Assembly (NCBI GenBank): GCA_902617825.1
Contig: CACMYE010000005.1
Location: 1-64,000 of the forward strand
DNA length: 64,000 nucleotides
Direction: 5' to 3'
From: an uncultured Pelagibacteraceae bacterium
GTDB taxonomy: Bacteria; Pseudomonadota; Alphaproteobacteria; Pelagibacterales; Pelagibacteraceae
Shown: piece after piece, positions 1-64,000 of the stretch
Position numbering within the stretch: the first letter of the stretch is position 1
Layout: every line of letters starts with the position of its first letter
Made by a program: the position numbers and the translations under genes
Notes under the pieces: model-generated
Database searches by the model: none
Seen by the model: the letters and a program-made list of their open reading frames with translations, nothing else
Told to the model about the DNA's origin: nothing

Positions 1-238
1 GCCCCGTACCCCGTTTGCTTAATTAACTAAGTTAATTAGGCAGCAAGTGCGTAACTTTCGTTAGCAATTATAAATTAGCCCGTTACGGTGGAACAATCCC
101 GAACGAAAGAATAGCCTTTAGTCATCCGTCGAATCTAGTTCACCCCCATAAGTTGTAATGGTGGAGGTGGTGGGTACTGCCCCCACGTCCGCAATGGTTA
201 TTACGAAATTCATTTATCGTCGTAGTTGGAAAACCAAC
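1..238 (-). ncRNA. ssrA: tmRNA, circularly permuted two-piece form
   Basis: tmRNA rescues stalled ribosomes by acting first as an alanyl-tRNA and then as a short mRNA. On the minus strand the coding piece begins at 147 with GGGGGTG and continues into the conserved GATTCGACGG. The tag frame (65 down to 36) encodes ANESYALAA then TAA, the typical ALAA end. An AT-rich stem follows the stop. The acceptor piece lies upstream in transcription order: a T-arm GTGGG/CCCAC with loop GGCAGTA, then CACCTCCACCA ending at 159. CACCTCC pairs with GGGGGTG (one G-U pair) to close the tRNA-like domain. The 11 bases between the halves (148-158) are the excised loop of a permuted precursor, as known in alphaproteobacteria. 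The upper boundary at the hairpin 225-238 is approximate, and the coding piece may run past the left window edge. Confidence 0.93.
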
Positions 239-280
239 ATTATTAATATAAAAGGGATTACAATAAATTCAATAACAATC

Positions 281-1228
281 ATGAAACTTACCAAAGAACA
301 AGCAGAAGAAATAAAAAATCAACAGTCTCAAATCAATCAAACTAAACGAGTTACTGTACCAGAGCTTGAAAGCATTCTTTACGAGGCAATTCCTGCTTTA
401 GATCATGGTTTTGTTAGGGTTGTTGATTATATGGGAGACGATACATCTATTGTTCAATCTGCAAGAGTTTCTTATGGAAAAGGAACAAAACAAGTTTCAA
501 CTGATAAAGGATTAATTAAATACTTAATGAGACATTGGCATAGCACCCCATTTGAGATGTGTGAAATAAAATACCATATAAAGTTACCAATATTTATTGC
601 TCGACAATGGATTAGACATAGGACTGCTAATGTTAATGAATATTCAGCAAGATATTCTATTTTAGATAAAGAATTTTACTTGCCTACACAAGAAAACTTA
701 GCTGCCCAATCTACTATTAATAGACAAGGTAGAGGAAATGTATTGGAGGGTAAGCAAGCAGAAGAAGTTTTAGAACTTTTAAAAAGTGATGCTGAAAGAA
801 CTTACGACAACTACGAAACAATGCTTAATGAAAGATTTGATGGCTCAACTATAGATGAAAATAAAAAAGGCTTAGCAAGAGAACTTGCAAGAATGAATTT
901 GACTTTAAATACCTATACACAATGGTACTGGAAAACTGATCTTTTAAACCTAATGAACTTTTTAAGATTAAGGGCTGATAGTCATGCACAATACGAAATA
1001 CGAGTTTACGCTGATATAATGCTAGATACAGTGAAAAAATGGGTTCCTATAACTTATGAAGCTTTTATGGATTATAGAGTTGGTGGCACAGAAGTTTCAG
1101 CTAAAGGAAAATTAATTATTCAAAAACTTATAAAAGGTGAAAATGTTGATATAGATACCTCAGGTCTTTCAAAAAGAGAGTGGAATGAACTAATGATTGC
1201 CTTTGATCTTAAAGATAAGTCGATTTAA
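281..1228 (+). CDS. thyX: Flavin-dependent thymidylate synthase ThyX
   Basis: ThyX methylates dUMP to dTMP using FAD, NADPH and methylene-tetrahydrofolate, and replaces ThyA. The ThyX signature is plain at residues 112-122 ([11 protein letters not shown]), followed by ARYS. A second conserved stretch, [12 protein letters not shown], lies near residue 245. With the ATG at 281 the protein is 315 aa, somewhat longer than the roughly 220-250 aa of classical ThyX but like the longer alphaproteobacterial forms. The frame stays open upstream to 158, but that part lies inside the tmRNA gene, so I chose the ATG at 281. It is divergent from ssrA and convergent with mrp, overlapping the mrp 3' end by about 20 bases. 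Confidence 0.95.
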
Positions 1229-2033
1229 TTTTATTAGCAAAACCAAAATATATTTTTGAAATTTCATGATCTGGATTTGCTTCCACTAAAGGCTTTCCTT
1301 CATCTGAAGTTTTTCCTACATCAGGATTAATTGGTATTTCACCTAAAAATTCTTTTTCAAATTCTTCAGCAGTTTTTTTAACGCCGCCTTCGCCAAATAT
1401 TTTATATTTTTTACCATCATCTCCAATAAAAAAACTCATATTATCTATTAATCCTAAGATTTTTACCCCAAGTTTATCAAACATTTTTATACCCCTTTTT
1501 ACATCTAAAAGTGCAACCTCTTGTGGGGTAGAAACTATTATTGCACCATCTATTTTTATTTCTTGTGAAAAAGTTAACTGTGTATCTCCTGTCCCAGGCG
1601 GCATATCAACAATTATAAAATCCAAATCTTTCCAATTAACTTTTTGGGTGAAAGTTTTAATTGCGCTTGTAACCATTGGACCACGCCATATCATGGGTGT
1701 CTGTTGGTCAGTTAAGAAACCAATTGACATACATTGAATATTATACTTAACAATAGGTTCTAATTTTTGGCCGTCACTTTTAGGTTTTTCATTAATATCG
1801 AGCATCTTCGGAATTGAGGGACCATAAATGTCAGCATCCAATAAACCCACTTTACAACCGATTTGTTTTAGAGCTAAAGCTAAATTTGTTGCAAAAGTAG
1901 ATTTTCCAACACCACCTTTTGCACTTGAAATTGCTATTGTAAATTTGGTTCCTGATATGGGATTTTTTGTGAATTTTTTGGGCTCAAGTTTCTGTTTCAT
2001 TGCGGCACTAAGTTCGGGCTTTTTATCTGACAT
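1209..2033 (-). CDS. mrp: Mrp/ApbC-family Fe-S cluster carrier ATPase
   Basis: P-loop NTPase of the Mrp/NBP35 family, which binds and transfers Fe-S clusters to cytosolic apoproteins. The deviant Walker A KGGVGKS is at residues 39-45, followed by DADIYGPS and the switch motif DMPPGTGD. The CxxC usually found before the IFGEGG motif is missing: this protein reads [19 protein letters not shown]. Loss of that CxxC also occurs in other alphaproteobacterial members. Two starts are possible: the ATG at 2084, which abuts the hflK start codon, or the ATG at 2033 (MSDKKPEL, 274 aa). I prefer 2033 because it leaves room for the divergent promoter and drops a non-conserved leader. The N-terminal DUF59 domain of longer Mrp proteins is absent. 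Confidence 0.88.
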
Positions 2034-2047
2034 ACAACTATCATTAC

Positions 2048-2077
2048 TTGTTTTTTGTAATAAAGACACTATATACT
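2048..2077 (+). promoter_or_regulatory. Candidate promoter for hflK operon
   Basis: TTGTTT at 2048-2053 and TATACT at 2072-2077 with an 18-base spacer resemble a sigma70 promoter. The expected transcription start would fall at about 2084-2085, on the hflK ATG itself, implying a leaderless or nearly leaderless mRNA. It was found by eye only, in an AT-rich background. Confidence 0.35.
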
Positions 2078-2084
2078 TTGGCAT

Positions 2085-3188
2085 ATGTCAGATGATTTCA
2101 GAGGTAGGGGTGGAAGCCCGTGGGGATCACCTCCAGGTGGTGGAAATAATAATGGATCAGGTAGAGGTCCCACGCCTCCAAACATTGATGAAATCATTAA
2201 AGAAATTCAGGACAAAATTAAAAAATTTTTACCTGGTGGTAAATCTTCAGGGGGTAAATCTATTGGATTAGTTTTAATAGTTTTAGCTTTTGTTTGGGTA
2301 GCCAGTGGACTTTACCGAGTTTTACCAGACGAGCAAGGTGTCGTGTTAAGATTTGGTAAGTTTGTTAAAACTACTCAACCAGGATTGAATTATCATATAC
2401 CTTTTCCAGTTGAAAATGTACTTACCCCCAAAGTAACAAAAGTAAATAGGATAGATATCGGTTTTAGATCTGAGAGAGACAGTGGTTTCTCAACTGGTGG
2501 GGGTGTTGCCGATGTTCCACAAGAAAGTTTAATGTTAACTGGGGACGAAAACATTGTGAACATAGATTTTTCTGTATTTTGGGTAATCAAAGATGCAGGG
2601 AATTTTTTATTTAAAATTCAAGACCCAGAGGGTACAGTAAAAGCAGCTGCAGAAACAGCCATGAGAGAAGTTATTGCAAAAAGTGATATTCAACCAATTT
2701 TAACAGAGGGTAGATCTAAAATTGAGGTTGAAACACAGGAAATTATTCAAACTATTTTAGACGATTATGAGAGTGGAATTCAAATTACACAGGTTCAAAC
2801 CCAAAAAGCTGATCCACCAGATCAAGTAATTGATGCATTTAGAGACGTACAGGCTGCGAGAGCAGACATGGAAAGATCTAAAAATGAAGCTGAAGCTTAC
2901 GCTAATGATGTTATCCCAAGAGCAAGAGGGGAAGGACAAAAAATTTTACAAGCTGCTGAAGCTTATAAAAAAGAAGTTGTAGCAAAAGCAGAGGGTGAAG
3001 CGAGCAGATTTGTATCTATTTATAATGAATATAAAAATGCAAAAGTTGTAACGCAGGAAAGAATGTATCTAGAGACAATGGAAAAAGTATTAGCTGATAT
3101 TGATAAAGTAATTATTGAAAAAAATGCAGGTTCAGGTGTAGTACCTTATTTACCACTTCCTGAATTAAAAAAGAAAGCGACAAATTAA
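2085..3188 (+). CDS. hflK: Membrane protease modulator HflK
   Basis: HflK is an SPFH/prohibitin-family inner membrane protein. With HflC it forms a cage that encloses FtsH hexamers and controls their proteolysis. The 367 aa protein starts with a glycine-rich, low-complexity cytoplasmic tail (residues 5-57). One membrane helix follows at about 60-78 (IGLVLIVLAFVWVASGLYRV), then the SPFH domain beginning DEQGVVLRFGKF. A long charged helical region rich in A, E and K lies at about 265-320. hflC begins directly after the stop with no spacer, so the two are translated from one mRNA. No ribosome binding site is visible before the ATG, consistent with a leaderless start. Confidence 0.95.
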   Translation: MSDDFRGRGGSPWGSPPGGGNNNGSGRGPTPPNIDEIIKEIQDKIKKFLPGGKSSGGKSIGLVLIVLAFVWVASGLYRVLPDEQGVVLRFGKFVKTTQPGLNYHIPFPVENVLTPKVTKVNRIDIGFRSERDSGFSTGGGVADVPQESLMLTGDENIVNIDFSVFWVIKDAGNFLFKIQDPEGTVKAAAETAMREVIAKSDIQPILTEGRSKIEVETQEIIQTILDDYESGIQITQVQTQKADPPDQVIDAFRDVQAARADMERSKNEAEAYANDVIPRARGEGQKILQAAEAYKKEVVAKAEGEASRFVSIYNEYKNAKVVTQERMYLETMEKVLADIDKVIIEKNAGSGVVPYLPLPELKKKATN

Positions 3189-4061
3189 ATGAAAGCTGGA
3201 AAGATTTTAGGTGGACTAATTATTGCACTGGGTGTTTTGGCTTTTTTGTCAGTAATTATCGTAAAAGAAGTTAATCAAGCAATTATTCTTCAATTTGGAG
3301 ATCCAAAAAGAATAATAACCTCACCTGGTTTAAATTTTAAAATTCCATTCATCCAAAATGTTGTTTATCTTGATAAAAGAATATTAAATTTAGATACTCC
3401 TCCTGAAGAAGTAATTGCTTCAGATCAAAAACGTTTAATTGTTGATGCATTTGCCAGATTTAAAATTGTTGATCCATTACAATTCTATATTTCAGTTGGA
3501 GATGAAAGAGTAGCTAGATCAAGATTATCTACGATTATAAACTCAAGAATTAGAAATGTCCTAGGTCAAGAAGAGCTACAAACATTGCTGTCTCAGGATA
3601 GATCTAAACAAATGGCTTTAATTAAAGAAGGAGTAAATAATGAAGCTAAGAATTTTGGAATTACCATTGTTGATGTAAGAATAAAAAGAGCTGATCTTCC
3701 ACAAGCAAATAGTGACGCAATTTATAGAAGAATGCAAACCGAGCGGGAAAGAGAAGCAAAAGAATTTAGAGCAAAAGGTGCAGAGATGGCAGTTACAATT
3801 ACATCAACTGCAGATAAAGAAGTCACAGTAATTTTAGCAGAGTCGCAAAAACAGTCAGAGATTATGAAAGGGGAAGGTGATGGTTTAAGAAACAAAATCT
3901 TTGCCGATGCCTTTGGTCAAGATCCTGAATTTTTTGCATTTTACAGAGCAATGCAGGCCTATGAAAAAGCACTGATTGGAGGTGAAACTTCTCTTATTTT
4001 ATCTCCTGATAGTGAATTCTTCAAATTTTTTGGAAATATAAAACCCGAAATCCAACAATAA
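3189..4061 (+). CDS. hflC: Membrane protease modulator HflC
   Basis: Partner of HflK in the FtsH-regulating complex of the inner membrane, also of the SPFH family. The 290 aa product has an N-terminal membrane helix at about 5-26 and the SPFH domain starting EVNQAIILQFGDPKR. Conserved features include the LDKRILNLDTPPEEV segment and a charged helix MQTEREREAKEFRAKGAEMA. Length matches the family. It starts on the base after the hflK stop and is followed 8 bases later by a DUF2065 gene, the usual arrangement in proteobacteria. Confidence 0.95.
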   Translation: MKAGKILGGLIIALGVLAFLSVIIVKEVNQAIILQFGDPKRIITSPGLNFKIPFIQNVVYLDKRILNLDTPPEEVIASDQKRLIVDAFARFKIVDPLQFYISVGDERVARSRLSTIINSRIRNVLGQEELQTLLSQDRSKQMALIKEGVNNEAKNFGITIVDVRIKRADLPQANSDAIYRRMQTEREREAKEFRAKGAEMAVTITSTADKEVTVILAESQKQSEIMKGEGDGLRNKIFADAFGQDPEFFAFYRAMQAYEKALIGGETSLILSPDSEFFKFFGNIKPEIQQ

Positions 4062-4069
4062 TTTCTTTA

Positions 4070-4255
4070 ATGAATGAGCTAGTTATAGCTTTTGGTTTGT
4101 TCTTATTCATTGAGGGAATTTTATATGCCATATTTCCAGCAAAAATGAAAAATATACTAAAAAAAATAGAACTTGTGAAAGATAGTCAATTGAGATCTGG
4201 AGGACTTATCTTTGCAATTATAGGATTTATAATTATTTATTATATAAAAAGTTAA
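4070..4255 (+). CDS. DUF2065 small membrane protein
   Basis: A 61 aa protein with two predicted membrane helices (about residues 3-20 and 43-58) joined by a short basic loop. The pattern MNELVIAFGLFLFIEGILYA, then FPAKMKN, then LRSGG matches DUF2065. Genes of this family typically sit beside hflC, as here (8 bases after it, 1 base before htrA). Its function is not established; the position suggests a role in membrane protein quality control with HflKC/FtsH, which is inference. Confidence 0.8.
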   Translation: MNELVIAFGLFLFIEGILYAIFPAKMKNILKKIELVKDSQLRSGGLIFAIIGFIIIYYIKS

Positions 4256-4256
4256 A

Positions 4257-5666
4257 ATGAAAAAATTCAAAATAATCTTTATAACTATAGTTTTATATCT
4301 TGGTTTTTTAACACAATCTTACTCAAAACCTGTTCCGGAGTCTTTTGCTGATCTTGCTGAAAAATTAATGCCATCTGTTGTAAACATTTCAACATCGACA
4401 ACAGTAGTTACAAAATCTAATCCACTTCCATTTCAATTTCCTCCAGGATCACCTTTTGGAGACATGTTTAAAGAGTTTGGAGATCCTCAAGAAAGACAAT
4501 CAGCTGCATTAGGATCAGGATTTATAATCGATGAAAAAGGAATTGTTATAACCAACAATCATGTAATCCAAGACGCAGATGACATAATCGTTAGAGTTAA
4601 CGGTGATCAAGAGTTTAAGGCAAAAGTTTTAGGAGCAGATCCACTAATGGATATAGCTGTTTTACAATTAGAAACAGATGAAAAGTTTATACCTGTTTCT
4701 TTTGGTGACTCAGATAAAGCTAGAATAGGTGATTGGGTGATTGCTATTGGAAATCCATTTGGTTTAGGGGGCACAGTTACAGCTGGAATTATTTCAGCAA
4801 GAAACAGATCAATTGGATTATCTAGATATGAAGATTTTATACAGACAGATGCTTCAATTAATTCTGGAAATTCTGGTGGACCTTTATTTGATATGGAGGG
4901 AAATGTAATAGGTATTAATACTGCTATTTTAGGTCGAAACGGTTCAATCGGGATTGGATTTTCAATTCCATCTAACAGCGCTCAAATTGTAATTAGTCAA
5001 CTTATAGAGTTTGGAGAAACTAAAAGAGGATGGTTGGGAGTAAGAATACAAGATGTGACTAAAGAAATTGCAGAGGTTGAAAAATTAGACAAACCGAGAG
5101 GAGCTTTAGTTGCAAGTGTTGCAGAAAACAGTCCTTCAGAAAAAGCTGGAATAGAAGCTGGTGATATTATTTTAGAATTTAATAGTGAAAAAATTAATCA
5201 AATGAAAGAACTACCAGCGATAGTTGCTAGAACACAAGTTGGAAAGATTGTGGAAGTTAAAATATGGAGAAATAAAAAAGAAATTATAAAAAACGTTCTT
5301 TTAGGAAGGCTTGAAACATCTGAAGATTTTAAAGTTAGTGAAAAACAAAAAAAAATAGATACCACTGATCAAATTGAGGATTTAAAAATAAACGTTAGAT
5401 CTCTCAATAAAGAAGATATAAAAATTCGTAAATTACCAAATCAAACGACTGGACTCGTTATCACAGGTATTCAGAATAATAGTCCTTTAGCTGGTTCAAT
5501 TGAGTTGAATAGTATTATTGTCGAGGCTCAAAAAGAAAGAATTAAAACTATTGACGATTTAAAACGAATTACCAAACAAGTTTTAAACTCAAATCAAAAA
5601 ACAATACTGCTTGCAATTTATAATAATCAAAATCAGAGAAGATATATTGGAATTAAGTTAGACTAA
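4257..5666 (+). CDS. htrA: Periplasmic serine protease HtrA/Do (DegP family)
   Basis: Periplasmic protease/chaperone for misfolded envelope proteins. The 469 aa precursor has a signal peptide (about residues 1-23) and a trypsin-like domain. The catalytic triad is His102 (TNNHVI), Asp132 (MDIAVL) and Ser206 (NSGNSGGPL). Two PDZ domains follow: the first from about 255 to 350 (RGWLGVRIQDV...SEKAGIEAGDIIL), the second a divergent one from about 395 to the end (GLVITGIQNNSPLAGSIE). Length is normal for DegP/DegQ. Membership in one operon with hflKC places the main envelope proteolysis factors together. Confidence 0.95.
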   Translation: MKKFKIIFITIVLYLGFLTQSYSKPVPESFADLAEKLMPSVVNISTSTTVVTKSNPLPFQFPPGSPFGDMFKEFGDPQERQSAALGSGFIIDEKGIVITNNHVIQDADDIIVRVNGDQEFKAKVLGADPLMDIAVLQLETDEKFIPVSFGDSDKARIGDWVIAIGNPFGLGGTVTAGIISARNRSIGLSRYEDFIQTDASINSGNSGGPLFDMEGNVIGINTAILGRNGSIGIGFSIPSNSAQIVISQLIEFGETKRGWLGVRIQDVTKEIAEVEKLDKPRGALVASVAENSPSEKAGIEAGDIILEFNSEKINQMKELPAIVARTQVGKIVEVKIWRNKKEIIKNVLLGRLETSEDFKVSEKQKKIDTTDQIEDLKINVRSLNKEDIKIRKLPNQTTGLVITGIQNNSPLAGSIELNSIIVEAQKERIKTIDDLKRITKQVLNSNQKTILLAIYNNQNQRRYIGIKLD

Positions 5667-5668
5667 TC

Positions 5669-6577
5669 ATGGATTTTAAATCCAAGATTATTTTAATTTC
5701 TGGACCAACTGCTTCAGGTAAATCAAAGTTTGCTATTAACCTCGCCAAAAAAGTAAATGGGGAAATCATAAATGCTGATAGTATGCAAGTTTATAAGCAA
5801 TTAAAGATTATTTCAGCAAGGCCAGATCAAAAAATATACAAAAAAATAAGACATCATTTATATGGTTTTCATGATGTAAAAAAAAGTTTTTCAACTGGAG
5901 ATTGGTTGAAACTAGTTTTTCAAAAGATTGGAGAAATAAATAAAAGAAAAAAAATTCCAATCCTTGTAGGAGGAACAGGTTTATATTTTAATGCATTAAT
6001 TTACGGACTAGTAAAAATTCCAAACATACCTTTAAAGATTAGGAATCAAATCAGAGTAATGCATTCAAAAATAGGTCAAGATAAGTTTTACAAAAAACTT
6101 TTGAAACTTGACCCAACTTCCAAAAATAAAATTAATCCAACGGACCCACATAGATCCATAAGAGCTTATGAAGTAAAATTATATACCCAAAAATCAATTC
6201 ATGAATGGCACAAAAATACTAAATCTAACTTTCAAAAAAGTGATTTTTATAAAATCTACATTGATTTTCCCCGTATGGAATTGATCGAGAGGATCAATCT
6301 CAGATCCAAGGAAATGATTAAAAATGGAGCAATTAAAGAAGTAAAAAATTTTATCAAATTAAAGGTCAGAAAAGACAAAAGTGTTAATAAGGCAATTGGT
6401 ATCAATGAAATTAAGCAATACTTAAACAATGAAAAGGAATTGGAAGAAATTATTGAAAATATATCAATAAAAACTAGGCAATATGCTAAAAGACAAAGTA
6501 CATGGTCAAGAGGTAATATGAGTTCTTGGCACAAATTAAAACCAAACGAGTTAAATAATTTTTTAAAAAAAATTTAA
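5669..6577 (+). CDS. miaA: tRNA dimethylallyltransferase MiaA
   Basis: Transfers a dimethylallyl group from DMAPP to A37 of tRNAs that read UNN codons. The P-loop GPTASGKS is at residues 12-19, followed by the substrate motif DSMQVY (37-42) and GGTGLYFNALIYG near residue 103. The C-terminal TRQYAKRQSTW motif is also present. At 302 aa it is the usual length. It begins 2 bases after htrA and is the last gene of the hflK operon. The region is unusually rich in lysine and asparagine codons, as expected from the base composition. Confidence 0.95.
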   Translation: MDFKSKIILISGPTASGKSKFAINLAKKVNGEIINADSMQVYKQLKIISARPDQKIYKKIRHHLYGFHDVKKSFSTGDWLKLVFQKIGEINKRKKIPILVGGTGLYFNALIYGLVKIPNIPLKIRNQIRVMHSKIGQDKFYKKLLKLDPTSKNKINPTDPHRSIRAYEVKLYTQKSIHEWHKNTKSNFQKSDFYKIYIDFPRMELIERINLRSKEMIKNGAIKEVKNFIKLKVRKDKSVNKAIGINEIKQYLNNEKELEEIIENISIKTRQYAKRQSTWSRGNMSSWHKLKPNELNNFLKKI

Positions 6578-6628
6578 ATATCTCAATCAAAACTTGACCA
6601 ATCAGTACAACTTCAGCTAGATTGCGAA

Positions 6629-8395
6629 ATGCCAAAATTATACACAGGAGCAGAAATTGTTTTTAAATGCCTTGAAGATCAAAAGGTAGAACATATTTTT
6701 GGATATCCTGGTGGAGCAGTTTTACCAATTTATGACGAACTTAAAAATCACACTTCTATTAAACATATATTAGTTAGGCACGAACAAGGTGCAGGTCATG
6801 CAGCCGAAGGATATGCAAGATCATCAGGTAAGCCAGGAGTTGTTTTAGTTACTTCTGGACCTGGCGCAACTAATGTTGTTACTGCGTTAACAGATGCATA
6901 TATGGACTCGGTTCCTTTGGTTTGTATATCTGGTCAAGTTCCTACACATTTAATAGGAACCGATGCATTTCAAGAATGTGATACTACTGGTATTACTAGG
7001 CCCTGCACAAAACATAATTGGTTAGTAAAAGACATAAATAATTTATCAGAAATAATGCATGAAGCATTTAAAGTTGCAACCACAGGAAGACCAGGTCCAG
7101 TTTTAGTTGATATTCCAAAAGATATTCAATTTGCAAAAACTAGATATAAAAAACCAAAAAAAGAAAAAAAATTAAATGGAAAATTCAATAATAGTTTTTC
7201 CCAAAAACAAATAGATCAATTAATTGAATTATTAAAAAATGCGAAAAAACCAGTTATTTATAGTGGTGGTGGAGTTATTAATTCAGGTCCTAAGGCAAGT
7301 GATGCATTACGAGAGTTTGTAGAATTAACAGGATTTCCAATCACATCTACACTTCAAGGTTTAGGCGCATATCCTGGTGATGATAATCAATTCCTTGGAA
7401 TGCTAGGTATGCATGGAACTTATGAAGCAAATAATGCCATGCATGATTGCGATCTTTTAATAAACATTGGTGCAAGATTTGACGATCGTATCACAGGAAA
7501 AATAGATGAATTTTCGCCAAACTCAAAAAAAGTTCATATCGATATAGATCCTTCGTCTATAAATAAAATTATTAAAGTTGATCTTGCTATAGTAGGTGAT
7601 GTTTCAAAGGTAATCGGTAAAGTAAATAAAACAATCTTGAAGAAAAAAAATGGCCACAGTAAGTCTAATAAATCAAATATTGCTAAGTGGTGGGAACAAA
7701 TACAAAAATGGAGAGGCAAAGACTCCCTTAATTTTGTAAACAGTAATGATAACATTAAGCCTCAACATGCGGTTCAAAGACTATATGAATTAACAAAAGA
7801 TAAAGATACTTATGTAACAACTGAAGTTGGTCAGCATCAAATGTGGGCAGCGCAACATTATAAATTTAACAAACCAAATAGATGGATGACATCTGGAGGC
7901 TTAGGCACAATGGGCTATGGATTGCCAGCAGCAGTGGGAGTACAAGTTGCACATCCAGAAAAGTTAGTAGTTGATATCGCTGGTGAAGCCTCTGTATTAA
8001 TGACAATGCAAGAAATGTCCACTGCAGTTCAATACAATTTACCAATTAAAATTTTTATTTTGAATAATCAGTACATGGGAATGGTTAGGCAATGGCAAGA
8101 GCTATTACATGAAAAAAACTACTCAGAGAGTTACTCTGAAGCACTTCCTGATTTTTTAAAAATGGCTGAAGCTTATGGCTGTAAGGGAATTAAAGCAGAG
8201 AACCCAACTCAGTTAGATGAGAAAATTCAAGAAATGATTGATTATAAAGGCCCAGTTATTTTTGATTGTCATGTTGATCCTAATGAAAATTGTTTTCCAA
8301 TGATACCTTCAGGAAAACCTCACAATCAGATGATTTTAGGACCCAATGATCAAGAAGACAACAAAATCAAGGGAAAAGGTAAAGCCTTAGTTTAA
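6629..8395 (+). CDS. ilvB: Acetolactate synthase, large (catalytic) subunit
   Basis: ThDP-dependent condensation of two pyruvates, or pyruvate with 2-oxobutyrate: the first common step of valine, leucine and isoleucine synthesis. 588 aa, a normal length. The catalytic Glu52 lies in VRHEQGAGHAAEGYAR. The ThDP/Mg motif, usually GDG or (in alphaproteobacteria) GDA, reads GEA at 452-454. The closing NN is at 479-480 (FILNNQYMG), the right distance away. The Asp to Glu change at a metal ligand is unusual. The C-terminal HVDPNENCFPMIPSG is typical of bacterial AHAS. The regulatory subunit follows 5 bases later. The 51-base gap before it shows no attenuator or leader peptide. Confidence 0.95.
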   Translation: MPKLYTGAEIVFKCLEDQKVEHIFGYPGGAVLPIYDELKNHTSIKHILVRHEQGAGHAAEGYARSSGKPGVVLVTSGPGATNVVTALTDAYMDSVPLVCISGQVPTHLIGTDAFQECDTTGITRPCTKHNWLVKDINNLSEIMHEAFKVATTGRPGPVLVDIPKDIQFAKTRYKKPKKEKKLNGKFNNSFSQKQIDQLIELLKNAKKPVIYSGGGVINSGPKASDALREFVELTGFPITSTLQGLGAYPGDDNQFLGMLGMHGTYEANNAMHDCDLLINIGARFDDRITGKIDEFSPNSKKVHIDIDPSSINKIIKVDLAIVGDVSKVIGKVNKTILKKKNGHSKSNKSNIAKWWEQIQKWRGKDSLNFVNSNDNIKPQHAVQRLYELTKDKDTYVTTEVGQHQMWAAQHYKFNKPNRWMTSGGLGTMGYGLPAAVGVQVAHPEKLVVDIAGEASVLMTMQEMSTAVQYNLPIKIFILNNQYMGMVRQWQELLHEKNYSESYSEALPDFLKMAEAYGCKGIKAENPTQLDEKIQEMIDYKGPVIFDCHVDPNENCFPMIPSGKPHNQMILGPNDQEDNKIKGKGKALV

Positions 8396-8400
8396 TTATA

Positions 8401-8949
8401 ATGCCAAAGTCAAAATCAGCTTATAGTATAACAACTAAAAAAAAAAAATCCGATACATATATATTTGTAGTATGGGTTGATAATGAAGCTGGAGTACTTG
8501 CAAGAGTTGTTGGACTGTTTTCAGGTCGAGGATACAATATAGAGTCTTTAGCAGTAGCAGAGGTTGATGCAGTCAAAAATATTTCTAGAATTACAATTGT
8601 TACCACCGGAACACCTCAAGTAATTGATCAAATCAAGCTTCAATTAACTAAATTAGTGCCAGTGCATAAAGTTGCAGAATTTAAAAGAGAAGATAAAAAT
8701 GTCATATTTAAAGAAATGGCATTATTTAAAATTTCTGGAAAAAAAAAGAAATTGGACAAATGTTTAAATGCTTGTAAAAAATTTGACTTAGTTATTTTAG
8801 ATGAAACTAAAACATCTAAGGTTATTCAAATAACAGCACTTAGAAGAGAAATTGATAAAATTAGTAAAAAATTAAAACCTTGGGGGCTTATTAGTGCTTC
8901 TAGAACCGGGGCTGTTGCGATGACAAGAGGCGCCAAAATATTTAATTAA
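8401..8949 (+). CDS. ilvH: Acetolactate synthase, small (regulatory) subunit
   Basis: Regulatory subunit that activates the catalytic subunit and confers feedback inhibition by valine. The 182 aa chain has an N-terminal ACT domain from about residue 20 to 95, with the motif VDNEAGVLARVVGLFSGRGY. A second ferredoxin-like domain completes the protein (KKFDLVILDETKTSKVIQIT). The family is usually about 160-180 aa; the extra N-terminal residues here are lysine-rich. It lies between ilvB (5 bases) and ilvC (18 bases), forming an ilvBHC unit. Confidence 0.95.
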   Translation: MPKSKSAYSITTKKKKSDTYIFVVWVDNEAGVLARVVGLFSGRGYNIESLAVAEVDAVKNISRITIVTTGTPQVIDQIKLQLTKLVPVHKVAEFKREDKNVIFKEMALFKISGKKKKLDKCLNACKKFDLVILDETKTSKVIQITALRREIDKISKKLKPWGLISASRTGAVAMTRGAKIFN

Positions 8950-8953
8950 TTAT

Positions 8954-9990
<1,037 letters not shown>

Positions 9991-10046
9991 ATTTAGATAA
10001 AGACCCAAAAAGTTATTACAAATATAAGCAAATTTGAACATTTATT

Positions 10047-10074
10047 TTGCAATCTCACTTATAGATTGTAATAT
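10047..10074 (+). promoter_or_regulatory. Candidate leuA-mre operon promoter
   Basis: In the 106-base gap between ilvC and leuA, TTGCAA (10047-10052) and TAATAT (10069-10074) are separated by 16 bases, 22 bases before the leuA ATG. This fits a sigma70 promoter that would drive leuA and possibly the mre genes. It rests on visual matching only. Confidence 0.4.
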
Positions 10075-10096
10075 GAATTTTCTATAAAATTTAGTT

Positions 10097-11668
10097 ATGA
10101 GCAATAAAGATAGAGTTATAATTTTTGATACTACAATGCGAGATGGTGAGCAATCACCAGGTGCATCCATGAGTTTGGAGGAAAAAATTCAGATAGCAAG
10201 AGTATTTGATGAATTAGGAATAGACATTATTGAAGCGGGGTTTCCAATTGCATCTCCTGGAGATTTTGAAGCAGTAACTGAAGTTAGTAAAATTTTAAAA
10301 AAATCTATACCCGCAGCATTATCTAGACACTCTAAAAAGGATATTGATAGAGCTTATGAAGCTTTAAAGCATGCTCCAAGATTTAGAATCCACACATTTA
10401 TTTCAACAAGCCCTCTTCACATGAAGCATAAATTAAATATGTCACCAGAAGATGTTTATGAATCAATTGGGCAACATGTAGCTTATGCAAGAAAACTTAC
10501 TGACGATGTTGAGTGGTCTTGCGAAGATGGTACAAGAACAGATATGGATTTTATGTGCAAGACCGTAGAACTTGCAATTAAAAATGGAGCAACAACAATA
10601 AATATTCCCGATACAGTTGGTTATACAATTCCATCTGAATTCACAAATATTATTGAAACATTATTAAACAAAGTTCCAAATATAGATAAAGCAATTTTAT
10701 CTACACACTGTCACAATGATTTAGGTTTAGCAGTTGCAAATTCTTTAGCAGGAGTTCAAGCTGGTGCTAGACAAATTGAATGTACGATTAATGGTTTGGG
10801 AGAAAGAGCTGGAAATGCAGCACTAGAGGAAGTTGTAATGGCAATTAAAACCAGACCTGACTTAATGCCTTATAATACAGGAATTAATACAACGCTTCTA
10901 AGCAAAGCTTCAAAAATTGTATCGAATGCAACAGGGTTTCCAGTACAATATAACAAAGCAATCGTTGGAAAAAATGCTTTTGCTCATGAGGCGGGTATAC
11001 ATCAAGATGGTATGCTTAAAAATAGACAAACTTATGAAATTATGACACCAGAAAGTGTAGGTGTTAAACAAACTTCATTAGTAATGGGAAAACATTCTGG
11101 AAGACACGCGTTTAAGGATAAATTAAATAGCTTAGGCTATCCAGATCTAACTGATGATGTTGTTAGTAACGCTTTCGCAAAGTTTAAAGTATTAGCAGAC
11201 AAGAAAAAACATGTTTATGATGAAGATATTATTGCGCTTATAGATGATAGCCTAATTATTGACAATAAAGTCAATGCAATTAGTCTTAAATCTCTAAAAG
11301 TTTTTGCAGGAACTGGTGAACCTCAAAGAGCAGAAATGACTTTAGATGTATATGGTGATATCAAAAAAGCATCAGAAAGTGGAGATGGTCCAGTTGATGC
11401 AATTTTTAAATGCATTAAAACTTTATTTCCACATGATGTTAATTTGCAATTGTATCAAGTGCACGCTGTAACTGAGGGAACTGATGCTCAAGCTACAGTA
11501 AGTGTTAAAATTGAGGAAAAAGGAAAAACTACGGTTGGACAAGCTGCTGATACAGATACATTAGTAGCATCAGCTAATGCATATATTAATTCTTTAAATA
11601 AGATGATTATTAAACGTGGTAAAACAGCTCCAATGGAGCAAGAAAGTCAGAAGGTAAGAGGTATATAA
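10097..11668 (+). CDS. leuA: 2-isopropylmalate synthase
   Basis: Condenses 2-oxoisovalerate with acetyl-CoA, committing carbon to leucine. At 523 aa it is the LeuA type 1 form. The HMGL-like TIM barrel starts with DTTMRDGEQSPGASMS. The metal and catalytic residues are in STHCHNDLGLAVANSLAG and the NGLGERAGNAALEE stretch. FAHEAGIHQDGMLKN lies in the linker. The C-terminal leucine-binding regulatory domain (from about residue 385) is present, so feedback control by leucine is likely. It directly abuts mreB, so leucine synthesis and cell shape genes may share a transcript. Confidence 0.95.
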   Translation: MSNKDRVIIFDTTMRDGEQSPGASMSLEEKIQIARVFDELGIDIIEAGFPIASPGDFEAVTEVSKILKKSIPAALSRHSKKDIDRAYEALKHAPRFRIHTFISTSPLHMKHKLNMSPEDVYESIGQHVAYARKLTDDVEWSCEDGTRTDMDFMCKTVELAIKNGATTINIPDTVGYTIPSEFTNIIETLLNKVPNIDKAILSTHCHNDLGLAVANSLAGVQAGARQIECTINGLGERAGNAALEEVVMAIKTRPDLMPYNTGINTTLLSKASKIVSNATGFPVQYNKAIVGKNAFAHEAGIHQDGMLKNRQTYEIMTPESVGVKQTSLVMGKHSGRHAFKDKLNSLGYPDLTDDVVSNAFAKFKVLADKKKHVYDEDIIALIDDSLIIDNKVNAISLKSLKVFAGTGEPQRAEMTLDVYGDIKKASESGDGPVDAIFKCIKTLFPHDVNLQLYQVHAVTEGTDAQATVSVKIEEKGKTTVGQAADTDTLVASANAYINSLNKMIIKRGKTAPMEQESQKVRGI

Positions 11669-12703
<1,035 letters not shown>

Positions 12704-12706
12704 GAG

Positions 12707-13555
12707 ATGGCTTCAGGCAGAGACGATTTTGTAATTGCCTTTAGATCGGCCTTTCTAAAAAAAAAAGACAAACAAAAATTCTCATTACTTAGTTTAATTT
12801 TATTATCTATTATTGTAATTATTCTAAGTAATATTAATTTCAAACCTATTCAATTAATGAAAATAGGTATTAACGAAATTATTTATAGATTTTCATTTAT
12901 TATATCTACACCTGAAAATTATTTAAAAAACTTTACACTTAAAATCAATGAACATAAAAATTTATTTGAAAATTATAAAAACATAAAATCAGAACTAAAA
13001 AATTTAAAAGAAGAACAAATAACAAATAATTTTTTAAAACTAGAAAATGAAAAACTTAGAAATTTAATTAATGAAAATATAAATTCTGATGAAATATTGG
13101 CTAAAGTTTTAATTGATCGAGAAAGTCCTTTTTTAAAATCAATTATTTTGAACAAAGGAACAAAGGATAAGGTGAAAATGGGAATGGGTATACTTGATGG
13201 AGTATATCTAGTTGGCCAAATAATTGAGGTTAATTATACAAATTCTAGGGCTTTATTATTATCTGATCTTAATAGCAAAATACCTTCAGTTTTGGCGCCA
13301 CAAAATATTCAAGCAGTAATTTCAGGTACTGGAAAAAATTATGGAATAATTGAGCACACTAAAGATGATATAGAGGAAGAATTGAAAGATAAGTATGCAA
13401 TAATTTATACTTCAGGACTTGGAGGCCTTTTTAAACCTGGCATTCCAATTGGAAAAATTTCTAAAGATACAAATAATAAGGTAGAGTTTTTTTCAGATTT
13501 TACTCAACTAGATTATGTAAAAATAATATCATTTACTTTTGGAGATAAAAAATAA
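12707..13555 (+). CDS. mreC: Rod shape-determining protein MreC
   Basis: Bitopic inner membrane protein of the elongasome that activates PBP2. The 282 aa chain has one membrane helix at about 25-45. A coiled-coil segment rich in N, K, E and L follows at about 85-115. The beta-rich MreC domain holds the conserved patch GMGILDGVYLVGQI and the C-terminal YTSGLGGLFKPGIPIGKI. The mreC stop and mreD start overlap as TAATG, so translation is probably coupled. Confidence 0.92.
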   Translation: MASGRDDFVIAFRSAFLKKKDKQKFSLLSLILLSIIVIILSNINFKPIQLMKIGINEIIYRFSFIISTPENYLKNFTLKINEHKNLFENYKNIKSELKNLKEEQITNNFLKLENEKLRNLINENINSDEILAKVLIDRESPFLKSIILNKGTKDKVKMGMGILDGVYLVGQIIEVNYTNSRALLLSDLNSKIPSVLAPQNIQAVISGTGKNYGIIEHTKDDIEEELKDKYAIIYTSGLGGLFKPGIPIGKISKDTNNKVEFFSDFTQLDYVKIISFTFGDKK

Positions 13556-14073
13556 TGGCATCTCTAAACAAAAGTACTTTTGTAAGAGCATTTGCATCTT
13601 ATTTACCTTTTATAATTTTGTTTATTTCTGTTTTTAATGAATTTGATTTTAATTATTTAAAAATTGAAAATTTTTCATTCAATTTCGTATACATCCTGGT
13701 TTTTTATTGGACCTTAAGAAATCCTGAAAGCCTTGGGTATTTATCGATATTTTTGGCAGGGATTGTAAATGATGTCGTTATAGGTACTCCTATCGGAATA
13801 AGTAGTTTATGTTATTTGATACTATGTGCAGTTACAGCCTACATAAGAAATATTACCTTAAGCCCAAACTTTGTTAAGGATTGGTTTTCATTGTTATTTA
13901 CAATGGTCTTAATCAATTCCATTCAAGTTATTATATTAGACTTGATATTTTTGATAGAAATTAGCTATATCAGCTATATCGTTAATACTGGATTTACGTT
14001 TCTATTTTATCCGGCATTTTTTTTAATGTTTAATGTGTTAAGCCAAATAATTTACCAAAAAAAACATGATTAA
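13555..14073 (+). CDS. mreD: Rod shape-determining protein MreD
   Basis: Small polytopic membrane protein (172 aa) with about five hydrophobic helices, an elongasome component. Sequence conservation is low in this family, but the pattern GIVNDVVIGTPIGISSLCYLI is the characteristic MreD segment. Its place between mreC and the PBP2 gene is decisive. It overlaps mreC by one base and mrdA by 8 bases. Confidence 0.88.
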   Translation: MASLNKSTFVRAFASYLPFIILFISVFNEFDFNYLKIENFSFNFVYILVFYWTLRNPESLGYLSIFLAGIVNDVVIGTPIGISSLCYLILCAVTAYIRNITLSPNFVKDWFSLLFTMVLINSIQVIILDLIFLIEISYISYIVNTGFTFLFYPAFFLMFNVLSQIIYQKKHD

Positions 14074-15970
14074 AGAGAACTTAGGGATCAGAAAATCAGA
14101 TATAATAAACAGAAGAATGTTTATCATTGGTGCTGCAAAAATAGTTGTTTTTGCAGGAATTGTTGCCCGACTATTTTCACTTCAAATAAATGAAAATAAA
14201 AAATATCTTACACTTTCTGATAAGAATAGAATTAGAGAATGGAAACTTCCACCTACAAGAGGGAATATAGTTGATTACTTTGGTAATACAATTGCAGGCA
14301 ACTTAAAAGTTTATCAACTACATATTATACCCGAACAAGTTGAAAATTTTAATTATCTATTATTAAGATTGAAAACACTTTTAAATTTAAGTGATAAAAA
14401 AATTCAGAAAATAATAAAATTAAAAAACCAATTAAAACCCTGGGATAGTATAATTGTATCTGAAAATTTAAGTTGGAGCCAATTCTTAAAGGTTAATAAT
14501 TATTTATATGATTTGGTTGGGGTAAAACCTGTAATGACTATTTCAAGAAATTACCCATTTAGCGAAATATATACTCATGTTTTAGGTTACGTAAGTCAGC
14601 CAAATGAAGAGGAAATATTAGAAAATGAAATAGTGAAAGAAAGATTCGTTCCAGGTATGAAAATTGGAAAGCTAGGATTGGAGAAAACGCTTGAGAAACA
14701 ACTTATAGGAACTAATGCGATTCAAAGGTATGAGGTCAACGCTTATGGAAAAAGAATTAATCAACTTGAATATCAAAAAGGACTTCAGGGCAATAAAATA
14801 AGATTAACAGTAGATACAGAAGTACAAAAACTCTCTGCTCAATTACTCTTGAATAAGGCTGGATCAATCAGTGTGATGGATATTTATACTGGAGACATAA
14901 TTGCTATGTACTCTTCACCTTCTTACGACCCAAATTTATTTTTATTTGGTATCAGTCAGGATGAATGGCAACTCATTAGAAATAATCCCCTAAAACCATT
15001 GATTAATAAAACTCTTTCTGGGCTCTATTCGCCCGGCTCCACAATAAAGCCTATCGTAGCACTTTCTGCTTTGGAAAATAATATTGTTAATCCCAATTTT
15101 AAGGTCAAGTGCACTGGTAAAACAGAATTATATGGCCAAACGTTTCATTGTTGGAAGGAAAAGGGACATGGATTTGTAAGTTTAAATAATGCAATGAAAC
15201 AATCTTGTGATACTTATTTTTATGAAGTTGCAAGGCTATTAGGTGTCGATCGATTAAATTTGACAGCTAAAAAATTTGGTTTAGGGGAAAAAGTATTGGG
15301 AGAATATTTTGATAATGAAAAAAGTGGTTTATTCCCAAATACAAATTGGAAAAAAAATAATCTTGGAAGAGGATGGGTATTAGGGGAGACCTTAATTACA
15401 GGAATTGGACAAGGATACACACAAACCACACCTCTTCAATTATGTTTAATGACTGCTCAAATTGCAAATGGTGGATATAAAATTAAACCTAAGATTATAG
15501 TTAATGATGATCCATTAAGTTTAGAGGATGCAAAAACTTCAATGGGGCTTCAGTCTCTGCAAACACCTAACATAAAACTATTTAACGATCCAAAAAATAT
15601 TAAAATAGTTCAAGAAGCAATGTTTAGCTCTACAAACGAACGATATGGAACTTCTTACAGATCCAGAATTGACGATCCGAAATATCAATTTGCAGGTAAA
15701 ACTGGAACTGCTCAGGTTAAAAGAATAAGTAAAAGAGAAAGGGAACTTGATCTAAAATTAGAACAAATACCTTATAAAGATAGAGATCATGCACTTTATG
15801 TTGCTTATGGTCCATATAAAAATCCAAGATATGCATTAAGTATAATTGTTGAACACGGTGGTTCAGGCAGTAAAGCTGCTGCTCCAATGGCAAAAGAATT
15901 GTTTAAATTAATAATTGATAGGGACGAAATTAGAGACAAGCAATCTAACTTCGAAAATATAAATATATAA
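14066..15970 (+). CDS. mrdA: Penicillin-binding protein 2 (transpeptidase)
   Basis: Class B PBP that cross-links peptidoglycan during elongation, anchored by one N-terminal helix at about 18-38. 634 aa, normal for MrdA. A dimerization/pedestal domain (PTRGNIVDYFGNTIAGN) precedes the transpeptidase domain. The active-site motif SPGSTIKP has its nucleophile at Ser325 and Lys328. The SCD motif (KQSCDTYFYE) and KTGTAQ (FAGKTGTAQV) complete the penicilloyl-transferase signature. It overlaps mreD by 8 bases and rodA by 1 base (TAATG). Confidence 0.95.
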   Translation: MIKENLGIRKSDIINRRMFIIGAAKIVVFAGIVARLFSLQINENKKYLTLSDKNRIREWKLPPTRGNIVDYFGNTIAGNLKVYQLHIIPEQVENFNYLLLRLKTLLNLSDKKIQKIIKLKNQLKPWDSIIVSENLSWSQFLKVNNYLYDLVGVKPVMTISRNYPFSEIYTHVLGYVSQPNEEEILENEIVKERFVPGMKIGKLGLEKTLEKQLIGTNAIQRYEVNAYGKRINQLEYQKGLQGNKIRLTVDTEVQKLSAQLLLNKAGSISVMDIYTGDIIAMYSSPSYDPNLFLFGISQDEWQLIRNNPLKPLINKTLSGLYSPGSTIKPIVALSALENNIVNPNFKVKCTGKTELYGQTFHCWKEKGHGFVSLNNAMKQSCDTYFYEVARLLGVDRLNLTAKKFGLGEKVLGEYFDNEKSGLFPNTNWKKNNLGRGWVLGETLITGIGQGYTQTTPLQLCLMTAQIANGGYKIKPKIIVNDDPLSLEDAKTSMGLQSLQTPNIKLFNDPKNIKIVQEAMFSSTNERYGTSYRSRIDDPKYQFAGKTGTAQVKRISKRERELDLKLEQIPYKDRDHALYVAYGPYKNPRYALSIIVEHGGSGSKAAAPMAKELFKLIIDRDEIRDKQSNFENINI

Positions 15971-17094
15971 TGTATCAAAGAGATAGATTAAATTCAGAAC
16001 TTTCATTTTTTCAAAAAATTAGAGAAATAGACTACATACTATTGATTTGTATTATTTTATTATCAATAACAAGTTTACTTGTGATGTACTCAACAGATGG
16101 TGGTGAGATTCTATACCATACCAAAAGTCATTTTAGTAAACTGGTAGTTTTTTTTCCTCTAATGATTTTAATTGCATTTTTCAACATTAGACATTGGCAT
16201 ACTTTTGGATATATATTTTACTTCGTAATAATTCTTTTATTATTGTATGTTTCTTTTTTTGGTCTAAAATCATCAGGATCACGGAGATGGATGGATTTAT
16301 ATTTATTTGTTTTACAACCATCTGAGTTAATGAAAATCGCAATTATTCTATGTCTTGCAAAATACTATCATCGAATAAAAATTGAAAATGTAAATACTTT
16401 TACAAGTATCATGCTAGTTTTAACAATTATACTAGTGCCAATTATACTGGTAATTTCCCAACCTGATCTTGGAACTTCGGTATTAATTGCACTAAGTGGT
16501 TTAATAATTTTGTGGTTAGGGGGAGTAAAAGTTAAATATTTTGTATATTCATTTATAACTTTTCTTATTTCTTTACCTTTCATTATCTCATTTTTAAAGC
16601 CCTATCAAAAACTTAGAATATTAACATTTTTAGATCCAGACAGAGATCCTTTAGGAGCAGGTTACCAAATTATCCAGTCTAAAATTGCAATTGGATCAGG
16701 TGGATTAGAAGGTAAAGGATTTTTAAAAGGTACACAAAGTTATCTGGATTTTTTACCAGAAAAACATACGGATTTTATTTTTACTTTATTTTCAGAGGAA
16801 TTCGGCTTTATAGGGTCTGTTGGTCTTTTAATTCTTTACACAATAATAATATTTAGAATTATTCGTATTGGAGCATTATCAAGAAGTAATTTTTCCAAAT
16901 TATTTTGTTTTGGTTTTGCCTTTTCTATTTTTATTTATATCGTAGTAAACCTATCAATGGTTTTAGGCTTACTCCCAATTGTTGGTTCCCCTTTACCTAT
17001 CATGTCATATGGGGGCTCTTCAATGTTAGCTACCATGATAGGTTTCGGTATTGTTTTGAGTGCCAAAATTAATCGCAAACAAACAATTGCTTAA
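15970..17094 (+). CDS. rodA: Peptidoglycan glycosyltransferase RodA
   Basis: SEDS-family polytopic membrane enzyme that polymerises glycan strands from lipid II together with PBP2. 374 aa with about ten membrane helices. The SEDS signatures are visible: KSSGSRRWMDL, FVLQPSELMKIAI, ISQPDLGTS, GAGYQIIQSKIAIGSGG, FLPEKHTDFIFTLFSEEFGF, and PIVGSPLPIMSYGGSSML near the end. Last gene of the mreBCD-mrdA-rodA operon; its start overlaps the mrdA stop. Confidence 0.96.
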   Translation: MYQRDRLNSELSFFQKIREIDYILLICIILLSITSLLVMYSTDGGEILYHTKSHFSKLVVFFPLMILIAFFNIRHWHTFGYIFYFVIILLLLYVSFFGLKSSGSRRWMDLYLFVLQPSELMKIAIILCLAKYYHRIKIENVNTFTSIMLVLTIILVPIILVISQPDLGTSVLIALSGLIILWLGGVKVKYFVYSFITFLISLPFIISFLKPYQKLRILTFLDPDRDPLGAGYQIIQSKIAIGSGGLEGKGFLKGTQSYLDFLPEKHTDFIFTLFSEEFGFIGSVGLLILYTIIIFRIIRIGALSRSNFSKLFCFGFAFSIFIYIVVNLSMVLGLLPIVGSPLPIMSYGGSSMLATMIGFGIVLSAKINRKQTIA

Positions 17095-17160
17095 TATTAC
17101 ATTTATAACTTGCATAATTTGTCACTCTTAATTTCTTATTGATTGATTGTATAAGAAGTA

Positions 17161-18402
17161 ATGAGTAAAAATATTAAAATAGGAATAGTGGGCGCTGGTA
17201 TACAGGGAGTTTCCAATGCTTTGTTTTTACAAAAAAAAGGTTTTCAAGTATCTATTTTTGACAGAGATAATCCAGGTGCTCAAGCTGCATCTTACGGAAA
17301 CGCAGGACATTTTTCTCCATATGCTTCTGTTCCAATTAACAGACCAGATGTATTAACAGACGTACCTGCAATGCTTATGAGTTCCTCTGGTCCATTAGCA
17401 TTAAAATGGAACTATGTTCCCAAAATGATTCCATGGTTTTTAAAATTTATCATGAACTCAACAACTAATAAAATGATGCATACAGCAAAAAATATGCATC
17501 AACTTTTAGATCTAGCTTTGCCAGCATATGATGAATTGTTTGATGAAATAGATTTAGAAGGTTTAGTTGAGAAAAAAGGAATTTTATATATTTGGAATGA
17601 TCAAAATTTAAAAAGTAGAGAGCTTGAAATAAATGTGAGAAAGGAATTGGGTGTTGAGCAGCAATTAGTTAACAAAGCTGAAATTCATGATTTAGAACCA
17701 AATATTAAATCAATTTATCACGCAGGAGTTTACTACCCTTATGCGAGACATGCTCGTAATCCAAAAAAAATACTTTTAAAGCTATTTGATTTATTTTTGA
17801 AAAAAGGCGGTAAATTTAACAAAGTTAATGTTCAAAATATTAATTTTGACGAAGAAAAACCTGTTTTGAAAACTGATACCCAAAATTATATTTTTGATAA
17901 AGCAGTAATTGCATGTGGTGCATTTTCAAAAAAATTGACTGATAACTTCGGTGAAAAAATACCTCTAGATACAGAAAGAGGTTACCATGTTCATTTTAAA
18001 AATTGTGATCATTTACTAAGTAGACCAGTAATATTTTCAAATCGTGGTTTTGGTATTACTCCAATGCAACAGGGTTTAAGAGTAGTAGGAACCGTAGAGT
18101 TTGGTGGTCTGGATAATCCCTTATCAAAATCAAGAGTAAAAAATTTAATCGATAATGCAAAATATATGTTAGGGGATCTACCTGAACATGAGGATGAGTG
18201 GTTAGGTTTTAGACCTACACTTCCTGATTTTTTACCAGTTATGGGTCCCTCTAAAAATTATAAAAATATCTATTATTGCTTTGGACACCATCATTTAGGA
18301 TGGACTTTAGGGCCAATATCTGGGAAGATTGTTTCAGGTATGATTGCTAACGAAAATACTAATTTAGATTTAAAACCATATAGTTCGCTTAGATTTAATT
18401 AG
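17161..18402 (+). CDS. DadA-like FAD-dependent amino acid oxidase/dehydrogenase
   Basis: Member of the DAO (D-amino acid oxidase/DadA) family, which oxidises the C-N bond of small amines or amino acids. The FAD-binding GIVGAGIQGVSNALFLQKKG is at about 7-26. The C-terminal region LPDFLPVMGPS...YYCFGHHHLGWTLGPISG is DadA-like. 413 aa, close to DadA. It is the first gene of a tightly spaced group (17161-21512) after a 66-base gap that could hold a promoter. The substrate cannot be read from sequence; D-amino acids, proline derivatives or methylated amines are all possible. Confidence 0.8.
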   Translation: MSKNIKIGIVGAGIQGVSNALFLQKKGFQVSIFDRDNPGAQAASYGNAGHFSPYASVPINRPDVLTDVPAMLMSSSGPLALKWNYVPKMIPWFLKFIMNSTTNKMMHTAKNMHQLLDLALPAYDELFDEIDLEGLVEKKGILYIWNDQNLKSRELEINVRKELGVEQQLVNKAEIHDLEPNIKSIYHAGVYYPYARHARNPKKILLKLFDLFLKKGGKFNKVNVQNINFDEEKPVLKTDTQNYIFDKAVIACGAFSKKLTDNFGEKIPLDTERGYHVHFKNCDHLLSRPVIFSNRGFGITPMQQGLRVVGTVEFGGLDNPLSKSRVKNLIDNAKYMLGDLPEHEDEWLGFRPTLPDFLPVMGPSKNYKNIYYCFGHHHLGWTLGPISGKIVSGMIANENTNLDLKPYSSLRFN

Positions 18403-19299
18403 GTGAGCCAAAATATTAAAGCTTACTTTATGGTGGTTTGCGCCACATTGTTTTGGGCTGGCAATTTTAATATTGGAAAATTTGCATTTATAGAGAGCAT
18501 ATCCCCATTTACCCTTGCATTTTTAAGATGGCTTCTTGTTTGGATTATATTAATGCCATTTACTTATAAAGAAATTTATAATTTAAAAAAAATAATATTT
18601 AAAAATTTTAAATTATTATTTTTATTAGGACTGACTAGTGTGTTTTTATTTACTGCTCTTACTTATAAGGCACTAAATTATACACAAGTAATAAATGCAT
18701 CGCTTTTTAACACTGCAATACCAGCTACAATTATTTTGGCTTGTTTTTTACTTAAAATAGAAAAAACAAATATTTTTCAGTTATCTGGTCTGTTAATTTC
18801 AACACTAGGAATTTTAGTAATCATTACTAAACTTGATTTAAACATATTACTTTCGCTAGACTTTAATACTGGAGATTTATTTATGATTGCAGCAATTATT
18901 TCCTGGGGAGTTTACTCTGCTTTTTTAAAAAAAAGGAATTTTCAAATTTCCTTACTCGCACTTGTTCAAATCATTTGTACATTTGGACTATTAATGCTTG
19001 CACCTGCTTTTTTAATTGAATTAAACCAAGGATATTCAGTCGATATAAATTTAAACATGATTTATATTTTACTTTATGTAGCAATTTTTCCAAGCATTGG
19101 ATCTTATTATTGTTGGGCAGGAGCAGTATCAATTATAGGGCCCAATAGGTCAGGAATATTTTTATCATTAATCCCTTTATTTAGTACGATTTTTGCAATG
19201 ATATTTTTTGATGAAAAATTTTTATTTTATCATTTAATTGGAGCCATTTTAATTATATTAGGTTTATTTTTATCTAACAAAAAAATAATAAATGCTTAA
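18403..19299 (+). CDS. EamA/DMT-family transporter
   Basis: A 298 aa membrane protein with ten hydrophobic helices arranged as two EamA repeats of five. The first repeat holds FWAGNFNIGKFA and the second SWGVYSAFLKKR. Such carriers move amino acids, nucleosides or other small metabolites. The start is a GTG directly after the upstream TAG; no nearby ATG fits. Its position after a DadA-like oxidase suggests transport of the same amino-acid-type compound, which is inference. Confidence 0.82.
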   Translation: MSQNIKAYFMVVCATLFWAGNFNIGKFAFIESISPFTLAFLRWLLVWIILMPFTYKEIYNLKKIIFKNFKLLFLLGLTSVFLFTALTYKALNYTQVINASLFNTAIPATIILACFLLKIEKTNIFQLSGLLISTLGILVIITKLDLNILLSLDFNTGDLFMIAAIISWGVYSAFLKKRNFQISLLALVQIICTFGLLMLAPAFLIELNQGYSVDINLNMIYILLYVAIFPSIGSYYCWAGAVSIIGPNRSGIFLSLIPLFSTIFAMIFFDEKFLFYHLIGAILIILGLFLSNKKIINA

Positions 19300-20242
19300 A
19301 GTTGCTATTTTAGACGATTATCAAAATGTTGCTCAACAGTTTGTAGATTTAGAAAAATTATCTGGAAAATACGAATTTAAAGTTTTTAGTACGCCTTTTA
19401 CAGATGAGGCAGATGCTTTAGAGCAATTGTTGGATTTTGAGGCATTATTGATAATGAGAGAGAGAACACCAATAACTAAAAACTTAATTGATAATTTAAG
19501 TAGTTTAAAATTTGTTATTACCAGTGGATTAAGGAATAAATCAATTGATTTAGAGGCTGCAAAAAAAAGAAAAGTAATTGTTTGTGGAACAGATATAAAT
19601 AAAAATCCAACTCCGGAACTAACCTGGGCACTTATTCTAGGTTTGGCTAGAAATTTAAAGGAAGAGTTTGACAATATGTATCAAGGATACTGGCAAACAA
19701 CAGTGGGTGTTGAACTAAAAGGTAAAATTTTAGGCTTAGTCGGTTTAGGAAGGGTTGGATCACAGGTTGCAAAAATTGGAAAAGCATTTGGTATGCAAGT
19801 TATGGCGTGGAGTGAAAATTTAAATCTTGATACTTGTAAAGAGTTAGATGTGCTTCCATGCAGCAAAGATGACTTAATAAAAAATTCTGATTTTTTATCT
19901 ATCCATGTTCAAGGCGGTGAAAGATATAAAGATTGTATTACAACTAAAGAATTTGATAATATGAAAAAAACATCCTTTATCATTAATACTTCTAGAGGAG
20001 AAATTATTAATGAAGATGATTTAGTTATTGCATTATCAACTAATGTAATTGCTGGTGCAGGTATTGATGTATACGAAAAAGAACCACTACCAGAAAACAA
20101 TAAATTAAGATTTCTACCCAATGCACTACTAACTCCTCATATAGGTTATGTTACTGCAGAAAATTATAGTACTTTTTATAATCAAATGATTGAAGGTTTA
20201 GAGGCTTGTGTTAATGGAAAGCCTATACGAGTAATAGAGTAG
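19292..20242 (+). CDS. D-isomer-specific 2-hydroxyacid dehydrogenase
   Basis: NAD-dependent dehydrogenase for D-2-hydroxy acids (SerA/LdhA superfamily), 316 aa, without the ACT domain of biosynthetic SerA. The NAD motif GLVGLGRVGSQVAKIGKAFG is at about 149-168. The catalytic Arg lies in INTSRGEIINEDDL, the Glu in DVYEKEPLP, and the His in LTPHIGYVT. It overlaps the upstream EamA gene by 8 bases. Coupled with the DadA-like oxidase it could reduce the 2-oxo acid formed by deamination; this pairing is inference. Confidence 0.85.
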   Translation: MLKVAILDDYQNVAQQFVDLEKLSGKYEFKVFSTPFTDEADALEQLLDFEALLIMRERTPITKNLIDNLSSLKFVITSGLRNKSIDLEAAKKRKVIVCGTDINKNPTPELTWALILGLARNLKEEFDNMYQGYWQTTVGVELKGKILGLVGLGRVGSQVAKIGKAFGMQVMAWSENLNLDTCKELDVLPCSKDDLIKNSDFLSIHVQGGERYKDCITTKEFDNMKKTSFIINTSRGEIINEDDLVIALSTNVIAGAGIDVYEKEPLPENNKLRFLPNALLTPHIGYVTAENYSTFYNQMIEGLEACVNGKPIRVIE

Positions 20243-20244
20243 TA

Positions 20245-21138
20245 ATGGAACTTCCAGTTGTTAATCATGAAGATTATTTTGCAAAAATTGGAGATGATCA
20301 TAAATTTCCAATTAATAAGTTTGGTGAATTAGCTAATTATTTAATTAAAAATAAAATAGTAGAAAAGTTTCATAAGCCTTATCCTTGTTCAGTTGAAACT
20401 TTAAACTACGCACATTCTAAAGAATATATTTTTGATATTAAAAATAAAACATTAAGCAAAGATGGTGTAAAAAAAATAGGATTTCCTTTGGTTGACAGTG
20501 TGGTCCGAAGATCACTCATTGCAACAGGTGGAACAGTTCTTGCTTCAAAACTTGCTATTAATTATGGAATAGCTTGCAACACTGCAGGAGGTAGTCATCA
20601 TGCAAATTATAATGGTGGAGCTGGATATTGTGTATTTAATGATGTTGCAGTTGCGGCTCATTATTTAATAAATAGAGGTCTGGCTAATAAAATTCTTATA
20701 GTTGATTTAGATGTACACCAAGGAAATGGAAACTCAGATATATTTAAAGAAAATAGGAATGTCTTTACATTCAGTATGCATTCAAAGACAAATTATCCGG
20801 CTAAAAAATCAACTAGTGATCTAGATGTTGAGCTAGAAGATAATTTGGAAGATCAAAATTACATAAAAACTCTAAAACATTATTTAATAGAGTTAAATAA
20901 AGAGAATTTTGATTATGTTTTCTATATTGCAGGCGTAGATATTCATTTTAACGATAGATTAGGGAAATTAAAAATATCAGATATGGGAATAAGATTAAGA
21001 GATGAGTTGGTTATTGAGAATTTTATCTCAAAAAGAATACCTTTTTGTGGCGTTTTAGGTGGTGGATACAATAAAGATTTCAATAAATTAGTGGAATTAC
21101 ATTCAATGTTACATCAATCATGTGCTAAATATATTTAA
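20245..21138 (+). CDS. Histone deacetylase-family zinc amidohydrolase
   Basis: Zn-dependent deacetylase of the arginase/HDAC fold, 297 aa. Conserved motifs: the catalytic His pair in GGSHHANYNGGAGYCVFND, the metal site VDLDVHQGNGNSDIF, and IAGVDIHFNDRLG with the second metal Asp. The glycine-rich GVLGGGYNKD carries the transition-state Tyr. Bacterial relatives act on acetylated polyamines, acetoin-pathway enzymes or other N-acetyl groups, so the substrate is open. It begins 2 bases after the hydroxyacid dehydrogenase stop and 2 bases before msrB. Confidence 0.85.
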   Translation: MELPVVNHEDYFAKIGDDHKFPINKFGELANYLIKNKIVEKFHKPYPCSVETLNYAHSKEYIFDIKNKTLSKDGVKKIGFPLVDSVVRRSLIATGGTVLASKLAINYGIACNTAGGSHHANYNGGAGYCVFNDVAVAAHYLINRGLANKILIVDLDVHQGNGNSDIFKENRNVFTFSMHSKTNYPAKKSTSDLDVELEDNLEDQNYIKTLKHYLIELNKENFDYVFYIAGVDIHFNDRLGKLKISDMGIRLRDELVIENFISKRIPFCGVLGGGYNKDFNKLVELHSMLHQSCAKYI

Positions 21139-21140
21139 TT

Positions 21141-21512
21141 ATGCCAAAAAAAATTAATCAAAATTTAACTGCAGAACAAAAACTAATTTTATTTGAAGAA
21201 GGCACTGAACTTGCAGGAACTAGTGAGCTTAACCACGAAAAAAGAGAAGGAAGTTTTCATTGTGCAAACTGTGGAGTAAAACTCTTCGAGTCTAAAACAA
21301 AATATGAAAGTGGTTCTGGCTGGCCCTCATTTTATGAATCCTTACCTGACGTATTTGAAACAAAAACAGATCATCACATAGGTTATGCTAGGACCGAATA
21401 TCACTGTAAAAATTGTGGTGGACATCATGGTCACATTTTCGAGGATGGACCAAATCCTACAGGGAAAAGGTATTGTAACAACGGAGTTTGCTTAATTTTT
21501 AAGCCAAAATAA
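21141..21512 (+). CDS. msrB: Peptide methionine-R-sulfoxide reductase MsrB
   Basis: Reduces methionine-R-sulfoxide in proteins. The 123 aa chain carries the zinc-binding cysteines Cys41/Cys44 (HCANC) and Cys89/Cys92 (HCKNC). The GSGWPSF motif is at about 58-64 and the catalytic Cys112 in KRYCNNGVCL. The usual RYCINS reads RYCNNG here, with a further Cys at 117 that could act as resolving residue. Last gene of the 17161-21512 group, followed by a hairpin. Confidence 0.94.
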   Translation: MPKKINQNLTAEQKLILFEEGTELAGTSELNHEKREGSFHCANCGVKLFESKTKYESGSGWPSFYESLPDVFETKTDHHIGYARTEYHCKNCGGHHGHIFEDGPNPTGKRYCNNGVCLIFKPK

Positions 21513-21513
21513 A

Positions 21514-21550
21514 AAAATAAATACCTAAATTGGGTTTATTTTTTATTTTT
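21514..21550 (+). terminator. Probable rho-independent terminator after msrB
   Basis: An AAATAAA/TTTATTT stem with two inner C-G pairs and a small internal loop surrounds TAAATT, followed by T-rich sequence. The stem is AT-rich and imperfect, so confidence is moderate. Confidence 0.5.
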
Positions 21551-21582
21551 AATATAGATTAATTTTGTTAAACAATGAATTC

Positions 21583-22434
21583 ATGAAAAAAACTTTAGTT
21601 TTACTTTTTACATTAGTGTTTATCTTTAACAGTCAGGCTGAAGATATATCAAAAAAAATTGCAGAAGTAACAAGTGAATATATTACAAATTTAATTCCAG
21701 GAGATGGAACAACAGAAGTGAGTATTCAATTAAGAGAAAACTATAAACCTGATTTTAGCATTTTAGGTGTAAGAGAATTAAATAAAGCTAATAATGAAAA
21801 TACATTTATACAGTTCTCTTTATTTAATACTGAAAAAATGAATGATGAAAGATATGTTGGAAATCTTGGAGTCGGTAAAAGATTTTTAAGTAATAATAAT
21901 TATACACTTACGGGATTTAACGCATTTTTAGATTACGATCATTATGGAAATACTCGAATTAGTTTCGGTGGTGAGATTAAAAATGCTGTAACGGGATTAA
22001 CTTCCAACTATTATAAAAAAGTTGAAAATGGTAGTGCTGATGAAGAAGTTTTAGATGGCTATAACATCGAACTTTCTTCTCAAGTTCCATACTTGCATTG
22101 GGCAGATATTTTTTATGACACTTACAAATGGGATGGTGTTGCAAGAGACGATATTAAAGGTTCAAAAATTGGGGTAGACTTAATCTTAACACCCCATTTA
22201 GCTATTGAAGCTGCTTATGATGATAAAAATAAAAAAGGATTAGAAGATGAATGGTATGCAAAAATTTCGTTTGTTCATCCCCCTAGAGAAGGTGCCACCG
22301 CTCAAGATGGAGTGAGCAGCGATATTTGGAAAAAAGAAAAAGATATGTCAGGTGAAATGCTAGCTAAAGTAAAAAGAAATAATAAAATTATGGTAGAGTT
22401 TAAAGGTTTATCAACAATTTCAAGAGCAGATTAA
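21583..22434 (+). CDS. Outer membrane beta-barrel, inverse-autotransporter-like
   Basis: A 283 aa exported protein with a signal peptide (KKTLVLLFTLVFIFNSQAE). The segment GVGKRFLSNNNYTLTGFNAF followed by LDYDHYGNTRISFGGEIKN resembles the IAT_beta domain of intimin/invasin-type inverse autotransporters. Alternating hydrophobic strands continue to about residue 240. There is no passenger: a short charged tail (residues 240-283) ends the protein. The frame opens at a TTG at 21565, but the ATG at 21583 begins a proper signal peptide. The stop is 2 bases from the next ATG, so the following secreted protein is probably translated together with it. Family assignment is by motif memory and needs a profile search. 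Confidence 0.65.
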   Translation: MKKTLVLLFTLVFIFNSQAEDISKKIAEVTSEYITNLIPGDGTTEVSIQLRENYKPDFSILGVRELNKANNENTFIQFSLFNTEKMNDERYVGNLGVGKRFLSNNNYTLTGFNAFLDYDHYGNTRISFGGEIKNAVTGLTSNYYKKVENGSADEEVLDGYNIELSSQVPYLHWADIFYDTYKWDGVARDDIKGSKIGVDLILTPHLAIEAAYDDKNKKGLEDEWYAKISFVHPPREGATAQDGVSSDIWKKEKDMSGEMLAKVKRNNKIMVEFKGLSTISRAD

Positions 22435-22436
22435 TT

Positions 22437-23318
22437 ATGAAAAAGTTAAAATTTTTATTTATTGTTTTATTTTCATTATTAATAAACAATTTTTCTTTAA
22501 ATGCAGCTGAAGTAAAAGGCGATGCTGATGTTTATAAAGTTATAATGCATAAAGTTGAATTATGTACAGGCCATACAGCGGGTGATTTTGATGATACTTC
22601 TTCGTCTACTACACAATGTCAAAATGCAGTTGTAATTGGAGAAAGTACAGCTGGCGTAGAAGTTGACATAGCATCAGTAAGTGCTGGAGCTGTTGCAGGT
22701 AGTTTTGGAAATCCTGCATTACTTCCATTGGGAGAAACATATACTCACGCAAGGTTCCATATTAATAGAAAAATGACTCTTAGAACTGCTGCAGCGATTG
22801 ATACTACTGAGAGCGATGATACAGATAATTGTGTAACTATTACTACTACAGATGCAATGTATGGTTCAGGTGAAGACGCATCTAGAACAGAAGCAAATAG
22901 AAAATATACACACAAACCTGCAGTTGCTGAAGGTGGAACTAGAGCTGAAATGACTTTGTACATGACTAATGGAAAACAACAAGGTGAGACAAGTGGAAAT
23001 GATGAGTTTAAACAATGTAAAGATGCTACATGCACTAATGCGGAAGTAGATGATGCGGGTTGGAATTATCCTGCTGTTGCAAGCCAATTAGTTTCGGCAG
23101 TTGCAATGCAAACTATGCGAGACACGGTTTCTAGTGATCAAGTTGCATTAATTTATGCTTTGTCTTCACCATATACAGTTGGCTTAATTTCACCAACTAT
23201 TGATATGGCTTTTGGAACACAAGATTCTATTGTAGCTGAAGAAGTTAGTAATGATGCAGGTGCTGGAGTTTGCAGATTTTCAATTGACGAACCAGTAGTT
23301 ACAATTACTATAAAATAA
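22437..23318 (+). CDS. Secreted protein of unknown function, Cys- and Thr-rich
   Basis: I do not recognise this gene. The 293 aa product has a clear signal peptide (KKLKFLFIVLFSLLINNFSLNAA). The mature part is acidic and rich in Ala, Thr, Ser and Asp with few aromatics, as in surface-exposed beta proteins. Six cysteines are spread along the chain (in VELC, TQC, DNC, KQC, ATC and GVC), enough for three disulfides. The segment VYKVIMHKVELCTG starts the mature domain and the chain ends in the beta-like VVTITIK. It starts 2 bases after the barrel gene. Export through, or display by, that barrel is a reasonable but untested idea. Confidence 0.6.
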   Translation: MKKLKFLFIVLFSLLINNFSLNAAEVKGDADVYKVIMHKVELCTGHTAGDFDDTSSSTTQCQNAVVIGESTAGVEVDIASVSAGAVAGSFGNPALLPLGETYTHARFHINRKMTLRTAAAIDTTESDDTDNCVTITTTDAMYGSGEDASRTEANRKYTHKPAVAEGGTRAEMTLYMTNGKQQGETSGNDEFKQCKDATCTNAEVDDAGWNYPAVASQLVSAVAMQTMRDTVSSDQVALIYALSSPYTVGLISPTIDMAFGTQDSIVAEEVSNDAGAGVCRFSIDEPVVTITIK

Positions 23319-23319
23319 T

Positions 23320-23574
23320 TTATTTAAGCAGATCCATTAACTTATTTTCTTTTTCGAGAGCTCTTGTTTCATCATAACCACCAATGTGATGATCATCAAA
23401 AAAAATTTGAGGAATAGTTCTTTTACCATTAGCTTTTTTAATCATTTCATCCATAGCTCCCTCAACTTTAGATATATCTATTTCATTAAAAGGTACGTTA
23501 TTTCTTGCAAATAATCTTTTAGCTGCTTCGCAATAATTACAGAATGGACCTGTGTACATTGTAATTTTTTTCAT
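23320..23574 (-). CDS. grxC: Glutaredoxin, dithiol (GrxC type)
   Basis: Glutathione-dependent thiol-disulfide oxidoreductase of 84 aa. The active site is CNYC (Cys12, Cys15) in MYTGPFCNYCEAAKRL, a variation of the usual CPYC. The cis-Pro motif RTIPQIF and GGYDE glutathione-binding residues are present. It lies 3 bases after the DUF2805 gene on the same strand and converges on the secreted protein gene with a 1-base gap. Confidence 0.93.
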   Translation of the reverse strand: MKKITMYTGPFCNYCEAAKRLFARNNVPFNEIDISKVEGAMDEMIKKANGKRTIPQIFFDDHHIGGYDETRALEKENKLMDLLK

Positions 23575-23577
23575 TAT

Positions 23578-23874
23578 TTACAAATAGTCACTTTTTTTTA
23601 TTTTACTAGTAATTTCTTTTCTTGAATATTCAAATTTTTTTCTGTGTTTTATACTTTTTTGATTAACTCTTTTTCTCCACAATCTAAAAGAAGATGGTTT
23701 TATAGATCTTCTCATAATCTTGATTACTTCAGATTCTGTTTTTCCAGTTTTTTTTTCTATTTCCTCGAAAGTAATTCTGTCAGCCCAGGCTGCCCAAATA
23801 ACCCAATCTGGGTCAGTTATGTCTGGTTCAGGATTTTTGACTCTGGTGACTGGAATGCGACCTTTTTTTTTCAT
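23578..23874 (-). CDS. DUF2805 (TIGR03643) family protein
   Basis: A 98 aa basic protein. The core WADRITFEEIEKKTGKTE followed by VIKIMRRSIKPSSFRLWRKR matches DUF2805, a short family with a helix-turn-helix-like look. Function is not established. The N-terminal 20 residues and the lysine-rich C-terminus (SKIKKSDYL) extend beyond the core. It is cotranscribed with glutaredoxin. Confidence 0.8.
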   Translation of the reverse strand: MKKKGRIPVTRVKNPEPDITDPDWVIWAAWADRITFEEIEKKTGKTESEVIKIMRRSIKPSSFRLWRKRVNQKSIKHRKKFEYSRKEITSKIKKSDYL

Positions 23875-23936
23875 AAACCCTTTATAATTGAAATAAAAAT
23901 TTAATGCATTTTTTTTGGTGTTTGATATTATTTACT

Positions 23937-23985
23937 AGATAGTCCTTCTTAGCCATCTTTAGCTCCCGGTTTTTAAGGACTATCT
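23937..23985 (+). promoter_or_regulatory. Hairpin enclosing the LysE-gene ribosome binding site
   Basis: AGATAGTCCTT (23937-23947) and AAGGACTATCT (23975-23985) are perfect 11-base inverted repeats around a 27-base loop. The right arm contains AAGGA, the only Shine-Dalgarno-like sequence before the ATG at 23991. Folding would hide it. There is no T-run, so a terminator is unlikely. This looks like a translational control element (riboswitch-like, thermometer-like, or protein-bound). Confidence 0.6.
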
Positions 23986-23990
23986 TTAAA

Positions 23991-24605
23991 ATGCTTCCCC
24001 TTAATTATTTTTTATTTTTACAAATAATTCTTTTTTTATTTATTACCCCTGGACCACCAAGGATCGTGATTGTTTCATATTCTATGAATTATGGGGTTCA
24101 AAAATGTATTTGGACTGCATTTGGAGATATTACAGCAAATATCATTCAAGCTACTTTAGTAATTTTTGTTATTGGATCTTTTTTTTCAGAAAACTCAAAC
24201 TTTCTTAATATATTTAAATGGATAGGCGTTGCGTATATTTTATATCTAGCATTTGATATTTATAATTCCAGACCTAAAGAAATTAGCTCAAGTAAAGAAT
24301 TTTCAAAAAGTTTCTTTTCATTTTTTAAAGATGGCTTTCTAGTTGCTGGAACTAGTCCAAAGGCTTGGATGTTCTTCCCGCTAATTTTTCCACAATTTAT
24401 TAACTTTAATGAGAATTATTTAATTCAATTTTTAATTTTAATTACAACTTATGTTGTTTTAGATTTTTTATCTCTGATTGGTTACGCTTTACTTGCACAA
24501 AAGCTTGTTAATTGGATTAATACAAAACCACGAACAATTAATACAATTTCTGCGGGTGTATTAGTAATTATTGCAGTAATTATCGTTGTTACTCAACAAT
24601 ACTAA
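23991..24605 (+). CDS. LysE/RhtB-family amino acid exporter
   Basis: A 204 aa inner membrane protein with about six helices. The N-terminal ITPGPPRIVIVSYSMNYG matches the LysE-family PGP signature, followed by GDITANIIQATLVIF. The GTSPKAWMFFPLIFPQF segment in the middle is also typical. Such proteins export amino acids or related compounds. Its 5' region carries a hairpin covering the ribosome binding site, so translation is probably regulated. The substrate is unknown. Confidence 0.85.
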   Translation: MLPLNYFLFLQIILFLFITPGPPRIVIVSYSMNYGVQKCIWTAFGDITANIIQATLVIFVIGSFFSENSNFLNIFKWIGVAYILYLAFDIYNSRPKEISSSKEFSKSFFSFFKDGFLVAGTSPKAWMFFPLIFPQFINFNENYLIQFLILITTYVVLDFLSLIGYALLAQKLVNWINTKPRTINTISAGVLVIIAVIIVVTQQY

Positions 24606-24627
24606 GCAATAAAAAGGTCTTTATTGC
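24606..24627 (+). terminator. Hairpin after LysE gene
   Basis: GCAATAAA and TTTATTGC are perfect 8-base arms around AAGGTC, directly after the LysE stop codon. No strong T-run follows, so it may be a weak terminator or an mRNA 3' end stabiliser. Confidence 0.4.
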
Positions 24628-24678
24628 CACTTGCAATTACGTCAGTTTCTTTATTAAATTAATTATTAATTAATAACT

Positions 24679-24684
24679 AGAGGA
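24679..24684 (+). promoter_or_regulatory. Shine-Dalgarno site of Liv binding protein gene
   Basis: AGAGGA lies 6 bases before the ATG at 24691. It fits the strong expression expected of a periplasmic binding protein. Confidence 0.6.
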
Positions 24685-24690
24685 ATAAAA

Positions 24691-25929
24691 ATGAAAATAA
24701 ATAAACTAATATTAAGTTTTATTTCTGCAGCCGTAATTTTATTATCAACTTCGGTCGTATCTTTTGCGAAGGTTGTAGGAGATAAAATTGTTTTAGGTGC
24801 AGCAATTTCATTAACTGGTAAATACTCTTCTAATGGTGTTCATACTCAAAATGGTTACAACATGGCCGTTGACAGAATTAACAGCATGGGTGGAGTTAAA
24901 GTTGGTGGTAAAACTTATAAGTTTGACATTATCTATTATGATGATGAGTCAAACCCAAAAAGAGCAGCTCAACTTGCTGAAAGATTAATTTCACAAGATG
25001 GCGTTGAGTTTATGCTTGGTCCATACAGTTCAGGATTAACTAAAGCAATAGCCCCAGTCACAGAAAAGTATGGTGTTCCAATGGTAGAAGCAAATGGTGC
25101 ATCTAGATCCTTGTTTACAAAAGGTTACAAATATCTATTTGCAGTTTTAGCTCCTGCTAACTTATATCTTGATGTTGCTATAGATTTAGCGGTTGAAAAG
25201 AATAATGGAAAAGGAGTAACTGTTGCAATGGCATTTGAACAGGATGCTTTTTCTCAAGACGTAAGACTTGGAGTATTAGATGCAATTAAGAGAACTGGCT
25301 CTAAAAAAGTAATCGATGATAAATTGCCAAAAGAGTTAAATGATATGGCGGCGACTTTAGTAAAAGTGAAGCAAATGAAACCAGATGTTTTAGTTGTTTC
25401 AGGTCATACAAAAGGTGCTCTGACTGCTATAAGACAAATATCTGAAATGAAGGTAGATGTTCCAATGTTGGCTATGACACACTGCGATGCAGCTAAATTA
25501 TCAAAGCAACATGGTAAAAACTCACAATATGCTTTATGTGCTTCTCAGTGGCACAAAACACTAACTTATAAAGATGACTTCTTTAAAGATGGTATGACTT
25601 ATGATGCAGACTTTACTAAAGAGTTCGGTTACGCACCACCATATCAAGCAGCAGAGTCATCTGCCGCTCTATTGGTCTTTAAAGATGCATTTGAAAGAGC
25701 AAATTCTTTTGATCAAAAGAAAGTAAGAGACGCTCTTGCAGCTACCAACATGCAAACTTTTTATGGAAACATAAAATTTGCACCAGGTGGTCAAAATGTT
25801 GATAAGCCAATGGTGCTTTTCCAAGTTATGTGTGATGATGGAGGAAAATGTGAAAACAAAGTTGTTGCTCCAACTAAATGGGCTTCAGCTAAATTGATTC
25901 ACCCAATTCCTTCGTGGTCTAAAAGATAA
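24691..25929 (+). CDS. Branched-chain-type ABC substrate-binding protein (system 1)
   Basis: Periplasmic type I binding protein of the LivJ/LivK (Peripla_BP_6) family, 412 aa, with a signal peptide ending near VVSFA. The N-terminal lobe starts KIVLGAAISLTGKYSSNGVH and includes DDESNPKRAAQLAERLIS. The family covers branched-chain amino acids, amides, urea and small carboxylates, so the ligand is not certain. The HAAT family machinery (LivH, LivM, LivG, LivF) follows downstream. A terminator hairpin separates this gene from livH, a common way to produce binding protein in excess over permease. Confidence 0.9.
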   Translation: MKINKLILSFISAAVILLSTSVVSFAKVVGDKIVLGAAISLTGKYSSNGVHTQNGYNMAVDRINSMGGVKVGGKTYKFDIIYYDDESNPKRAAQLAERLISQDGVEFMLGPYSSGLTKAIAPVTEKYGVPMVEANGASRSLFTKGYKYLFAVLAPANLYLDVAIDLAVEKNNGKGVTVAMAFEQDAFSQDVRLGVLDAIKRTGSKKVIDDKLPKELNDMAATLVKVKQMKPDVLVVSGHTKGALTAIRQISEMKVDVPMLAMTHCDAAKLSKQHGKNSQYALCASQWHKTLTYKDDFFKDGMTYDADFTKEFGYAPPYQAAESSAALLVFKDAFERANSFDQKKVRDALAATNMQTFYGNIKFAPGGQNVDKPMVLFQVMCDDGGKCENKVVAPTKWASAKLIHPIPSWSKR

Positions 25930-25940
25930 ACAAATCTATA

Positions 25941-25980
25941 AATACCCCCTAATATAATATATATAGGGGGTATTTTTTTA
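25941..25980 (+). terminator. Intrinsic terminator between binding protein and livH
   Basis: AATACCCCCTA (25941-25951) and TAGGGGGTATT (25964-25974) form a perfect 11-base stem with a 12-base loop, followed by a T-run. Partial read-through would give the lower permease expression normal for this kind of operon. Confidence 0.88.
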
Positions 25981-25991
25981 TAGGATTCATT

Positions 25992-26885
25992 ATGGATTTC
26001 ATGGTCTTCCAATATCCAATGATTTCTGTTCAAGCATGTTTGGATGGAATATTACTTGGAATTTTATTTGCATTGATTGCTTATGGTATGGCGCTTCAAT
26101 GGGGAGTAATGAATATAATTAATATTGCTCAAGGAGATTTGGTTATTCTAGGAGGATACATTGCTTATTTCATGTATCTTTACGGAATTCACCCTGCATG
26201 GGGAGTTATTGTGTCACCAATTATAATGTTTTTTGTAGGTATAGCAATTTACAAACTTGTAATTAATAAAGTCGTCGATAGAGATTTATTTATTTCTATT
26301 TTAGCTACATTTGGAATAAGTATTTTGTTCATGCAATTAATGAACTTTGCATTTGGAGCCGACGTTGTTCTTGCAAACTCAGATTATGGAACAACTATGT
26401 TATTTAATAATAATGTAGTGTTGCCAAACTCAAAAATATTCTCAGCTTTTATAAGCATTTTATTTGCAATTTGTCTGGTAATTTACATGAAAAAATCTAA
26501 GCTTGGTCGCGCCATCAGAGCTACCGCTCAAAATGCAAGAGCAGCAAAGATTTTAGGCGTCGACACAGAAAAAGTTTATGCAGCAACTTTTGGAATTAAT
26601 GCAGCTCTTTGTGGAGTTGCCGGAGCACTAATTTCAATTACTTTTACAATTCACCCTTATATGGGACTTCCTTATACAATTAGATCTTTCATGATTGTTA
26701 TTGTTGCAGGATTAGGAAATTTACCTGGTGTTGCAATGTCAGGAATGGGTTTAGGTGTATTTGAGGAATTTGCAGATTACATACTTGGCACTGAATTTAG
26801 AATTGGATCAGTATTTTTACTTTTAGTTTTAATTCTAGTTTATAGAAGATTTAAACTTTCAAGAAAAAGAGAATATTTAAAATGA
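25992..26885 (+). CDS. livH: LivH-type ABC permease (system 1)
   Basis: Inner membrane permease of the HAAT family, 297 aa with about eight helices. Typical features: ILFALIAYGMALQWGVMNI followed by NIAQGDLVILGGY, and the EAA-like RAIRATAQNARAAKILGVD. A C-terminal IVAGLGNLPGVAMSG also matches LivH. The next gene, a secreted hydrolase, starts in an ATGA overlap with its stop. Substrate follows the binding protein and is unknown. Confidence 0.9.
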   Translation: MDFMVFQYPMISVQACLDGILLGILFALIAYGMALQWGVMNIINIAQGDLVILGGYIAYFMYLYGIHPAWGVIVSPIIMFFVGIAIYKLVINKVVDRDLFISILATFGISILFMQLMNFAFGADVVLANSDYGTTMLFNNNVVLPNSKIFSAFISILFAICLVIYMKKSKLGRAIRATAQNARAAKILGVDTEKVYAATFGINAALCGVAGALISITFTIHPYMGLPYTIRSFMIVIVAGLGNLPGVAMSGMGLGVFEEFADYILGTEFRIGSVFLLLVLILVYRRFKLSRKREYLK

Positions 26886-27988
26886 TAAGAAAAATTATAC
26901 TTTTAATTTTATTTTCACTATTTGTGTCATCGACAGTTCTTGCTTGCGAAGGTCGTGAAATAAAGAAAAGTGGATTTTTATACTATAAGGACGGCAAAGG
27001 TAAATTTATTGAAGGTTATGACATTGAAAATCCTCAAGATAAAATAATTATGGTTTTTAATCGTGGATCATGGCATGTAAAAAAAGGTTCTCGTTTTTGT
27101 ATTCAAAAAAACAATAGTATGCAAAGTGTATTAGCCCAACTTTCAGGAACAATTATAGATGGTAAAGAATTAGTTGTTTGGATTAATATGGAATTATGGA
27201 AAGCTGGTCTTTATACACATGAAAACAAATGTGTAAAAGGTGAGCATATGTATAAGGGTAAAAAATTATATTTTACTCCACCATATTGGAAATGTATGTG
27301 GGGACCACCAACTTATATAAAAAAAGTAAAAACCTCTAAAGATGATATTTTACAAGTTCCAGAATATGTTAGTAATTTTCCCTTAAAAAATAGAGCAGCA
27401 ATAAATAGTGCAATTGCGGATATATTTGTTGAAAAAGGAACACCAAGAAACCAACTTTTTATTTCAGGCCATTCATGTGGGGGTATTGGAAGTTTAAGAA
27501 TGGAGGCTGTGTTTCCAGAAGTTTATAATGCTGCAATTTCTCTTAATCCGAATTGTTGGGATAATATTGATAATGATTTAATGAGAGAGTTTCAGTTAGA
27601 TGAAATAAGAGGTGCAGAAAAATTAGACGCTTTAACTTTCCATGGAGAAATGGATGGAGCAAGTAGCTATTTAGGAATTTCAAGTTATATGAGGTGGATT
27701 GGAGATAAGCCTGGTGCTGAATGGGTTGAACTTCCAGTTCACAACAGTCCAAATGGAAAGGAATTTATAATTAATGGAGTAGAATGCAAAATAAAATATA
27801 GAATGAACAGTGGTTGGAAAATAAAGCATAATTGGGATTACGGCCATAAATCGAAAGCTTGGACTGTAGTAGATCCTAAAGAAAAAGCTGAAATGAAAAA
27901 AAAAGCTGCTGGACACAATATTGCATCTGACATGTGTTTTACGCCTTATCTAGAGGACATCAAAAAATTTATAGCAAAAAAATTATAA
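26882..27988 (+). CDS. Secreted alpha/beta hydrolase inside the Liv operon
   Basis: A 368 aa exported protein (signal peptide ending near VLACEG). The nucleophile elbow GHSCGG lies near residue 200 (LFISGHSCGGIGSLRMEAVF). A candidate acid is the Asp in LTFHGEMDGASS. Several His near the C-terminus (WDYGHKSK, AAGHNIAS) could complete the triad. Multiple cysteines suit a periplasmic enzyme. The fold resembles PHB-depolymerase/esterase-type enzymes, but I cannot name a substrate. It overlaps livH by 4 bases and precedes livM by 4 bases, so it is a true operon member. Its likely job is to release, in the periplasm, the compound that the importer then takes up. Confidence 0.65.
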   Translation: MIRKIILLILFSLFVSSTVLACEGREIKKSGFLYYKDGKGKFIEGYDIENPQDKIIMVFNRGSWHVKKGSRFCIQKNNSMQSVLAQLSGTIIDGKELVVWINMELWKAGLYTHENKCVKGEHMYKGKKLYFTPPYWKCMWGPPTYIKKVKTSKDDILQVPEYVSNFPLKNRAAINSAIADIFVEKGTPRNQLFISGHSCGGIGSLRMEAVFPEVYNAAISLNPNCWDNIDNDLMREFQLDEIRGAEKLDALTFHGEMDGASSYLGISSYMRWIGDKPGAEWVELPVHNSPNGKEFIINGVECKIKYRMNSGWKIKHNWDYGHKSKAWTVVDPKEKAEMKKKAAGHNIASDMCFTPYLEDIKKFIAKKL

Positions 27989-27992
27989 TATT

Positions 27993-29045
27993 ATGAATAG
28001 AAATAATTTAATTTTATATATTGGAATATTAATTTTTGGTATTGCCGCTCCATTTATATTTCCAGCTTTTAAAGTACAACTATCAATTCTTTGTGTTTTA
28101 ATAGTTTTAGCAACTACATGGAATATTCAAGGTGGTGAAATGGGCTATAATTCATTTGGTAATATTTTATTTTATGGACTTGGGATGTATCTATGTGCTT
28201 CCGTGCAAGTTGGAATGTTTTTTCCATTAGCAGAGTGGACAGAAAGTGGTGGTGAGAAAACATTTGTACACACTCCTGCACAATTTTTTCAGGGAATGGC
28301 TGTTGGATTAATTGTTGCTGCAGTTGTACCAACTATTGTAGCAGGTTTAATTGGATATTCTATTTTAGGACTTAGAGGACATTATTTTGCAATTTGCACA
28401 TTAGGATTAGGAGTAGCGGCAGGGGAGATTTCAGGAGGAATTGAAATCATTGGAGCTGGACAAGGTTTCACTACACCACCATTTCCCAATGTTGGATCTT
28501 TAGATTCGAGAGGTGAATTTTTCTATTTCTTAAGTTTTTTTGTTTTAGTACTGACTTTCATAGCTGTGAGAGGAATTTACTCAACTAGATTTAAATTAAT
28601 ACTAAATGCAATTAGAGATAATGAAGATAAAGCTGAGGCTATGGGAATTGAAACGATGAAGTATAAAATAGTTGGTTGGATGATATCAGCTTTCTTTTGT
28701 GGTCTTGCAGGAGGGATCATGGGAGGTTTAGTTGGATATATTGACTCAACAGACGTTGCATTTGACGGAAGAGAGATGGGAGTTTTCATGGTTTTAATGG
28801 CAATCTTAGGAGGTAAAGGAACTCTTTGGGGACCAATAATTGGCGCAACTGTGTTTCATATCTTTAAAGAGGGTTTTTGGACATTCTTTTTAGGTTGGCA
28901 GTATGTTGCTCTTGGAGTTTTAATTGTAGTAATAGTTATTTATTTCCCAGAGGGGATAATGGGATGGTTAAGAGAAAAATATCCAGAGAGATTTGGTGAA
29001 GTAGTTGATGAGAAAGATCGTAAAGCACAGGTAGAACTTAAATGA
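27993..29045 (+). CDS. livM: LivM-type ABC permease (system 1)
   Basis: Second membrane subunit of the importer, 350 aa with about nine helices. Recognisable parts: ILGLRGHYFAICTLGLGVAA, then the cytoplasmic coupling segment FKLILNAIRDNEDKAEAMGI, and FMVLMAILGGKGTLWGPIIG. A charged tail (residues 325-350) ends the protein. Its stop overlaps the livG start (ATGA). Separated from livH only by the hydrolase gene. Confidence 0.9.
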   Translation: MNRNNLILYIGILIFGIAAPFIFPAFKVQLSILCVLIVLATTWNIQGGEMGYNSFGNILFYGLGMYLCASVQVGMFFPLAEWTESGGEKTFVHTPAQFFQGMAVGLIVAAVVPTIVAGLIGYSILGLRGHYFAICTLGLGVAAGEISGGIEIIGAGQGFTTPPFPNVGSLDSRGEFFYFLSFFVLVLTFIAVRGIYSTRFKLILNAIRDNEDKAEAMGIETMKYKIVGWMISAFFCGLAGGIMGGLVGYIDSTDVAFDGREMGVFMVLMAILGGKGTLWGPIIGATVFHIFKEGFWTFFLGWQYVALGVLIVVIVIYFPEGIMGWLREKYPERFGEVVDEKDRKAQVELK

Positions 29046-29782
29046 GTATTTTAGAAGTAAGTAACGTAAGTAAATCATTTGGTGGGGTTAAAGCGAACGT
29101 TGACATATCAATGAATGTTGAAAAAGGTAGAATTGTTGGATTAATTGGTCCTAATGGATCCGGTAAAACAACATTATTTAATTCGATAGTTGGGACATAC
29201 CCAATTGATAATGGTTCAATCAAGTTTAACGATAAGGAGGTTTCAGAACTCCCAGTACCAGTTATCGCAAAACTTGGATTGTTAAGAACTTTTCAACAAA
29301 CTCGAATTTATGGAAAGCTTAATTGTGTAGAAAATATGCTTATTAGTCACAAAGGCAGTGATGAAAGTTTAATGAAAATCTTTTCAACAATTCCTAAAGA
29401 ACTAACAGAAAAAGCAGAAAATTTATTAAATTTTGTTGGTTTATATCAAAAAAGAAATTTGAGAGCAGGTGATCTATCTTTTGGACAGCAAAAATTATTA
29501 GAACTAGCGATGGCATTAATGAATGAGCCAGAAATGCTATTATTAGATGAGCCAACGGCTGGGATTAATCCAACATTAATTAATGGAATTATAAATAGGT
29601 TAATTAAAGTTAACCAAGATTTTGGAATTACTCTTTTAGTTATAGAGCACAATATGAGAGTAATCATGCAACTGGCTGAAAATATTTTCTGTTTAGCACA
29701 TGGAAAAATGTTGGCAAATGGTACGCCTGACGAAATTAAAAACGATAAACGTGTAATAGACGCATATTTAGGGGCTCAATAA
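29042..29782 (+). CDS. livG: LivG-type ABC ATPase (system 1)
   Basis: ATPase subunit of the HAAT importer, 246 aa. Walker A GPNGSGKTT is at about 35-43; the signature reads DLSFGQQKLLELAMAL, a variant of LSGG (LSFGQ); Walker B is MLLLDEPTAG; the switch His is in VIEHNM. The LivG-specific TFQQTRIYGKL is present. Overlaps livM by 4 bases and livF by 1 base. Confidence 0.93.
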   Translation: MSILEVSNVSKSFGGVKANVDISMNVEKGRIVGLIGPNGSGKTTLFNSIVGTYPIDNGSIKFNDKEVSELPVPVIAKLGLLRTFQQTRIYGKLNCVENMLISHKGSDESLMKIFSTIPKELTEKAENLLNFVGLYQKRNLRAGDLSFGQQKLLELAMALMNEPEMLLLDEPTAGINPTLINGIINRLIKVNQDFGITLLVIEHNMRVIMQLAENIFCLAHGKMLANGTPDEIKNDKRVIDAYLGAQ

Positions 29783-30567
29783 TGTCAAATCAATATGAAG
29801 TATTAGGAAAAGCTCCAGGCCCAGAAGATTTAAAAAAACTATCACCAAATGAAATACATTTAACAATTAAAGGTTTAAATGCTGGTTATGGAAAAATGGA
29901 GATTTTGCATAATTTCGATTTATTTGTAAACAAGGCACAATCTTTATGTTTAATAGGTCCAAACGGAGCAGGAAAATCAACAATACTGCATTCTATCTAT
30001 GGGTTTACTAATATATTTTCAGGCCAAATAGAAATTGATGGTAAAGAAATTACAAACCTAACACCAGCAGAAAAATTAAAATCTGTTGGTATAGCTTATA
30101 TACTTCAAGATAATTCAGTTTTTCCAGATATGACAGTTGAGGAAAATTTACTAATGGGTGGATATATTAAAGAAAATACCGATGAGTCATATCAAGAAGC
30201 TGAAAGAATCTTCGAAAAATATGAAAGATTAAGAAATAGAAGAAATCAACCTGCTAAAGTTTTATCAGGTGGAGAAAGAAGATTGTTAGAAATTTCAAGA
30301 GCCCTTGTGATGAAACCATCAGTTTTATTAGTTGACGAACCCTCGATCGGATTAGAACCGAGATATATTGATATGGTTTTTGAAATTTTGAGAGATCTTC
30401 AGGAAAATGAAAAAAAGACAATCATACTTGTCGAACAAAACGCTAAAAAAGGACTAGAGTTTGCAGATATCGGATACGTCTTAGTATCTGGGGAAACTGC
30501 AATTGCCGGCAAAGGAGACGATTTACTTAAAAATCCTGATGTTGGTAGACTATTCCTTGGTGGCTAA
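29782..30567 (+). CDS. livF: LivF-type ABC ATPase (system 1)
   Basis: Second ATPase subunit, 261 aa. An N-terminal extension of about 25 residues (MSNQYEVLGKAPGPEDLKKL) precedes the usual LivF start. Walker A GPNGAGKST, signature LSGGERRLLEI, Walker B VLLVDEPSIG and the switch region VEQNAKKGLEFAD are intact. It begins in a TAATG overlap with livG and ends in the same overlap with azlC. Confidence 0.92.
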   Translation: MSNQYEVLGKAPGPEDLKKLSPNEIHLTIKGLNAGYGKMEILHNFDLFVNKAQSLCLIGPNGAGKSTILHSIYGFTNIFSGQIEIDGKEITNLTPAEKLKSVGIAYILQDNSVFPDMTVEENLLMGGYIKENTDESYQEAERIFEKYERLRNRRNQPAKVLSGGERRLLEISRALVMKPSVLLVDEPSIGLEPRYIDMVFEILRDLQENEKKTIILVEQNAKKGLEFADIGYVLVSGETAIAGKGDDLLKNPDVGRLFLGG

Positions 30568-31271
30568 TGATTAATAAGCAGTTTTTCTTTAAAGGTTATA
30601 AATCAATTCTAGCTCCTGATAGTCCAGCAATAGCCTTAGGATGTTGTTTCATAGCTATAGGAGCTTTACTTAAAAATTTAGGCTTTAATATTCAGGAAAG
30701 TATATTTTCTACAATGTTAACTTACGCTTTGCCAGGATCATTAGTTATGGCAGAGTCTCTATTAGTTGGAGCATCATTACTAAATATTTTTTTAGCAGTT
30801 TGGTTTGTAAATGCGAGGCTTTACCCTATGGCAGTTTCTTTGTTTCCACTAATGATGCATAAAAATCAGCCTAAGTGGAAATATTATTTTTCATGCCATT
30901 TCATTGCTGTATCAGCATGGTTAATTATGAAAAGTAACTATAAGACTGTTCCCAAAGAACAAAGAATTGATTATTGGATTGGCATAGGTAGCGCAACTTG
31001 GAGTGTTGCAGTTTTAGGTACTTTTATAGGATTTTATTTTTCAGAGTATTTAAATAAGGATATGATGATGGGATTAGCTATTCTAAATCCAGTTTATTTC
31101 ATGTGCATGATGGTTGGAGCTTCAAAAACAATACAAATTACATTGTCAGTTATTCTTGGAACAATATTAGGACCAATCTTTTATTTTTTATCACCAGAAT
31201 GGTCTATTTTGCTTGGAGGTATAATTGGTGGATCAATTGGCTATCTTATAGGAGAATTAAATGTCAGTTAG
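30567..31271 (+). CDS. azlC: AzlC-family branched-chain amino acid exporter subunit
   Basis: Large subunit of the AzlCD (LIV-E) exporter family, 234 aa with about seven to eight helices. The AzlC look is given by APDSPAIALGCCFIAIGALL, the small helix FVNARLYPMAVSLFPLM and the C-terminal LLGGIIGGSIGYLIG. It overlaps azlD by 11 bases. Placement directly after an importer operon pairs import and export of probably related amino acids. Confidence 0.8.
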   Translation: MINKQFFFKGYKSILAPDSPAIALGCCFIAIGALLKNLGFNIQESIFSTMLTYALPGSLVMAESLLVGASLLNIFLAVWFVNARLYPMAVSLFPLMMHKNQPKWKYYFSCHFIAVSAWLIMKSNYKTVPKEQRIDYWIGIGSATWSVAVLGTFIGFYFSEYLNKDMMMGLAILNPVYFMCMMVGASKTIQITLSVILGTILGPIFYFLSPEWSILLGGIIGGSIGYLIGELNVS

Positions 31272-31584
31272 TGTAGTATATGCAATTTTAGTGACTTCTT
31301 TGGCGACTTTTCTTTCAAGATTTCTTGGAGCTGTAAGCTCACAGGGAATTAAAGAAACTTCAAAATTATTTAAATGGTTTAACTGTTTAGCCTATGCAAC
31401 TTTGGCAGCACTAATTGCAAGAACAATTATTTTTCCTGTGGGCGTATTAATTGACGCAAGTTATTTAAGTAGAATAATTGTTGTCTTGTTGTCATTAGTT
31501 GTTTTTTTTGTATCTAAACAAAATTATGTTTATCCCACAGTTTTTTCTGCTCTATGTATGGCAGCTATAAGTAATTACTTTTAA
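31261..31584 (+). CDS. azlD: AzlD-family exporter small subunit
   Basis: Small membrane subunit (107 aa, about four helices) that works with AzlC. The pattern SLATFLSRFLGAV near the start, ALIARTIIFPVG in the middle and the hydrophobic C-terminus fit AzlD. Last gene of the tightly overlapped run that begins at livH. A 40-base gap separates it from glaH. Confidence 0.8.
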   Translation: MSVSVVYAILVTSLATFLSRFLGAVSSQGIKETSKLFKWFNCLAYATLAALIARTIIFPVGVLIDASYLSRIIVVLLSLVVFFVSKQNYVYPTVFSALCMAAISNYF

Positions 31585-31624
31585 TTCAAATTGATTTATT
31601 ATTTAAGTTAATTTAAAATTTAAT

Positions 31625-32536
31625 ATGGAAAAAATTGAGGGAATAGAAGTTCACAATCACAAAGACTCTAGTAGAATATTAAATATTCAATTAGATGATG
31701 AAATTGTAAAAAAATTAATTTTTCCTTTTAATAAATTTGATCTTACTGCACTAGAACTTAAACCATTTACTAGATTTACAATTGCGAAAAGTCTTGACGA
31801 TTTAACCAACAACAAACTAAGCAAGTTAATAAATTCTATAATCCGAGATAGATCAACTGGTTGCTTTATTATTGGTCCTAAAAATATTTCATCAAAAACT
31901 AATGATAAATTTTTAGTAAAATTGTCAACTGCTGTTGCCCACTTAATTGGAATTCCAAATCATGACTCAATGGCAGGAAAATACTATGCTAGATTTCATG
32001 TAAAGCATGATGACTCTAGTGACTCTTATTTGAGAAAAGCTTATAGAAATATGGATTTGCACACAGATGGAACATATGTAAAGGAAGTTACAGATTGGTT
32101 AGTTATGACTAAATTAGAGGAGCAAAATGTACAAGGTGGTGAAACTGCTATGTTACATTTAGATGATTGGGAGCATTGTGATGATTTATCCAATGATCCT
32201 GTTGGTCAACAAGATTTTGTTTGGGGTTCTCCTAAAAGCAAAAATATTGATTATAAGGTAGAGCATCCAGTTTTTTCGTTTGATGAAGAAGGAAGACCTA
32301 AAATTTCATATATAGACCAGTTCCCAGAACCTAAAAATATGGAACAGGGAAATTTTTTACAAAAATTATCTGATGCCTTAGAGGAAAGTAAAAATAAAAT
32401 AATTACTAAGTTACCAGTAGGTCATTCTGTTATAGCTAATAATTATTTCTGGCTTCATGGAAGAAAACCATTCAAAGAAAACAAAGAATTAAGTAGGGAA
32501 TTGTTGAGAATTAGAGGCTCTTTTTTTGTTAATTAA
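31625..32536 (+). CDS. glaH: Glutarate 2-hydroxylase GlaH (CsiD)
   Basis: Fe(II)/2-oxoglutarate dioxygenase that hydroxylates glutarate to L-2-hydroxyglutarate, a late step in lysine breakdown through cadaverine and 5-aminovalerate. The 303 aa sequence aligns with E. coli CsiD along its length: TAVAHLIG, GKYYARFHVK, SDSYLRKAYRNMDLHTDGTY, and FWLHGRKPF. Metal ligands are His146, Asp148 and His278, with the same 132-residue spacing as in E. coli; Arg297 would bind 2-oxoglutarate. The usual partner lhgO/lhgD and the gabDT genes are not in this window. It sits between two Liv-type importers. Confidence 0.92.
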   Translation: MEKIEGIEVHNHKDSSRILNIQLDDEIVKKLIFPFNKFDLTALELKPFTRFTIAKSLDDLTNNKLSKLINSIIRDRSTGCFIIGPKNISSKTNDKFLVKLSTAVAHLIGIPNHDSMAGKYYARFHVKHDDSSDSYLRKAYRNMDLHTDGTYVKEVTDWLVMTKLEEQNVQGGETAMLHLDDWEHCDDLSNDPVGQQDFVWGSPKSKNIDYKVEHPVFSFDEEGRPKISYIDQFPEPKNMEQGNFLQKLSDALEESKNKIITKLPVGHSVIANNYFWLHGRKPFKENKELSRELLRIRGSFFVN

Positions 32537-32570
32537 TTCAATATAATCAATATAAAGTAATCAAAACTTT

Positions 32571-33338
32571 ATGAATTTAGGATTTATTGGCACTGGCAAA
32601 ATAGCATCTTCAGTAATTACTGGAATTTGTACTTCTAAAATTCCCTATAAGAAAATAATAATTTCTCCAAGAAATACAAAAATAGCTAAGGGTTTAAAGG
32701 CAAAATTTAAGAAAATTACTATCGCTAAAACCAATCAGCAAATTGTAGATCAATCAGATTGGGTTTTCTTATCAATAACTCCAAGTGTGGGTGAAAAAAT
32801 TATTAAAAACTTAAAATTCAAATCCAAACAGACAGTAATAAGTTTAATTTCTACGATTACATTATCACGATTAAAAAAAGCTATAAAAGTTAAAGCTAAA
32901 ATAGTTAGAGCAATACCTTTGCCACCAATCTCCTTAAAAAAAGGACCAGTACCTATTTGCCCTCCAAATATTAAAGTTAAGAAATTTTTTAATCATTTAG
33001 GAACTACTGTAGAAATTAAAAAAGAAAAATCTTCAATTAGCTTTTGGGCAACTTCTGGTATGATGGCTCCGTTTTACGAATTATTGAGAGTAATGACTGA
33101 TTGGTTAGTTAAAAGAGGTGTAAAGAGAGATAATGCTCAAAAATATATTACGTCTTTATTTTTAGCCTTATCTGAAGATGCAGTTAAAAATTCAAAAGAA
33201 AACTTAAAGTTTTTGGTTAAAGAGTCTCAAACACCTAAAGGTTTAAATGAGCAAGGTGTTAAAGAGTTATCGAAAGCAGGATTTTATAAATCACTTAAAA
33301 AAACCTTAAATAGCATTCATCGAAGACTAAATAAGTAG
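32571..33338 (+). CDS. ProC-like NAD(P)-dependent imine reductase
   Basis: A 255 aa protein of the pyrroline-5-carboxylate reductase superfamily. The Rossmann motif GFIGTGKIASSVITGI is at 4-19, and RAIPLPPISLKKGPVPICPP replaces the ProC RAMPNTP motif. The C-terminal dimer domain is all-helical. The altered motif suggests a paralogue with a substrate other than P5C. Located between glaH (34 bases) and the second livG (5 bases), so a cyclic imine from lysine or a related amino acid is a plausible but unproven substrate. Confidence 0.7.
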   Translation: MNLGFIGTGKIASSVITGICTSKIPYKKIIISPRNTKIAKGLKAKFKKITIAKTNQQIVDQSDWVFLSITPSVGEKIIKNLKFKSKQTVISLISTITLSRLKKAIKVKAKIVRAIPLPPISLKKGPVPICPPNIKVKKFFNHLGTTVEIKKEKSSISFWATSGMMAPFYELLRVMTDWLVKRGVKRDNAQKYITSLFLALSEDAVKNSKENLKFLVKESQTPKGLNEQGVKELSKAGFYKSLKKTLNSIHRRLNK

Positions 33339-33343
33339 ACTGA

Positions 33344-34132
33344 ATGTCACAAAATATTTTAGAAATCAAAAATTTATCAAAATACTTTGGTGGATTAGCT
33401 GCTGTTTCAGATTGCTCTTTAAAAGTTTCAAGAGGCACTATTACAGGAATTATTGGACCTAATGGATCTGGTAAGACAACATTATTTAATTTGATTGCAG
33501 GAAATTTAAAGTCTTCAGGTGGTGAAGTAATTTTTAACAATGAAAATATAACAGACGTCCCTTCTTTTGAATTATTTTCAAAAGGATTATTAAGAACTTT
33601 TCAAATAGCACATGAATTTTCTAATCTATCAGTATTAGAAAATTTAATGATGGTTCCTGGTAATCAGTCTGGAGAAAAGCTTATGACAGCATTATTAAAA
33701 CCAGGTTTAGTATCTGAGGAAGAGGAATTAGTTAAAGAAAAAGCTAAAGAGGTTGTTGATTTTCTTAATCTTAGCCATTTATCAAATGAGTTAGCTGGTA
33801 ATTTATCCGGAGGTCAAAAAAAACTTTTAGAGCTTGGAAGAACAATGATGGTGGATGCTAAATTAGTACTTCTTGATGAGGTAGGCGCAGGGGTAAACCG
33901 AACACTTTTAAAAGATCTAGGAAGTGCAATAGAAAAATTGAATAAAGAAAAAGGATATACTTTTTGTATGATTGAACATGATATGGATTTTATTGGAAGA
34001 TTATGTGACCCTGTAATTGTAATGGCTGAAGGTTCAGTTTTATTCGAAGGCTCTGTGGAAGATGCAAAAAAAGATGAAAAAGTTATAGAGAGTTATCTTG
34101 GAAGAGGATCTAAAATTAAGGATCATAATTAA
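33344..34132 (+). CDS. livG: LivG-type ABC ATPase (system 2)
   Basis: ATPase of a second HAAT importer, 262 aa. Walker A GPNGSGKTT at about 35-43, LivG motif TFQIAHEFSNLSVLEN, signature LSGGQKKLLELGR, Walker B LVLLDEVGAG, switch IEHDMDFIG. The Walker B continuation DEVGAG differs from the common DEPTAG. Overlaps livF by one base. The gene order in this system is G-F-H-M, unlike H-M-G-F in system 1. Confidence 0.92.
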   Translation: MSQNILEIKNLSKYFGGLAAVSDCSLKVSRGTITGIIGPNGSGKTTLFNLIAGNLKSSGGEVIFNNENITDVPSFELFSKGLLRTFQIAHEFSNLSVLENLMMVPGNQSGEKLMTALLKPGLVSEEEELVKEKAKEVVDFLNLSHLSNELAGNLSGGQKKLLELGRTMMVDAKLVLLDEVGAGVNRTLLKDLGSAIEKLNKEKGYTFCMIEHDMDFIGRLCDPVIVMAEGSVLFEGSVEDAKKDEKVIESYLGRGSKIKDHN

Positions 34133-34839
34133 TGGCCTATTTTGAGGGAATAGAAATGACAGGAGGTTATGGGAACGGTCCTGATATTATAAGTTCTTGT
34201 ACAGTAAATGTTAACAGAGGTGAAATAGTATCAATTTTAGGTCCTAATGGAGCAGGTAAGTCCACTGCTATGAAAGCTATGCTAGGATTATTAAATTTAA
34301 AATCTGGATCAATTAAAATTAACGGTAAAGATATTTCAAATCTTTCACCACAAGATAGAGTTAAAGAAGGTATTTCTTTTGTTCCTCAAAATAAAAATGT
34401 TTTTGCTGGTATGACAGTTGAAGAGAATTTAGAAATGGGTGCATTTTTATTAAATGAAGAAATTAAAAATATAATAGAAGAAATTTATGAATTATTCCCA
34501 ATTTTAAAAGAAAAAAGAAATCAATTAGTGGGTGAACTATCAGGTGGTCAGAGACAACAAGTTGCACTTGGAAGAGCGCTAATGATTAAACCGACAGTTT
34601 TGATGCTTGATGAGCCTACTGCTGGTGTTTCACCAATTGTAATGGATGAATTGTTTGATCATATAGTAAAAGTTAAAAGGAACGATGTAGCAATTCTAAT
34701 GGTTGAACAAAATGCCAAACAAGCATTGAGCATTTCTGACAGAGGTTATGTTTTAGTAACTGGAGAAAATCGTTATTCAGGTACAGGTAATGAGTTATTA
34801 AACGATCCAAGAGTGAGAAGCTCTTTTTTAGGAGGTTGA
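34132..34839 (+). CDS. livF: LivF-type ABC ATPase (system 2)
   Basis: Second ATPase of this importer, 235 aa. Walker A GPNGAGKST, the Q-loop region FVPQNKNVFAGMTVEENLEM, signature LSGGQRQQVALGRAL, Walker B VLMLDEPTAG and switch VEQNAKQALSISD are all present. Begins in a TAATG overlap with livG and is followed 1 base later by the GTG start of livH. Confidence 0.92.
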   Translation: MAYFEGIEMTGGYGNGPDIISSCTVNVNRGEIVSILGPNGAGKSTAMKAMLGLLNLKSGSIKINGKDISNLSPQDRVKEGISFVPQNKNVFAGMTVEENLEMGAFLLNEEIKNIIEEIYELFPILKEKRNQLVGELSGGQRQQVALGRALMIKPTVLMLDEPTAGVSPIVMDELFDHIVKVKRNDVAILMVEQNAKQALSISDRGYVLVTGENRYSGTGNELLNDPRVRSSFLGG

Positions 34840-34840
34840 T

Positions 34841-35851
34841 GTGGATATATTAAATGCATTAATTCTTTTATTAAATTATATTTTTATACCCGCACTTACA
34901 TATGGTTCTCAATTAGCTCTGGGAGCAATTTTTGTTACTTTAATTTATGGAATATTAAGATTTGCTAATTTTGCAACTGGAGACATGATGTCCTTTGGCA
35001 CCATGGTAACAATATTGTTCACATGGTATTTTCAGTCACTAGGAATTTCTTTAGGAGTTTTGCCAACGGCACTAATAGCTATCCCATTTGGAATTTTATT
35101 TATGATAATTTATATGCTTTCAATAGATAAATTTGTATTTAAATATTACAGAGTTAATAAAAGCCCCCCTGTACAATTTGCCATGGTTAGTATTGGAGTA
35201 ATGTTTGTTACTCAAGCAGTGGTTAGAATTATTATTGGACCTTCAGACCAAAGATTTTTTGATGGAGAAAAATTTATAATTAAAGCTAGAGAATTCAAAG
35301 AGATGACTGGACTTAATGAAGGTCTAGCATTGAAATCAACACAAGTGATTACAGTATTAGTTACAATAGTATTAGTGTCTTTGTTGTTTTGGTTTTTAAA
35401 TAAAACTAAAACTGGTAAAAGCATGAAAGCTTATTCAGACAATGAAGACTTAGCTTTACTGTCAGGAATAGATCCTAAAAAAATTGTAATGATAACATGG
35501 ATAATTGCTGGAATTTTAGCAACGATAGGTGGAGCTTTGTATGGGTTAGACAAAAGTTTTAAACCATTTACTTATTTTAACAATATGCTTCCAATATTCG
35601 CAGCTGCTATAGTTGGGGGAATTGGTAACCCATTTGGTGCTTTTTTAGGAGGGTATGTCATTGCTTTTTCTGAGATATTTCTAACATATGCGTATAAGAA
35701 ATTTTTTATGTATATCTTGCCTGAAAGTATGGAGCCTGAGAGTTTAGTCCAGCTTTTATCAACGGATTATAAATTTGCTGTTTCATTCTCTATTCTAGTA
35801 ATTGTTTTACTTTATAGACCTTCAGGTATTTTTAAAGGTAAAGTTCTGTGA
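34841..35851 (+). CDS. livH: LivH-type ABC permease (system 2)
   Basis: Permease of 336 aa with about eight helices. Typical segments: QLALGAIFVTLIYGILRFAN, FATGDMMSFGTM, KSMKAYSDNEDLALLSGID and FAAAIVGGIGNPFGAFLGG. It is longer than system 1 LivH because of an extra loop at about 135-165 (FFDGEKFIIKAREFKEMTG). The start is GTG; an overlapping ATG one frame over stops after four codons. It ends in a GTGA overlap with livM. Confidence 0.88.
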   Translation: MDILNALILLLNYIFIPALTYGSQLALGAIFVTLIYGILRFANFATGDMMSFGTMVTILFTWYFQSLGISLGVLPTALIAIPFGILFMIIYMLSIDKFVFKYYRVNKSPPVQFAMVSIGVMFVTQAVVRIIIGPSDQRFFDGEKFIIKAREFKEMTGLNEGLALKSTQVITVLVTIVLVSLLFWFLNKTKTGKSMKAYSDNEDLALLSGIDPKKIVMITWIIAGILATIGGALYGLDKSFKPFTYFNNMLPIFAAAIVGGIGNPFGAFLGGYVIAFSEIFLTYAYKKFFMYILPESMEPESLVQLLSTDYKFAVSFSILVIVLLYRPSGIFKGKVL

Positions 35852-37218
35852 GAAAAAATTTAAATGTTATCGCTGCTTACAGCATCATGATGGTTTTGAT
35901 TATACTTGTTGGTATTTTTCAATCCTGGAATATCGCACTATCAATTTTTAACATGTGCTTAATCTCTGCTGTAATGACAATGGGTGCAAATATACAATGG
36001 GGCTATGCAGGATTAATTAATTTTGGAATTATGGGATATACTGCACTAGGTGGATTAGCTGCGGTTATAATTTCAGTTGATCCTGTTCAAGAAGCTTGGA
36101 GTGCAGGAGGTTTTGATATCTTGATGTGCGTATGGCTTATTGTAGCATTGGTATTAATTATTCGATTTATTTTAAAAAACTTTCAAAATTCAAAGGTGAG
36201 AAACTATAGTATTGCAGCCCTTATAGTTTCAGGAATTATATTAATAAGGTTTACTGCAGAACCTGGAATTGAAGCGATTGAAGATATAAATCCAGCTAAA
36301 ACAGGTTTTCTTGGTGGATTTGGATTACCAATCATTTTTTCATGGATAGTCGGTGCTTTTTTTGCAGGAGGTTTGGCATTTATAGTTGGAAAAGTAGCCC
36401 TAGGATTAAGAGCGGATTATTTAGCGATCGCCACTCTTTTAATATCTGAAATTGTTATCGCAATTATCAAACACGAAGATTGGTTAACAAGAGGTGTTAA
36501 AAATGTAATTGGACTTAAGAGACCAGCACCCTATGAGGTAGATCTTCAATCAACAGATTGGTTTATAACTTTAGTTGAAAAATTTAATTCTGGGAAATTA
36601 AATTTGATTTCTAATTTTTCTGATCGACAAGCTGAATTAAATCAACTTGTAATAGAAGGTTCATCTGTATTCGTAAAACTTTGTTACTCAGGATTATTTT
36701 TGATAGTGGTAATTATTTTATTAATTATTACACAAAAAGCACTTTACTCTCCCTGGGGTAGAATGATGAGAGCTATTAGAGATAATGAAGAAGCAGCAAA
36801 CGCTATGGGAAAAAATGTTGTTAAACAACATTTATTAATTTTTATTTTAGGATCAGCAATTGTTGGAATTGCAGGAGCGATGTTAGTTACTCAAGATGGA
36901 TTGTTTACTCCAGGAAGTTATAGGCCAATGAGATATACTTTTTTAATTTGGGTTATGGTTATTGTCGGTGGAAGTGGAAATAATTTTGGAGCAATTTTAG
37001 GTGGTTTTGCAGTTTGGTTCTTATGGATAGAGGCTGCTCCAATTGCATTGTTCTTAATAAACTTTTTTACTGCAGGAATGTCAGAAAGCCATGCTTTAAA
37101 AATTCATTTAATAGAGAGTGTGCCTTACTTTAGATTTTTAATGATGGGTTTAGGGTTATTATTAATAATGAGATATAGACCTAAGGGTATACTTCCTGAA
37201 AAAATAGAAATAAAATAG
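35848..37218 (+). CDS. livM: LivM-type ABC permease (system 2)
   Basis: Permease of 456 aa, about 100 residues longer than usual LivM. The N-terminal part has MTMGANIQWGYAGLINFGIM, and ALGLRADYLAIATLLISE marks the LivM core. The coupling segment is RMMRAIRDNEEAANAMGKN. Extra length comes from an inserted hydrophilic region at about 215-270 and more membrane segments near the ends. The start is GTG overlapping the livH stop. Confidence 0.88.
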   Translation: MRKNLNVIAAYSIMMVLIILVGIFQSWNIALSIFNMCLISAVMTMGANIQWGYAGLINFGIMGYTALGGLAAVIISVDPVQEAWSAGGFDILMCVWLIVALVLIIRFILKNFQNSKVRNYSIAALIVSGIILIRFTAEPGIEAIEDINPAKTGFLGGFGLPIIFSWIVGAFFAGGLAFIVGKVALGLRADYLAIATLLISEIVIAIIKHEDWLTRGVKNVIGLKRPAPYEVDLQSTDWFITLVEKFNSGKLNLISNFSDRQAELNQLVIEGSSVFVKLCYSGLFLIVVIILLIITQKALYSPWGRMMRAIRDNEEAANAMGKNVVKQHLLIFILGSAIVGIAGAMLVTQDGLFTPGSYRPMRYTFLIWVMVIVGGSGNNFGAILGGFAVWFLWIEAAPIALFLINFFTAGMSESHALKIHLIESVPYFRFLMMGLGLLLIMRYRPKGILPEKIEIK

Positions 37219-37225
37219 TTTTATT

Positions 37226-37294
37226 ATGAAATATATTATTTTAGGAGCAGCTATTGCTTGGGCTATGTATATGGCGGACAAGTACATGTTTTAA
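37226..37294 (+). CDS. 22-residue hydrophobic microprotein
   Basis: An ATG at 37226 opens a 22-codon frame reading MKYIILGAAIAW followed by AMYMADKYMF. The first 16 residues could form one short membrane helix. The frame sits in the only gap between livM and the MFS gene, and its TAA overlaps the MFS ATG (TAATG), the same coupling used by real genes here. I know of no named family. It could be a small transporter accessory protein or simply a leader that couples MFS translation. Confidence 0.45.
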   Translation: MKYIILGAAIAWAMYMADKYMF

Positions 37295-38475
37295 TGAATA
37301 AAAATCTATGGCTACTTATTTTTAGCCAGATTTTTGCATTTACAGCTGCGCCTGTTACAGTTTTTTTAAGTGGTATAATTGGTTCCAATTTAAGTCCAAC
37401 AAAATCTTTAGCAACTTTACCAATGGCTGTATCGGTTGTAGGAATCGCATTATTTGCGTTTTTTGCTGCAAAATTGATGAGTGTTGTTGGTCGTAGATTA
37501 GGTTTTATTTATGCATCTGTTGGAACTTGTCTTGCATCTTTAATAACGGCCTATTCAATAATAATTGAGAGTTTTTTTATATTTAATTTAGGATGTTTTT
37601 TAATTGGTGGAGGTATAGCATTCAGCCATCAGTATCGATTTGCGGCAGTTGAAGTTGTTGAAAAAGATTACGCACCAAAGGCAATCTCTATAATATTATT
37701 GGCAGGAATTGGTTCTGCGTTTATTGGACCAAATATTGCAAATATTTCTAAAGATATAGTTCATGATCACTTGTACGCAGGTTCTTATTTGGCTTTATCA
37801 TTATTAGCAATCTCCTCAACAATTTTTCTACTTTTTTATAAAGAACCAATAAGACAATCAAAAATTCAAAACAAAAACGGTAGGAGTTATTTAAAGCTTA
37901 TTTCTCAGCCTAGATTTTTACAGGCACTTATAGCGTCTGGATTTGCTTATGCTGTGATGAGTTTTTTAATGACAGCAACCCCAATAAGTATGCATGTAAT
38001 GGAAAAAATAACTTTATCCAAAACAAGTTTGGTAATTCAATTTCATATTTTAGCAATGTTTTTACCATCTTTGGTTACAGGAAGTTTAATTAAAAGGTTT
38101 GGTCACAGTAAAATTATGTATATTGGTGTTTTATTATTTTTAATTACAATTTTTACTAGTTTATTTGAACAAAATTTTAATAATTATTTAATCGCTTTAA
38201 TTTTTTTAGGATTAGGATGGAATTTTTTATTCATATCTGGGACAAGTTTACTTGTTTTATGTTATCGGGAAGAGGAAAAATTTAAAGCACAGGGTTTTAA
38301 TGATTTAATAGTATATTCAATTCAAGCTATAGCCAGTTTATCAGCTGGTTTATTCTTGAGTTTAGCTAGCTGGAAAACTATGAATTTAATTTGTTTATTT
38401 TTTTTAATTATTATAACTTTTTCGACTATGAGAGCAGATTACTTAAAAAAAAACCCTAGTAAAAAAAATTACTAG
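37294..38475 (+). CDS. Major facilitator superfamily transporter
   Basis: A 393 aa protein with about twelve helices. The loop 2-3 motif is seen as KLMSVVGRRLGFIYASVG, and KRFGHSKIMYIGVLLF marks the second half. The frame is open from a TTG at 37258, but the ATG at 37294 begins right at the first helix (NKNLWLLIFSQIFAFTAAP) and overlaps the microprotein stop. Its stop codon lies inside a terminator hairpin. Substrate unknown; efflux or uptake cannot be decided. Confidence 0.82.
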   Translation: MNKNLWLLIFSQIFAFTAAPVTVFLSGIIGSNLSPTKSLATLPMAVSVVGIALFAFFAAKLMSVVGRRLGFIYASVGTCLASLITAYSIIIESFFIFNLGCFLIGGGIAFSHQYRFAAVEVVEKDYAPKAISIILLAGIGSAFIGPNIANISKDIVHDHLYAGSYLALSLLAISSTIFLLFYKEPIRQSKIQNKNGRSYLKLISQPRFLQALIASGFAYAVMSFLMTATPISMHVMEKITLSKTSLVIQFHILAMFLPSLVTGSLIKRFGHSKIMYIGVLLFLITIFTSLFEQNFNNYLIALIFLGLGWNFLFISGTSLLVLCYREEEKFKAQGFNDLIVYSIQAIASLSAGLFLSLASWKTMNLICLFFLIIITFSTMRADYLKKNPSKKNY

Positions 38476-38485
38476 GGTTTTTTTG
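38451..38485. terminator. Bidirectional intrinsic terminator
   Basis: AAACCCTAGTAA (38451-38462) and TTACTAGGGTTT (38469-38480) form a perfect 12-base stem with a six-A loop. T-runs follow on both strands. The MFS stop codon TAG (38473-38475) lies within it, and the convergent binding protein gene ends at 38494. Confidence 0.88.
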
Positions 38486-38493
38486 TATTATAA

Positions 38494-39684
38494 TTATCTT
38501 TGTTTTTTTGTTTTAAATTTTCCACCTTTTACTTCTTGCTCTAAAAAAGAACCTTCAGCTTCACCAACTGCAGTAAATGCTACTCCGGTTGCGCCTTCGT
38601 AGTTAATCTTTTTACCTTTAGCTAGTAAGTCTAAGCCTTTTTTAAGTTCACCTGGATAAATTTTAGTACCAGGTGCATTAGCTACATCCATCACATTTTT
38701 TGCAATAGAACCTCTGTCAGCTGAATTTCCAGCTTGCATAGCTAAAACAATTAAAGCTGCTGCATCGTATGATTCACCTGTGTACGGTCCAGAAGAGTCT
38801 ATACCACTTGCTTTTGCAACATCAGCAAAAACACCAGCACCTTTTCCAGTAGAACCAGGCATAGATCCAAAAGATTTACTTAAATCTTTACCAAATGCAT
38901 CAACCAGAGATTGACCAATCATACCATCTGATAAAATAAATTTATCAAATGCACCAGAATCTAAAGAAGCTTGGATAATTCCTTTTCCACCTTGGTCAAG
39001 ATATCCAATTACAGCTACAGCATCTCCACCAGCTGAGGCAAGTGTTGCAACTTCTGATGAATAGTCAGCTTTACCATCTTCGTGTGCAGTCACTGTTGTT
39101 ACTTTAATGCCATGAGCTTTAACAGCTGCTTCGTATACGTCAGCTAAGCCTTTTCCATAGTCATTGTTAGTATAAGTAATAGCTACACTCTTAACTTTTC
39201 TATCTTTCGTAATATCTGCAAGAATTTGACCACCTCTGGCATCAGATGGAGCTGTTCTAAAGAAGTATCCATTGTCATCTAAAGTAGTTAATCCTGGAGA
39301 TGTTGCTGAAGGTGAAATCATTACTACACCGTTTGGTACAGCAACGTTTGATGCAATAGCACCAGTTACACCTGAACAATCAGCTCCCATAATAGCTGCT
39401 ACACCTTGTGAAATAATTCCTTCAGCTGCTGCTGTTGCTGCTGCTGAGTCAACACAAGTTGAGTCTGCTCTTACTGGTTCAATTTTTTTTCCACCCAATA
39501 GTGAACCAGAGTCAGAAGCTTCTTTGAATGCAAGCTCTGCAGATGCAGCCATTGCTGGTGTTAGAGACTCAATAGGACCTGTAAATCCTAAAATAATCCC
39601 CATCTTAATAGCATGTCCGTCCGCCATTACGTTTGATCCAAAACTAGAAACAAACATAAATACAGCGATAAATAGTTTTCTCAT
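38494..39684 (-). CDS. Branched-chain-type ABC substrate-binding protein (system 2)
   Basis: Type I periplasmic binding protein (Peripla_BP_6), 396 aa, signal peptide ending near VMADG. The N-terminal lobe starts IKMGIILGFTGPIESLTP, with DSTCVDSAAATAAAEG and ISPSATSPGLTTLDDNGYFF; the hinge-side motif is YTNNDYGKGLAD. It is presumably the ligand-binding component of the importer at 33344-37218, which has no other binding protein nearby, though it is encoded on the opposite strand. A GAGGAAG site precedes the ATG. A catabolic operon of unknown substrate lies directly upstream on the same strand. Confidence 0.9.
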   Translation of the reverse strand: MRKLFIAVFMFVSSFGSNVMADGHAIKMGIILGFTGPIESLTPAMAASAELAFKEASDSGSLLGGKKIEPVRADSTCVDSAAATAAAEGIISQGVAAIMGADCSGVTGAIASNVAVPNGVVMISPSATSPGLTTLDDNGYFFRTAPSDARGGQILADITKDRKVKSVAITYTNNDYGKGLADVYEAAVKAHGIKVTTVTAHEDGKADYSSEVATLASAGGDAVAVIGYLDQGGKGIIQASLDSGAFDKFILSDGMIGQSLVDAFGKDLSKSFGSMPGSTGKGAGVFADVAKASGIDSSGPYTGESYDAAALIVLAMQAGNSADRGSIAKNVMDVANAPGTKIYPGELKKGLDLLAKGKKINYEGATGVAFTAVGEAEGSFLEQEVKGGKFKTKKQR

Positions 39685-39697
39685 TATCTTCCTCTAT

Positions 39698-39709
39698 ATT
39701 GTTAACAAT
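39698..39709. promoter_or_regulatory. 12-base palindrome upstream of binding protein gene
   Basis: ATTGTTAACAAT is a perfect palindrome 13 bases before the binding protein ATG. Its core TTGTTAACAA recurs at 48695-48704. It could be an operator, but short AT-rich palindromes arise by chance here. Confidence 0.25.
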
Positions 39710-39791
39710 TTATAAAAGTTAATTAAATTATGAATACAACCAATATTCAATGACAAAATTATCCTATTTTAGACGGTTTAATTGATAAGGA

Positions 39792-41282
39792 TTATCTTAT
39801 TGAGAAAGGGTCTAGAGAAGGTTCGTCAGATGTGTAGAACCAAGTTGTTTTTACTCTTGTGTAGTCTTTAATTGAGTCAATTCCTGCTTCTTTTCCATAT
39901 CCACTATCCTTAATACCTCCAAAAGGAGCTGATGGTGAAATTAGTCTATAAGTATTTACAAAGGTTATTCCTGCCCTAATTGCTTTTGAGACTCGCATCC
40001 CTCTGGATAGATTACTAGTATAAACACCAGAAGATAACCCATATTGATTATCATTCATTTTTGAAATTACGTCATCTTCTGTATCAAATTTCATTACTGA
40101 TAATACAGGTCCAAATAACTCGTTTTCTGCTACCGGAAGATTGTGATTATCACATTCTATAATTGTAGGAGGAAAGTAATATCCTTTATTTGAAAAAGAA
40201 TGTCTTTCACCTCCACACTTAATTTTTCCACCTTGATCAATTGTATCTTTAATATTTTTTTCTATTACTTCTAACTGTTTAAAATTACTTAAAGGACCCA
40301 TCTCTGTTTCTGGATCCATTGGTGCTCCAATTTTTATTTTTGATGCACGATTTGAAAGCTTATCTAAAAATTCATCGTAAATTCCTTTTTGCAAATAAAG
40401 TCTTGATCCTGCTATACAACTTTGTCCACTTGCACCGAATATACCTGCTGTAATTCCATTTATTGCATTTTCTTGTTCTGCATCATCAAATACTGCAACT
40501 GGACTTTTTCCGCCTAATTCTAAACTTACCTCAGATAAATTTTCTGCAGAGTTTCTAATTATATGTCTCGCTGTTTCAGGACCTCCAGTAAATGCAACTT
40601 TTTCAACTAAATTGTGAGTAGTTAAACTTTTACCGCATGGATCCCCAAATCCTGTAATGACATTTACTACGCCTTTAGGGATACCAGTTTTTTCAATTAA
40701 TTTTGCAAATTCAAACAAAACAGCAGGAGCAAGTTCTGATGATTTAATTACAACTGTATTACCCATTGCAAGTGCTGGCGCTACTTTAGTAGCAGTTAAA
40801 AACATTTGTGAATTCCAGGGAATTATTGCTGCTATAACACCTATAGGTATTCTAGTTGTTATTGCTTGAACATTCGGTTTATCTATTGGCAAAACTGTTC
40901 CCTCAACTTTATCTGCCAAACCTGCGTAATAGTCGTAGTATTCTGCTATATAAATTGCTTGTTTCTTTGTTTCTCTGTAGAGTTTTCCAGTATCAATTGT
41001 TTCTATTTCTCCTAGCATTTCTGCATTCTCTCTCAATTGATCTCCAATAGCTCTTAAGTATTTAGCTCTTTCTCTAGGAAGTAGCTTTGGCCATTCTCCC
41101 TCAAATGCTTTTTGAGCAGCTTTAACTGCTTTATCAACATCTTTATCACTCGCCTCAGGAACAACTGCCCAAGGCTCATTATGTTCTGGATTTAGAGTTT
41201 CAAAGGTTCTTTTACTTTCAGAGTCAACCCACTCACCATTAATAAACATTTTATATTGTTTTAGTTTATTCATTTGATCCAA
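39792..41282 (-). CDS. Aldehyde dehydrogenase (NAD(P)-dependent)
   Basis: ALDH superfamily enzyme of 496 aa, the usual length. N169-type motif IIPWNSQMF, nucleotide site AFTGGPETARH, catalytic Glu in SLELGGKSPV and catalytic Cys in FGASGQSCIAGSRLYL; the FGPVLSVMKF and APFGGIKDSGYGKEAG motifs are intact. Closest in look to betaine-aldehyde/hydroxymuconic-semialdehyde types, but the substrate cannot be fixed. Last gene of the five-gene operon starting at 45508; its start overlaps the upstream hydrolase by 17 bases. Confidence 0.92.
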   Translation of the reverse strand: MDQMNKLKQYKMFINGEWVDSESKRTFETLNPEHNEPWAVVPEASDKDVDKAVKAAQKAFEGEWPKLLPRERAKYLRAIGDQLRENAEMLGEIETIDTGKLYRETKKQAIYIAEYYDYYAGLADKVEGTVLPIDKPNVQAITTRIPIGVIAAIIPWNSQMFLTATKVAPALAMGNTVVIKSSELAPAVLFEFAKLIEKTGIPKGVVNVITGFGDPCGKSLTTHNLVEKVAFTGGPETARHIIRNSAENLSEVSLELGGKSPVAVFDDAEQENAINGITAGIFGASGQSCIAGSRLYLQKGIYDEFLDKLSNRASKIKIGAPMDPETEMGPLSNFKQLEVIEKNIKDTIDQGGKIKCGGERHSFSNKGYYFPPTIIECDNHNLPVAENELFGPVLSVMKFDTEDDVISKMNDNQYGLSSGVYTSNLSRGMRVSKAIRAGITFVNTYRLISPSAPFGGIKDSGYGKEAGIDSIKDYTRVKTTWFYTSDEPSLDPFSIR

Positions 41283-42051
41283 TAAAATTTTTGATCATTA
41301 AATTTACATCATCAGCACACTCAATACCACAAAGATGTTTTCCATCTTTAATGATCTTTAATTGACTTTTAGAGATTAAACTATTCAATTCTTGAGACAT
41401 TTTTACTGTTGAGCCAATGTCGTATTCTCCTGTCATTACCAGTGTTCTAGCTTTTATTTTATTAAAATCTTCATCATTTTTATGATTAACAAATAACTCG
41501 TAAACTTTTAGAAAATTATCCATGTTATTTGCAGACAAAATTGAACTAATTTTTTCATATATTTCTGGATTATTTTTTAAATATTTATCAGTAAACCATC
41601 TCTTTAAAGCTTGCTTTGAAAGTTTTAATTCTTGTTTTGCTTGTTCAAACCTTTGATTAACAATTTTTTGTTGTAGCTCAGTTCTTTTATAAATAGAACA
41701 CAGAAGAGTTAATGTATTTAAACGTTCATTATATTTCGTTGCAAAATTTCGTGCAATTAAAGATCCTATAGAGAAACCTACAAGATGGATTTTTTTAATA
41801 TTAAGATGGTTCAATAGCTCGACTAGTTGATTAGAAAAATCATCAAAAATTATTTTTCCATCTTCTAATGAAGATTTTCCATGTCCTAAAATGTCGTAAG
41901 CAATATTTGAGTGATAATTAAAAAATTCAAGTTGAGGCCACCAAATTTCATGAGTAAGACCAACACCGTGTATAAATACTATTGGGACTTCTTGATCTTT
42001 TTTATTAAATAAGTAATAGGTTCCTGAGGCAGTAGTTCCTGTTGTCATCAA
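41266..42051 (-). CDS. Alpha/beta hydrolase
   Basis: Cytoplasmic alpha/beta-fold hydrolase of 261 aa. The oxyanion region is IVFIHGVGLTHEIW, the nucleophile elbow GFSIGSL (Ser in LVGFSIGSLIARNF), the acid probably in VMTGEYDIGS, and the His in IKDGKHLCGIE. It resembles RutD and enol-lactonase types that cleave ring-opened or carbamate-like intermediates. It lies 3 bases after the DUF1185 gene in an operon with a flavin monooxygenase, so hydrolysis of an oxygenation product is likely; this is inference. Confidence 0.82.
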   Translation of the reverse strand: MMTTGTTASGTYYLFNKKDQEVPIVFIHGVGLTHEIWWPQLEFFNYHSNIAYDILGHGKSSLEDGKIIFDDFSNQLVELLNHLNIKKIHLVGFSIGSLIARNFATKYNERLNTLTLLCSIYKRTELQQKIVNQRFEQAKQELKLSKQALKRWFTDKYLKNNPEIYEKISSILSANNMDNFLKVYELFVNHKNDEDFNKIKARTLVMTGEYDIGSTVKMSQELNSLISKSQLKIIKDGKHLCGIECADDVNLMIKNFIGSNE

Positions 42052-42054
42052 GAA

Positions 42055-42642
42055 TTATTTTGGCTCAATGCCCATTTCTTTCATATCTTGATATCTGTCA
42101 CCAGTTCTTGCATGCGCTCTACCACTCGATGCGCCACCAATTGCAATAACTACCTCATCATCGAAGGGTGCATCATGAATAGTAAATTCATGAGTTAGGT
42201 AATATGGCCTCAATCCAGAGTCTGTTTTATGCATCATTGGAATAGATATTTTAGAACCAGCAGGTGATCTTGTATTGGTGAAACTTAAATAAGATGTACC
42301 TCCTACTGCATCTCTAAATTTATTTCCAAACCTTAAGGTGTGAATAAATGCTGATGCATGCTCTATTTCACCACTTAAACCGACTACACCAGCCTTTCCA
42401 TATGCTAGTATTTTGTCTGGAGATCCCATTTCATTTATTAACTCTGGAACAAGTAAATCCCCAAGTTTTGGTGCTAAATCTAAAATAGTTGGTCTTAAAT
42501 TTTCTACAAAACCTTGTCCATGCCATGGATTTTTAAAGACAGCTGCAACCGAAACTAATAAAACAGGTTCTTTAGCATCTTTGCCACCTTCTATGAAAGT
42601 TTTATCAACAAATTTTACAAATTTTCTTAATTCTAACTTCAT
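42055..42642 (-). CDS. DUF1185 / 'amino acid synthesis' family protein
   Basis: A 195 aa cytoplasmic protein of the PF06684 family. Conserved-looking segments: NPWHGQGFVENL, GKAGVVGLSGEIEHASAFIH, SYLSFTNTRSPAGSKISIPMM and the C-terminal AIGGASSGRAHARTGDRYQD. The Pfam name is historical and no reaction is established as far as I know. It overlaps the ThDP enzyme by 4 bases (ATGA), so it is firmly part of the operon and probably acts in the same pathway. Confidence 0.78.
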   Translation of the reverse strand: MKLELRKFVKFVDKTFIEGGKDAKEPVLLVSVAAVFKNPWHGQGFVENLRPTILDLAPKLGDLLVPELINEMGSPDKILAYGKAGVVGLSGEIEHASAFIHTLRFGNKFRDAVGGTSYLSFTNTRSPAGSKISIPMMHKTDSGLRPYYLTHEFTIHDAPFDDEVVIAIGGASSGRAHARTGDRYQDMKEMGIEPK

Positions 42643-44342
42643 TTTTTTTCTCTGTGTTTGAAACTATCTCGTCTAAAACTGTATAGGGCTTTTGGATCCA
42701 CATCAACATCAATCACTGATGGTTTGTTACATTTTATTGCTGCTCTAACTGCTTCATTGATTTCAGAAATTTTTTTAACTTTAAATCCTTTTGCACCATA
42801 CAATTCTGTAGCCTCATCAAATGATGGACTTTTTATATCGGCCCCCAAATATCTTTTACCGAAAAAATCTTTTTGATAAGCTTTCTCTGCTCCCCAGCTT
42901 TGGTTATTCATTACTATTGTCGTAGTATTTATTCCATATTCTACTGCTGTTCCTAATTCAGATATTGTCATTCCAAATCCACCATCACCCATAAGACTAA
43001 CTACAGTTTTTTTTGGTTTTGCAACTTTAACACCCAGTCCGCATGCAAATGAAAATCCAACCAATCCAAAATCTAATGGAGTAAATAATGAAGGAGGGTC
43101 ATAATATTCTAAGGCATCAGTAGCCTGTAAACACAATGTTCCAGCGTCTAAAGTTATAGCGCTATTTTTTGGGAGAGCTTTTCTTAATTCTTTAAATAGG
43201 CCTTTAGGTTGTATGGGAGAATTCTTTCCTAAATTATATTTATCTCTATTAATTAAAAATTTTTTTCTTTCTTTAAGATAGGAATTAGTCCAATTTTTTA
43301 TATCTAATTTAAGTTTTTGTCTTTTTATTTCCTCAAATAATTGCTTTGTGGCAGTTGCTGCATCAGCATTAATTCCCAGTACAATTGGAAAATATTTTCC
43401 GAGCATTTTTTTTTCTAGCTCAATTTGAATAATTTTTGCTTTTTTGTTGATGTTTTCATAAGAATAAAATGTTGAATTGAAGCCCAAACGAGTGCCTATT
43501 GCCAAAATAACATCAGCTTCTTTTACTAATCTTGATGCAACAGGATTTCCTCTTGGACCCATTTGTCCTGCGTTCAGTTTATAATTATATGGAATTGCAT
43601 CACCATGTCCTGCTGCTGTGACAATTGGAATATTCAGCATTTCGGAAAGCTTTATTACTTCCTTATATTTAGAATTATATTTAATCCCAGCACCTACTAT
43701 TAGTACTGATTTCTTAGATCCTTGAATTATTTTGGCTGCTCTTTTAATTTTTTCTTGTTTACCTTTAACTTTGCTCTCATTTTCAAAAGACGTTTTTTTA
43801 TAATTAATATTATAATTATTGGTTGCTGCCAGTATATTTCTAGGCAGGTTTATACATACAGGACCTCTTCTTGGTTTCATCGCAAGATTGAAGGCATCTC
43901 CAATTACATTTGGAATTATCTTAGAATTTTTTACTGTCCATGTTTTTTTGGTAATAGGTGTAAATAGTGATTGTTGATCAAGACCTTGAAATGCATCTTC
44001 CATTTTGTCCTTCGTTGAGAATGATCCAGCAATAGCAACTACTGGCGAAAAAGCTGCTTTTGCTTGAGCAATACCTGTAACTAAATTTGTTGCTCCAGGA
44101 CCATTTTGTCCTGCTAAAATTACTCCCGGTTTATTAGACGCTCTAGCATAACCATCTGCCATATGAGTACCTGTTCTTTCATCTCTTACTCCAATAAATT
44201 TAATACTTTTCTCATGATAAAGAGCATCAAACATTTCCATTGTTGCAGAACCAATAAGTCCAAAGACATGTTTTACTTTTTCTTTTTTTAAAGATTGAAC
44301 CGCGGCTTGACCACCGCTTATTTTTTTTCTTTTTTTTATCAA
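42639..44342 (-). CDS. ThDP-dependent enzyme, acetolactate-synthase-like
   Basis: ThDP enzyme of the AHAS/POX/decarboxylase family, 567 aa. Catalytic Glu in IGVRDERTGTHMADGYAR; ThDP-Mg motif GDGGFGMTISELGTAVEYG closing with NNQSWGAEK. Unlike ilvB at 6629 it keeps the canonical GDG. No regulatory subunit is beside it, and its context (flavin monooxygenase, hydrolase, ALDH) argues for a catabolic decarboxylase, lyase or ligase role rather than valine synthesis. Overlaps the LLM gene by 4 bases and the DUF1185 gene by 4 bases. Confidence 0.85.
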   Translation of the reverse strand: MIKKRKKISGGQAAVQSLKKEKVKHVFGLIGSATMEMFDALYHEKSIKFIGVRDERTGTHMADGYARASNKPGVILAGQNGPGATNLVTGIAQAKAAFSPVVAIAGSFSTKDKMEDAFQGLDQQSLFTPITKKTWTVKNSKIIPNVIGDAFNLAMKPRRGPVCINLPRNILAATNNYNINYKKTSFENESKVKGKQEKIKRAAKIIQGSKKSVLIVGAGIKYNSKYKEVIKLSEMLNIPIVTAAGHGDAIPYNYKLNAGQMGPRGNPVASRLVKEADVILAIGTRLGFNSTFYSYENINKKAKIIQIELEKKMLGKYFPIVLGINADAATATKQLFEEIKRQKLKLDIKNWTNSYLKERKKFLINRDKYNLGKNSPIQPKGLFKELRKALPKNSAITLDAGTLCLQATDALEYYDPPSLFTPLDFGLVGFSFACGLGVKVAKPKKTVVSLMGDGGFGMTISELGTAVEYGINTTTIVMNNQSWGAEKAYQKDFFGKRYLGADIKSPSFDEATELYGAKGFKVKKISEINEAVRAAIKCNKPSVIDVDVDPKALYSFRRDSFKHREKK

Positions 44343-45508
44343 GAAACTTTTTTTACTTCAGTGTCAAAATCTTTTTTAAAATGAGGCATTACTTTCTCAG
44401 TAAATAATTTGATACTTCTCATACAATCCTCATGTTTAATTCCTGGAAAGTTCGACCAAACTTGTAAATTTTGTAAGTTTAATTCTGATTTTAATTCATG
44501 AATTTTATCGATCACATATTCTGGTGTTCCAAAAAGCATGTTTCTCTTATGCAAAAATTCATAATTTAACAAATCTAATTTACCTTTTGTTTCTGGAAGC
44601 TCTTCACCTGGATCCATATGATTTCCCAAACCTCTCCAATGACAAACCCACCTCATGTAATTGACCATATGCTCACCTGCTTTCTCTTTGGCTTCTTCCA
44701 TAGTATCAGCAATAAACATATCTCTAACTAAAGAAATACCTTCACCCATTGGTACATTTCTTTTTTCAGCTTCTGATTTTGCATTTTTAAATGCCTCAAA
44801 TTTTATTTTTAAGGCCTTAACAGTTGGTATCCACATAATAATATTCAAGCCTTGTTTAGCTGCCCATTCGATAGACCTTATTCCGTCTACAACTTGATGA
44901 ATTGCTGGATAAGGTTTTTGATAAGGTTTAGGAAGAACACTTATATTTTCCATGACATTTGTTTCTAGATTTACCAAATCTTTATTTGGTGGACTCATAT
45001 CGTGTTGCCAAACATAATCTGGTGCAGGATATGTATAAAATTCACCCTTGTGGTTGAAAAATTTTTCTTTCCATGCTTTTTTTAAAATAGTTAACGTTTC
45101 TTCAAACAGTCTAAAATTTTTTGCTTGATCTTTCATATCGGCTTCTTTATTTAAATTTATGGCTTCTCGCCCATAAATTCCTCTTCCAATTCCTATTTCT
45201 ACTCTTCCTTTAGATAACTGATCTAATAAAGCTATGTCTTCAGCCATTCTAATTGGGTTGTGAAAAGTAATTACGTTACAAGCTTGTCCTATTCGAATAT
45301 CTTTTGTTCTTGCGGCAGCATCTACACCCATCATCAAAGGGTTTGTTAAAGATTCCATACCTTCATGATTAAAATGATGTTCGGTATACCAAATAGAATC
45401 CCATTTAGATTTATCGCAATATTCTGTGATCTCTCTAGTTTCGTCTAAAAGTTTGTCGTAAGGTTTGTGGGTCCAATTAGTTGTGTTACAAAAATATCCA
45501 AATTTCAT
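44339..45508 (-). CDS. LLM-class flavin-dependent monooxygenase
   Basis: Luciferase-like TIM-barrel flavin oxidoreductase of 389 aa. Motifs: EHHFNHEGMESLTNPLMMG, IRIGQACNVITFHNPIRMAED, LLDQLSKGRVEIGIGRGIYG and FGTPEYVIDKIHELK. These enzymes use reduced FMN from a separate reductase, which is not in the operon. The frame extends 14 codons upstream, but the ATG at 45508 follows an AAAGGAGG site by 4 bases and starts the conserved MKFGYFCNT. First gene of the operon running to 39792. Confidence 0.9.
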   Translation of the reverse strand: MKFGYFCNTTNWTHKPYDKLLDETREITEYCDKSKWDSIWYTEHHFNHEGMESLTNPLMMGVDAAARTKDIRIGQACNVITFHNPIRMAEDIALLDQLSKGRVEIGIGRGIYGREAINLNKEADMKDQAKNFRLFEETLTILKKAWKEKFFNHKGEFYTYPAPDYVWQHDMSPPNKDLVNLETNVMENISVLPKPYQKPYPAIHQVVDGIRSIEWAAKQGLNIIMWIPTVKALKIKFEAFKNAKSEAEKRNVPMGEGISLVRDMFIADTMEEAKEKAGEHMVNYMRWVCHWRGLGNHMDPGEELPETKGKLDLLNYEFLHKRNMLFGTPEYVIDKIHELKSELNLQNLQVWSNFPGIKHEDCMRSIKLFTEKVMPHFKKDFDTEVKKVS

Positions 45509-45512
45509 AAAG

Positions 45513-45520
45513 CCTCCTTT
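45513..45520 (-). promoter_or_regulatory. Consensus Shine-Dalgarno site of LLM operon
   Basis: AAAGGAGG on the minus strand, 4 bases before the ATG at 45508, is the best ribosome binding site in the window and fixes the start. An adjacent palindrome TTTAAATT-TT-AATTTAAA occupies 45518-45535. Confidence 0.75.
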
Positions 45521-45613
45521 AAATTTTAATTTAAAGACGACCGATCCCACTTTCGTAAATCAATGAATTTAACGACGAGTTATGTATCGCTTTATAAGTA
45601 GACCTTATTATTA

Positions 45614-46582
45614 CTATCGTTGATATTCAATAAATTTTTTTAAGGATTTATTTAAAAAATTCTCATAGATCTGACCATTATTTCTCAGTTTTTTATCCTT
45701 AAAAAAAGAGTGACTCATTTTAAAATCATAAGAAGGTTCAAAAAAGAAAGGAATCGACATTCTTTTAGACTGGTTCCAGAGCACCCTATGGTTAGTGGCT
45801 TTAAACTTTCCTTTAGTCAAATATTCTAGTGCTCTTCCTGTGTTTACAACAAGAGCCTTTTTATTGAATGGTACATCGTACCATTTTTTTGTCTTTCGAT
45901 TTTGAACTTGTAAACCACCTTTTTTATCCTGATATAAAACTGTAAAAATTCCACTATCCACATGAGTTTCACATCCTAGATAAACACCGTCTTGTTTTGA
46001 AATTTCAACAGGCTTTTTTTGATTTGTATAAAAATTAAATCTTAGTGTACTTAAAGTCTTTTGTCTTGAGAATACAATTTTAGAATTATTAGGATTTTTT
46101 TTATAAAGTTTAATTACACTTCTAAACAATTCTTCACTAAGTGAAAAAATATTTGTATAATAATTTTCTAGCATTTTTATCGAATTTTTATCGAAGCATT
46201 TTTTTAAGTTAAGATGTTCTATGTAAGGATTTTTTAATTTATTAGAATAATTTTTTGTTACCTGAAGATCACCTAAGTCTAGACCTTCTTTACCGTTAAC
46301 ATCATTAGGAAAATACCCTCTATAAATATTCTTATTTAAACTATTCCATTTTTTAGGTGATAATTTTTTTTTACTTTTATTGGATAAGTTAAAAAATTTA
46401 TTTCCTACTTTACAAATATTTTTAATTTGTTTTTGATCTATTCCGTGTCCTATAATTTGAAAAAAACCAACATCAATACATGCTTTTTCAATTTTCTTTA
46501 TTGTTAAATATATTTTTTTTTTATCTTGGTTCTTTTTAATAATACTAGAGATATTAATAGTGGGTATAAAATTTTTAATCAT
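45614..46582 (-). CDS. 2OG-Fe(II) oxygenase, isopenicillin-N-synthase family
   Basis: Non-heme iron dioxygenase of 322 aa. The N-terminal DIOX_N-like part has VGFFQIIGHGID. The iron-binding HxD is in CETHVDSGIFTVL, the distal His in KATNHRVLW, and the 2OG-binding RMS in SKRMSIPFFFEP. Close relatives act on diverse small molecules, so no substrate is proposed. It overlaps the upstream EamA gene by 4 bases, suggesting that the transported compound is the substrate or product. Confidence 0.85.
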   Translation of the reverse strand: MIKNFIPTINISSIIKKNQDKKKIYLTIKKIEKACIDVGFFQIIGHGIDQKQIKNICKVGNKFFNLSNKSKKKLSPKKWNSLNKNIYRGYFPNDVNGKEGLDLGDLQVTKNYSNKLKNPYIEHLNLKKCFDKNSIKMLENYYTNIFSLSEELFRSVIKLYKKNPNNSKIVFSRQKTLSTLRFNFYTNQKKPVEISKQDGVYLGCETHVDSGIFTVLYQDKKGGLQVQNRKTKKWYDVPFNKKALVVNTGRALEYLTKGKFKATNHRVLWNQSKRMSIPFFFEPSYDFKMSHSFFKDKKLRNNGQIYENFLNKSLKKFIEYQR

Positions 46583-47532
46583 CTTCTTACAGGAGTTTCA
46601 GTTGCAATATATTGATCCCTAGCTTTTTCTCTTACGTAGATATAAATACCTGCTGCTATAATACATGCAATTCCCAAAAAAGTTCTTAAAGATGGAATTT
46701 CATTAAATAAAAAGTATCCTGGTATCATCGACATAATTATTAATGAATATTCAAATAAAGACACAACAGATGGAGAAGCAACAATATATGCAGAAAATAT
46801 ACAAACAAATGCTATTGATGCAGCAAAACCAAAGAACAGTATAAATTTCCAAGTATATTCAATGTTAGAAAACCATTCTCTAAATATAAATTGTGTAGTT
46901 GGATCAAAATTAGGATTATTTAATTGTCCATTTCCCATGAAAATATAAATCAGAACACAAAGTACTATAGCAATAAGATAAAAGTAAAATAATTGAGTAT
47001 AAACTCCATCTTTATCAGATGTATATTTTGTTATTGTCATTGAAGCGGCGTAACAAAAAGCACACAAAACAGGAAGCAAATTTCTATATTCAAAATTTTC
47101 AAAATTTGGATTTAGAACTATGTAAACACCCATAAATCCAAATGCTATAGCTGACCATCTTTTTATACCTATAAATTCTTTTAAAAAAAATTTTGCAAAT
47201 ATTGATACAAAAAATGGACATGAGAAAAATAATGCATTTGCTGTCGCTAGTGGCATATAAGTTAAAGAAATAAAAAATGCTGAAAAAGCCAAAAAATGTA
47301 ATATTACTCTTACAAAAGTTAATACTGGGTAGTATGTTTTGAGAGAAACTTTCTCATTTTTATATTTAATAAAACAAAATAATAAAAGTGCAGCTACAAA
47401 ATATCTTCCAAAAAAAATTTCATAGAGAGCTGCTTTTTCAAATATAAATTTTATAAGCGAGTCCTGCATTGCGAACAAGGTCATTGCAATAATAATCAGA
47501 ACAATACCCTTTGAATTGTTGTTAGCGTGCAT
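46579..47532 (-). CDS. EamA/DMT-family transporter
   Basis: A 317 aa membrane protein with ten helices in two EamA repeats. Typical features: MTLFAMQDSLIKFIFEKAAL at the start and MPLATANALFFSCPFFVSI in the first repeat; a basic tail REKARDQYIATETPVRR ends it. It lies between proV (53-base gap) and the 2OG oxygenase (4-base overlap) on the minus strand. Substrate unknown. Confidence 0.82.
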   Translation of the reverse strand: MHANNNSKGIVLIIIAMTLFAMQDSLIKFIFEKAALYEIFFGRYFVAALLLFCFIKYKNEKVSLKTYYPVLTFVRVILHFLAFSAFFISLTYMPLATANALFFSCPFFVSIFAKFFLKEFIGIKRWSAIAFGFMGVYIVLNPNFENFEYRNLLPVLCAFCYAASMTITKYTSDKDGVYTQLFYFYLIAIVLCVLIYIFMGNGQLNNPNFDPTTQFIFREWFSNIEYTWKFILFFGFAASIAFVCIFSAYIVASPSVVSLFEYSLIIMSMIPGYFLFNEIPSLRTFLGIACIIAAGIYIYVREKARDQYIATETPVRR

Positions 47533-47585
47533 TTTGCACCTATACCAAAAAAAAATTCTTTATAATATTAAATTATTTTTTTAGT

Positions 47586-48611
47586 CTACGACCTTGTCAA
47601 TGAAGACTGTAATTCCTGGTTAGTGATATAACCTTTTATATTTCCAGTCTTATCAACCACTTCACAATTTGCATTGGAACAAACTATTTGAGGTAAAAAT
47701 TCCTCAATAAATTGATCTTCGTGTACTTTGATAACATTAGATTTATCAATATTGCCTACTTCATTTGGTTTTTTCATAATAATCTTAGCTTTAATTACTT
47801 TTGCTCTATTAACATCTTTTACAAATGCTTTTACATAGTCATCTGCAGGTTTCATTATAATTTCTTCAGGTGTTCCAACTTGAACTAACTTTCCTGCATT
47901 TAATATTCCAATATGGTCACCTAGTCTCAATGATTCATCAAGATCATGAGTTATAAAAACTATAGTTTTTTTTAATTGTGATTGAAGATCTATTAATTGT
48001 TTCTGCATGTCACTTCTAATTAAAGGGTCTAGAGCACTAAAAGCTTCGTCCATTAACATGATATCAGTATCAGTTGCTAAAGCTCTTGCTAATCCAACTC
48101 GCTGCTGCATACCTCCTGATAATTGAGCTGGATATTGATTTTCGAAACCACTTAAACCTACAGCATTAATTTTCTCCATAGAAATTTTATTTCTTTCTTC
48201 TTCAGCTTTTCCTTGCATTTCAAGTCCATAACCAACATTTTGAATAACTGTTTTATGTGGAAATAAACCAAACCTTTGAAATACCATGCTCATTTTGTGA
48301 CGTCTAAATTCAATTAACTGTTCTTTATTTAAGTTCATCACATTTGTGCCTTCTATTAAAATTTCTCCATCTGTTGGATCAATTAATCTGTTTAAATGTC
48401 TTATTAGTGTTGATTTTCCTGAACCAGATAAGCCCATACAAACAAAAGTCTCACCTTCTTCAATCTTTAGAGATACATTATCAAGTCCCACTGTATGGCC
48501 AGTATTTTCTAAAATATCATCTTTAGTTGCCCCTTCTTTCACTTGAGGTAAAACAGAATTAGGGTTGTTTCCAAAAATTTTGTATACGTTATTAATTTCA
48601 ATCTTTGACAT
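47586..48611 (-). CDS. proV: Glycine betaine/proline ABC ATPase (ProV type)
   Basis: ATPase of the osmolyte (ProU/OpuA) importer, 341 aa. Characteristic ProV features: the N-terminal VYKIFGNNP, GHTVGLDNVSLKIEEGE, Walker A GLSGSGKST, Q-loop MVFQRFGLFPHKTV, signature LSGGMQQRVGLARAL and Walker B IMLMDEAFSALDPLIR. A short C-terminal regulatory region (from about 285) holds only part of the usual CBS pair. No ProW or ProX gene is adjacent in this window, so it is an orphan here. Divergent from the gamma-butyrobetaine hydroxylase-like gene. Confidence 0.9.
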   Translation of the reverse strand: MSKIEINNVYKIFGNNPNSVLPQVKEGATKDDILENTGHTVGLDNVSLKIEEGETFVCMGLSGSGKSTLIRHLNRLIDPTDGEILIEGTNVMNLNKEQLIEFRRHKMSMVFQRFGLFPHKTVIQNVGYGLEMQGKAEEERNKISMEKINAVGLSGFENQYPAQLSGGMQQRVGLARALATDTDIMLMDEAFSALDPLIRSDMQKQLIDLQSQLKKTIVFITHDLDESLRLGDHIGILNAGKLVQVGTPEEIIMKPADDYVKAFVKDVNRAKVIKAKIIMKKPNEVGNIDKSNVIKVHEDQFIEEFLPQIVCSNANCEVVDKTGNIKGYITNQELQSSLTRS

Positions 48612-48694
48612 TTTTATATAGTTTTAACAGGACGAGTACTTAGATAAAAGAAAAGAAAAAATACATTTCAACTCTTAATTGCATTGACAATTAC

Positions 48695-48704
48695 TTGTTA
48701 ACAA
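48695..48704. promoter_or_regulatory. Palindrome TTGTTAACAA in divergent promoter region
   Basis: A 10-base perfect palindrome in the 107-base gap between proV and the dioxygenase gene, 14 bases before the ATG at 48719. The same core occurs before the binding protein gene at 39684. Possible shared operator, weak evidence. Confidence 0.25.
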
Positions 48705-48718
48705 ATAATTATTTATTA

Positions 48719-49843
48719 ATGGTGCAAATTGAAAAAATTGAAAAATTAAAATCAGATCTTAAAATTAAGTGGACTGATGGTGAAGAGAGCGCTTTTAATT
48801 ACATGTGGCTTAGAGATAATTGTCCAACAGCTCATGATAAAGATTCAAGGCACAGGATGTTTAATATTTTAAATGTTTCAGATAATTTAAACATAAAAAA
48901 ATTTGAAATTAACAATTCAGGATATTTACAAGTAGAGTGGAGTGAGGGTGATCACACCAGTCTCTATGACCCAGAATGGTTGAGAAATAATTGTTACACT
49001 TTAAAAAATAAAACTAAATATATTTCTCCTTACGAATTATGGAATAAAGATCTTAAAATTAATTTTAATACTATTTGTATAGATCATGATGAAATTTTAA
49101 AATCAGATGAAGGTTTGGTTAAATGGCTTGAGCTTTTACATCACAAGGGTATTGCAATTATAAAAAATGCACCAGTAAAAGAAAAATCTGCTTTTCCACT
49201 TTTAAATAGAATAAGCCACGTCAGAGAAACATTTTTTAAAACTCCATTTGAGGTTATAAATATACCAAAGCCAAATAACTCGGCTTATACCGCTCATGCT
49301 CTCAGAAATCATATGGATTTACCTTGGTTTGAATTACCACCAGGTTATCAATTTTTACATTGCTTAGTAAATTCTGCTAGTGGGGGTGATTCTTCAGCAG
49401 TTGACGGATTCGCTGTTGGTGAATATTTAAAAAATAATGAAAAAGAAATTTTTGATACCTTGGTAAAAGTACCGTTAAAATTTAGAGATATGGATTACAC
49501 ACAAGAGTCTCATAGAGGTTTTCATGCTCCTGCAATTAGTTTAACTAAGGATGGTGATTTTCATGATATTAGATTTAGTATTGCAACTATGGATGTACTC
49601 GATTGTCATCCTGATCTAATGGAAAAAGTTTACAAAGCACACCGTAGATTTGGTAACTTGCTACATGATGAACAATTTCAAGTTAATTTTCGTTTAGAAC
49701 CAGGGGACATATATTCATTTAACAACAGAAGAGTATTGCATGGAAGAACAGCATTTGACCCAAATTCAGGACACAGACATCTACAAGGTTACTATATGGA
49801 TAGAGATGAAATTATTGGAAGGTTAAATTATTTAAAAAAATAA
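48719..49843 (+). CDS. Gamma-butyrobetaine/trimethyllysine dioxygenase-like enzyme
   Basis: TauD-fold Fe(II)/2OG dioxygenase of 374 aa with the extra N-terminal DUF971-type domain of BBOX1/TMLHE proteins (WTDGEESAFNYMWLRDNCPT, SLYDPEWLRNNC). The catalytic domain has HxD in HALRNHMDLPW and the distal His in NNRRVLHGRTAF. The family hydroxylates gamma-butyrobetaine to carnitine or related quaternary amines. The divergent proV supports a quaternary-ammonium substrate. The frame is open 8 codons further from a TTG, but the ATG at 48719 is the better start. Confidence 0.82.
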   Translation: MVQIEKIEKLKSDLKIKWTDGEESAFNYMWLRDNCPTAHDKDSRHRMFNILNVSDNLNIKKFEINNSGYLQVEWSEGDHTSLYDPEWLRNNCYTLKNKTKYISPYELWNKDLKINFNTICIDHDEILKSDEGLVKWLELLHHKGIAIIKNAPVKEKSAFPLLNRISHVRETFFKTPFEVINIPKPNNSAYTAHALRNHMDLPWFELPPGYQFLHCLVNSASGGDSSAVDGFAVGEYLKNNEKEIFDTLVKVPLKFRDMDYTQESHRGFHAPAISLTKDGDFHDIRFSIATMDVLDCHPDLMEKVYKAHRRFGNLLHDEQFQVNFRLEPGDIYSFNNRRVLHGRTAFDPNSGHRHLQGYYMDRDEIIGRLNYLKK

Positions 49844-49845
49844 TT

Positions 49846-50487
49846 TTATAAGTTTTCAAAGATTAAGTTATTATTTCTGTTATATTTTTTAAAGTCTCTC
49901 TTTTTTTTAATTGTATAAAAAAATTTATCAATCTTTAACTTTTCAATTTTTTTTTTATTTAAGAAAGTTCTATCTAATACTAAAAATTTTATTTTAGGAT
50001 TTTTAGATTTTTGAATAATTGATTTAATAGACGAATTGTAGCCAAAAGAAAGTCCAACGTCTATATTGCTTTTAATTCTAAGTAATCGGTAAATATTAGT
50101 GTGATTAAATGAAATAAAAATACATTTTGAATATTTTGAACATTTTCTTATCAATTTTTTAAGTAATTTTATTGAAAAATTTGGTTTTAATTCAATTAGC
50201 AGAGGATATTTGTTTTTAGAGGCAAATAAAACTTCCTCTATAAGAGGAATTGGATTTTTCTTTATAGTACTTATCTTTTTAATACTTGAATAATTTAAGT
50301 TCTTTATACTTAAATTTTTTTTAAACATTCTATTAAGAGTAAAATCATGAAAACAAATGAACTTTTGATCTCTGGTAGCATGAATATCAGTTTCTATTCC
50401 ATAGCCTAAATGAAATGATTTTTTAAATGATGAAAGTAAATTTTCTTTGGATTTTTTATTTACTATACCTCTATGGATTACATGCAT
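49846..50487 (-). CDS. Glycerophosphodiester phosphodiesterase
   Basis: GDPD-family enzyme of 213 aa that splits glycerophosphodiesters to glycerol-3-phosphate and an alcohol such as choline. Motifs: HRGIVNKKSKENLLSSF at the start, then GIETDIHATRDQKFICFHDF with the metal and catalytic residues, and LIELKPNF. No signal peptide, so it is cytoplasmic. It is convergent with the dioxygenase gene (2-base gap), and release of choline or similar would suit the betaine-related neighbours. Confidence 0.85.
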   Translation of the reverse strand: MHVIHRGIVNKKSKENLLSSFKKSFHLGYGIETDIHATRDQKFICFHDFTLNRMFKKNLSIKNLNYSSIKKISTIKKNPIPLIEEVLFASKNKYPLLIELKPNFSIKLLKKLIRKCSKYSKCIFISFNHTNIYRLLRIKSNIDVGLSFGYNSSIKSIIQKSKNPKIKFLVLDRTFLNKKKIEKLKIDKFFYTIKKKRDFKKYNRNNNLIFENL

Positions 50488-50496
50488 ATTTTTAAA

Positions 50497-51438
50497 TTAA
50501 ATTTCAAATCCTTTTTCTTCAGGCTCATTATCAATCAATTCATCTGGAAAACCTTTGACTCGAAAATCAATATTATTTAAATCTTCCATTCTTTTTACTA
50601 TCATTGAGGACCATGCCCGAGAACCATATTTTTTTTGTCCATCTTTAAATATCTCCACAATTTTTGGAGAAATTTCTAGAGGAGCATCCAACTTTTTTGC
50701 TAAATCATCAAACAGTCCTGTATCTTTTAAAACTAAATCCATCGTAAAATTAATATTGTATGAGCCATTAAGTATTACTTGACTTTCTGTTTCATGAACA
50801 AAGGAGTTGCCTGATGAAATAGCAATTCCTTTGTATGTTTTTACAAGATCTAGGTTTGATTTTTTTGCTACAGTCCATGCTTCACCAAGGGCAACTAGAT
50901 GAACAGATGCTAAATAATTCGTAATAACTTTTAGTACACTCGCGCTTCCAAGACCTCCAGTGTGTAATATTTTTTTCCCCATTACAGTTAATGCAGGTAA
51001 AATTTTTTCGAAAGACTTCCTGTCGCCCCCAACAAAAATTGCAATATTTCCTGTAGCCGCTCGATGACAACCACCACTCACAGGACCATCTAAGGGTATA
51101 GCTTTTTTTGCAATTACTTTTTGACCAATTCTTTTTACTTCAGCTTCATCTGTTGTGCTCATTTCAAGCCAAATTTTATTTTCTGAAATACCATTTAAAA
51201 TACCATTTTCTCCTTCCATAACTTCTGCACAAATTTTTGGGGATGGAAGACAGGTAATAATTAAATCAACTTCTTCTGCTAATTCTTTAGGAGAATTGAC
51301 AACTTTAGCTCCTTGATCTTTAAATGACCTCATTAAATTTTCATCTAGATCTCTAACAGTTAAATCAAATTTACTTCTTATCAAACTACTTACAAGTTTG
51401 CCCCCAACATTACCCAAGCCAATAAAGCCTATTTTCAT
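50497..51438 (-). CDS. Beta-hydroxyacid dehydrogenase (HIBADH family)
   Basis: NAD(P)-dependent dehydrogenase of 313 aa related to 3-hydroxyisobutyrate dehydrogenase and tartronate semialdehyde reductase. Rossmann motif GFIGLGNVGGKLVSSL at the N-terminus, family signature DGPVSGGCHRAATG, and the catalytic Lys in VLKVITNYLASVH. The DGPVSGG continuation GCHRAA differs from the common GxxGA. It overlaps the upstream EamA gene by 4 bases. Substrate unknown. Confidence 0.85.
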   Translation of the reverse strand: MKIGFIGLGNVGGKLVSSLIRSKFDLTVRDLDENLMRSFKDQGAKVVNSPKELAEEVDLIITCLPSPKICAEVMEGENGILNGISENKIWLEMSTTDEAEVKRIGQKVIAKKAIPLDGPVSGGCHRAATGNIAIFVGGDRKSFEKILPALTVMGKKILHTGGLGSASVLKVITNYLASVHLVALGEAWTVAKKSNLDLVKTYKGIAISSGNSFVHETESQVILNGSYNINFTMDLVLKDTGLFDDLAKKLDAPLEISPKIVEIFKDGQKKYGSRAWSSMIVKRMEDLNNIDFRVKGFPDELIDNEPEEKGFEI

Positions 51439-52307
51439 TTTTCAACCTCATCTGTTTTATTTTTTGTAAATACAATTAAAATTACCCCAACTATAATAAT
51501 TGCTCCACCTATAAATAATTCTTGAGTTGGTTTTTCTCCCAAAAGAAATATTGCTGCCAATAAACCTGTTGGTGGAATACCCATAGTTACAATAGGAAGA
51601 ACTTTATAAAGTGGATTATTTTTTAAAACATAATAAAAGCAACCGTAGGTAACTGGCTGCATTATAAATCCAATATAAAAAGCAATCATCCAATGGTCAA
51701 ATTTTGCTTCTGATAAATATTTTATTGTATCACCATCAATTATACTAGACAGGGTAATCAAAAGTGGTCCAGAAAATAGTGCAAGCCATGCAACAAGTGC
51801 AAGCGGATTTATTTCTTTGCTCAATGGTTTTACAATAACTTGACCTAACGCCCAAATCGCAGATCCAATGATTGTAAGGGTTATACCAAAAAATTTTCCG
51901 TCTAAGTTAGGTGATCCAGTCAGGATATAAACCCCAACAAAGGCTATAGCTATTCCTATCAAGGCTCTTATTGAAGGTTTTTCTCTAAGCATAAAATAAG
52001 CAAAAATTACTCCAAATGGAACTTCTGTTTGCACTAATAAAACAGCAGCGGATGCATCAATGTAATTTAATCCAGTATAAGTGATGCTGTATTGCAACGT
52101 ATTTGCAATCAAGGATGCAAAAAATATTTTTTTTAAATAGCCTCTAGGTATTGGAAACCACCAAATTAAAAGTAATGATGCAAATGAAAATCTTATACCC
52201 ATTAATAAAATTGGTGGAAAAGACTCAAAAGCAGGTTTTGCTATTACAAAACCAAACCCTAAAAATATTGGAACTAAAGATGCAATAAAGGTATCTTTTA
52301 AATTCAT
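51435..52307 (-). CDS. EamA/DMT-family transporter
   Basis: A 290 aa protein with ten helices in two EamA repeats (GFGFVIAKPAFESFPPI, then YIDASAAVLLVQTEVPFGV in repeat one; SAIWALGQVIVKPLSKEINP in repeat two). It begins the two-gene minus-strand unit with the hydroxyacid dehydrogenase and is divergent from the EutA-like gene, with a 60-base shared promoter region. Third EamA transporter in the window. Confidence 0.82.
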   Translation of the reverse strand: MNLKDTFIASLVPIFLGFGFVIAKPAFESFPPILLMGIRFSFASLLLIWWFPIPRGYLKKIFFASLIANTLQYSITYTGLNYIDASAAVLLVQTEVPFGVIFAYFMLREKPSIRALIGIAIAFVGVYILTGSPNLDGKFFGITLTIIGSAIWALGQVIVKPLSKEINPLALVAWLALFSGPLLITLSSIIDGDTIKYLSEAKFDHWMIAFYIGFIMQPVTYGCFYYVLKNNPLYKVLPIVTMGIPPTGLLAAIFLLGEKPTQELFIGGAIIIVGVILIVFTKNKTDEVEK

Positions 52308-52367
52308 GTCGTTATTTTTAATATTAATGATTATTAAAGAACTTGTGATATATTCACTGTTTAAAAT

Positions 52368-53114
52368 ATGAATTCAACAAAAATAGAGCCAAAATATATC
52401 AGCAAGTCAAATCCCAGAATTGGTCTTATCGCGCTAGCAAGTGATTTTATGATTGAAAGGGATTTTATTAATGTAATTAAAGATCGTGATATCGACTTTT
52501 TTGTAAATCGTATTGAATGTTATAATCCTCTAACAAAAGAAAATTTGATAAAAATGTCAAATAAAGTAACGGAAGTTACAAAGGATATATTACCAGATCA
52601 GGATATTGACTGTGTAGTTTATGGATGTACATCTGGTACTATTGCAGTTGGATATAATTCTATTGAACAAAAAGTAAAAGCAGCAAAACCAATGGCAGAT
52701 GTTACAACACCTAGTACTGCTGCAATTAAAGCACTAAAAAAAATGAAAATTAATAAAATTTCTATTTTCACCCCTTACAGTAAAATACTAAACGACGAGG
52801 TTTTAAAATATTTTAAAAGTGAAGGTTTTGCCGTTACTTCCAATTCATACTTTGATATTGAGGCAGATTATGATATCGGAAAAGTTGATCAAAATTATTT
52901 ATATGATGTATTATCTAAAATTGATTTAAAAGGTGCAGAGGCTTTATTCGTCTCTTGTACAGCTTTGCCAGTTTTACCCATCATAGACAAATTAGAAAGT
53001 AAATTAAATACTACTGTATTGTCAAGTAATCAGACTTTAATTTGGGATACACTCGTTAAAATAAACAAAAATAACTCAGTAAAAGGATTTGGAAAATTAT
53101 TCCATGCCAATTAA
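52368..53114 (+). CDS. eutA: Maleate isomerase/Asp-Glu racemase-family protein (EutA-like)
   Basis: A 248 aa enzyme of the Asp/Glu/hydantoin racemase and maleate isomerase superfamily. Both active-site cysteines are visible: VVYGCTSGTIAVG and ALFVSCTALPVLP. EutA, a member of this family, is found in ectoine utilisation clusters beside the ectoine hydrolase gene, which is the arrangement here (1-base overlap with the next gene). The exact reaction of EutA is not settled, so the symbol is by context. Confidence 0.7.
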   Translation: MNSTKIEPKYISKSNPRIGLIALASDFMIERDFINVIKDRDIDFFVNRIECYNPLTKENLIKMSNKVTEVTKDILPDQDIDCVVYGCTSGTIAVGYNSIEQKVKAAKPMADVTTPSTAAIKALKKMKINKISIFTPYSKILNDEVLKYFKSEGFAVTSNSYFDIEADYDIGKVDQNYLYDVLSKIDLKGAEALFVSCTALPVLPIIDKLESKLNTTVLSSNQTLIWDTLVKINKNNSVKGFGKLFHAN

Positions 53115-54283
53115 TGATTTTTACTAAAGATGAGTATAAACAAAGACTAAAAAAGGTTCAAAAAATGATGCAAGTAAAAGGCATCGAGCTTTTAATTTCG
53201 CATGATACAAATAATTTAAATTACTTAACAGGTTATGATGCCTGGTCATTCTATTATGCCCAATGTGCTATTGTTCATGTAAATGCAGAAGAGCCTTTGT
53301 GTTTTGTAAGAGCTCAAGATGCGGGTGGAGCATACATAAAAACTTATTTAAAAAACGAAAGCATACTAGTCTATGAAGAAGAGTATATCCATACCTGGCC
53401 AAGGCATCCTTATGATCGATTAATCGATATAATTAAAGAGAAAAAATGGGATAAATTATCAATTGGGTTAGAAATGGATTCTCATTATTTCACTGCTTTT
53501 TGTTATGAGAAAATTAAACAAGGTTTACCAAATGCCAAATTAAAAGATTGTGATCGATTAGTAAATTGGTCAAGATTAGTTAAATCAGATACAGAAATTA
53601 CTTATATGAAATCTGCAGCGCAAATTTCTGAAAAAGGAATGAGGACTGCAATGGATGTCATCAATCCAGGAGTTAGGCAATGTGATGCTGTCGGTGAAAT
53701 ACAAAAAACTTTATTTTATGGAACCGAAGAATTTGGTGGCGAATATTCAAGTATTGCAACTTTATTGCCTACAGGTAAAGGAACTTCTGCGTCTCATTTA
53801 ACTGCAACTCAGGAAAAATTTAAGACAGGGGAGGCCACAATTATAGAGCTCTCTGGTGTTTATAATAGATATCACGCACCAATGGCAAGAACTGTGCTCC
53901 TTGGGAAACCTAATCAATTAAAAATTGATACAATGAATAAAACGATTGAAGCTTTAAATGCAGGTATTAAAGCAATTAAGCCAGGTAATACTGCTGACGA
54001 TGTAGCTCAGGAGTTTTGGAAAATTTTAGACAAATATGGAATAGAAAAAAAATCAAGAACTGGATATTCAATTGGCATTGGTTATCCACCTGATTGGGGT
54101 GAGCACACTCTTAACATATATAAAGGAGATAAGACAGTCCTAGAGCCTAATGTTTGTTTCCACATGATTGCAGTTATGCAATTTGGAAATTGGGGCGTTG
54201 AAGCATCTGAAGCCATTAGAGTAACTGATAAGGGATCAGAATTATTTTGTAATTTTCCAAAAGACCTATATATCAAAGATTAG
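53114..54283 (+). CDS. doeA: M24-family ectoine hydrolase-like protein (DoeA/EutD)
   Basis: Creatinase/aminopeptidase-fold protein of 389 aa, matching the length of DoeA/EutD, which opens the ectoine ring. Segments such as NNLNYLTGYDAWSFYYAQCA, LSIGLEMDSHYFTAF and GYPPDWGEHTLNIYKGD recall DoeA. Most of the pita-bread metal ligands are replaced: the usual DxG reads ELSG, the second Asp region reads YHAPMART, and the His site reads GYSIG. So it should be metal-free, creatinase-like. The other ectoine genes (eutB, eutC, doeB) are not in the window. Related substrates such as other cyclic amidines remain possible. Confidence 0.75.
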   Translation: MIFTKDEYKQRLKKVQKMMQVKGIELLISHDTNNLNYLTGYDAWSFYYAQCAIVHVNAEEPLCFVRAQDAGGAYIKTYLKNESILVYEEEYIHTWPRHPYDRLIDIIKEKKWDKLSIGLEMDSHYFTAFCYEKIKQGLPNAKLKDCDRLVNWSRLVKSDTEITYMKSAAQISEKGMRTAMDVINPGVRQCDAVGEIQKTLFYGTEEFGGEYSSIATLLPTGKGTSASHLTATQEKFKTGEATIIELSGVYNRYHAPMARTVLLGKPNQLKIDTMNKTIEALNAGIKAIKPGNTADDVAQEFWKILDKYGIEKKSRTGYSIGIGYPPDWGEHTLNIYKGDKTVLEPNVCFHMIAVMQFGNWGVEASEAIRVTDKGSELFCNFPKDLYIKD

Positions 54284-54310
54284 TTTTTACCTAATATGAA
54301 TTAATATTTT

Positions 54311-54868
54311 CTAAGTTGTTTGACCTTTAATCAAATCATTAAGAAATGAAACCATTTTTTTGGCGCCTTGCATTGTTGGATATATTTTTAAAGCCTTTTC
54401 ATAACTTTTTAAAGCTTGTCTATAGTTTCTTAATTCTATTTGATTCAAGACTAATCCTGATATAGCCCCAAAATGACGAGGTTCTAATTGAAGTACTTTT
54501 TTAATGTCATTAATGGAATCTTCATATTTCCCTGACAAGTAAAGCGCTGTTGCTCTTTTATTCCACGCCTCTGCCCAATTTGGATCTACAGAAATAATTA
54601 AAGAAAAAATTTGAATTGCTTCATTTAAATTTTTTTTAACAATCATTAATTCGCCTTGTGCTAGCATATCTGTTAATCTATAACCTTTTCTGCCTTCAGA
54701 CGGATGTGTAGACCAAATTTTCCAAATCTTTTTTTCAATTTTTAAAGCAATTCCAGACTCTTTTGTTTGCAACTGGTTGAAAAGTTTATCTAATTCTAAA
54801 TTTCTTTCCACAGCATAAACATTATTAAAAAAAAGTATAAAAATGATAATAAAAAATACTTTATTCAT
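54311..54868 (-). CDS. TPR-repeat periplasmic protein
   Basis: A 185 aa exported protein with a signal peptide (NKVFFIIIFILFFNNVYAV) and about three TPR units between residues 65 and 170 (PNWAEAWNKRATALYLSGKY, EDSINDIKKVLQLEPRHFGA, NYRQALKSYEKALKIYPTMQ). TPR proteins act as scaffolds; no partner can be named. Standalone gene divergent from the PotABCD cluster. Confidence 0.8.
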   Translation of the reverse strand: MNKVFFIIIFILFFNNVYAVERNLELDKLFNQLQTKESGIALKIEKKIWKIWSTHPSEGRKGYRLTDMLAQGELMIVKKNLNEAIQIFSLIISVDPNWAEAWNKRATALYLSGKYEDSINDIKKVLQLEPRHFGAISGLVLNQIELRNYRQALKSYEKALKIYPTMQGAKKMVSFLNDLIKGQTT

Positions 54869-55127
54869 TAAGTTCTTTCATAAATAACTTACAGAAATAA
54901 CTCAATATACAATATCAAATAAAGTAAAAATAATTTTTATATTCTTAAATGAAGAGAAGTTATTGATTTTTCATATGAAATATAAAAATTTAATATCATC
55001 AATCATAATTTATAGATATTAAGGTTTTGTTATCAGTTATTTACCTTATTTAGTGATTTTATAGTGCATCTGTCTATTAAAAATTAATTAATAATACTTG
55101 AATTTAATTTATTCAAATGTTTTAAGT

Positions 55128-55133
55128 TATAAT
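55128..55133 (+). promoter_or_regulatory. Candidate -10 box close to potA-like start
   Basis: The 270-base gap 54869-55138 holds no gene that I can see. TATAAT at 55128-55133 ends 5 bases before the ATG at 55139, so transcription would begin at the start codon (leaderless). A TTGAAT/ATTCAA inverted repeat lies upstream at about 55098-55116. No good -35 box is placed at 17 bases. Confidence 0.35.
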
Positions 55134-55138
55134 TACAT

Positions 55139-56227
55139 ATGAACGATAATAAAAGTTTTGTTAAATTCGAAAAAGTCGATAAAAGTTATGATGGTGAGGT
55201 TCTTGTTGTTAAAAATTTAAATCTTGATATTGCAAAAGGAGAATTTTTAACAATGTTAGGTCCTTCAGGATCAGGAAAAACGACTTGTCTAATGATGTTG
55301 GCAGGTTTTGAGACACCCACAAATGGAGAAATATATCTAGATGGGGATCCAATAAGCAACATACCTCCAAATAAAAGAGGAATAGGAATGGTATTTCAAA
55401 ATTATGCATTGTTCCCTCATATGACAGTAAGAGAAAACTTAATGTTCCCACTTGAGGTAAGAAAAGTAGAAAAAAACGAAATAGAGAAAAAAGTCAAAAG
55501 AGCCTTGGATATGGTTGAATTAGGTCAATTTAGCAATAGGATGCCTTTACAATTATCTGGAGGTCAACAACAAAGAGTTGCCTTAGCTAGAGCACTAGTG
55601 TTTGAACCGAGATTGGTGCTAATGGATGAACCATTAGGAGCTTTAGACAAAAACCTTCGAGAGCAAATGCAATACGAAATAAAACATATTCATGAAAATA
55701 TTGGAATTACCGTAGTTTATGTAACTCATGACCAAAGTGAAGCTTTAACTATGTCTAATAGGATAGCTGTATTCAATGAGGGAAAAATTCAACAAATATC
55801 CTCTCCCGACATTTTGTATGAAAAACCTAACAGCTCGTTTGTTGCTCAGTTTATAGGTGAAAACAATCAACTTAAAGGGAAAGTAAAGTCAATTAATAAC
55901 CAAACGTGTGTTGTAGAAACAATTACTGGAGAAAATATTAAAGCTTTAAAGATAAATATTAATAATGTTGGAGACAGTTCTTTAATTTCTCTTAGACCAG
56001 AGAGAGTTTATATTAATTCTAAAGATGAGTTTGATAATAATTTTGATGCAATTGTTAAAGAATTAATTTATTTGGGAGATCATATAAGAACAAGATTAGA
56101 AATATGTGGGAATGATCAATTTATTGTTAAAGTTCCTAATTCCAATATGGGTCTAAAACTCACGGAAGGTAGTCCAGTCAAAGTATCATGGAAAACTGAG
56201 GATTCCAGAGCTTTAGAGACAAAATAA
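55139..56227 (+). CDS. potA: PotA-type ABC ATPase (polyamine/opine family)
   Basis: ATPase of a spermidine/putrescine-type importer, 362 aa. Walker A GPSGSGKTT near residues 39-47, Q-loop MVFQNYALFPHMTVREN, signature LSGGQQQRVALARAL, Walker B VLMDEPLGALDKNLR and VTHDQSEALTMS. The C-terminal TOBE-type regulatory domain spans about 240-362. First gene of a four-gene import cluster; the binding protein follows after 103 bases. Confidence 0.92.
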   Translation: MNDNKSFVKFEKVDKSYDGEVLVVKNLNLDIAKGEFLTMLGPSGSGKTTCLMMLAGFETPTNGEIYLDGDPISNIPPNKRGIGMVFQNYALFPHMTVRENLMFPLEVRKVEKNEIEKKVKRALDMVELGQFSNRMPLQLSGGQQQRVALARALVFEPRLVLMDEPLGALDKNLREQMQYEIKHIHENIGITVVYVTHDQSEALTMSNRIAVFNEGKIQQISSPDILYEKPNSSFVAQFIGENNQLKGKVKSINNQTCVVETITGENIKALKININNVGDSSLISLRPERVYINSKDEFDNNFDAIVKELIYLGDHIRTRLEICGNDQFIVKVPNSNMGLKLTEGSPVKVSWKTEDSRALETK

Positions 56228-56320
56228 TTTAAAAAAACTCAATTTGTTCAAAATAAAGTTTTGTGGTCAGACTTCAGATATGTTTTAATACATTTATAAA
56301 ACTTAAGTTTAACTTTAAAA

Positions 56321-56325
56321 AAGGA
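56321..56325 (+). promoter_or_regulatory. Shine-Dalgarno site of PotD-type gene
   Basis: AAGGA 5 bases before the ATG at 56331. The 103-base gap before it could hold a separate promoter for the binding protein. Confidence 0.55.
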
Positions 56326-56330
56326 ATAAC

Positions 56331-57380
56331 ATGATTAAGAAAATAAAAATTGCTTTCTTTTCATTATTGTCTTTAGCGATGGTATCTTCTGCTTACGCTG
56401 ATCTTACTTTCGTGTCTTGGGGTGGGGCCTATACAGCTGCACAACAAAAAGGGTATATCAATAATTGGAACGGAAAAGTAAATGTTGAAAATTATAATGG
56501 TGGTTTAGGAGAAATAAAAGCTCAAGTGGAATCTGGCAATGTTACGTGGGATGTTGTTGATATTTTACCTGACCAAGGGGTTACAGGATGTGACGAGGGA
56601 TTATTCGTTAAACTAGATCAAAGCGAATTCATTGATGATATGATTGCAGGACCTGTATCTGAATGTGTAGCACCTCAAATTTTCTGGGCTTATACTGCTT
56701 TTTATAGTAAGAGCGCTTTTCCAGGAAAAAAACCAAAAACAATTAAAGATTTCTTTAATGTAAAAAAGTTCCCAGGAAAAAGAGCTATTCATACTTGGGC
56801 TAATGCAACAATAGAAATGGCTTTAGTTGCTGATGGTGTAAAGGCTAAAGATGTTTATGATGTTATGAGCACTCCTGAGGGTATCGATAGAGCATTTGCT
56901 AAACTTGATACAATTAAAGACCACGTAATATTTTGGTCTGCAGGTTCAAAGCCTCTAGAAATGGTATCAAGTGGTGAAGCTGTAATGGCCTTGGCTTACA
57001 ATGGTAGAATCGGTGCTGCTATTTTAACTGATGGTAAGGACTTTGATTACATTTGGGATGCAACTGTTCTGGAACAAGAATATTTAGCAATTCCGACAGG
57101 TTCAAAAAACGAAGCTGAAGCAAGAAAATTTGTTGCTTACGCATCTTCACCAGAATCTCTAGCGGGTGTAACAAAACATATAACATATGCTCCTATGAGA
57201 AAATCGGCTCTAAATGTTGTTAAAAAAGGTGAGCCATGGTTTCATAATGGTATAGATGTGTTACCTCATGTTCCAACAAGTAAAAAAATCATGAAAAAAG
57301 CAATTATTGCAGATCCAATTTGGTGGGCAGACAATGGTGCTGAGGTTAGTGAAAGATTTGGAGCTTGGAAAGGTAATTAA
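56331..57380 (+). CDS. potD: PotD-type polyamine-family substrate-binding protein
   Basis: Periplasmic type II binding protein of 349 aa; signal peptide ends near SSAYA. The mature start LTFVSWGGAYTAAQQKGYIN is typical of PotD/PotF-like proteins in alphaproteobacteria. Other marks: VTWDVVDILPDQGVTGCDEG, GKRAIHTWANATIEMALVAD and EQEYLAIPTGSKNEAEARKF. Ligand is probably a polyamine or similar cationic amine, judged from family and from the agmatinase remnant downstream; not proven. A strong terminator follows. Confidence 0.88.
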   Translation: MIKKIKIAFFSLLSLAMVSSAYADLTFVSWGGAYTAAQQKGYINNWNGKVNVENYNGGLGEIKAQVESGNVTWDVVDILPDQGVTGCDEGLFVKLDQSEFIDDMIAGPVSECVAPQIFWAYTAFYSKSAFPGKKPKTIKDFFNVKKFPGKRAIHTWANATIEMALVADGVKAKDVYDVMSTPEGIDRAFAKLDTIKDHVIFWSAGSKPLEMVSSGEAVMALAYNGRIGAAILTDGKDFDYIWDATVLEQEYLAIPTGSKNEAEARKFVAYASSPESLAGVTKHITYAPMRKSALNVVKKGEPWFHNGIDVLPHVPTSKKIMKKAIIADPIWWADNGAEVSERFGAWKGN

Positions 57381-57415
57381 TTAAATTAGTAATATATTTA
57401 ATTTATATTTAATTT

Positions 57416-57448
57416 AAAAAGGCGAGACATTGATCTCGCCTTTTTTTT
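57416..57448 (+). terminator. Intrinsic terminator after PotD-type gene
   Basis: AAAAAGGCGAGA and TCTCGCCTTTTT form a 12-base stem around CATTGA, ending in eight T. It lies between the binding protein and permease genes, so the permeases are expected at lower level through read-through. Confidence 0.9.
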
Positions 57449-57463
57449 ATCTTAAAATACTTT

Positions 57464-58723
57464 ATGAGTGAAAATATTAAATCTGAAATTTTAACTACCG
57501 ATGGAGTACCTCTCAAAGAAAGTTTAAAAAAATCAGAGAGAAAAAATAAAATCAGAGCTATTTTGTTAGTAGCTCCATTGTTAATTTTTATTTTTTTTAC
57601 TTTTGTTGTTCCTATTGGAAGTATGCTTACTAGAAGTACTGATGATAGTTATATTAATAAAGTATTTCCAAAGACATTTAAAGTATATAAAAAATGGGAC
57701 AGACAAGGTTTACCACCAGAAGAAATTTATGCTGCTATGTTCCTAGAGGTTAAAAATGCTTCTGGATTTGAAATAGGCAAAGCTAGTACTCGAATGAATT
57801 ATGCTAAATCTGGATGGAAAAGCATGATTAAAAAATCAAAGAGAAAATTTAAAAAAATTGGAGAAGATGAAGGGCCCTTTAAAGACAAAATGATTAAAGT
57901 TGATAAAAAATGGGGTAATCCAGAATATTGGTTGGCATTAGGAGTAATGGTAGATCCAACTACCTATGAGTATTATTTAAATTCTTTTGACAAAAAATAT
58001 GACTCTGAAAAAAATATAATTGATCAGCCTGAAGAGAGAAGAATATACTTAAAGACTTGGATAAAAACTTTTAAGGTAAGTATTCTGGTAACATTATTTT
58101 GTTTGATTTTGGGATATCCAATTTCATATCTCCTGGCTACTCTTCCATTAAAATATAGCAACTTATTGATGATTTGCGTTTTGTTACCATTCTGGACATC
58201 TCTTCTTGTCAGAATTGTAGTTTGGATGGTTATTTTACAGCAAAAAGGAGTATTCAATAATCTTATGGTAATCTCAGGTTTGATTGCTGATGAAAATCGT
58301 TGGCAACTAATGTATAATCAAACTGGAACCATAATAGTAATGACACAAATTTTACTGCCATTTATGGTTTTACCTCTTTATAGTGTTATGAAAACTATAT
58401 CTCCAAATTATATGAGGGCTGCATTAAATCTAGGAGCTTCACCTTTGCATGCATTCTGGAAGATTTATATGCCAAACTCCGTTCCAGGTATAAGTGCAGG
58501 GGGCATGTTAGTTTTTGTAATTGCAATCGGATATTTTATAACACCAGAACTTGTAGGTGGTAAAGATGGTCAAATGATTGGAAATTGGATAGGTTATCAT
58601 TTAAAAACAACTTTAAATTGGGGTCTTTCAGCTGCTTTAGGAGGTATTCTTTTAATAATAATGACAGTGCTTTATTGGATATATAATAAATTGGTTGGAA
58701 TTGAAAATATTAAACTAGGATAA
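57464..58723 (+). CDS. potB: PotB-type ABC permease
   Basis: Inner membrane permease of 419 aa. The first helix is at about 31-52 (AILLVAPLLIFIFFTFVVPI). A large hydrophilic, lysine-rich periplasmic region (about 55-195) separates it from the remaining helices. The EAA loop is RAALNLGASPLHAFWKIYMP. Enterobacterial PotB is about 285 aa; the 420 aa form with the inserted region is found in alphaproteobacterial systems. It starts about 80 bases after potD, past the terminator, and is 2 bases before potC. Confidence 0.9.
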   Translation: MSENIKSEILTTDGVPLKESLKKSERKNKIRAILLVAPLLIFIFFTFVVPIGSMLTRSTDDSYINKVFPKTFKVYKKWDRQGLPPEEIYAAMFLEVKNASGFEIGKASTRMNYAKSGWKSMIKKSKRKFKKIGEDEGPFKDKMIKVDKKWGNPEYWLALGVMVDPTTYEYYLNSFDKKYDSEKNIIDQPEERRIYLKTWIKTFKVSILVTLFCLILGYPISYLLATLPLKYSNLLMICVLLPFWTSLLVRIVVWMVILQQKGVFNNLMVISGLIADENRWQLMYNQTGTIIVMTQILLPFMVLPLYSVMKTISPNYMRAALNLGASPLHAFWKIYMPNSVPGISAGGMLVFVIAIGYFITPELVGGKDGQMIGNWIGYHLKTTLNWGLSAALGGILLIIMTVLYWIYNKLVGIENIKLG

Positions 58724-58725
58724 AC

Positions 58726-59604
58726 ATGAATTTACCCAAATATGCAACTACTGGTCAAAGAATAGGTTACTTTTCATTTATGACTTATTGTGGTTTAGTT
58801 TTTTTTTTCCTAATCGCGCCCATATTTATTGTGTTACCTTTATCTTTTAGTTCTTCATCTTTCTTTGAATTTACTCCTGAGTTTATGAGATTTGAGCCTG
58901 AAGCTTACTCCTTAAAGTGGTATAAACAAATGTTAGGCATCTGTAGTGTTGATGTTACAACAGTATGTACCAACAAATGGATGCTGGGTGTTAGAAATAG
59001 TTTCATAGTAGGAATAGCCTCAACACTTCTTGCTACAAGCTTAGGAACTATAGCTGCGCTAGGACTAAGTAGACCACATATGCCATTTAAGGCATTAATT
59101 ATGGCAATTTTAATTTCACCAATGATTGTGCCTTTAATTATTACTGCAGCTGGTATGTTTTTTTTCTACTCACAATTAGGCCTAACTCATACTTTCACTG
59201 GTTTGATACTTGCTCATACAGCGTTAGGAACACCTTTTGTAGTTATTACAGTCACAGCCACATTAACTGGATTTGATACAAATTTAATTAGAGCGTCACA
59301 AAGTTTAGGTGCTGATACATTTAGAACATTTTTTAAAGTGATAATGCCACTAATATTACCTGGAGTTATATCGGGAGCACTATTTGCATTCATTACATCT
59401 TTTGATGAAGTAGTAGTCGTTCTTTTTATAGGAAGCATTGAGCAAATAACTATTCCAAAACAAATGTGGGCTGGGCTTAGACAAGAAACAAGCCCAGTAA
59501 TTTTATCTATGGCAACTTGTTTAGTTTTATTATCAATAGCATTATTGACAACCGTTGAGTTGTTAAGGAGAAGATCTGAGAGATTAAGAGGAATAAATAG
59601 ATAA
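58726..59604 (+). CDS. potC: PotC-type ABC permease
   Basis: Second permease, 292 aa with six helices. EAA loop RASQSLGADTFRTFFKVIMP; ends with a charged tail ELLRRRSERLRGINR. A short insert (about residues 68-85, with CSVDVTTVCTNKW) carries two cysteines between the first and second helices, possibly a periplasmic disulfide loop. Converges on the thiolase gene with a 3-base gap. Confidence 0.9.
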   Translation: MNLPKYATTGQRIGYFSFMTYCGLVFFFLIAPIFIVLPLSFSSSSFFEFTPEFMRFEPEAYSLKWYKQMLGICSVDVTTVCTNKWMLGVRNSFIVGIASTLLATSLGTIAALGLSRPHMPFKALIMAILISPMIVPLIITAAGMFFFYSQLGLTHTFTGLILAHTALGTPFVVITVTATLTGFDTNLIRASQSLGADTFRTFFKVIMPLILPGVISGALFAFITSFDEVVVVLFIGSIEQITIPKQMWAGLRQETSPVILSMATCLVLLSIALLTTVELLRRRSERLRGINR

Positions 59605-59607
59605 ATC

Positions 59608-60735
59608 TTATAAAGCCTCTATTATAGTAGCGATTCCCATCCCTAAACCAATGCATTGAGTGGAAAGTGCAAACCTTTTATTTTCTCTTTTTAATAACTC
59701 AGCAGCTTTTCCGGTAATTCTTGCACCAGTAGCTCCTAATGGATGCCCTAGAGCTATAGCACCCCCATCTAAATTGACTTTCTTCTGATTAATATTTAAA
59801 TCTCTTATACATGCTAGTGATTGTGATGCAAAAGCCTCATTTAATTCGACAATATCAATATCATTAATTGAAAGATTAGCTCTTTTTAGGGCTTTCTTTG
59901 TTGCAGATATAGGTCCTAGCCCCATAAAATTTGGGTCACAACCCTCTATGGCAGTAGATTTTATTCTTCCATAAATTTCTAATTTATTTTGTTTAGCAAA
60001 ATTTTCTTCACAAATTAATGTAACCGCTGCACCATCTGTTAAGGCTGAAGCAGTAGCTGCAGTAACTGTTCCATTTGAGTCAAAAGCAGGTTTCAATTTA
60101 TTTAATTTATCCATAGTACTTTTTGGCCTAATATTTCCATCGACTTCTATATTATTAACACTAACAATTTCGCTTTTAAATTTACCTTGGTTCTGTGCAT
60201 AATGTGCTTTGTCATGACTCTGTAAGGCAAATTCTTGTTGTTCTATTCTTGAAATTTTATATTTTTTTGCAACATTTTCTGCAGTAGTGCCCATTGAGAG
60301 ATATAAGTGTGGGTTTTGTTCAGCATTTTCGCTAATTGGGTAAGGCATAGGATCAAATCCAGTCCTAACTCTTGTCATACTTTCAACTCCACCACACAAA
60401 AACATTTTTCCTGAACCCATTGCAATTTTACCTGCAGCAATATGAATTGCTTCCATAGATGAGCCACACCATCTATCAACAGTCATACCTGGTATTGTAA
60501 TGTCTAAATTAGATAAAAAGGTAACCAATCTACCAATATTAAAACACTGCTCACCAACTTGAAAGGCACAACCTATAATAACATCTTCAATTTGGTCTGG
60601 ATTAATTTTTGTTTTAAATATTAAATTTTTAATTACTTCAGCTAGTAGATTAACTGGCTTTATATCAACTAAACCTCCTTTATCTGCCATAGTAAAAGGT
60701 GATCTTAAGTATCCAGCAATAACTGTGTTGTACAT
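59608..60735 (-). CDS. Acetyl-CoA acyltransferase (thiolase)
   Basis: Thiolase of 375 aa that cleaves 3-oxoacyl-CoA or condenses acetyl-CoA. Acyl-enzyme Cys in TVDRWCGSSMEAIHIAAGKI, HEA-type motif ELNEAFASQSLA, catalytic His in GGAIALGHPLGATGAR and the second Cys in STQCIGLGMG. It is divergent from the FadN-type gene, with 108 bases between, which together make the last two steps of beta-oxidation. Degradative (FadA) rather than biosynthetic use is inferred from this pairing. Confidence 0.92.
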   Translation of the reverse strand: MYNTVIAGYLRSPFTMADKGGLVDIKPVNLLAEVIKNLIFKTKINPDQIEDVIIGCAFQVGEQCFNIGRLVTFLSNLDITIPGMTVDRWCGSSMEAIHIAAGKIAMGSGKMFLCGGVESMTRVRTGFDPMPYPISENAEQNPHLYLSMGTTAENVAKKYKISRIEQQEFALQSHDKAHYAQNQGKFKSEIVSVNNIEVDGNIRPKSTMDKLNKLKPAFDSNGTVTAATASALTDGAAVTLICEENFAKQNKLEIYGRIKSTAIEGCDPNFMGLGPISATKKALKRANLSINDIDIVELNEAFASQSLACIRDLNINQKKVNLDGGAIALGHPLGATGARITGKAAELLKRENKRFALSTQCIGLGMGIATIIEAL

Positions 60736-60843
60736 TTTTATCTTTAAATTTTATATTAAATATATACTTTAATTAAATCAATTAAGCAGGAATTTTGTTC
60801 TATTTCAAGTTTTTGATTAATTTTATAAATTTTTAAAGTTTTA

Positions 60844-63066
60844 ATGGATATTAAAAAAGTTGTAATTATTGGTTCAGGTACAATGGGTAGTGGTATTGCT
60901 GCTCATTTATGTAATGCGAATGTTCCTGTAACATTATTGGATTTAACAACTGATATAAGTATAAATGCACGAGAAAAAATTTTTAAATCAAGACCACCAT
61001 TATTAATTGATAAATCAAAAATTAATAACATCAAAGTAGGAAATATTTCTGATGATTTTGATACAGTTAAAAAAGCTGATTGGGTGGTTGAAGCAGTAGT
61101 TGAAAGAATAGATATTAAGCATCAAATATATGATAAAATATTTAAATTCAGAAAAGACGGAGCTATAGTCTCTTCAAATACATCTTCAATACCAATTAAG
61201 GTGTTGTCAGAAAATTTAACTGACGAACAAAAAAAAGACTTTTGTATTACACACTTCTTTAATCCTGTTCGATATATGGGCTTGTTAGAAATTGTTAAAA
61301 ATGAAAATAATGATTTAAAAAAAATAAATGCACTTCAAAAATTTTGTGAGATTGAGCTTGGTAAGGGGGCTATAGTCTGTAACGATACACCAGGTTTCTT
61401 AGGAAACAGAGTGGGTGTATATGCTATGCAAATAGCTATGACTGAGGCTTTCAAAATGAAATTAGCCGTGGAAGAGGCTGATGCTATTTTTGGACGACCA
61501 ATGGGAATTCCTAAAACAGGAGTATTCGGTTTATATGATTTAATCGGTATTGATTTGATGGCCGATGTGCTGAAAAGTTTTATAAAAGAATTGCCTGAAA
61601 CTGATAAATTTCATGAGGTCGCACAAGAAATTCCTCTAATTAAAAAATTAATTGAAACTGGTTATACTGGCCGAAAAGGGAAAGGTGGCTTTTACAGAAT
61701 AAATAAAGAGGGAGGTGCAAAAATTTTACAGGCTTTAAATCTAGAAACAGGAGATTATTCAGCTAGTAAAAAAATTGATGTTAAGTCTGATAAAGTTGAT
61801 CTTAAAAAATTAATTAATCGAGATGACAAATATGGTGAATATGCCTGGTCAGTTGTTTCAAAAATAATTAAATATTCATCATCATTAGTTCCTGAGATAA
61901 CAGACGAATTTAACGATATTGACGAAGCAATGCGTCTTGGCTTTAACTGGTCTAAAGGACCTTTCGAGATGCTAGAAGAAATTGGAATAGAAAGCTTTTT
62001 TAATAAAATTGATAATTATGAAGGAAATAAATTTTTAGAAGATCTTGCAAAATCAAAAAATGAAAATTTTTATGGAGAAAGACAAAAATATACAAAAATT
62101 GAAACCTTAGGAAAAGTTAAGAGAAAAGCTCAAAGCATCGATGGAAATAGCTCTGCCCAAATCTATAAATTTAAAGACTATAACATTGTTGAATTTACCA
62201 CAAAAGCAAACGCTTTAGATTACGATTCTATGGATGCTTTAAAAAAAGCAACAGATAAACCTTTAATTATTATTAATGAAAGTATGCAATTTTCTGCAGG
62301 AGTAAATCTAAGCTATACGATGGATTTTGCAAATAAAAGAGATTTTAAATCTATTGAAAAATTTATTAAGTATTTTCAAGAAACTTGTAAAGAACTTAAG
62401 TATTCAAAATATCCTGTGATATCTGCACCTTCTGGTTTAACTTTAGGAGGAGGCTTTGAAGTTCTTGTGCAAAGTAATTTTGTAGCATCGCATACAAATA
62501 TTGTAATCGGTTTAGTTGAAACAATAGTAGGATTGATACCAGCTGGAGGTGGTTGCAAAGAAATGTTAGCAAGATGGCAGAATACGGAAGAAAGTAAAAA
62601 AGATCCACATTTTGCTCCATTAAAAGTTTTTGACATTATTGGTTATGGTAAGACAGCAACTTCACCGGTAGAGGCAGAACCTTTAAAATACCTTAAGCCA
62701 GAAGACAAAAAAATAATGAATAGAAATAGTTTACTCGAAGCATCAAAACAAATCTTAAATGAAAACCGAGATTTTAAATCGCCATCTAAATTAGTATTCA
62801 ATTTGCCAGGTGAGAGTGTTAGGGGCGAAATGCACAAAGTTTTAGATAAACTTTACAATGATAAAGTTATACTAGATCACGGCATGGTAGTTGCTAAAGA
62901 ATTAGCATATGTTCTAAGTGGTGGAGATACATCAATAGACAAACAACTTTCAGAAGATGATTTGTTTAAATTAGAGCTAGATGCTTTTATGAAGCTTATT
63001 GAAACACCTAAAACTCAGGAAAGAATAAAGCATACTCTTGCAACTGGAAAACCACTAATTAATTAG
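60844..63066 (+). CDS. fadN: FadN-type 3-hydroxyacyl-CoA dehydrogenase/enoyl-CoA hydratase
   Basis: Bifunctional beta-oxidation enzyme of 740 aa. The dehydrogenase is N-terminal: NAD motif IIGSGTMGSGIAAHLCNANV at about 8-27 and catalytic His in ITHFFNPVRYMGLLEIV. The hydratase-like domain is C-terminal (about 440-640): SAPSGLTLGGGFEVLVQSNF and the acid in GLIPAGGGCKEMLARW. This is the reverse of the FadB/FadJ order and matches FadN (YusL) of Bacillus. The thiolase is divergent beside it. Confidence 0.88.
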   Translation: MDIKKVVIIGSGTMGSGIAAHLCNANVPVTLLDLTTDISINAREKIFKSRPPLLIDKSKINNIKVGNISDDFDTVKKADWVVEAVVERIDIKHQIYDKIFKFRKDGAIVSSNTSSIPIKVLSENLTDEQKKDFCITHFFNPVRYMGLLEIVKNENNDLKKINALQKFCEIELGKGAIVCNDTPGFLGNRVGVYAMQIAMTEAFKMKLAVEEADAIFGRPMGIPKTGVFGLYDLIGIDLMADVLKSFIKELPETDKFHEVAQEIPLIKKLIETGYTGRKGKGGFYRINKEGGAKILQALNLETGDYSASKKIDVKSDKVDLKKLINRDDKYGEYAWSVVSKIIKYSSSLVPEITDEFNDIDEAMRLGFNWSKGPFEMLEEIGIESFFNKIDNYEGNKFLEDLAKSKNENFYGERQKYTKIETLGKVKRKAQSIDGNSSAQIYKFKDYNIVEFTTKANALDYDSMDALKKATDKPLIIINESMQFSAGVNLSYTMDFANKRDFKSIEKFIKYFQETCKELKYSKYPVISAPSGLTLGGGFEVLVQSNFVASHTNIVIGLVETIVGLIPAGGGCKEMLARWQNTEESKKDPHFAPLKVFDIIGYGKTATSPVEAEPLKYLKPEDKKIMNRNSLLEASKQILNENRDFKSPSKLVFNLPGESVRGEMHKVLDKLYNDKVILDHGMVVAKELAYVLSGGDTSIDKQLSEDDLFKLELDAFMKLIETPKTQERIKHTLATGKPLIN

Positions 63067-63078
63067 TTTTAAAATAAA

Positions 63079-63195
63079 ATGAAAAAGGAAAAAAATAACA
63101 ATCCAATTCAGCCAGTAAGTGGTACAAAAGTTCCGAGATATGTAGGTCCGTCTACATTTGCTAGATTGCCTGAGGTAAGAGACGTTGAAAGTTAA
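63079..63195 (+). pseudogene. speB: N-terminal remnant of an agmatinase gene
   Basis: An ATG at 63079 opens a 38-codon frame. Its residues 9-38 (PIQPVSGTKVPRYVG then PSTFARLPEVRDVES) match the N-terminal region of agmatinase/ureohydrolase proteins, where RxxGxxTFxRLP is followed by DVAVVGVPFD. Here it stops at TAA (63193-63195). None of the metal-binding domain is found in any frame before the aldehyde dehydrogenase at 63238. Most likely a 3'-deleted speB; an intact short peptide gene is the alternative. It lies downstream of a PotABCD-type importer. Confidence 0.6.
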
Positions 63196-63237
63196 CTAAT
63201 TTGTTTGCAAAAACATCAAGAGAGGATATTTTCTAGA

Positions 63238-64000
63238 ATGTTAGAAAAAAGAAAGTTTTATATAAACGGTTCATGGGTTGCTCCAAAAAAACCAAACGAT
63301 ATTGAAGTAATCAATCCAGCGACAGAAAAAGCTTGCGCAGTAATTTCACTTGGAAGTAAAGATGACGTTAATGATGCAGTGCTCTCTGCTAAAGAAGCAT
63401 TCAAAACTTGGGGATATTCAACAAGAGAGGACAGAATTGCTCTATTGGAAACATTCTACACTTTATATAAGAAAAGATGGAACGATATAACCGATGCCAT
63501 TATTCAAGAAATGGGAGCACCGAAGGATTTTGCATCAAAACTTCAAACAGGAACTGGAGCAAGTCATACAAAATCTTTTATAAGATATTTAAAAGAGTTT
63601 GAATTTGAAAAACCATTAGGTGATCATGCGAAAAATCAAAGATTAATATATGAGCCAAAAGGTGTTTGTGCATTAATTACTCCTTGGAACTGGCCAATGA
63701 ACCAGGTCACCTTAAAAGTAATTCCAGCTTTATCGTCTGGCTGTACTATGATTTTAAAACCATCAGAATTAGCGCCACTTTCAGCTATGATACTTGCAGA
63801 ATTAATTGACGAAGCAAAATTTCCAAAAGGTGTGTTTAACTTAGTAAATGGAGATGGTGCAACTACTGGTGATGCTTTAACTAGTCATCCAGACGTAAAT
63901 ATGATCTCATTTACAGGATCAACTAGAGCAGGTGCATTAATATCTCAAAATGCAGCAAAAGATTTTAAAAGAGTTAGTTTAGAACTTGGTGGCAAGGGAG
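63238..64000 (+). CDS. Aldehyde dehydrogenase, 5' part (cut by window end)
   Basis: The first 254 codons of an ALDH run off the right edge. It begins MLEKRKFYINGSWVAPKKP and contains ALITPWNWPMNQVTLKVIPA, the NAD site SFTGSTRAGA and the catalytic Glu in SLELGGKG. The catalytic Cys lies beyond the window. Class resembles aminobutyraldehyde/betaine-aldehyde type enzymes. Together with the upstream agmatinase remnant and polyamine-type importer it suggests a former or partial polyamine degradation locus; inference. An AGAGAGGA-rich sequence precedes the ATG. Confidence 0.9.
   Translation, partial: MLEKRKFYINGSWVAPKKPNDIEVINPATEKACAVISLGSKDDVNDAVLSAKEAFKTWGYSTREDRIALLETFYTLYKKRWNDITDAIIQEMGAPKDFASKLQTGTGASHTKSFIRYLKEFEFEKPLGDHAKNQRLIYEPKGVCALITPWNWPMNQVTLKVIPALSSGCTMILKPSELAPLSAMILAELIDEAKFPKGVFNLVNGDGATTGDALTSHPDVNMISFTGSTRAGALISQNAAKDFKRVSLELGGKG

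Follow-up and report, generated by a model that had tools for sequence, protein, structure and literature searches.

What does the hairpin that lies just upstream of a LysE/RhtB-family exporter gene do in an uncultured Pelagibacteraceae bacterium? The window, i.e., the whole stretch of DNA that was analyzed, comprises 64,000 nt, and the coordinates of the features discussed here are in Table 1. Elsewhere in the window, an alphaproteobacterial permuted tmRNA is found on the minus strand at positions 1-276, where it is cut by the window edge. In addition, the ORF at 26882-27988 (plus strand; 368 aa, signal-like start) is situated between two branched-chain amino-acid-type transporter ORFs, of which the first is BPD_transp_2 and the second was judged by eye.

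Table 1. Coordinates of the hairpin, its neighbors and the peptide gene
Feature	Position	Strand	Remarks
rhtB sRNA hairpin, 11-bp outer stem	23937..23985	+	RF01814 model match 23920-23996
Inner stem AGCC/GGUU	23951-23954 / 23968-23971	+	within the rhtB sRNA hairpin
Apical loop, exactly AUCUUUAGCUCCC	23955-23967	+	bounded by the inner AGCC/GGUU pairs
Antisense core CAUCUUUAGCUCCC	23954..23967	+	exact complement of GGGAGCUAAAGAUG at G000:C4:52663-52676 (-)
Putative extended -10 promoter element TGATATTAT	23923..23931	+	TGnTAnnnT pattern across 115 loci
Conserved TAATGCATT box, ~-35	23902..23910	+	possible activator or sigma site
LysE/RhtB-family exporter, downstream neighbor	23991..24605	+	PF01810, E 8.7e-23
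DUF2805/TIGR03643 protein, divergent neighbor	23578..23874	-	upstream in 112/115 loci
Peptide gene L033, 29 aa, Lys/Arg-rich	G000:C4:52576-52676	-	stand-alone; no Pfam/NCBIfam match

The two arms of the outer stem, AGATAGTCCTT (23937-23947) and AAGGACTATCT (23975-23985), form 11 perfect pairs and enclose a loop of 27 nt (23948-23974), as a first-pass annotation had described. The folding energy of positions 23930-24000 is -18.6 kcal/mol, compared with a mean of -8.4 kcal/mol for shuffled sequences (z -4.4), and none of 200 shuffles folds as well. The annotation was also right in that no T-run follows the stem in the window genome, the sequence there being CTTTAAAATG. It had proposed a possibly new riboswitch class; the hairpin belongs instead to an existing Rfam family, RF01814 ‘rhtB sRNA’, with a covariance model score of 82.4 bits (gathering cut-off 55). 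The neighborhood of RF01814 type, with LysE downstream and DUF2805 divergent upstream, is present in the window as well. Covariation in the stem, which had been put forward as a check, is found among the orthologs: double changes preserve the pairing at stem positions 6, 9 and 10, and in the ungapped hairpins T-T mismatches occur once at position 9 and three times at position 10. Four loci (L151, L218, L220 and L262, of which L218 and L262 are apparently from the same genome) have the inner stem AACC instead of AGCC, which turns a G-U into an A-U pair. This base seems to serve the hairpin and not the target, since no matching change is seen at codon 2 of the targets known for these elements (G107, G125).

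RF01814 was described as the ‘rhtB associated element’, a bulged hairpin with a conserved loop, from Candidatus Pelagibacter ubique, with rhtB on one side and a hypothetical gene on the other (Meyer et al. 2009, PMC2704228). About half of the 2009 examples have a U-track after the element. Its function was left unassigned; a terminator, an inverted repeat or a regulatory role were offered, and the passages on the element name no target. The window hairpin is the same RNA, with the same neighbors, the bulged hairpin and the conserved loop, and what the present analysis adds to the description in those passages is a target with covarying pairing. No other paper that names the element was found by word searches of the open-licence literature, and the word rhtB is absent from the main text of a Red Sea SAR11 start-site paper (PMC5069720) and from that of PMC6429828. 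Word searches of the same literature also found no paper on a base-pairing sRNA with a named target in SAR11.

Within the order, RF01814 is present in 173 of 297 genomes, all of them from one of 11 genera, the window's own; it is found in none of 14 control genomes. At least 25 genomes of the window's genus have no match above the RF01814 cut-off. Twenty of these are multi-contig drafts that are 86-97% complete, and five more are further draft members of the genus.

The region was searched against the window's own genome (E <= 0.001), and the sole other match is that of the loop, which is antisense to the ribosome-binding site of a peptide gene on another contig. The complementarity is perfect over 14 nt and extends from the Shine-Dalgarno sequence to the AUG. 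Read on the opposite strand, the matched place is GGGAGCTAAAG-ATG, the site of ribosome binding for an ORF of 29 codons that begins MPKKRKKAAKKTKKK. The 14-mer GGGAGCTAAAGATG is found in all 36 genomes of the genus that were tried and in none of 8 genomes from other genera, and the reversed control gave no matches. Of 30 element-bearing genomes, 28 have exactly two copies, and the remaining two (G068 and G074) have the element copy only. Each of the single-contig genomes with the element (G003, G005, G011, G013, G015, G020 and G026) has two copies, and six genomes of the genus in which the element was not found have a single copy, at the peptide gene. All 34 of the non-element copies that were fetched are peptide ribosome-binding sites. 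The loop-target duplex has an energy of -33.8 kcal/mol; the best values among the controls are -17.2 kcal/mol for 65 ORF starts, taken from the window only, and -20.7 kcal/mol for 500 shuffled targets. It should be noted that codon 2 (CCT) interrupts the pairing beside the core in many genomes.

The ORFs that start at the non-element copies encode Lys/Arg-rich peptides of 21-35 aa in 34/34 of the fetched copies, and one found later has 20 aa. The gene displays a TTGACA-like promoter, a leader hairpin (ACGAATCA..GATTCGT), the ribosome-binding site, the ORF and a terminator hairpin with a T-run. This layout was read by eye in 20 loci, one of which is truncated before the promoter. The members scanned, three in one scan and two in another, gave no Pfam or NCBIfam match. 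The peptide gene L033 is convergent to a gene that by eye resembles a CarD-type regulator. A phage origin was considered and rejected: the 18-nt start pattern is present in 11 viral contigs, but the ORFs read there are not the K/R-rich peptide.

Do the loop and the target change together? Targets were gathered by the leader hairpin, GGAG and ATG, independently of the 14-mer, and 139 of 160 genomes matched. Loops came from covariance-model matches or from stem-only matches. The 139 targets consist of 130 with GGGAGCTAAAGATG, seven with GGGAGCTAAAAATG (the A-type), and one each with GGGAGCTGAAGATG and TGGAGCTAAAGATG; all seven A-type genomes carry the loop CATTTTTAGCTCCC. The stem-only scan of the named genomes gave at least 120 stretches, and those listed include 69 that represent this element and 51 that are unrelated. 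Among the stretches listed are at least two further U-type loops, and another loop has an additional T (CATTTTTTAGCTCCC). The targets of these three loops, looked up afterwards, are GGGAGCTAAAAATG, GGGAGCTAAAAATG and GGGAGCTAAAAAATG, respectively. In this follow-up, targets were searched for in 49 of the 69 stem-only loci of this element and found in 37.

In the 130 genomes for which both parts are available, an A-type target (GGGAGCTAAAAATG or GGGAGCTAAAAAATG) and the matching loop coincide in 10 of 10 cases, without exceptions (Fisher p 4e-15, kinship ignored). These are compensatory changes as are looked for in a trans-encoded antisense sRNA. Some named genomes repeat others, and sequences were clustered at 97% identity. 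The resulting 108 clusters include 94 with the consensus on both sides and nine with a target AAAAATG and a loop CAUUUUU, and one is lengthened on both sides by a matched one-base insertion (target AAAAAATG, loop CAUUUUUU). The one-sided changes, a loop C to U opposite G in two clusters and a target A to G opposite U in one, all form G-U pairs, and one further cluster (target of G133) has an unmatched edge base. Outside this count are 34 of 164 loop-bearing genomes, 8 that were outside the target search and 26 that were searched without a target match (12 in the follow-up and 14 in the leader-pattern search, rechecked with a looser pattern). A lost target, or one unlike the others, is possible in these 26, since some of them are 94-96% complete (G068, G115, G141).

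On a tree of neighboring proteins (47 rows), seven U-type loops fall into two groups that represent two changes, which suggests that the A/U type arose twice independently; the three named A/U-type genomes are outside the tree. A single origin is not rejected and even scores higher (AU p 0.66). Thus the independent co-changes perhaps comprise only one substitution and one insertion.

A protein that binds both sites, as DNA or as RNA, for example the peptide itself, might produce the same co-changes without any pairing. In favor of this reading, the double-strand sequence is identical at both loci and the peptide is strongly basic. However, what the plus-strand RNA holds is the complement of the target and not an identical RNA site. 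The sequence is kept exactly in an apical loop on a stem preserved with G-U pairs, and the one-sided changes mostly retain G-U pairing. We consider binding by a common protein very improbable.

The strand from which an RNA would be transcribed was assessed from the upstream sequences and from the stem. Of 115 loci, 112 have the pattern TGnTAnnnT 6-9 nt upstream of the stem, and none has it on the mirrored minus strand. Further upstream, 106 of the 115 loci have ATGCA at a distance of 34-37 nt from the stem; the TAATGCATT box is not a sigma-70 -35 hexamer and is perhaps an activator site or the site of another sigma factor. The position of the extended -10 element suggests that the RNA begins at the stem, with a predicted transcription start at about 23937-23938. 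The eight outer pairs of the 28 distinct hairpins found among the 115 elements comprise 217 Watson-Crick pairs and seven G-U pairs when read as plus-strand RNA, five of the seven at one position. There are no A-C pairs, which on the minus strand would be G-U. The position of the promoter and the G-U asymmetry both point to the plus strand as the strand of the active RNA, which, judged by sequence, would then have its own promoter adjacent to it, as is typical of a trans-encoded antisense sRNA.

An RNA from the minus strand would have a different meaning, with a short ORF (MAKKDYL...) that resembles the start of the peptide by descent or by common translation signals. That strand also folds, and GGGAG-6-ATG and a few like codons are present in it. 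The ORF, however, has five codons or fewer in 37 of 115 loci, and the minus strand scores 25.5 bits with the RF01814 model, below the cut-off. Together with the absence of both G-U pairs and the extended -10 pattern from this strand, these values make the minus-strand reading extremely improbable.

The first-pass reading was that of a metabolite-sensing leader whose stem hides the Shine-Dalgarno sequence of the exporter gene. LysE is found downstream of the element in 83 of 115 loci, with an ATG that follows the GGA of the stem by 9-19 nt (11 nt in the window). A T-run of five or more comes after the stem in 39 of the loci with LysE and in 10 of the other 32, i.e., in 49 of 115, and is absent from 66 of 115; read-through could feed LysE. 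Such an arrangement could serve a cis-acting riboswitch that controls the exporter by Shine-Dalgarno hiding or by attenuation. However, 31 of the 114 readable loci (L125, cut by a contig end, was left out) have no LysE in the 1.5 kb downstream, and proC-like, porin-like or convergent genes, named by eye, are found there instead. The element stays with DUF2805 (112/115) and not with the gene that it was thought to control. AAGGA is indeed located in the 3′ arm of the stem, as annotated, but its role as the LysE Shine-Dalgarno sequence is doubtful because the GGA-ATG spacing, the one measure used for this in the 83 loci, is long and variable. In addition, the loop core is fixed by its complement to another gene. 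A LysE leader is therefore very improbable. The more general part of the annotation, a conserved regulatory RNA with recognition by its loop, has held up, in that the loop core is an antisense that covaries with the ribosome-binding site of another gene.

The hairpin is probably a trans-acting antisense sRNA that silences the mRNA of a separate Lys/Arg-rich peptide, as far as this can be read from sequence comparisons. A short plus-strand RNA would be transcribed from its own extended -10 promoter, with its start at the stem base. Its stem would present the apical loop AUCUUUAGCUCCC, which, with the next base, would pair over 14 nt to the peptide mRNA. The paired stretch would comprise the Shine-Dalgarno sequence, the spacer and the AUG of the mRNA for a protamine-like peptide of 20-35 aa, and pairing would block ribosome binding and thus silence the peptide. 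The peptide itself may have a nucleic-acid-binding role.

Pairing is symmetric and 83 of 115 loci have LysE downstream, and a peptide mRNA that acts on the rhtB RNA or on the LysE transcript, as a sponge, would also fit these two observations. This reversed direction is given little credence here, since the paired stretch spans the Shine-Dalgarno sequence and the AUG of the peptide, and since sister genera possess the peptide gene but not the RNA, which fits a target. Genera g5-g7 carry this peptide gene and its leader without an RF01814 match, and the leader pattern is present in 27 of 46 genomes of the family outside the genus. The leader patterns gave no peptide gene in g2-g4, which is not to be taken as absence of the gene. 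A matching RNA in sister genera was also considered and rejected: there is no second exact copy of the ribosome-binding site in g5, where it is single-copy in 16/16 genomes.

The spacer between the Shine-Dalgarno sequence and the ATG has eight forms in 26 loci from sister genera without the RNA. Within the genus there are three forms in the 139 leader-pattern genomes and three in a set of 68 loci, about half of which were chosen by the exact 14-mer. The linker upstream of the Shine-Dalgarno sequence is variable in the sister genera (16 forms) as well as in the 68 loci of the genus (36 forms). The spacer is thus fixed where the RNA exists.

RsaE and RNAIII of Staphylococcus are trans-encoded sRNAs with C-rich UCCC loops that cover Shine-Dalgarno sequences. 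The proposed RNA would work in a similar way, with an exposed CUCCC loop of the hairpin that would bind to GGGAG and to the start codon by base pairing. It differs in that it is a single hairpin of ~50 nt, with one dedicated target, a pairing of 14 nt and an occurrence in an alphaproteobacterial genus, and the likeness meant here is one of mechanism. In the type I toxin-antitoxin systems IstR-1/tisB and OhsC/shoB, a tiny peptide gene is silenced by a trans antisense RNA. A tiny peptide gene and an antisense RNA at the region of translation start are also found here. Unlike the type I toxins, the peptide is highly basic (K/R-rich in 34/34) and not a hydrophobic membrane toxin, and unlike the genes of these systems, it is kept in sister genera without a detectable RNA.

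The hairpin might have two roles, in that an exporter leader would also silence the genus-wide protamine-like peptide in trans and would link the export of basic amino acids, or a signal at the TAATGCATT promoter, to the state of the nucleoid or ribosome in a bacterium that ranks among the most abundant in the sea. The distribution of T-runs at LysE and other loci leaves room for a transcript shared with LysE, and such a dual RNA is a tentative and rather unlikely proposal.

The element has been known since 2009; that its loop is antisense to the ribosome-binding site of a peptide gene is new here. An orphan Rfam family, RF01814, thus gains a testable function and a target, supported by natural compensatory changes. 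In addition, an unnamed conserved gene for a basic peptide is brought out, with a promoter-like TTGACA, a leader hairpin and a terminator.
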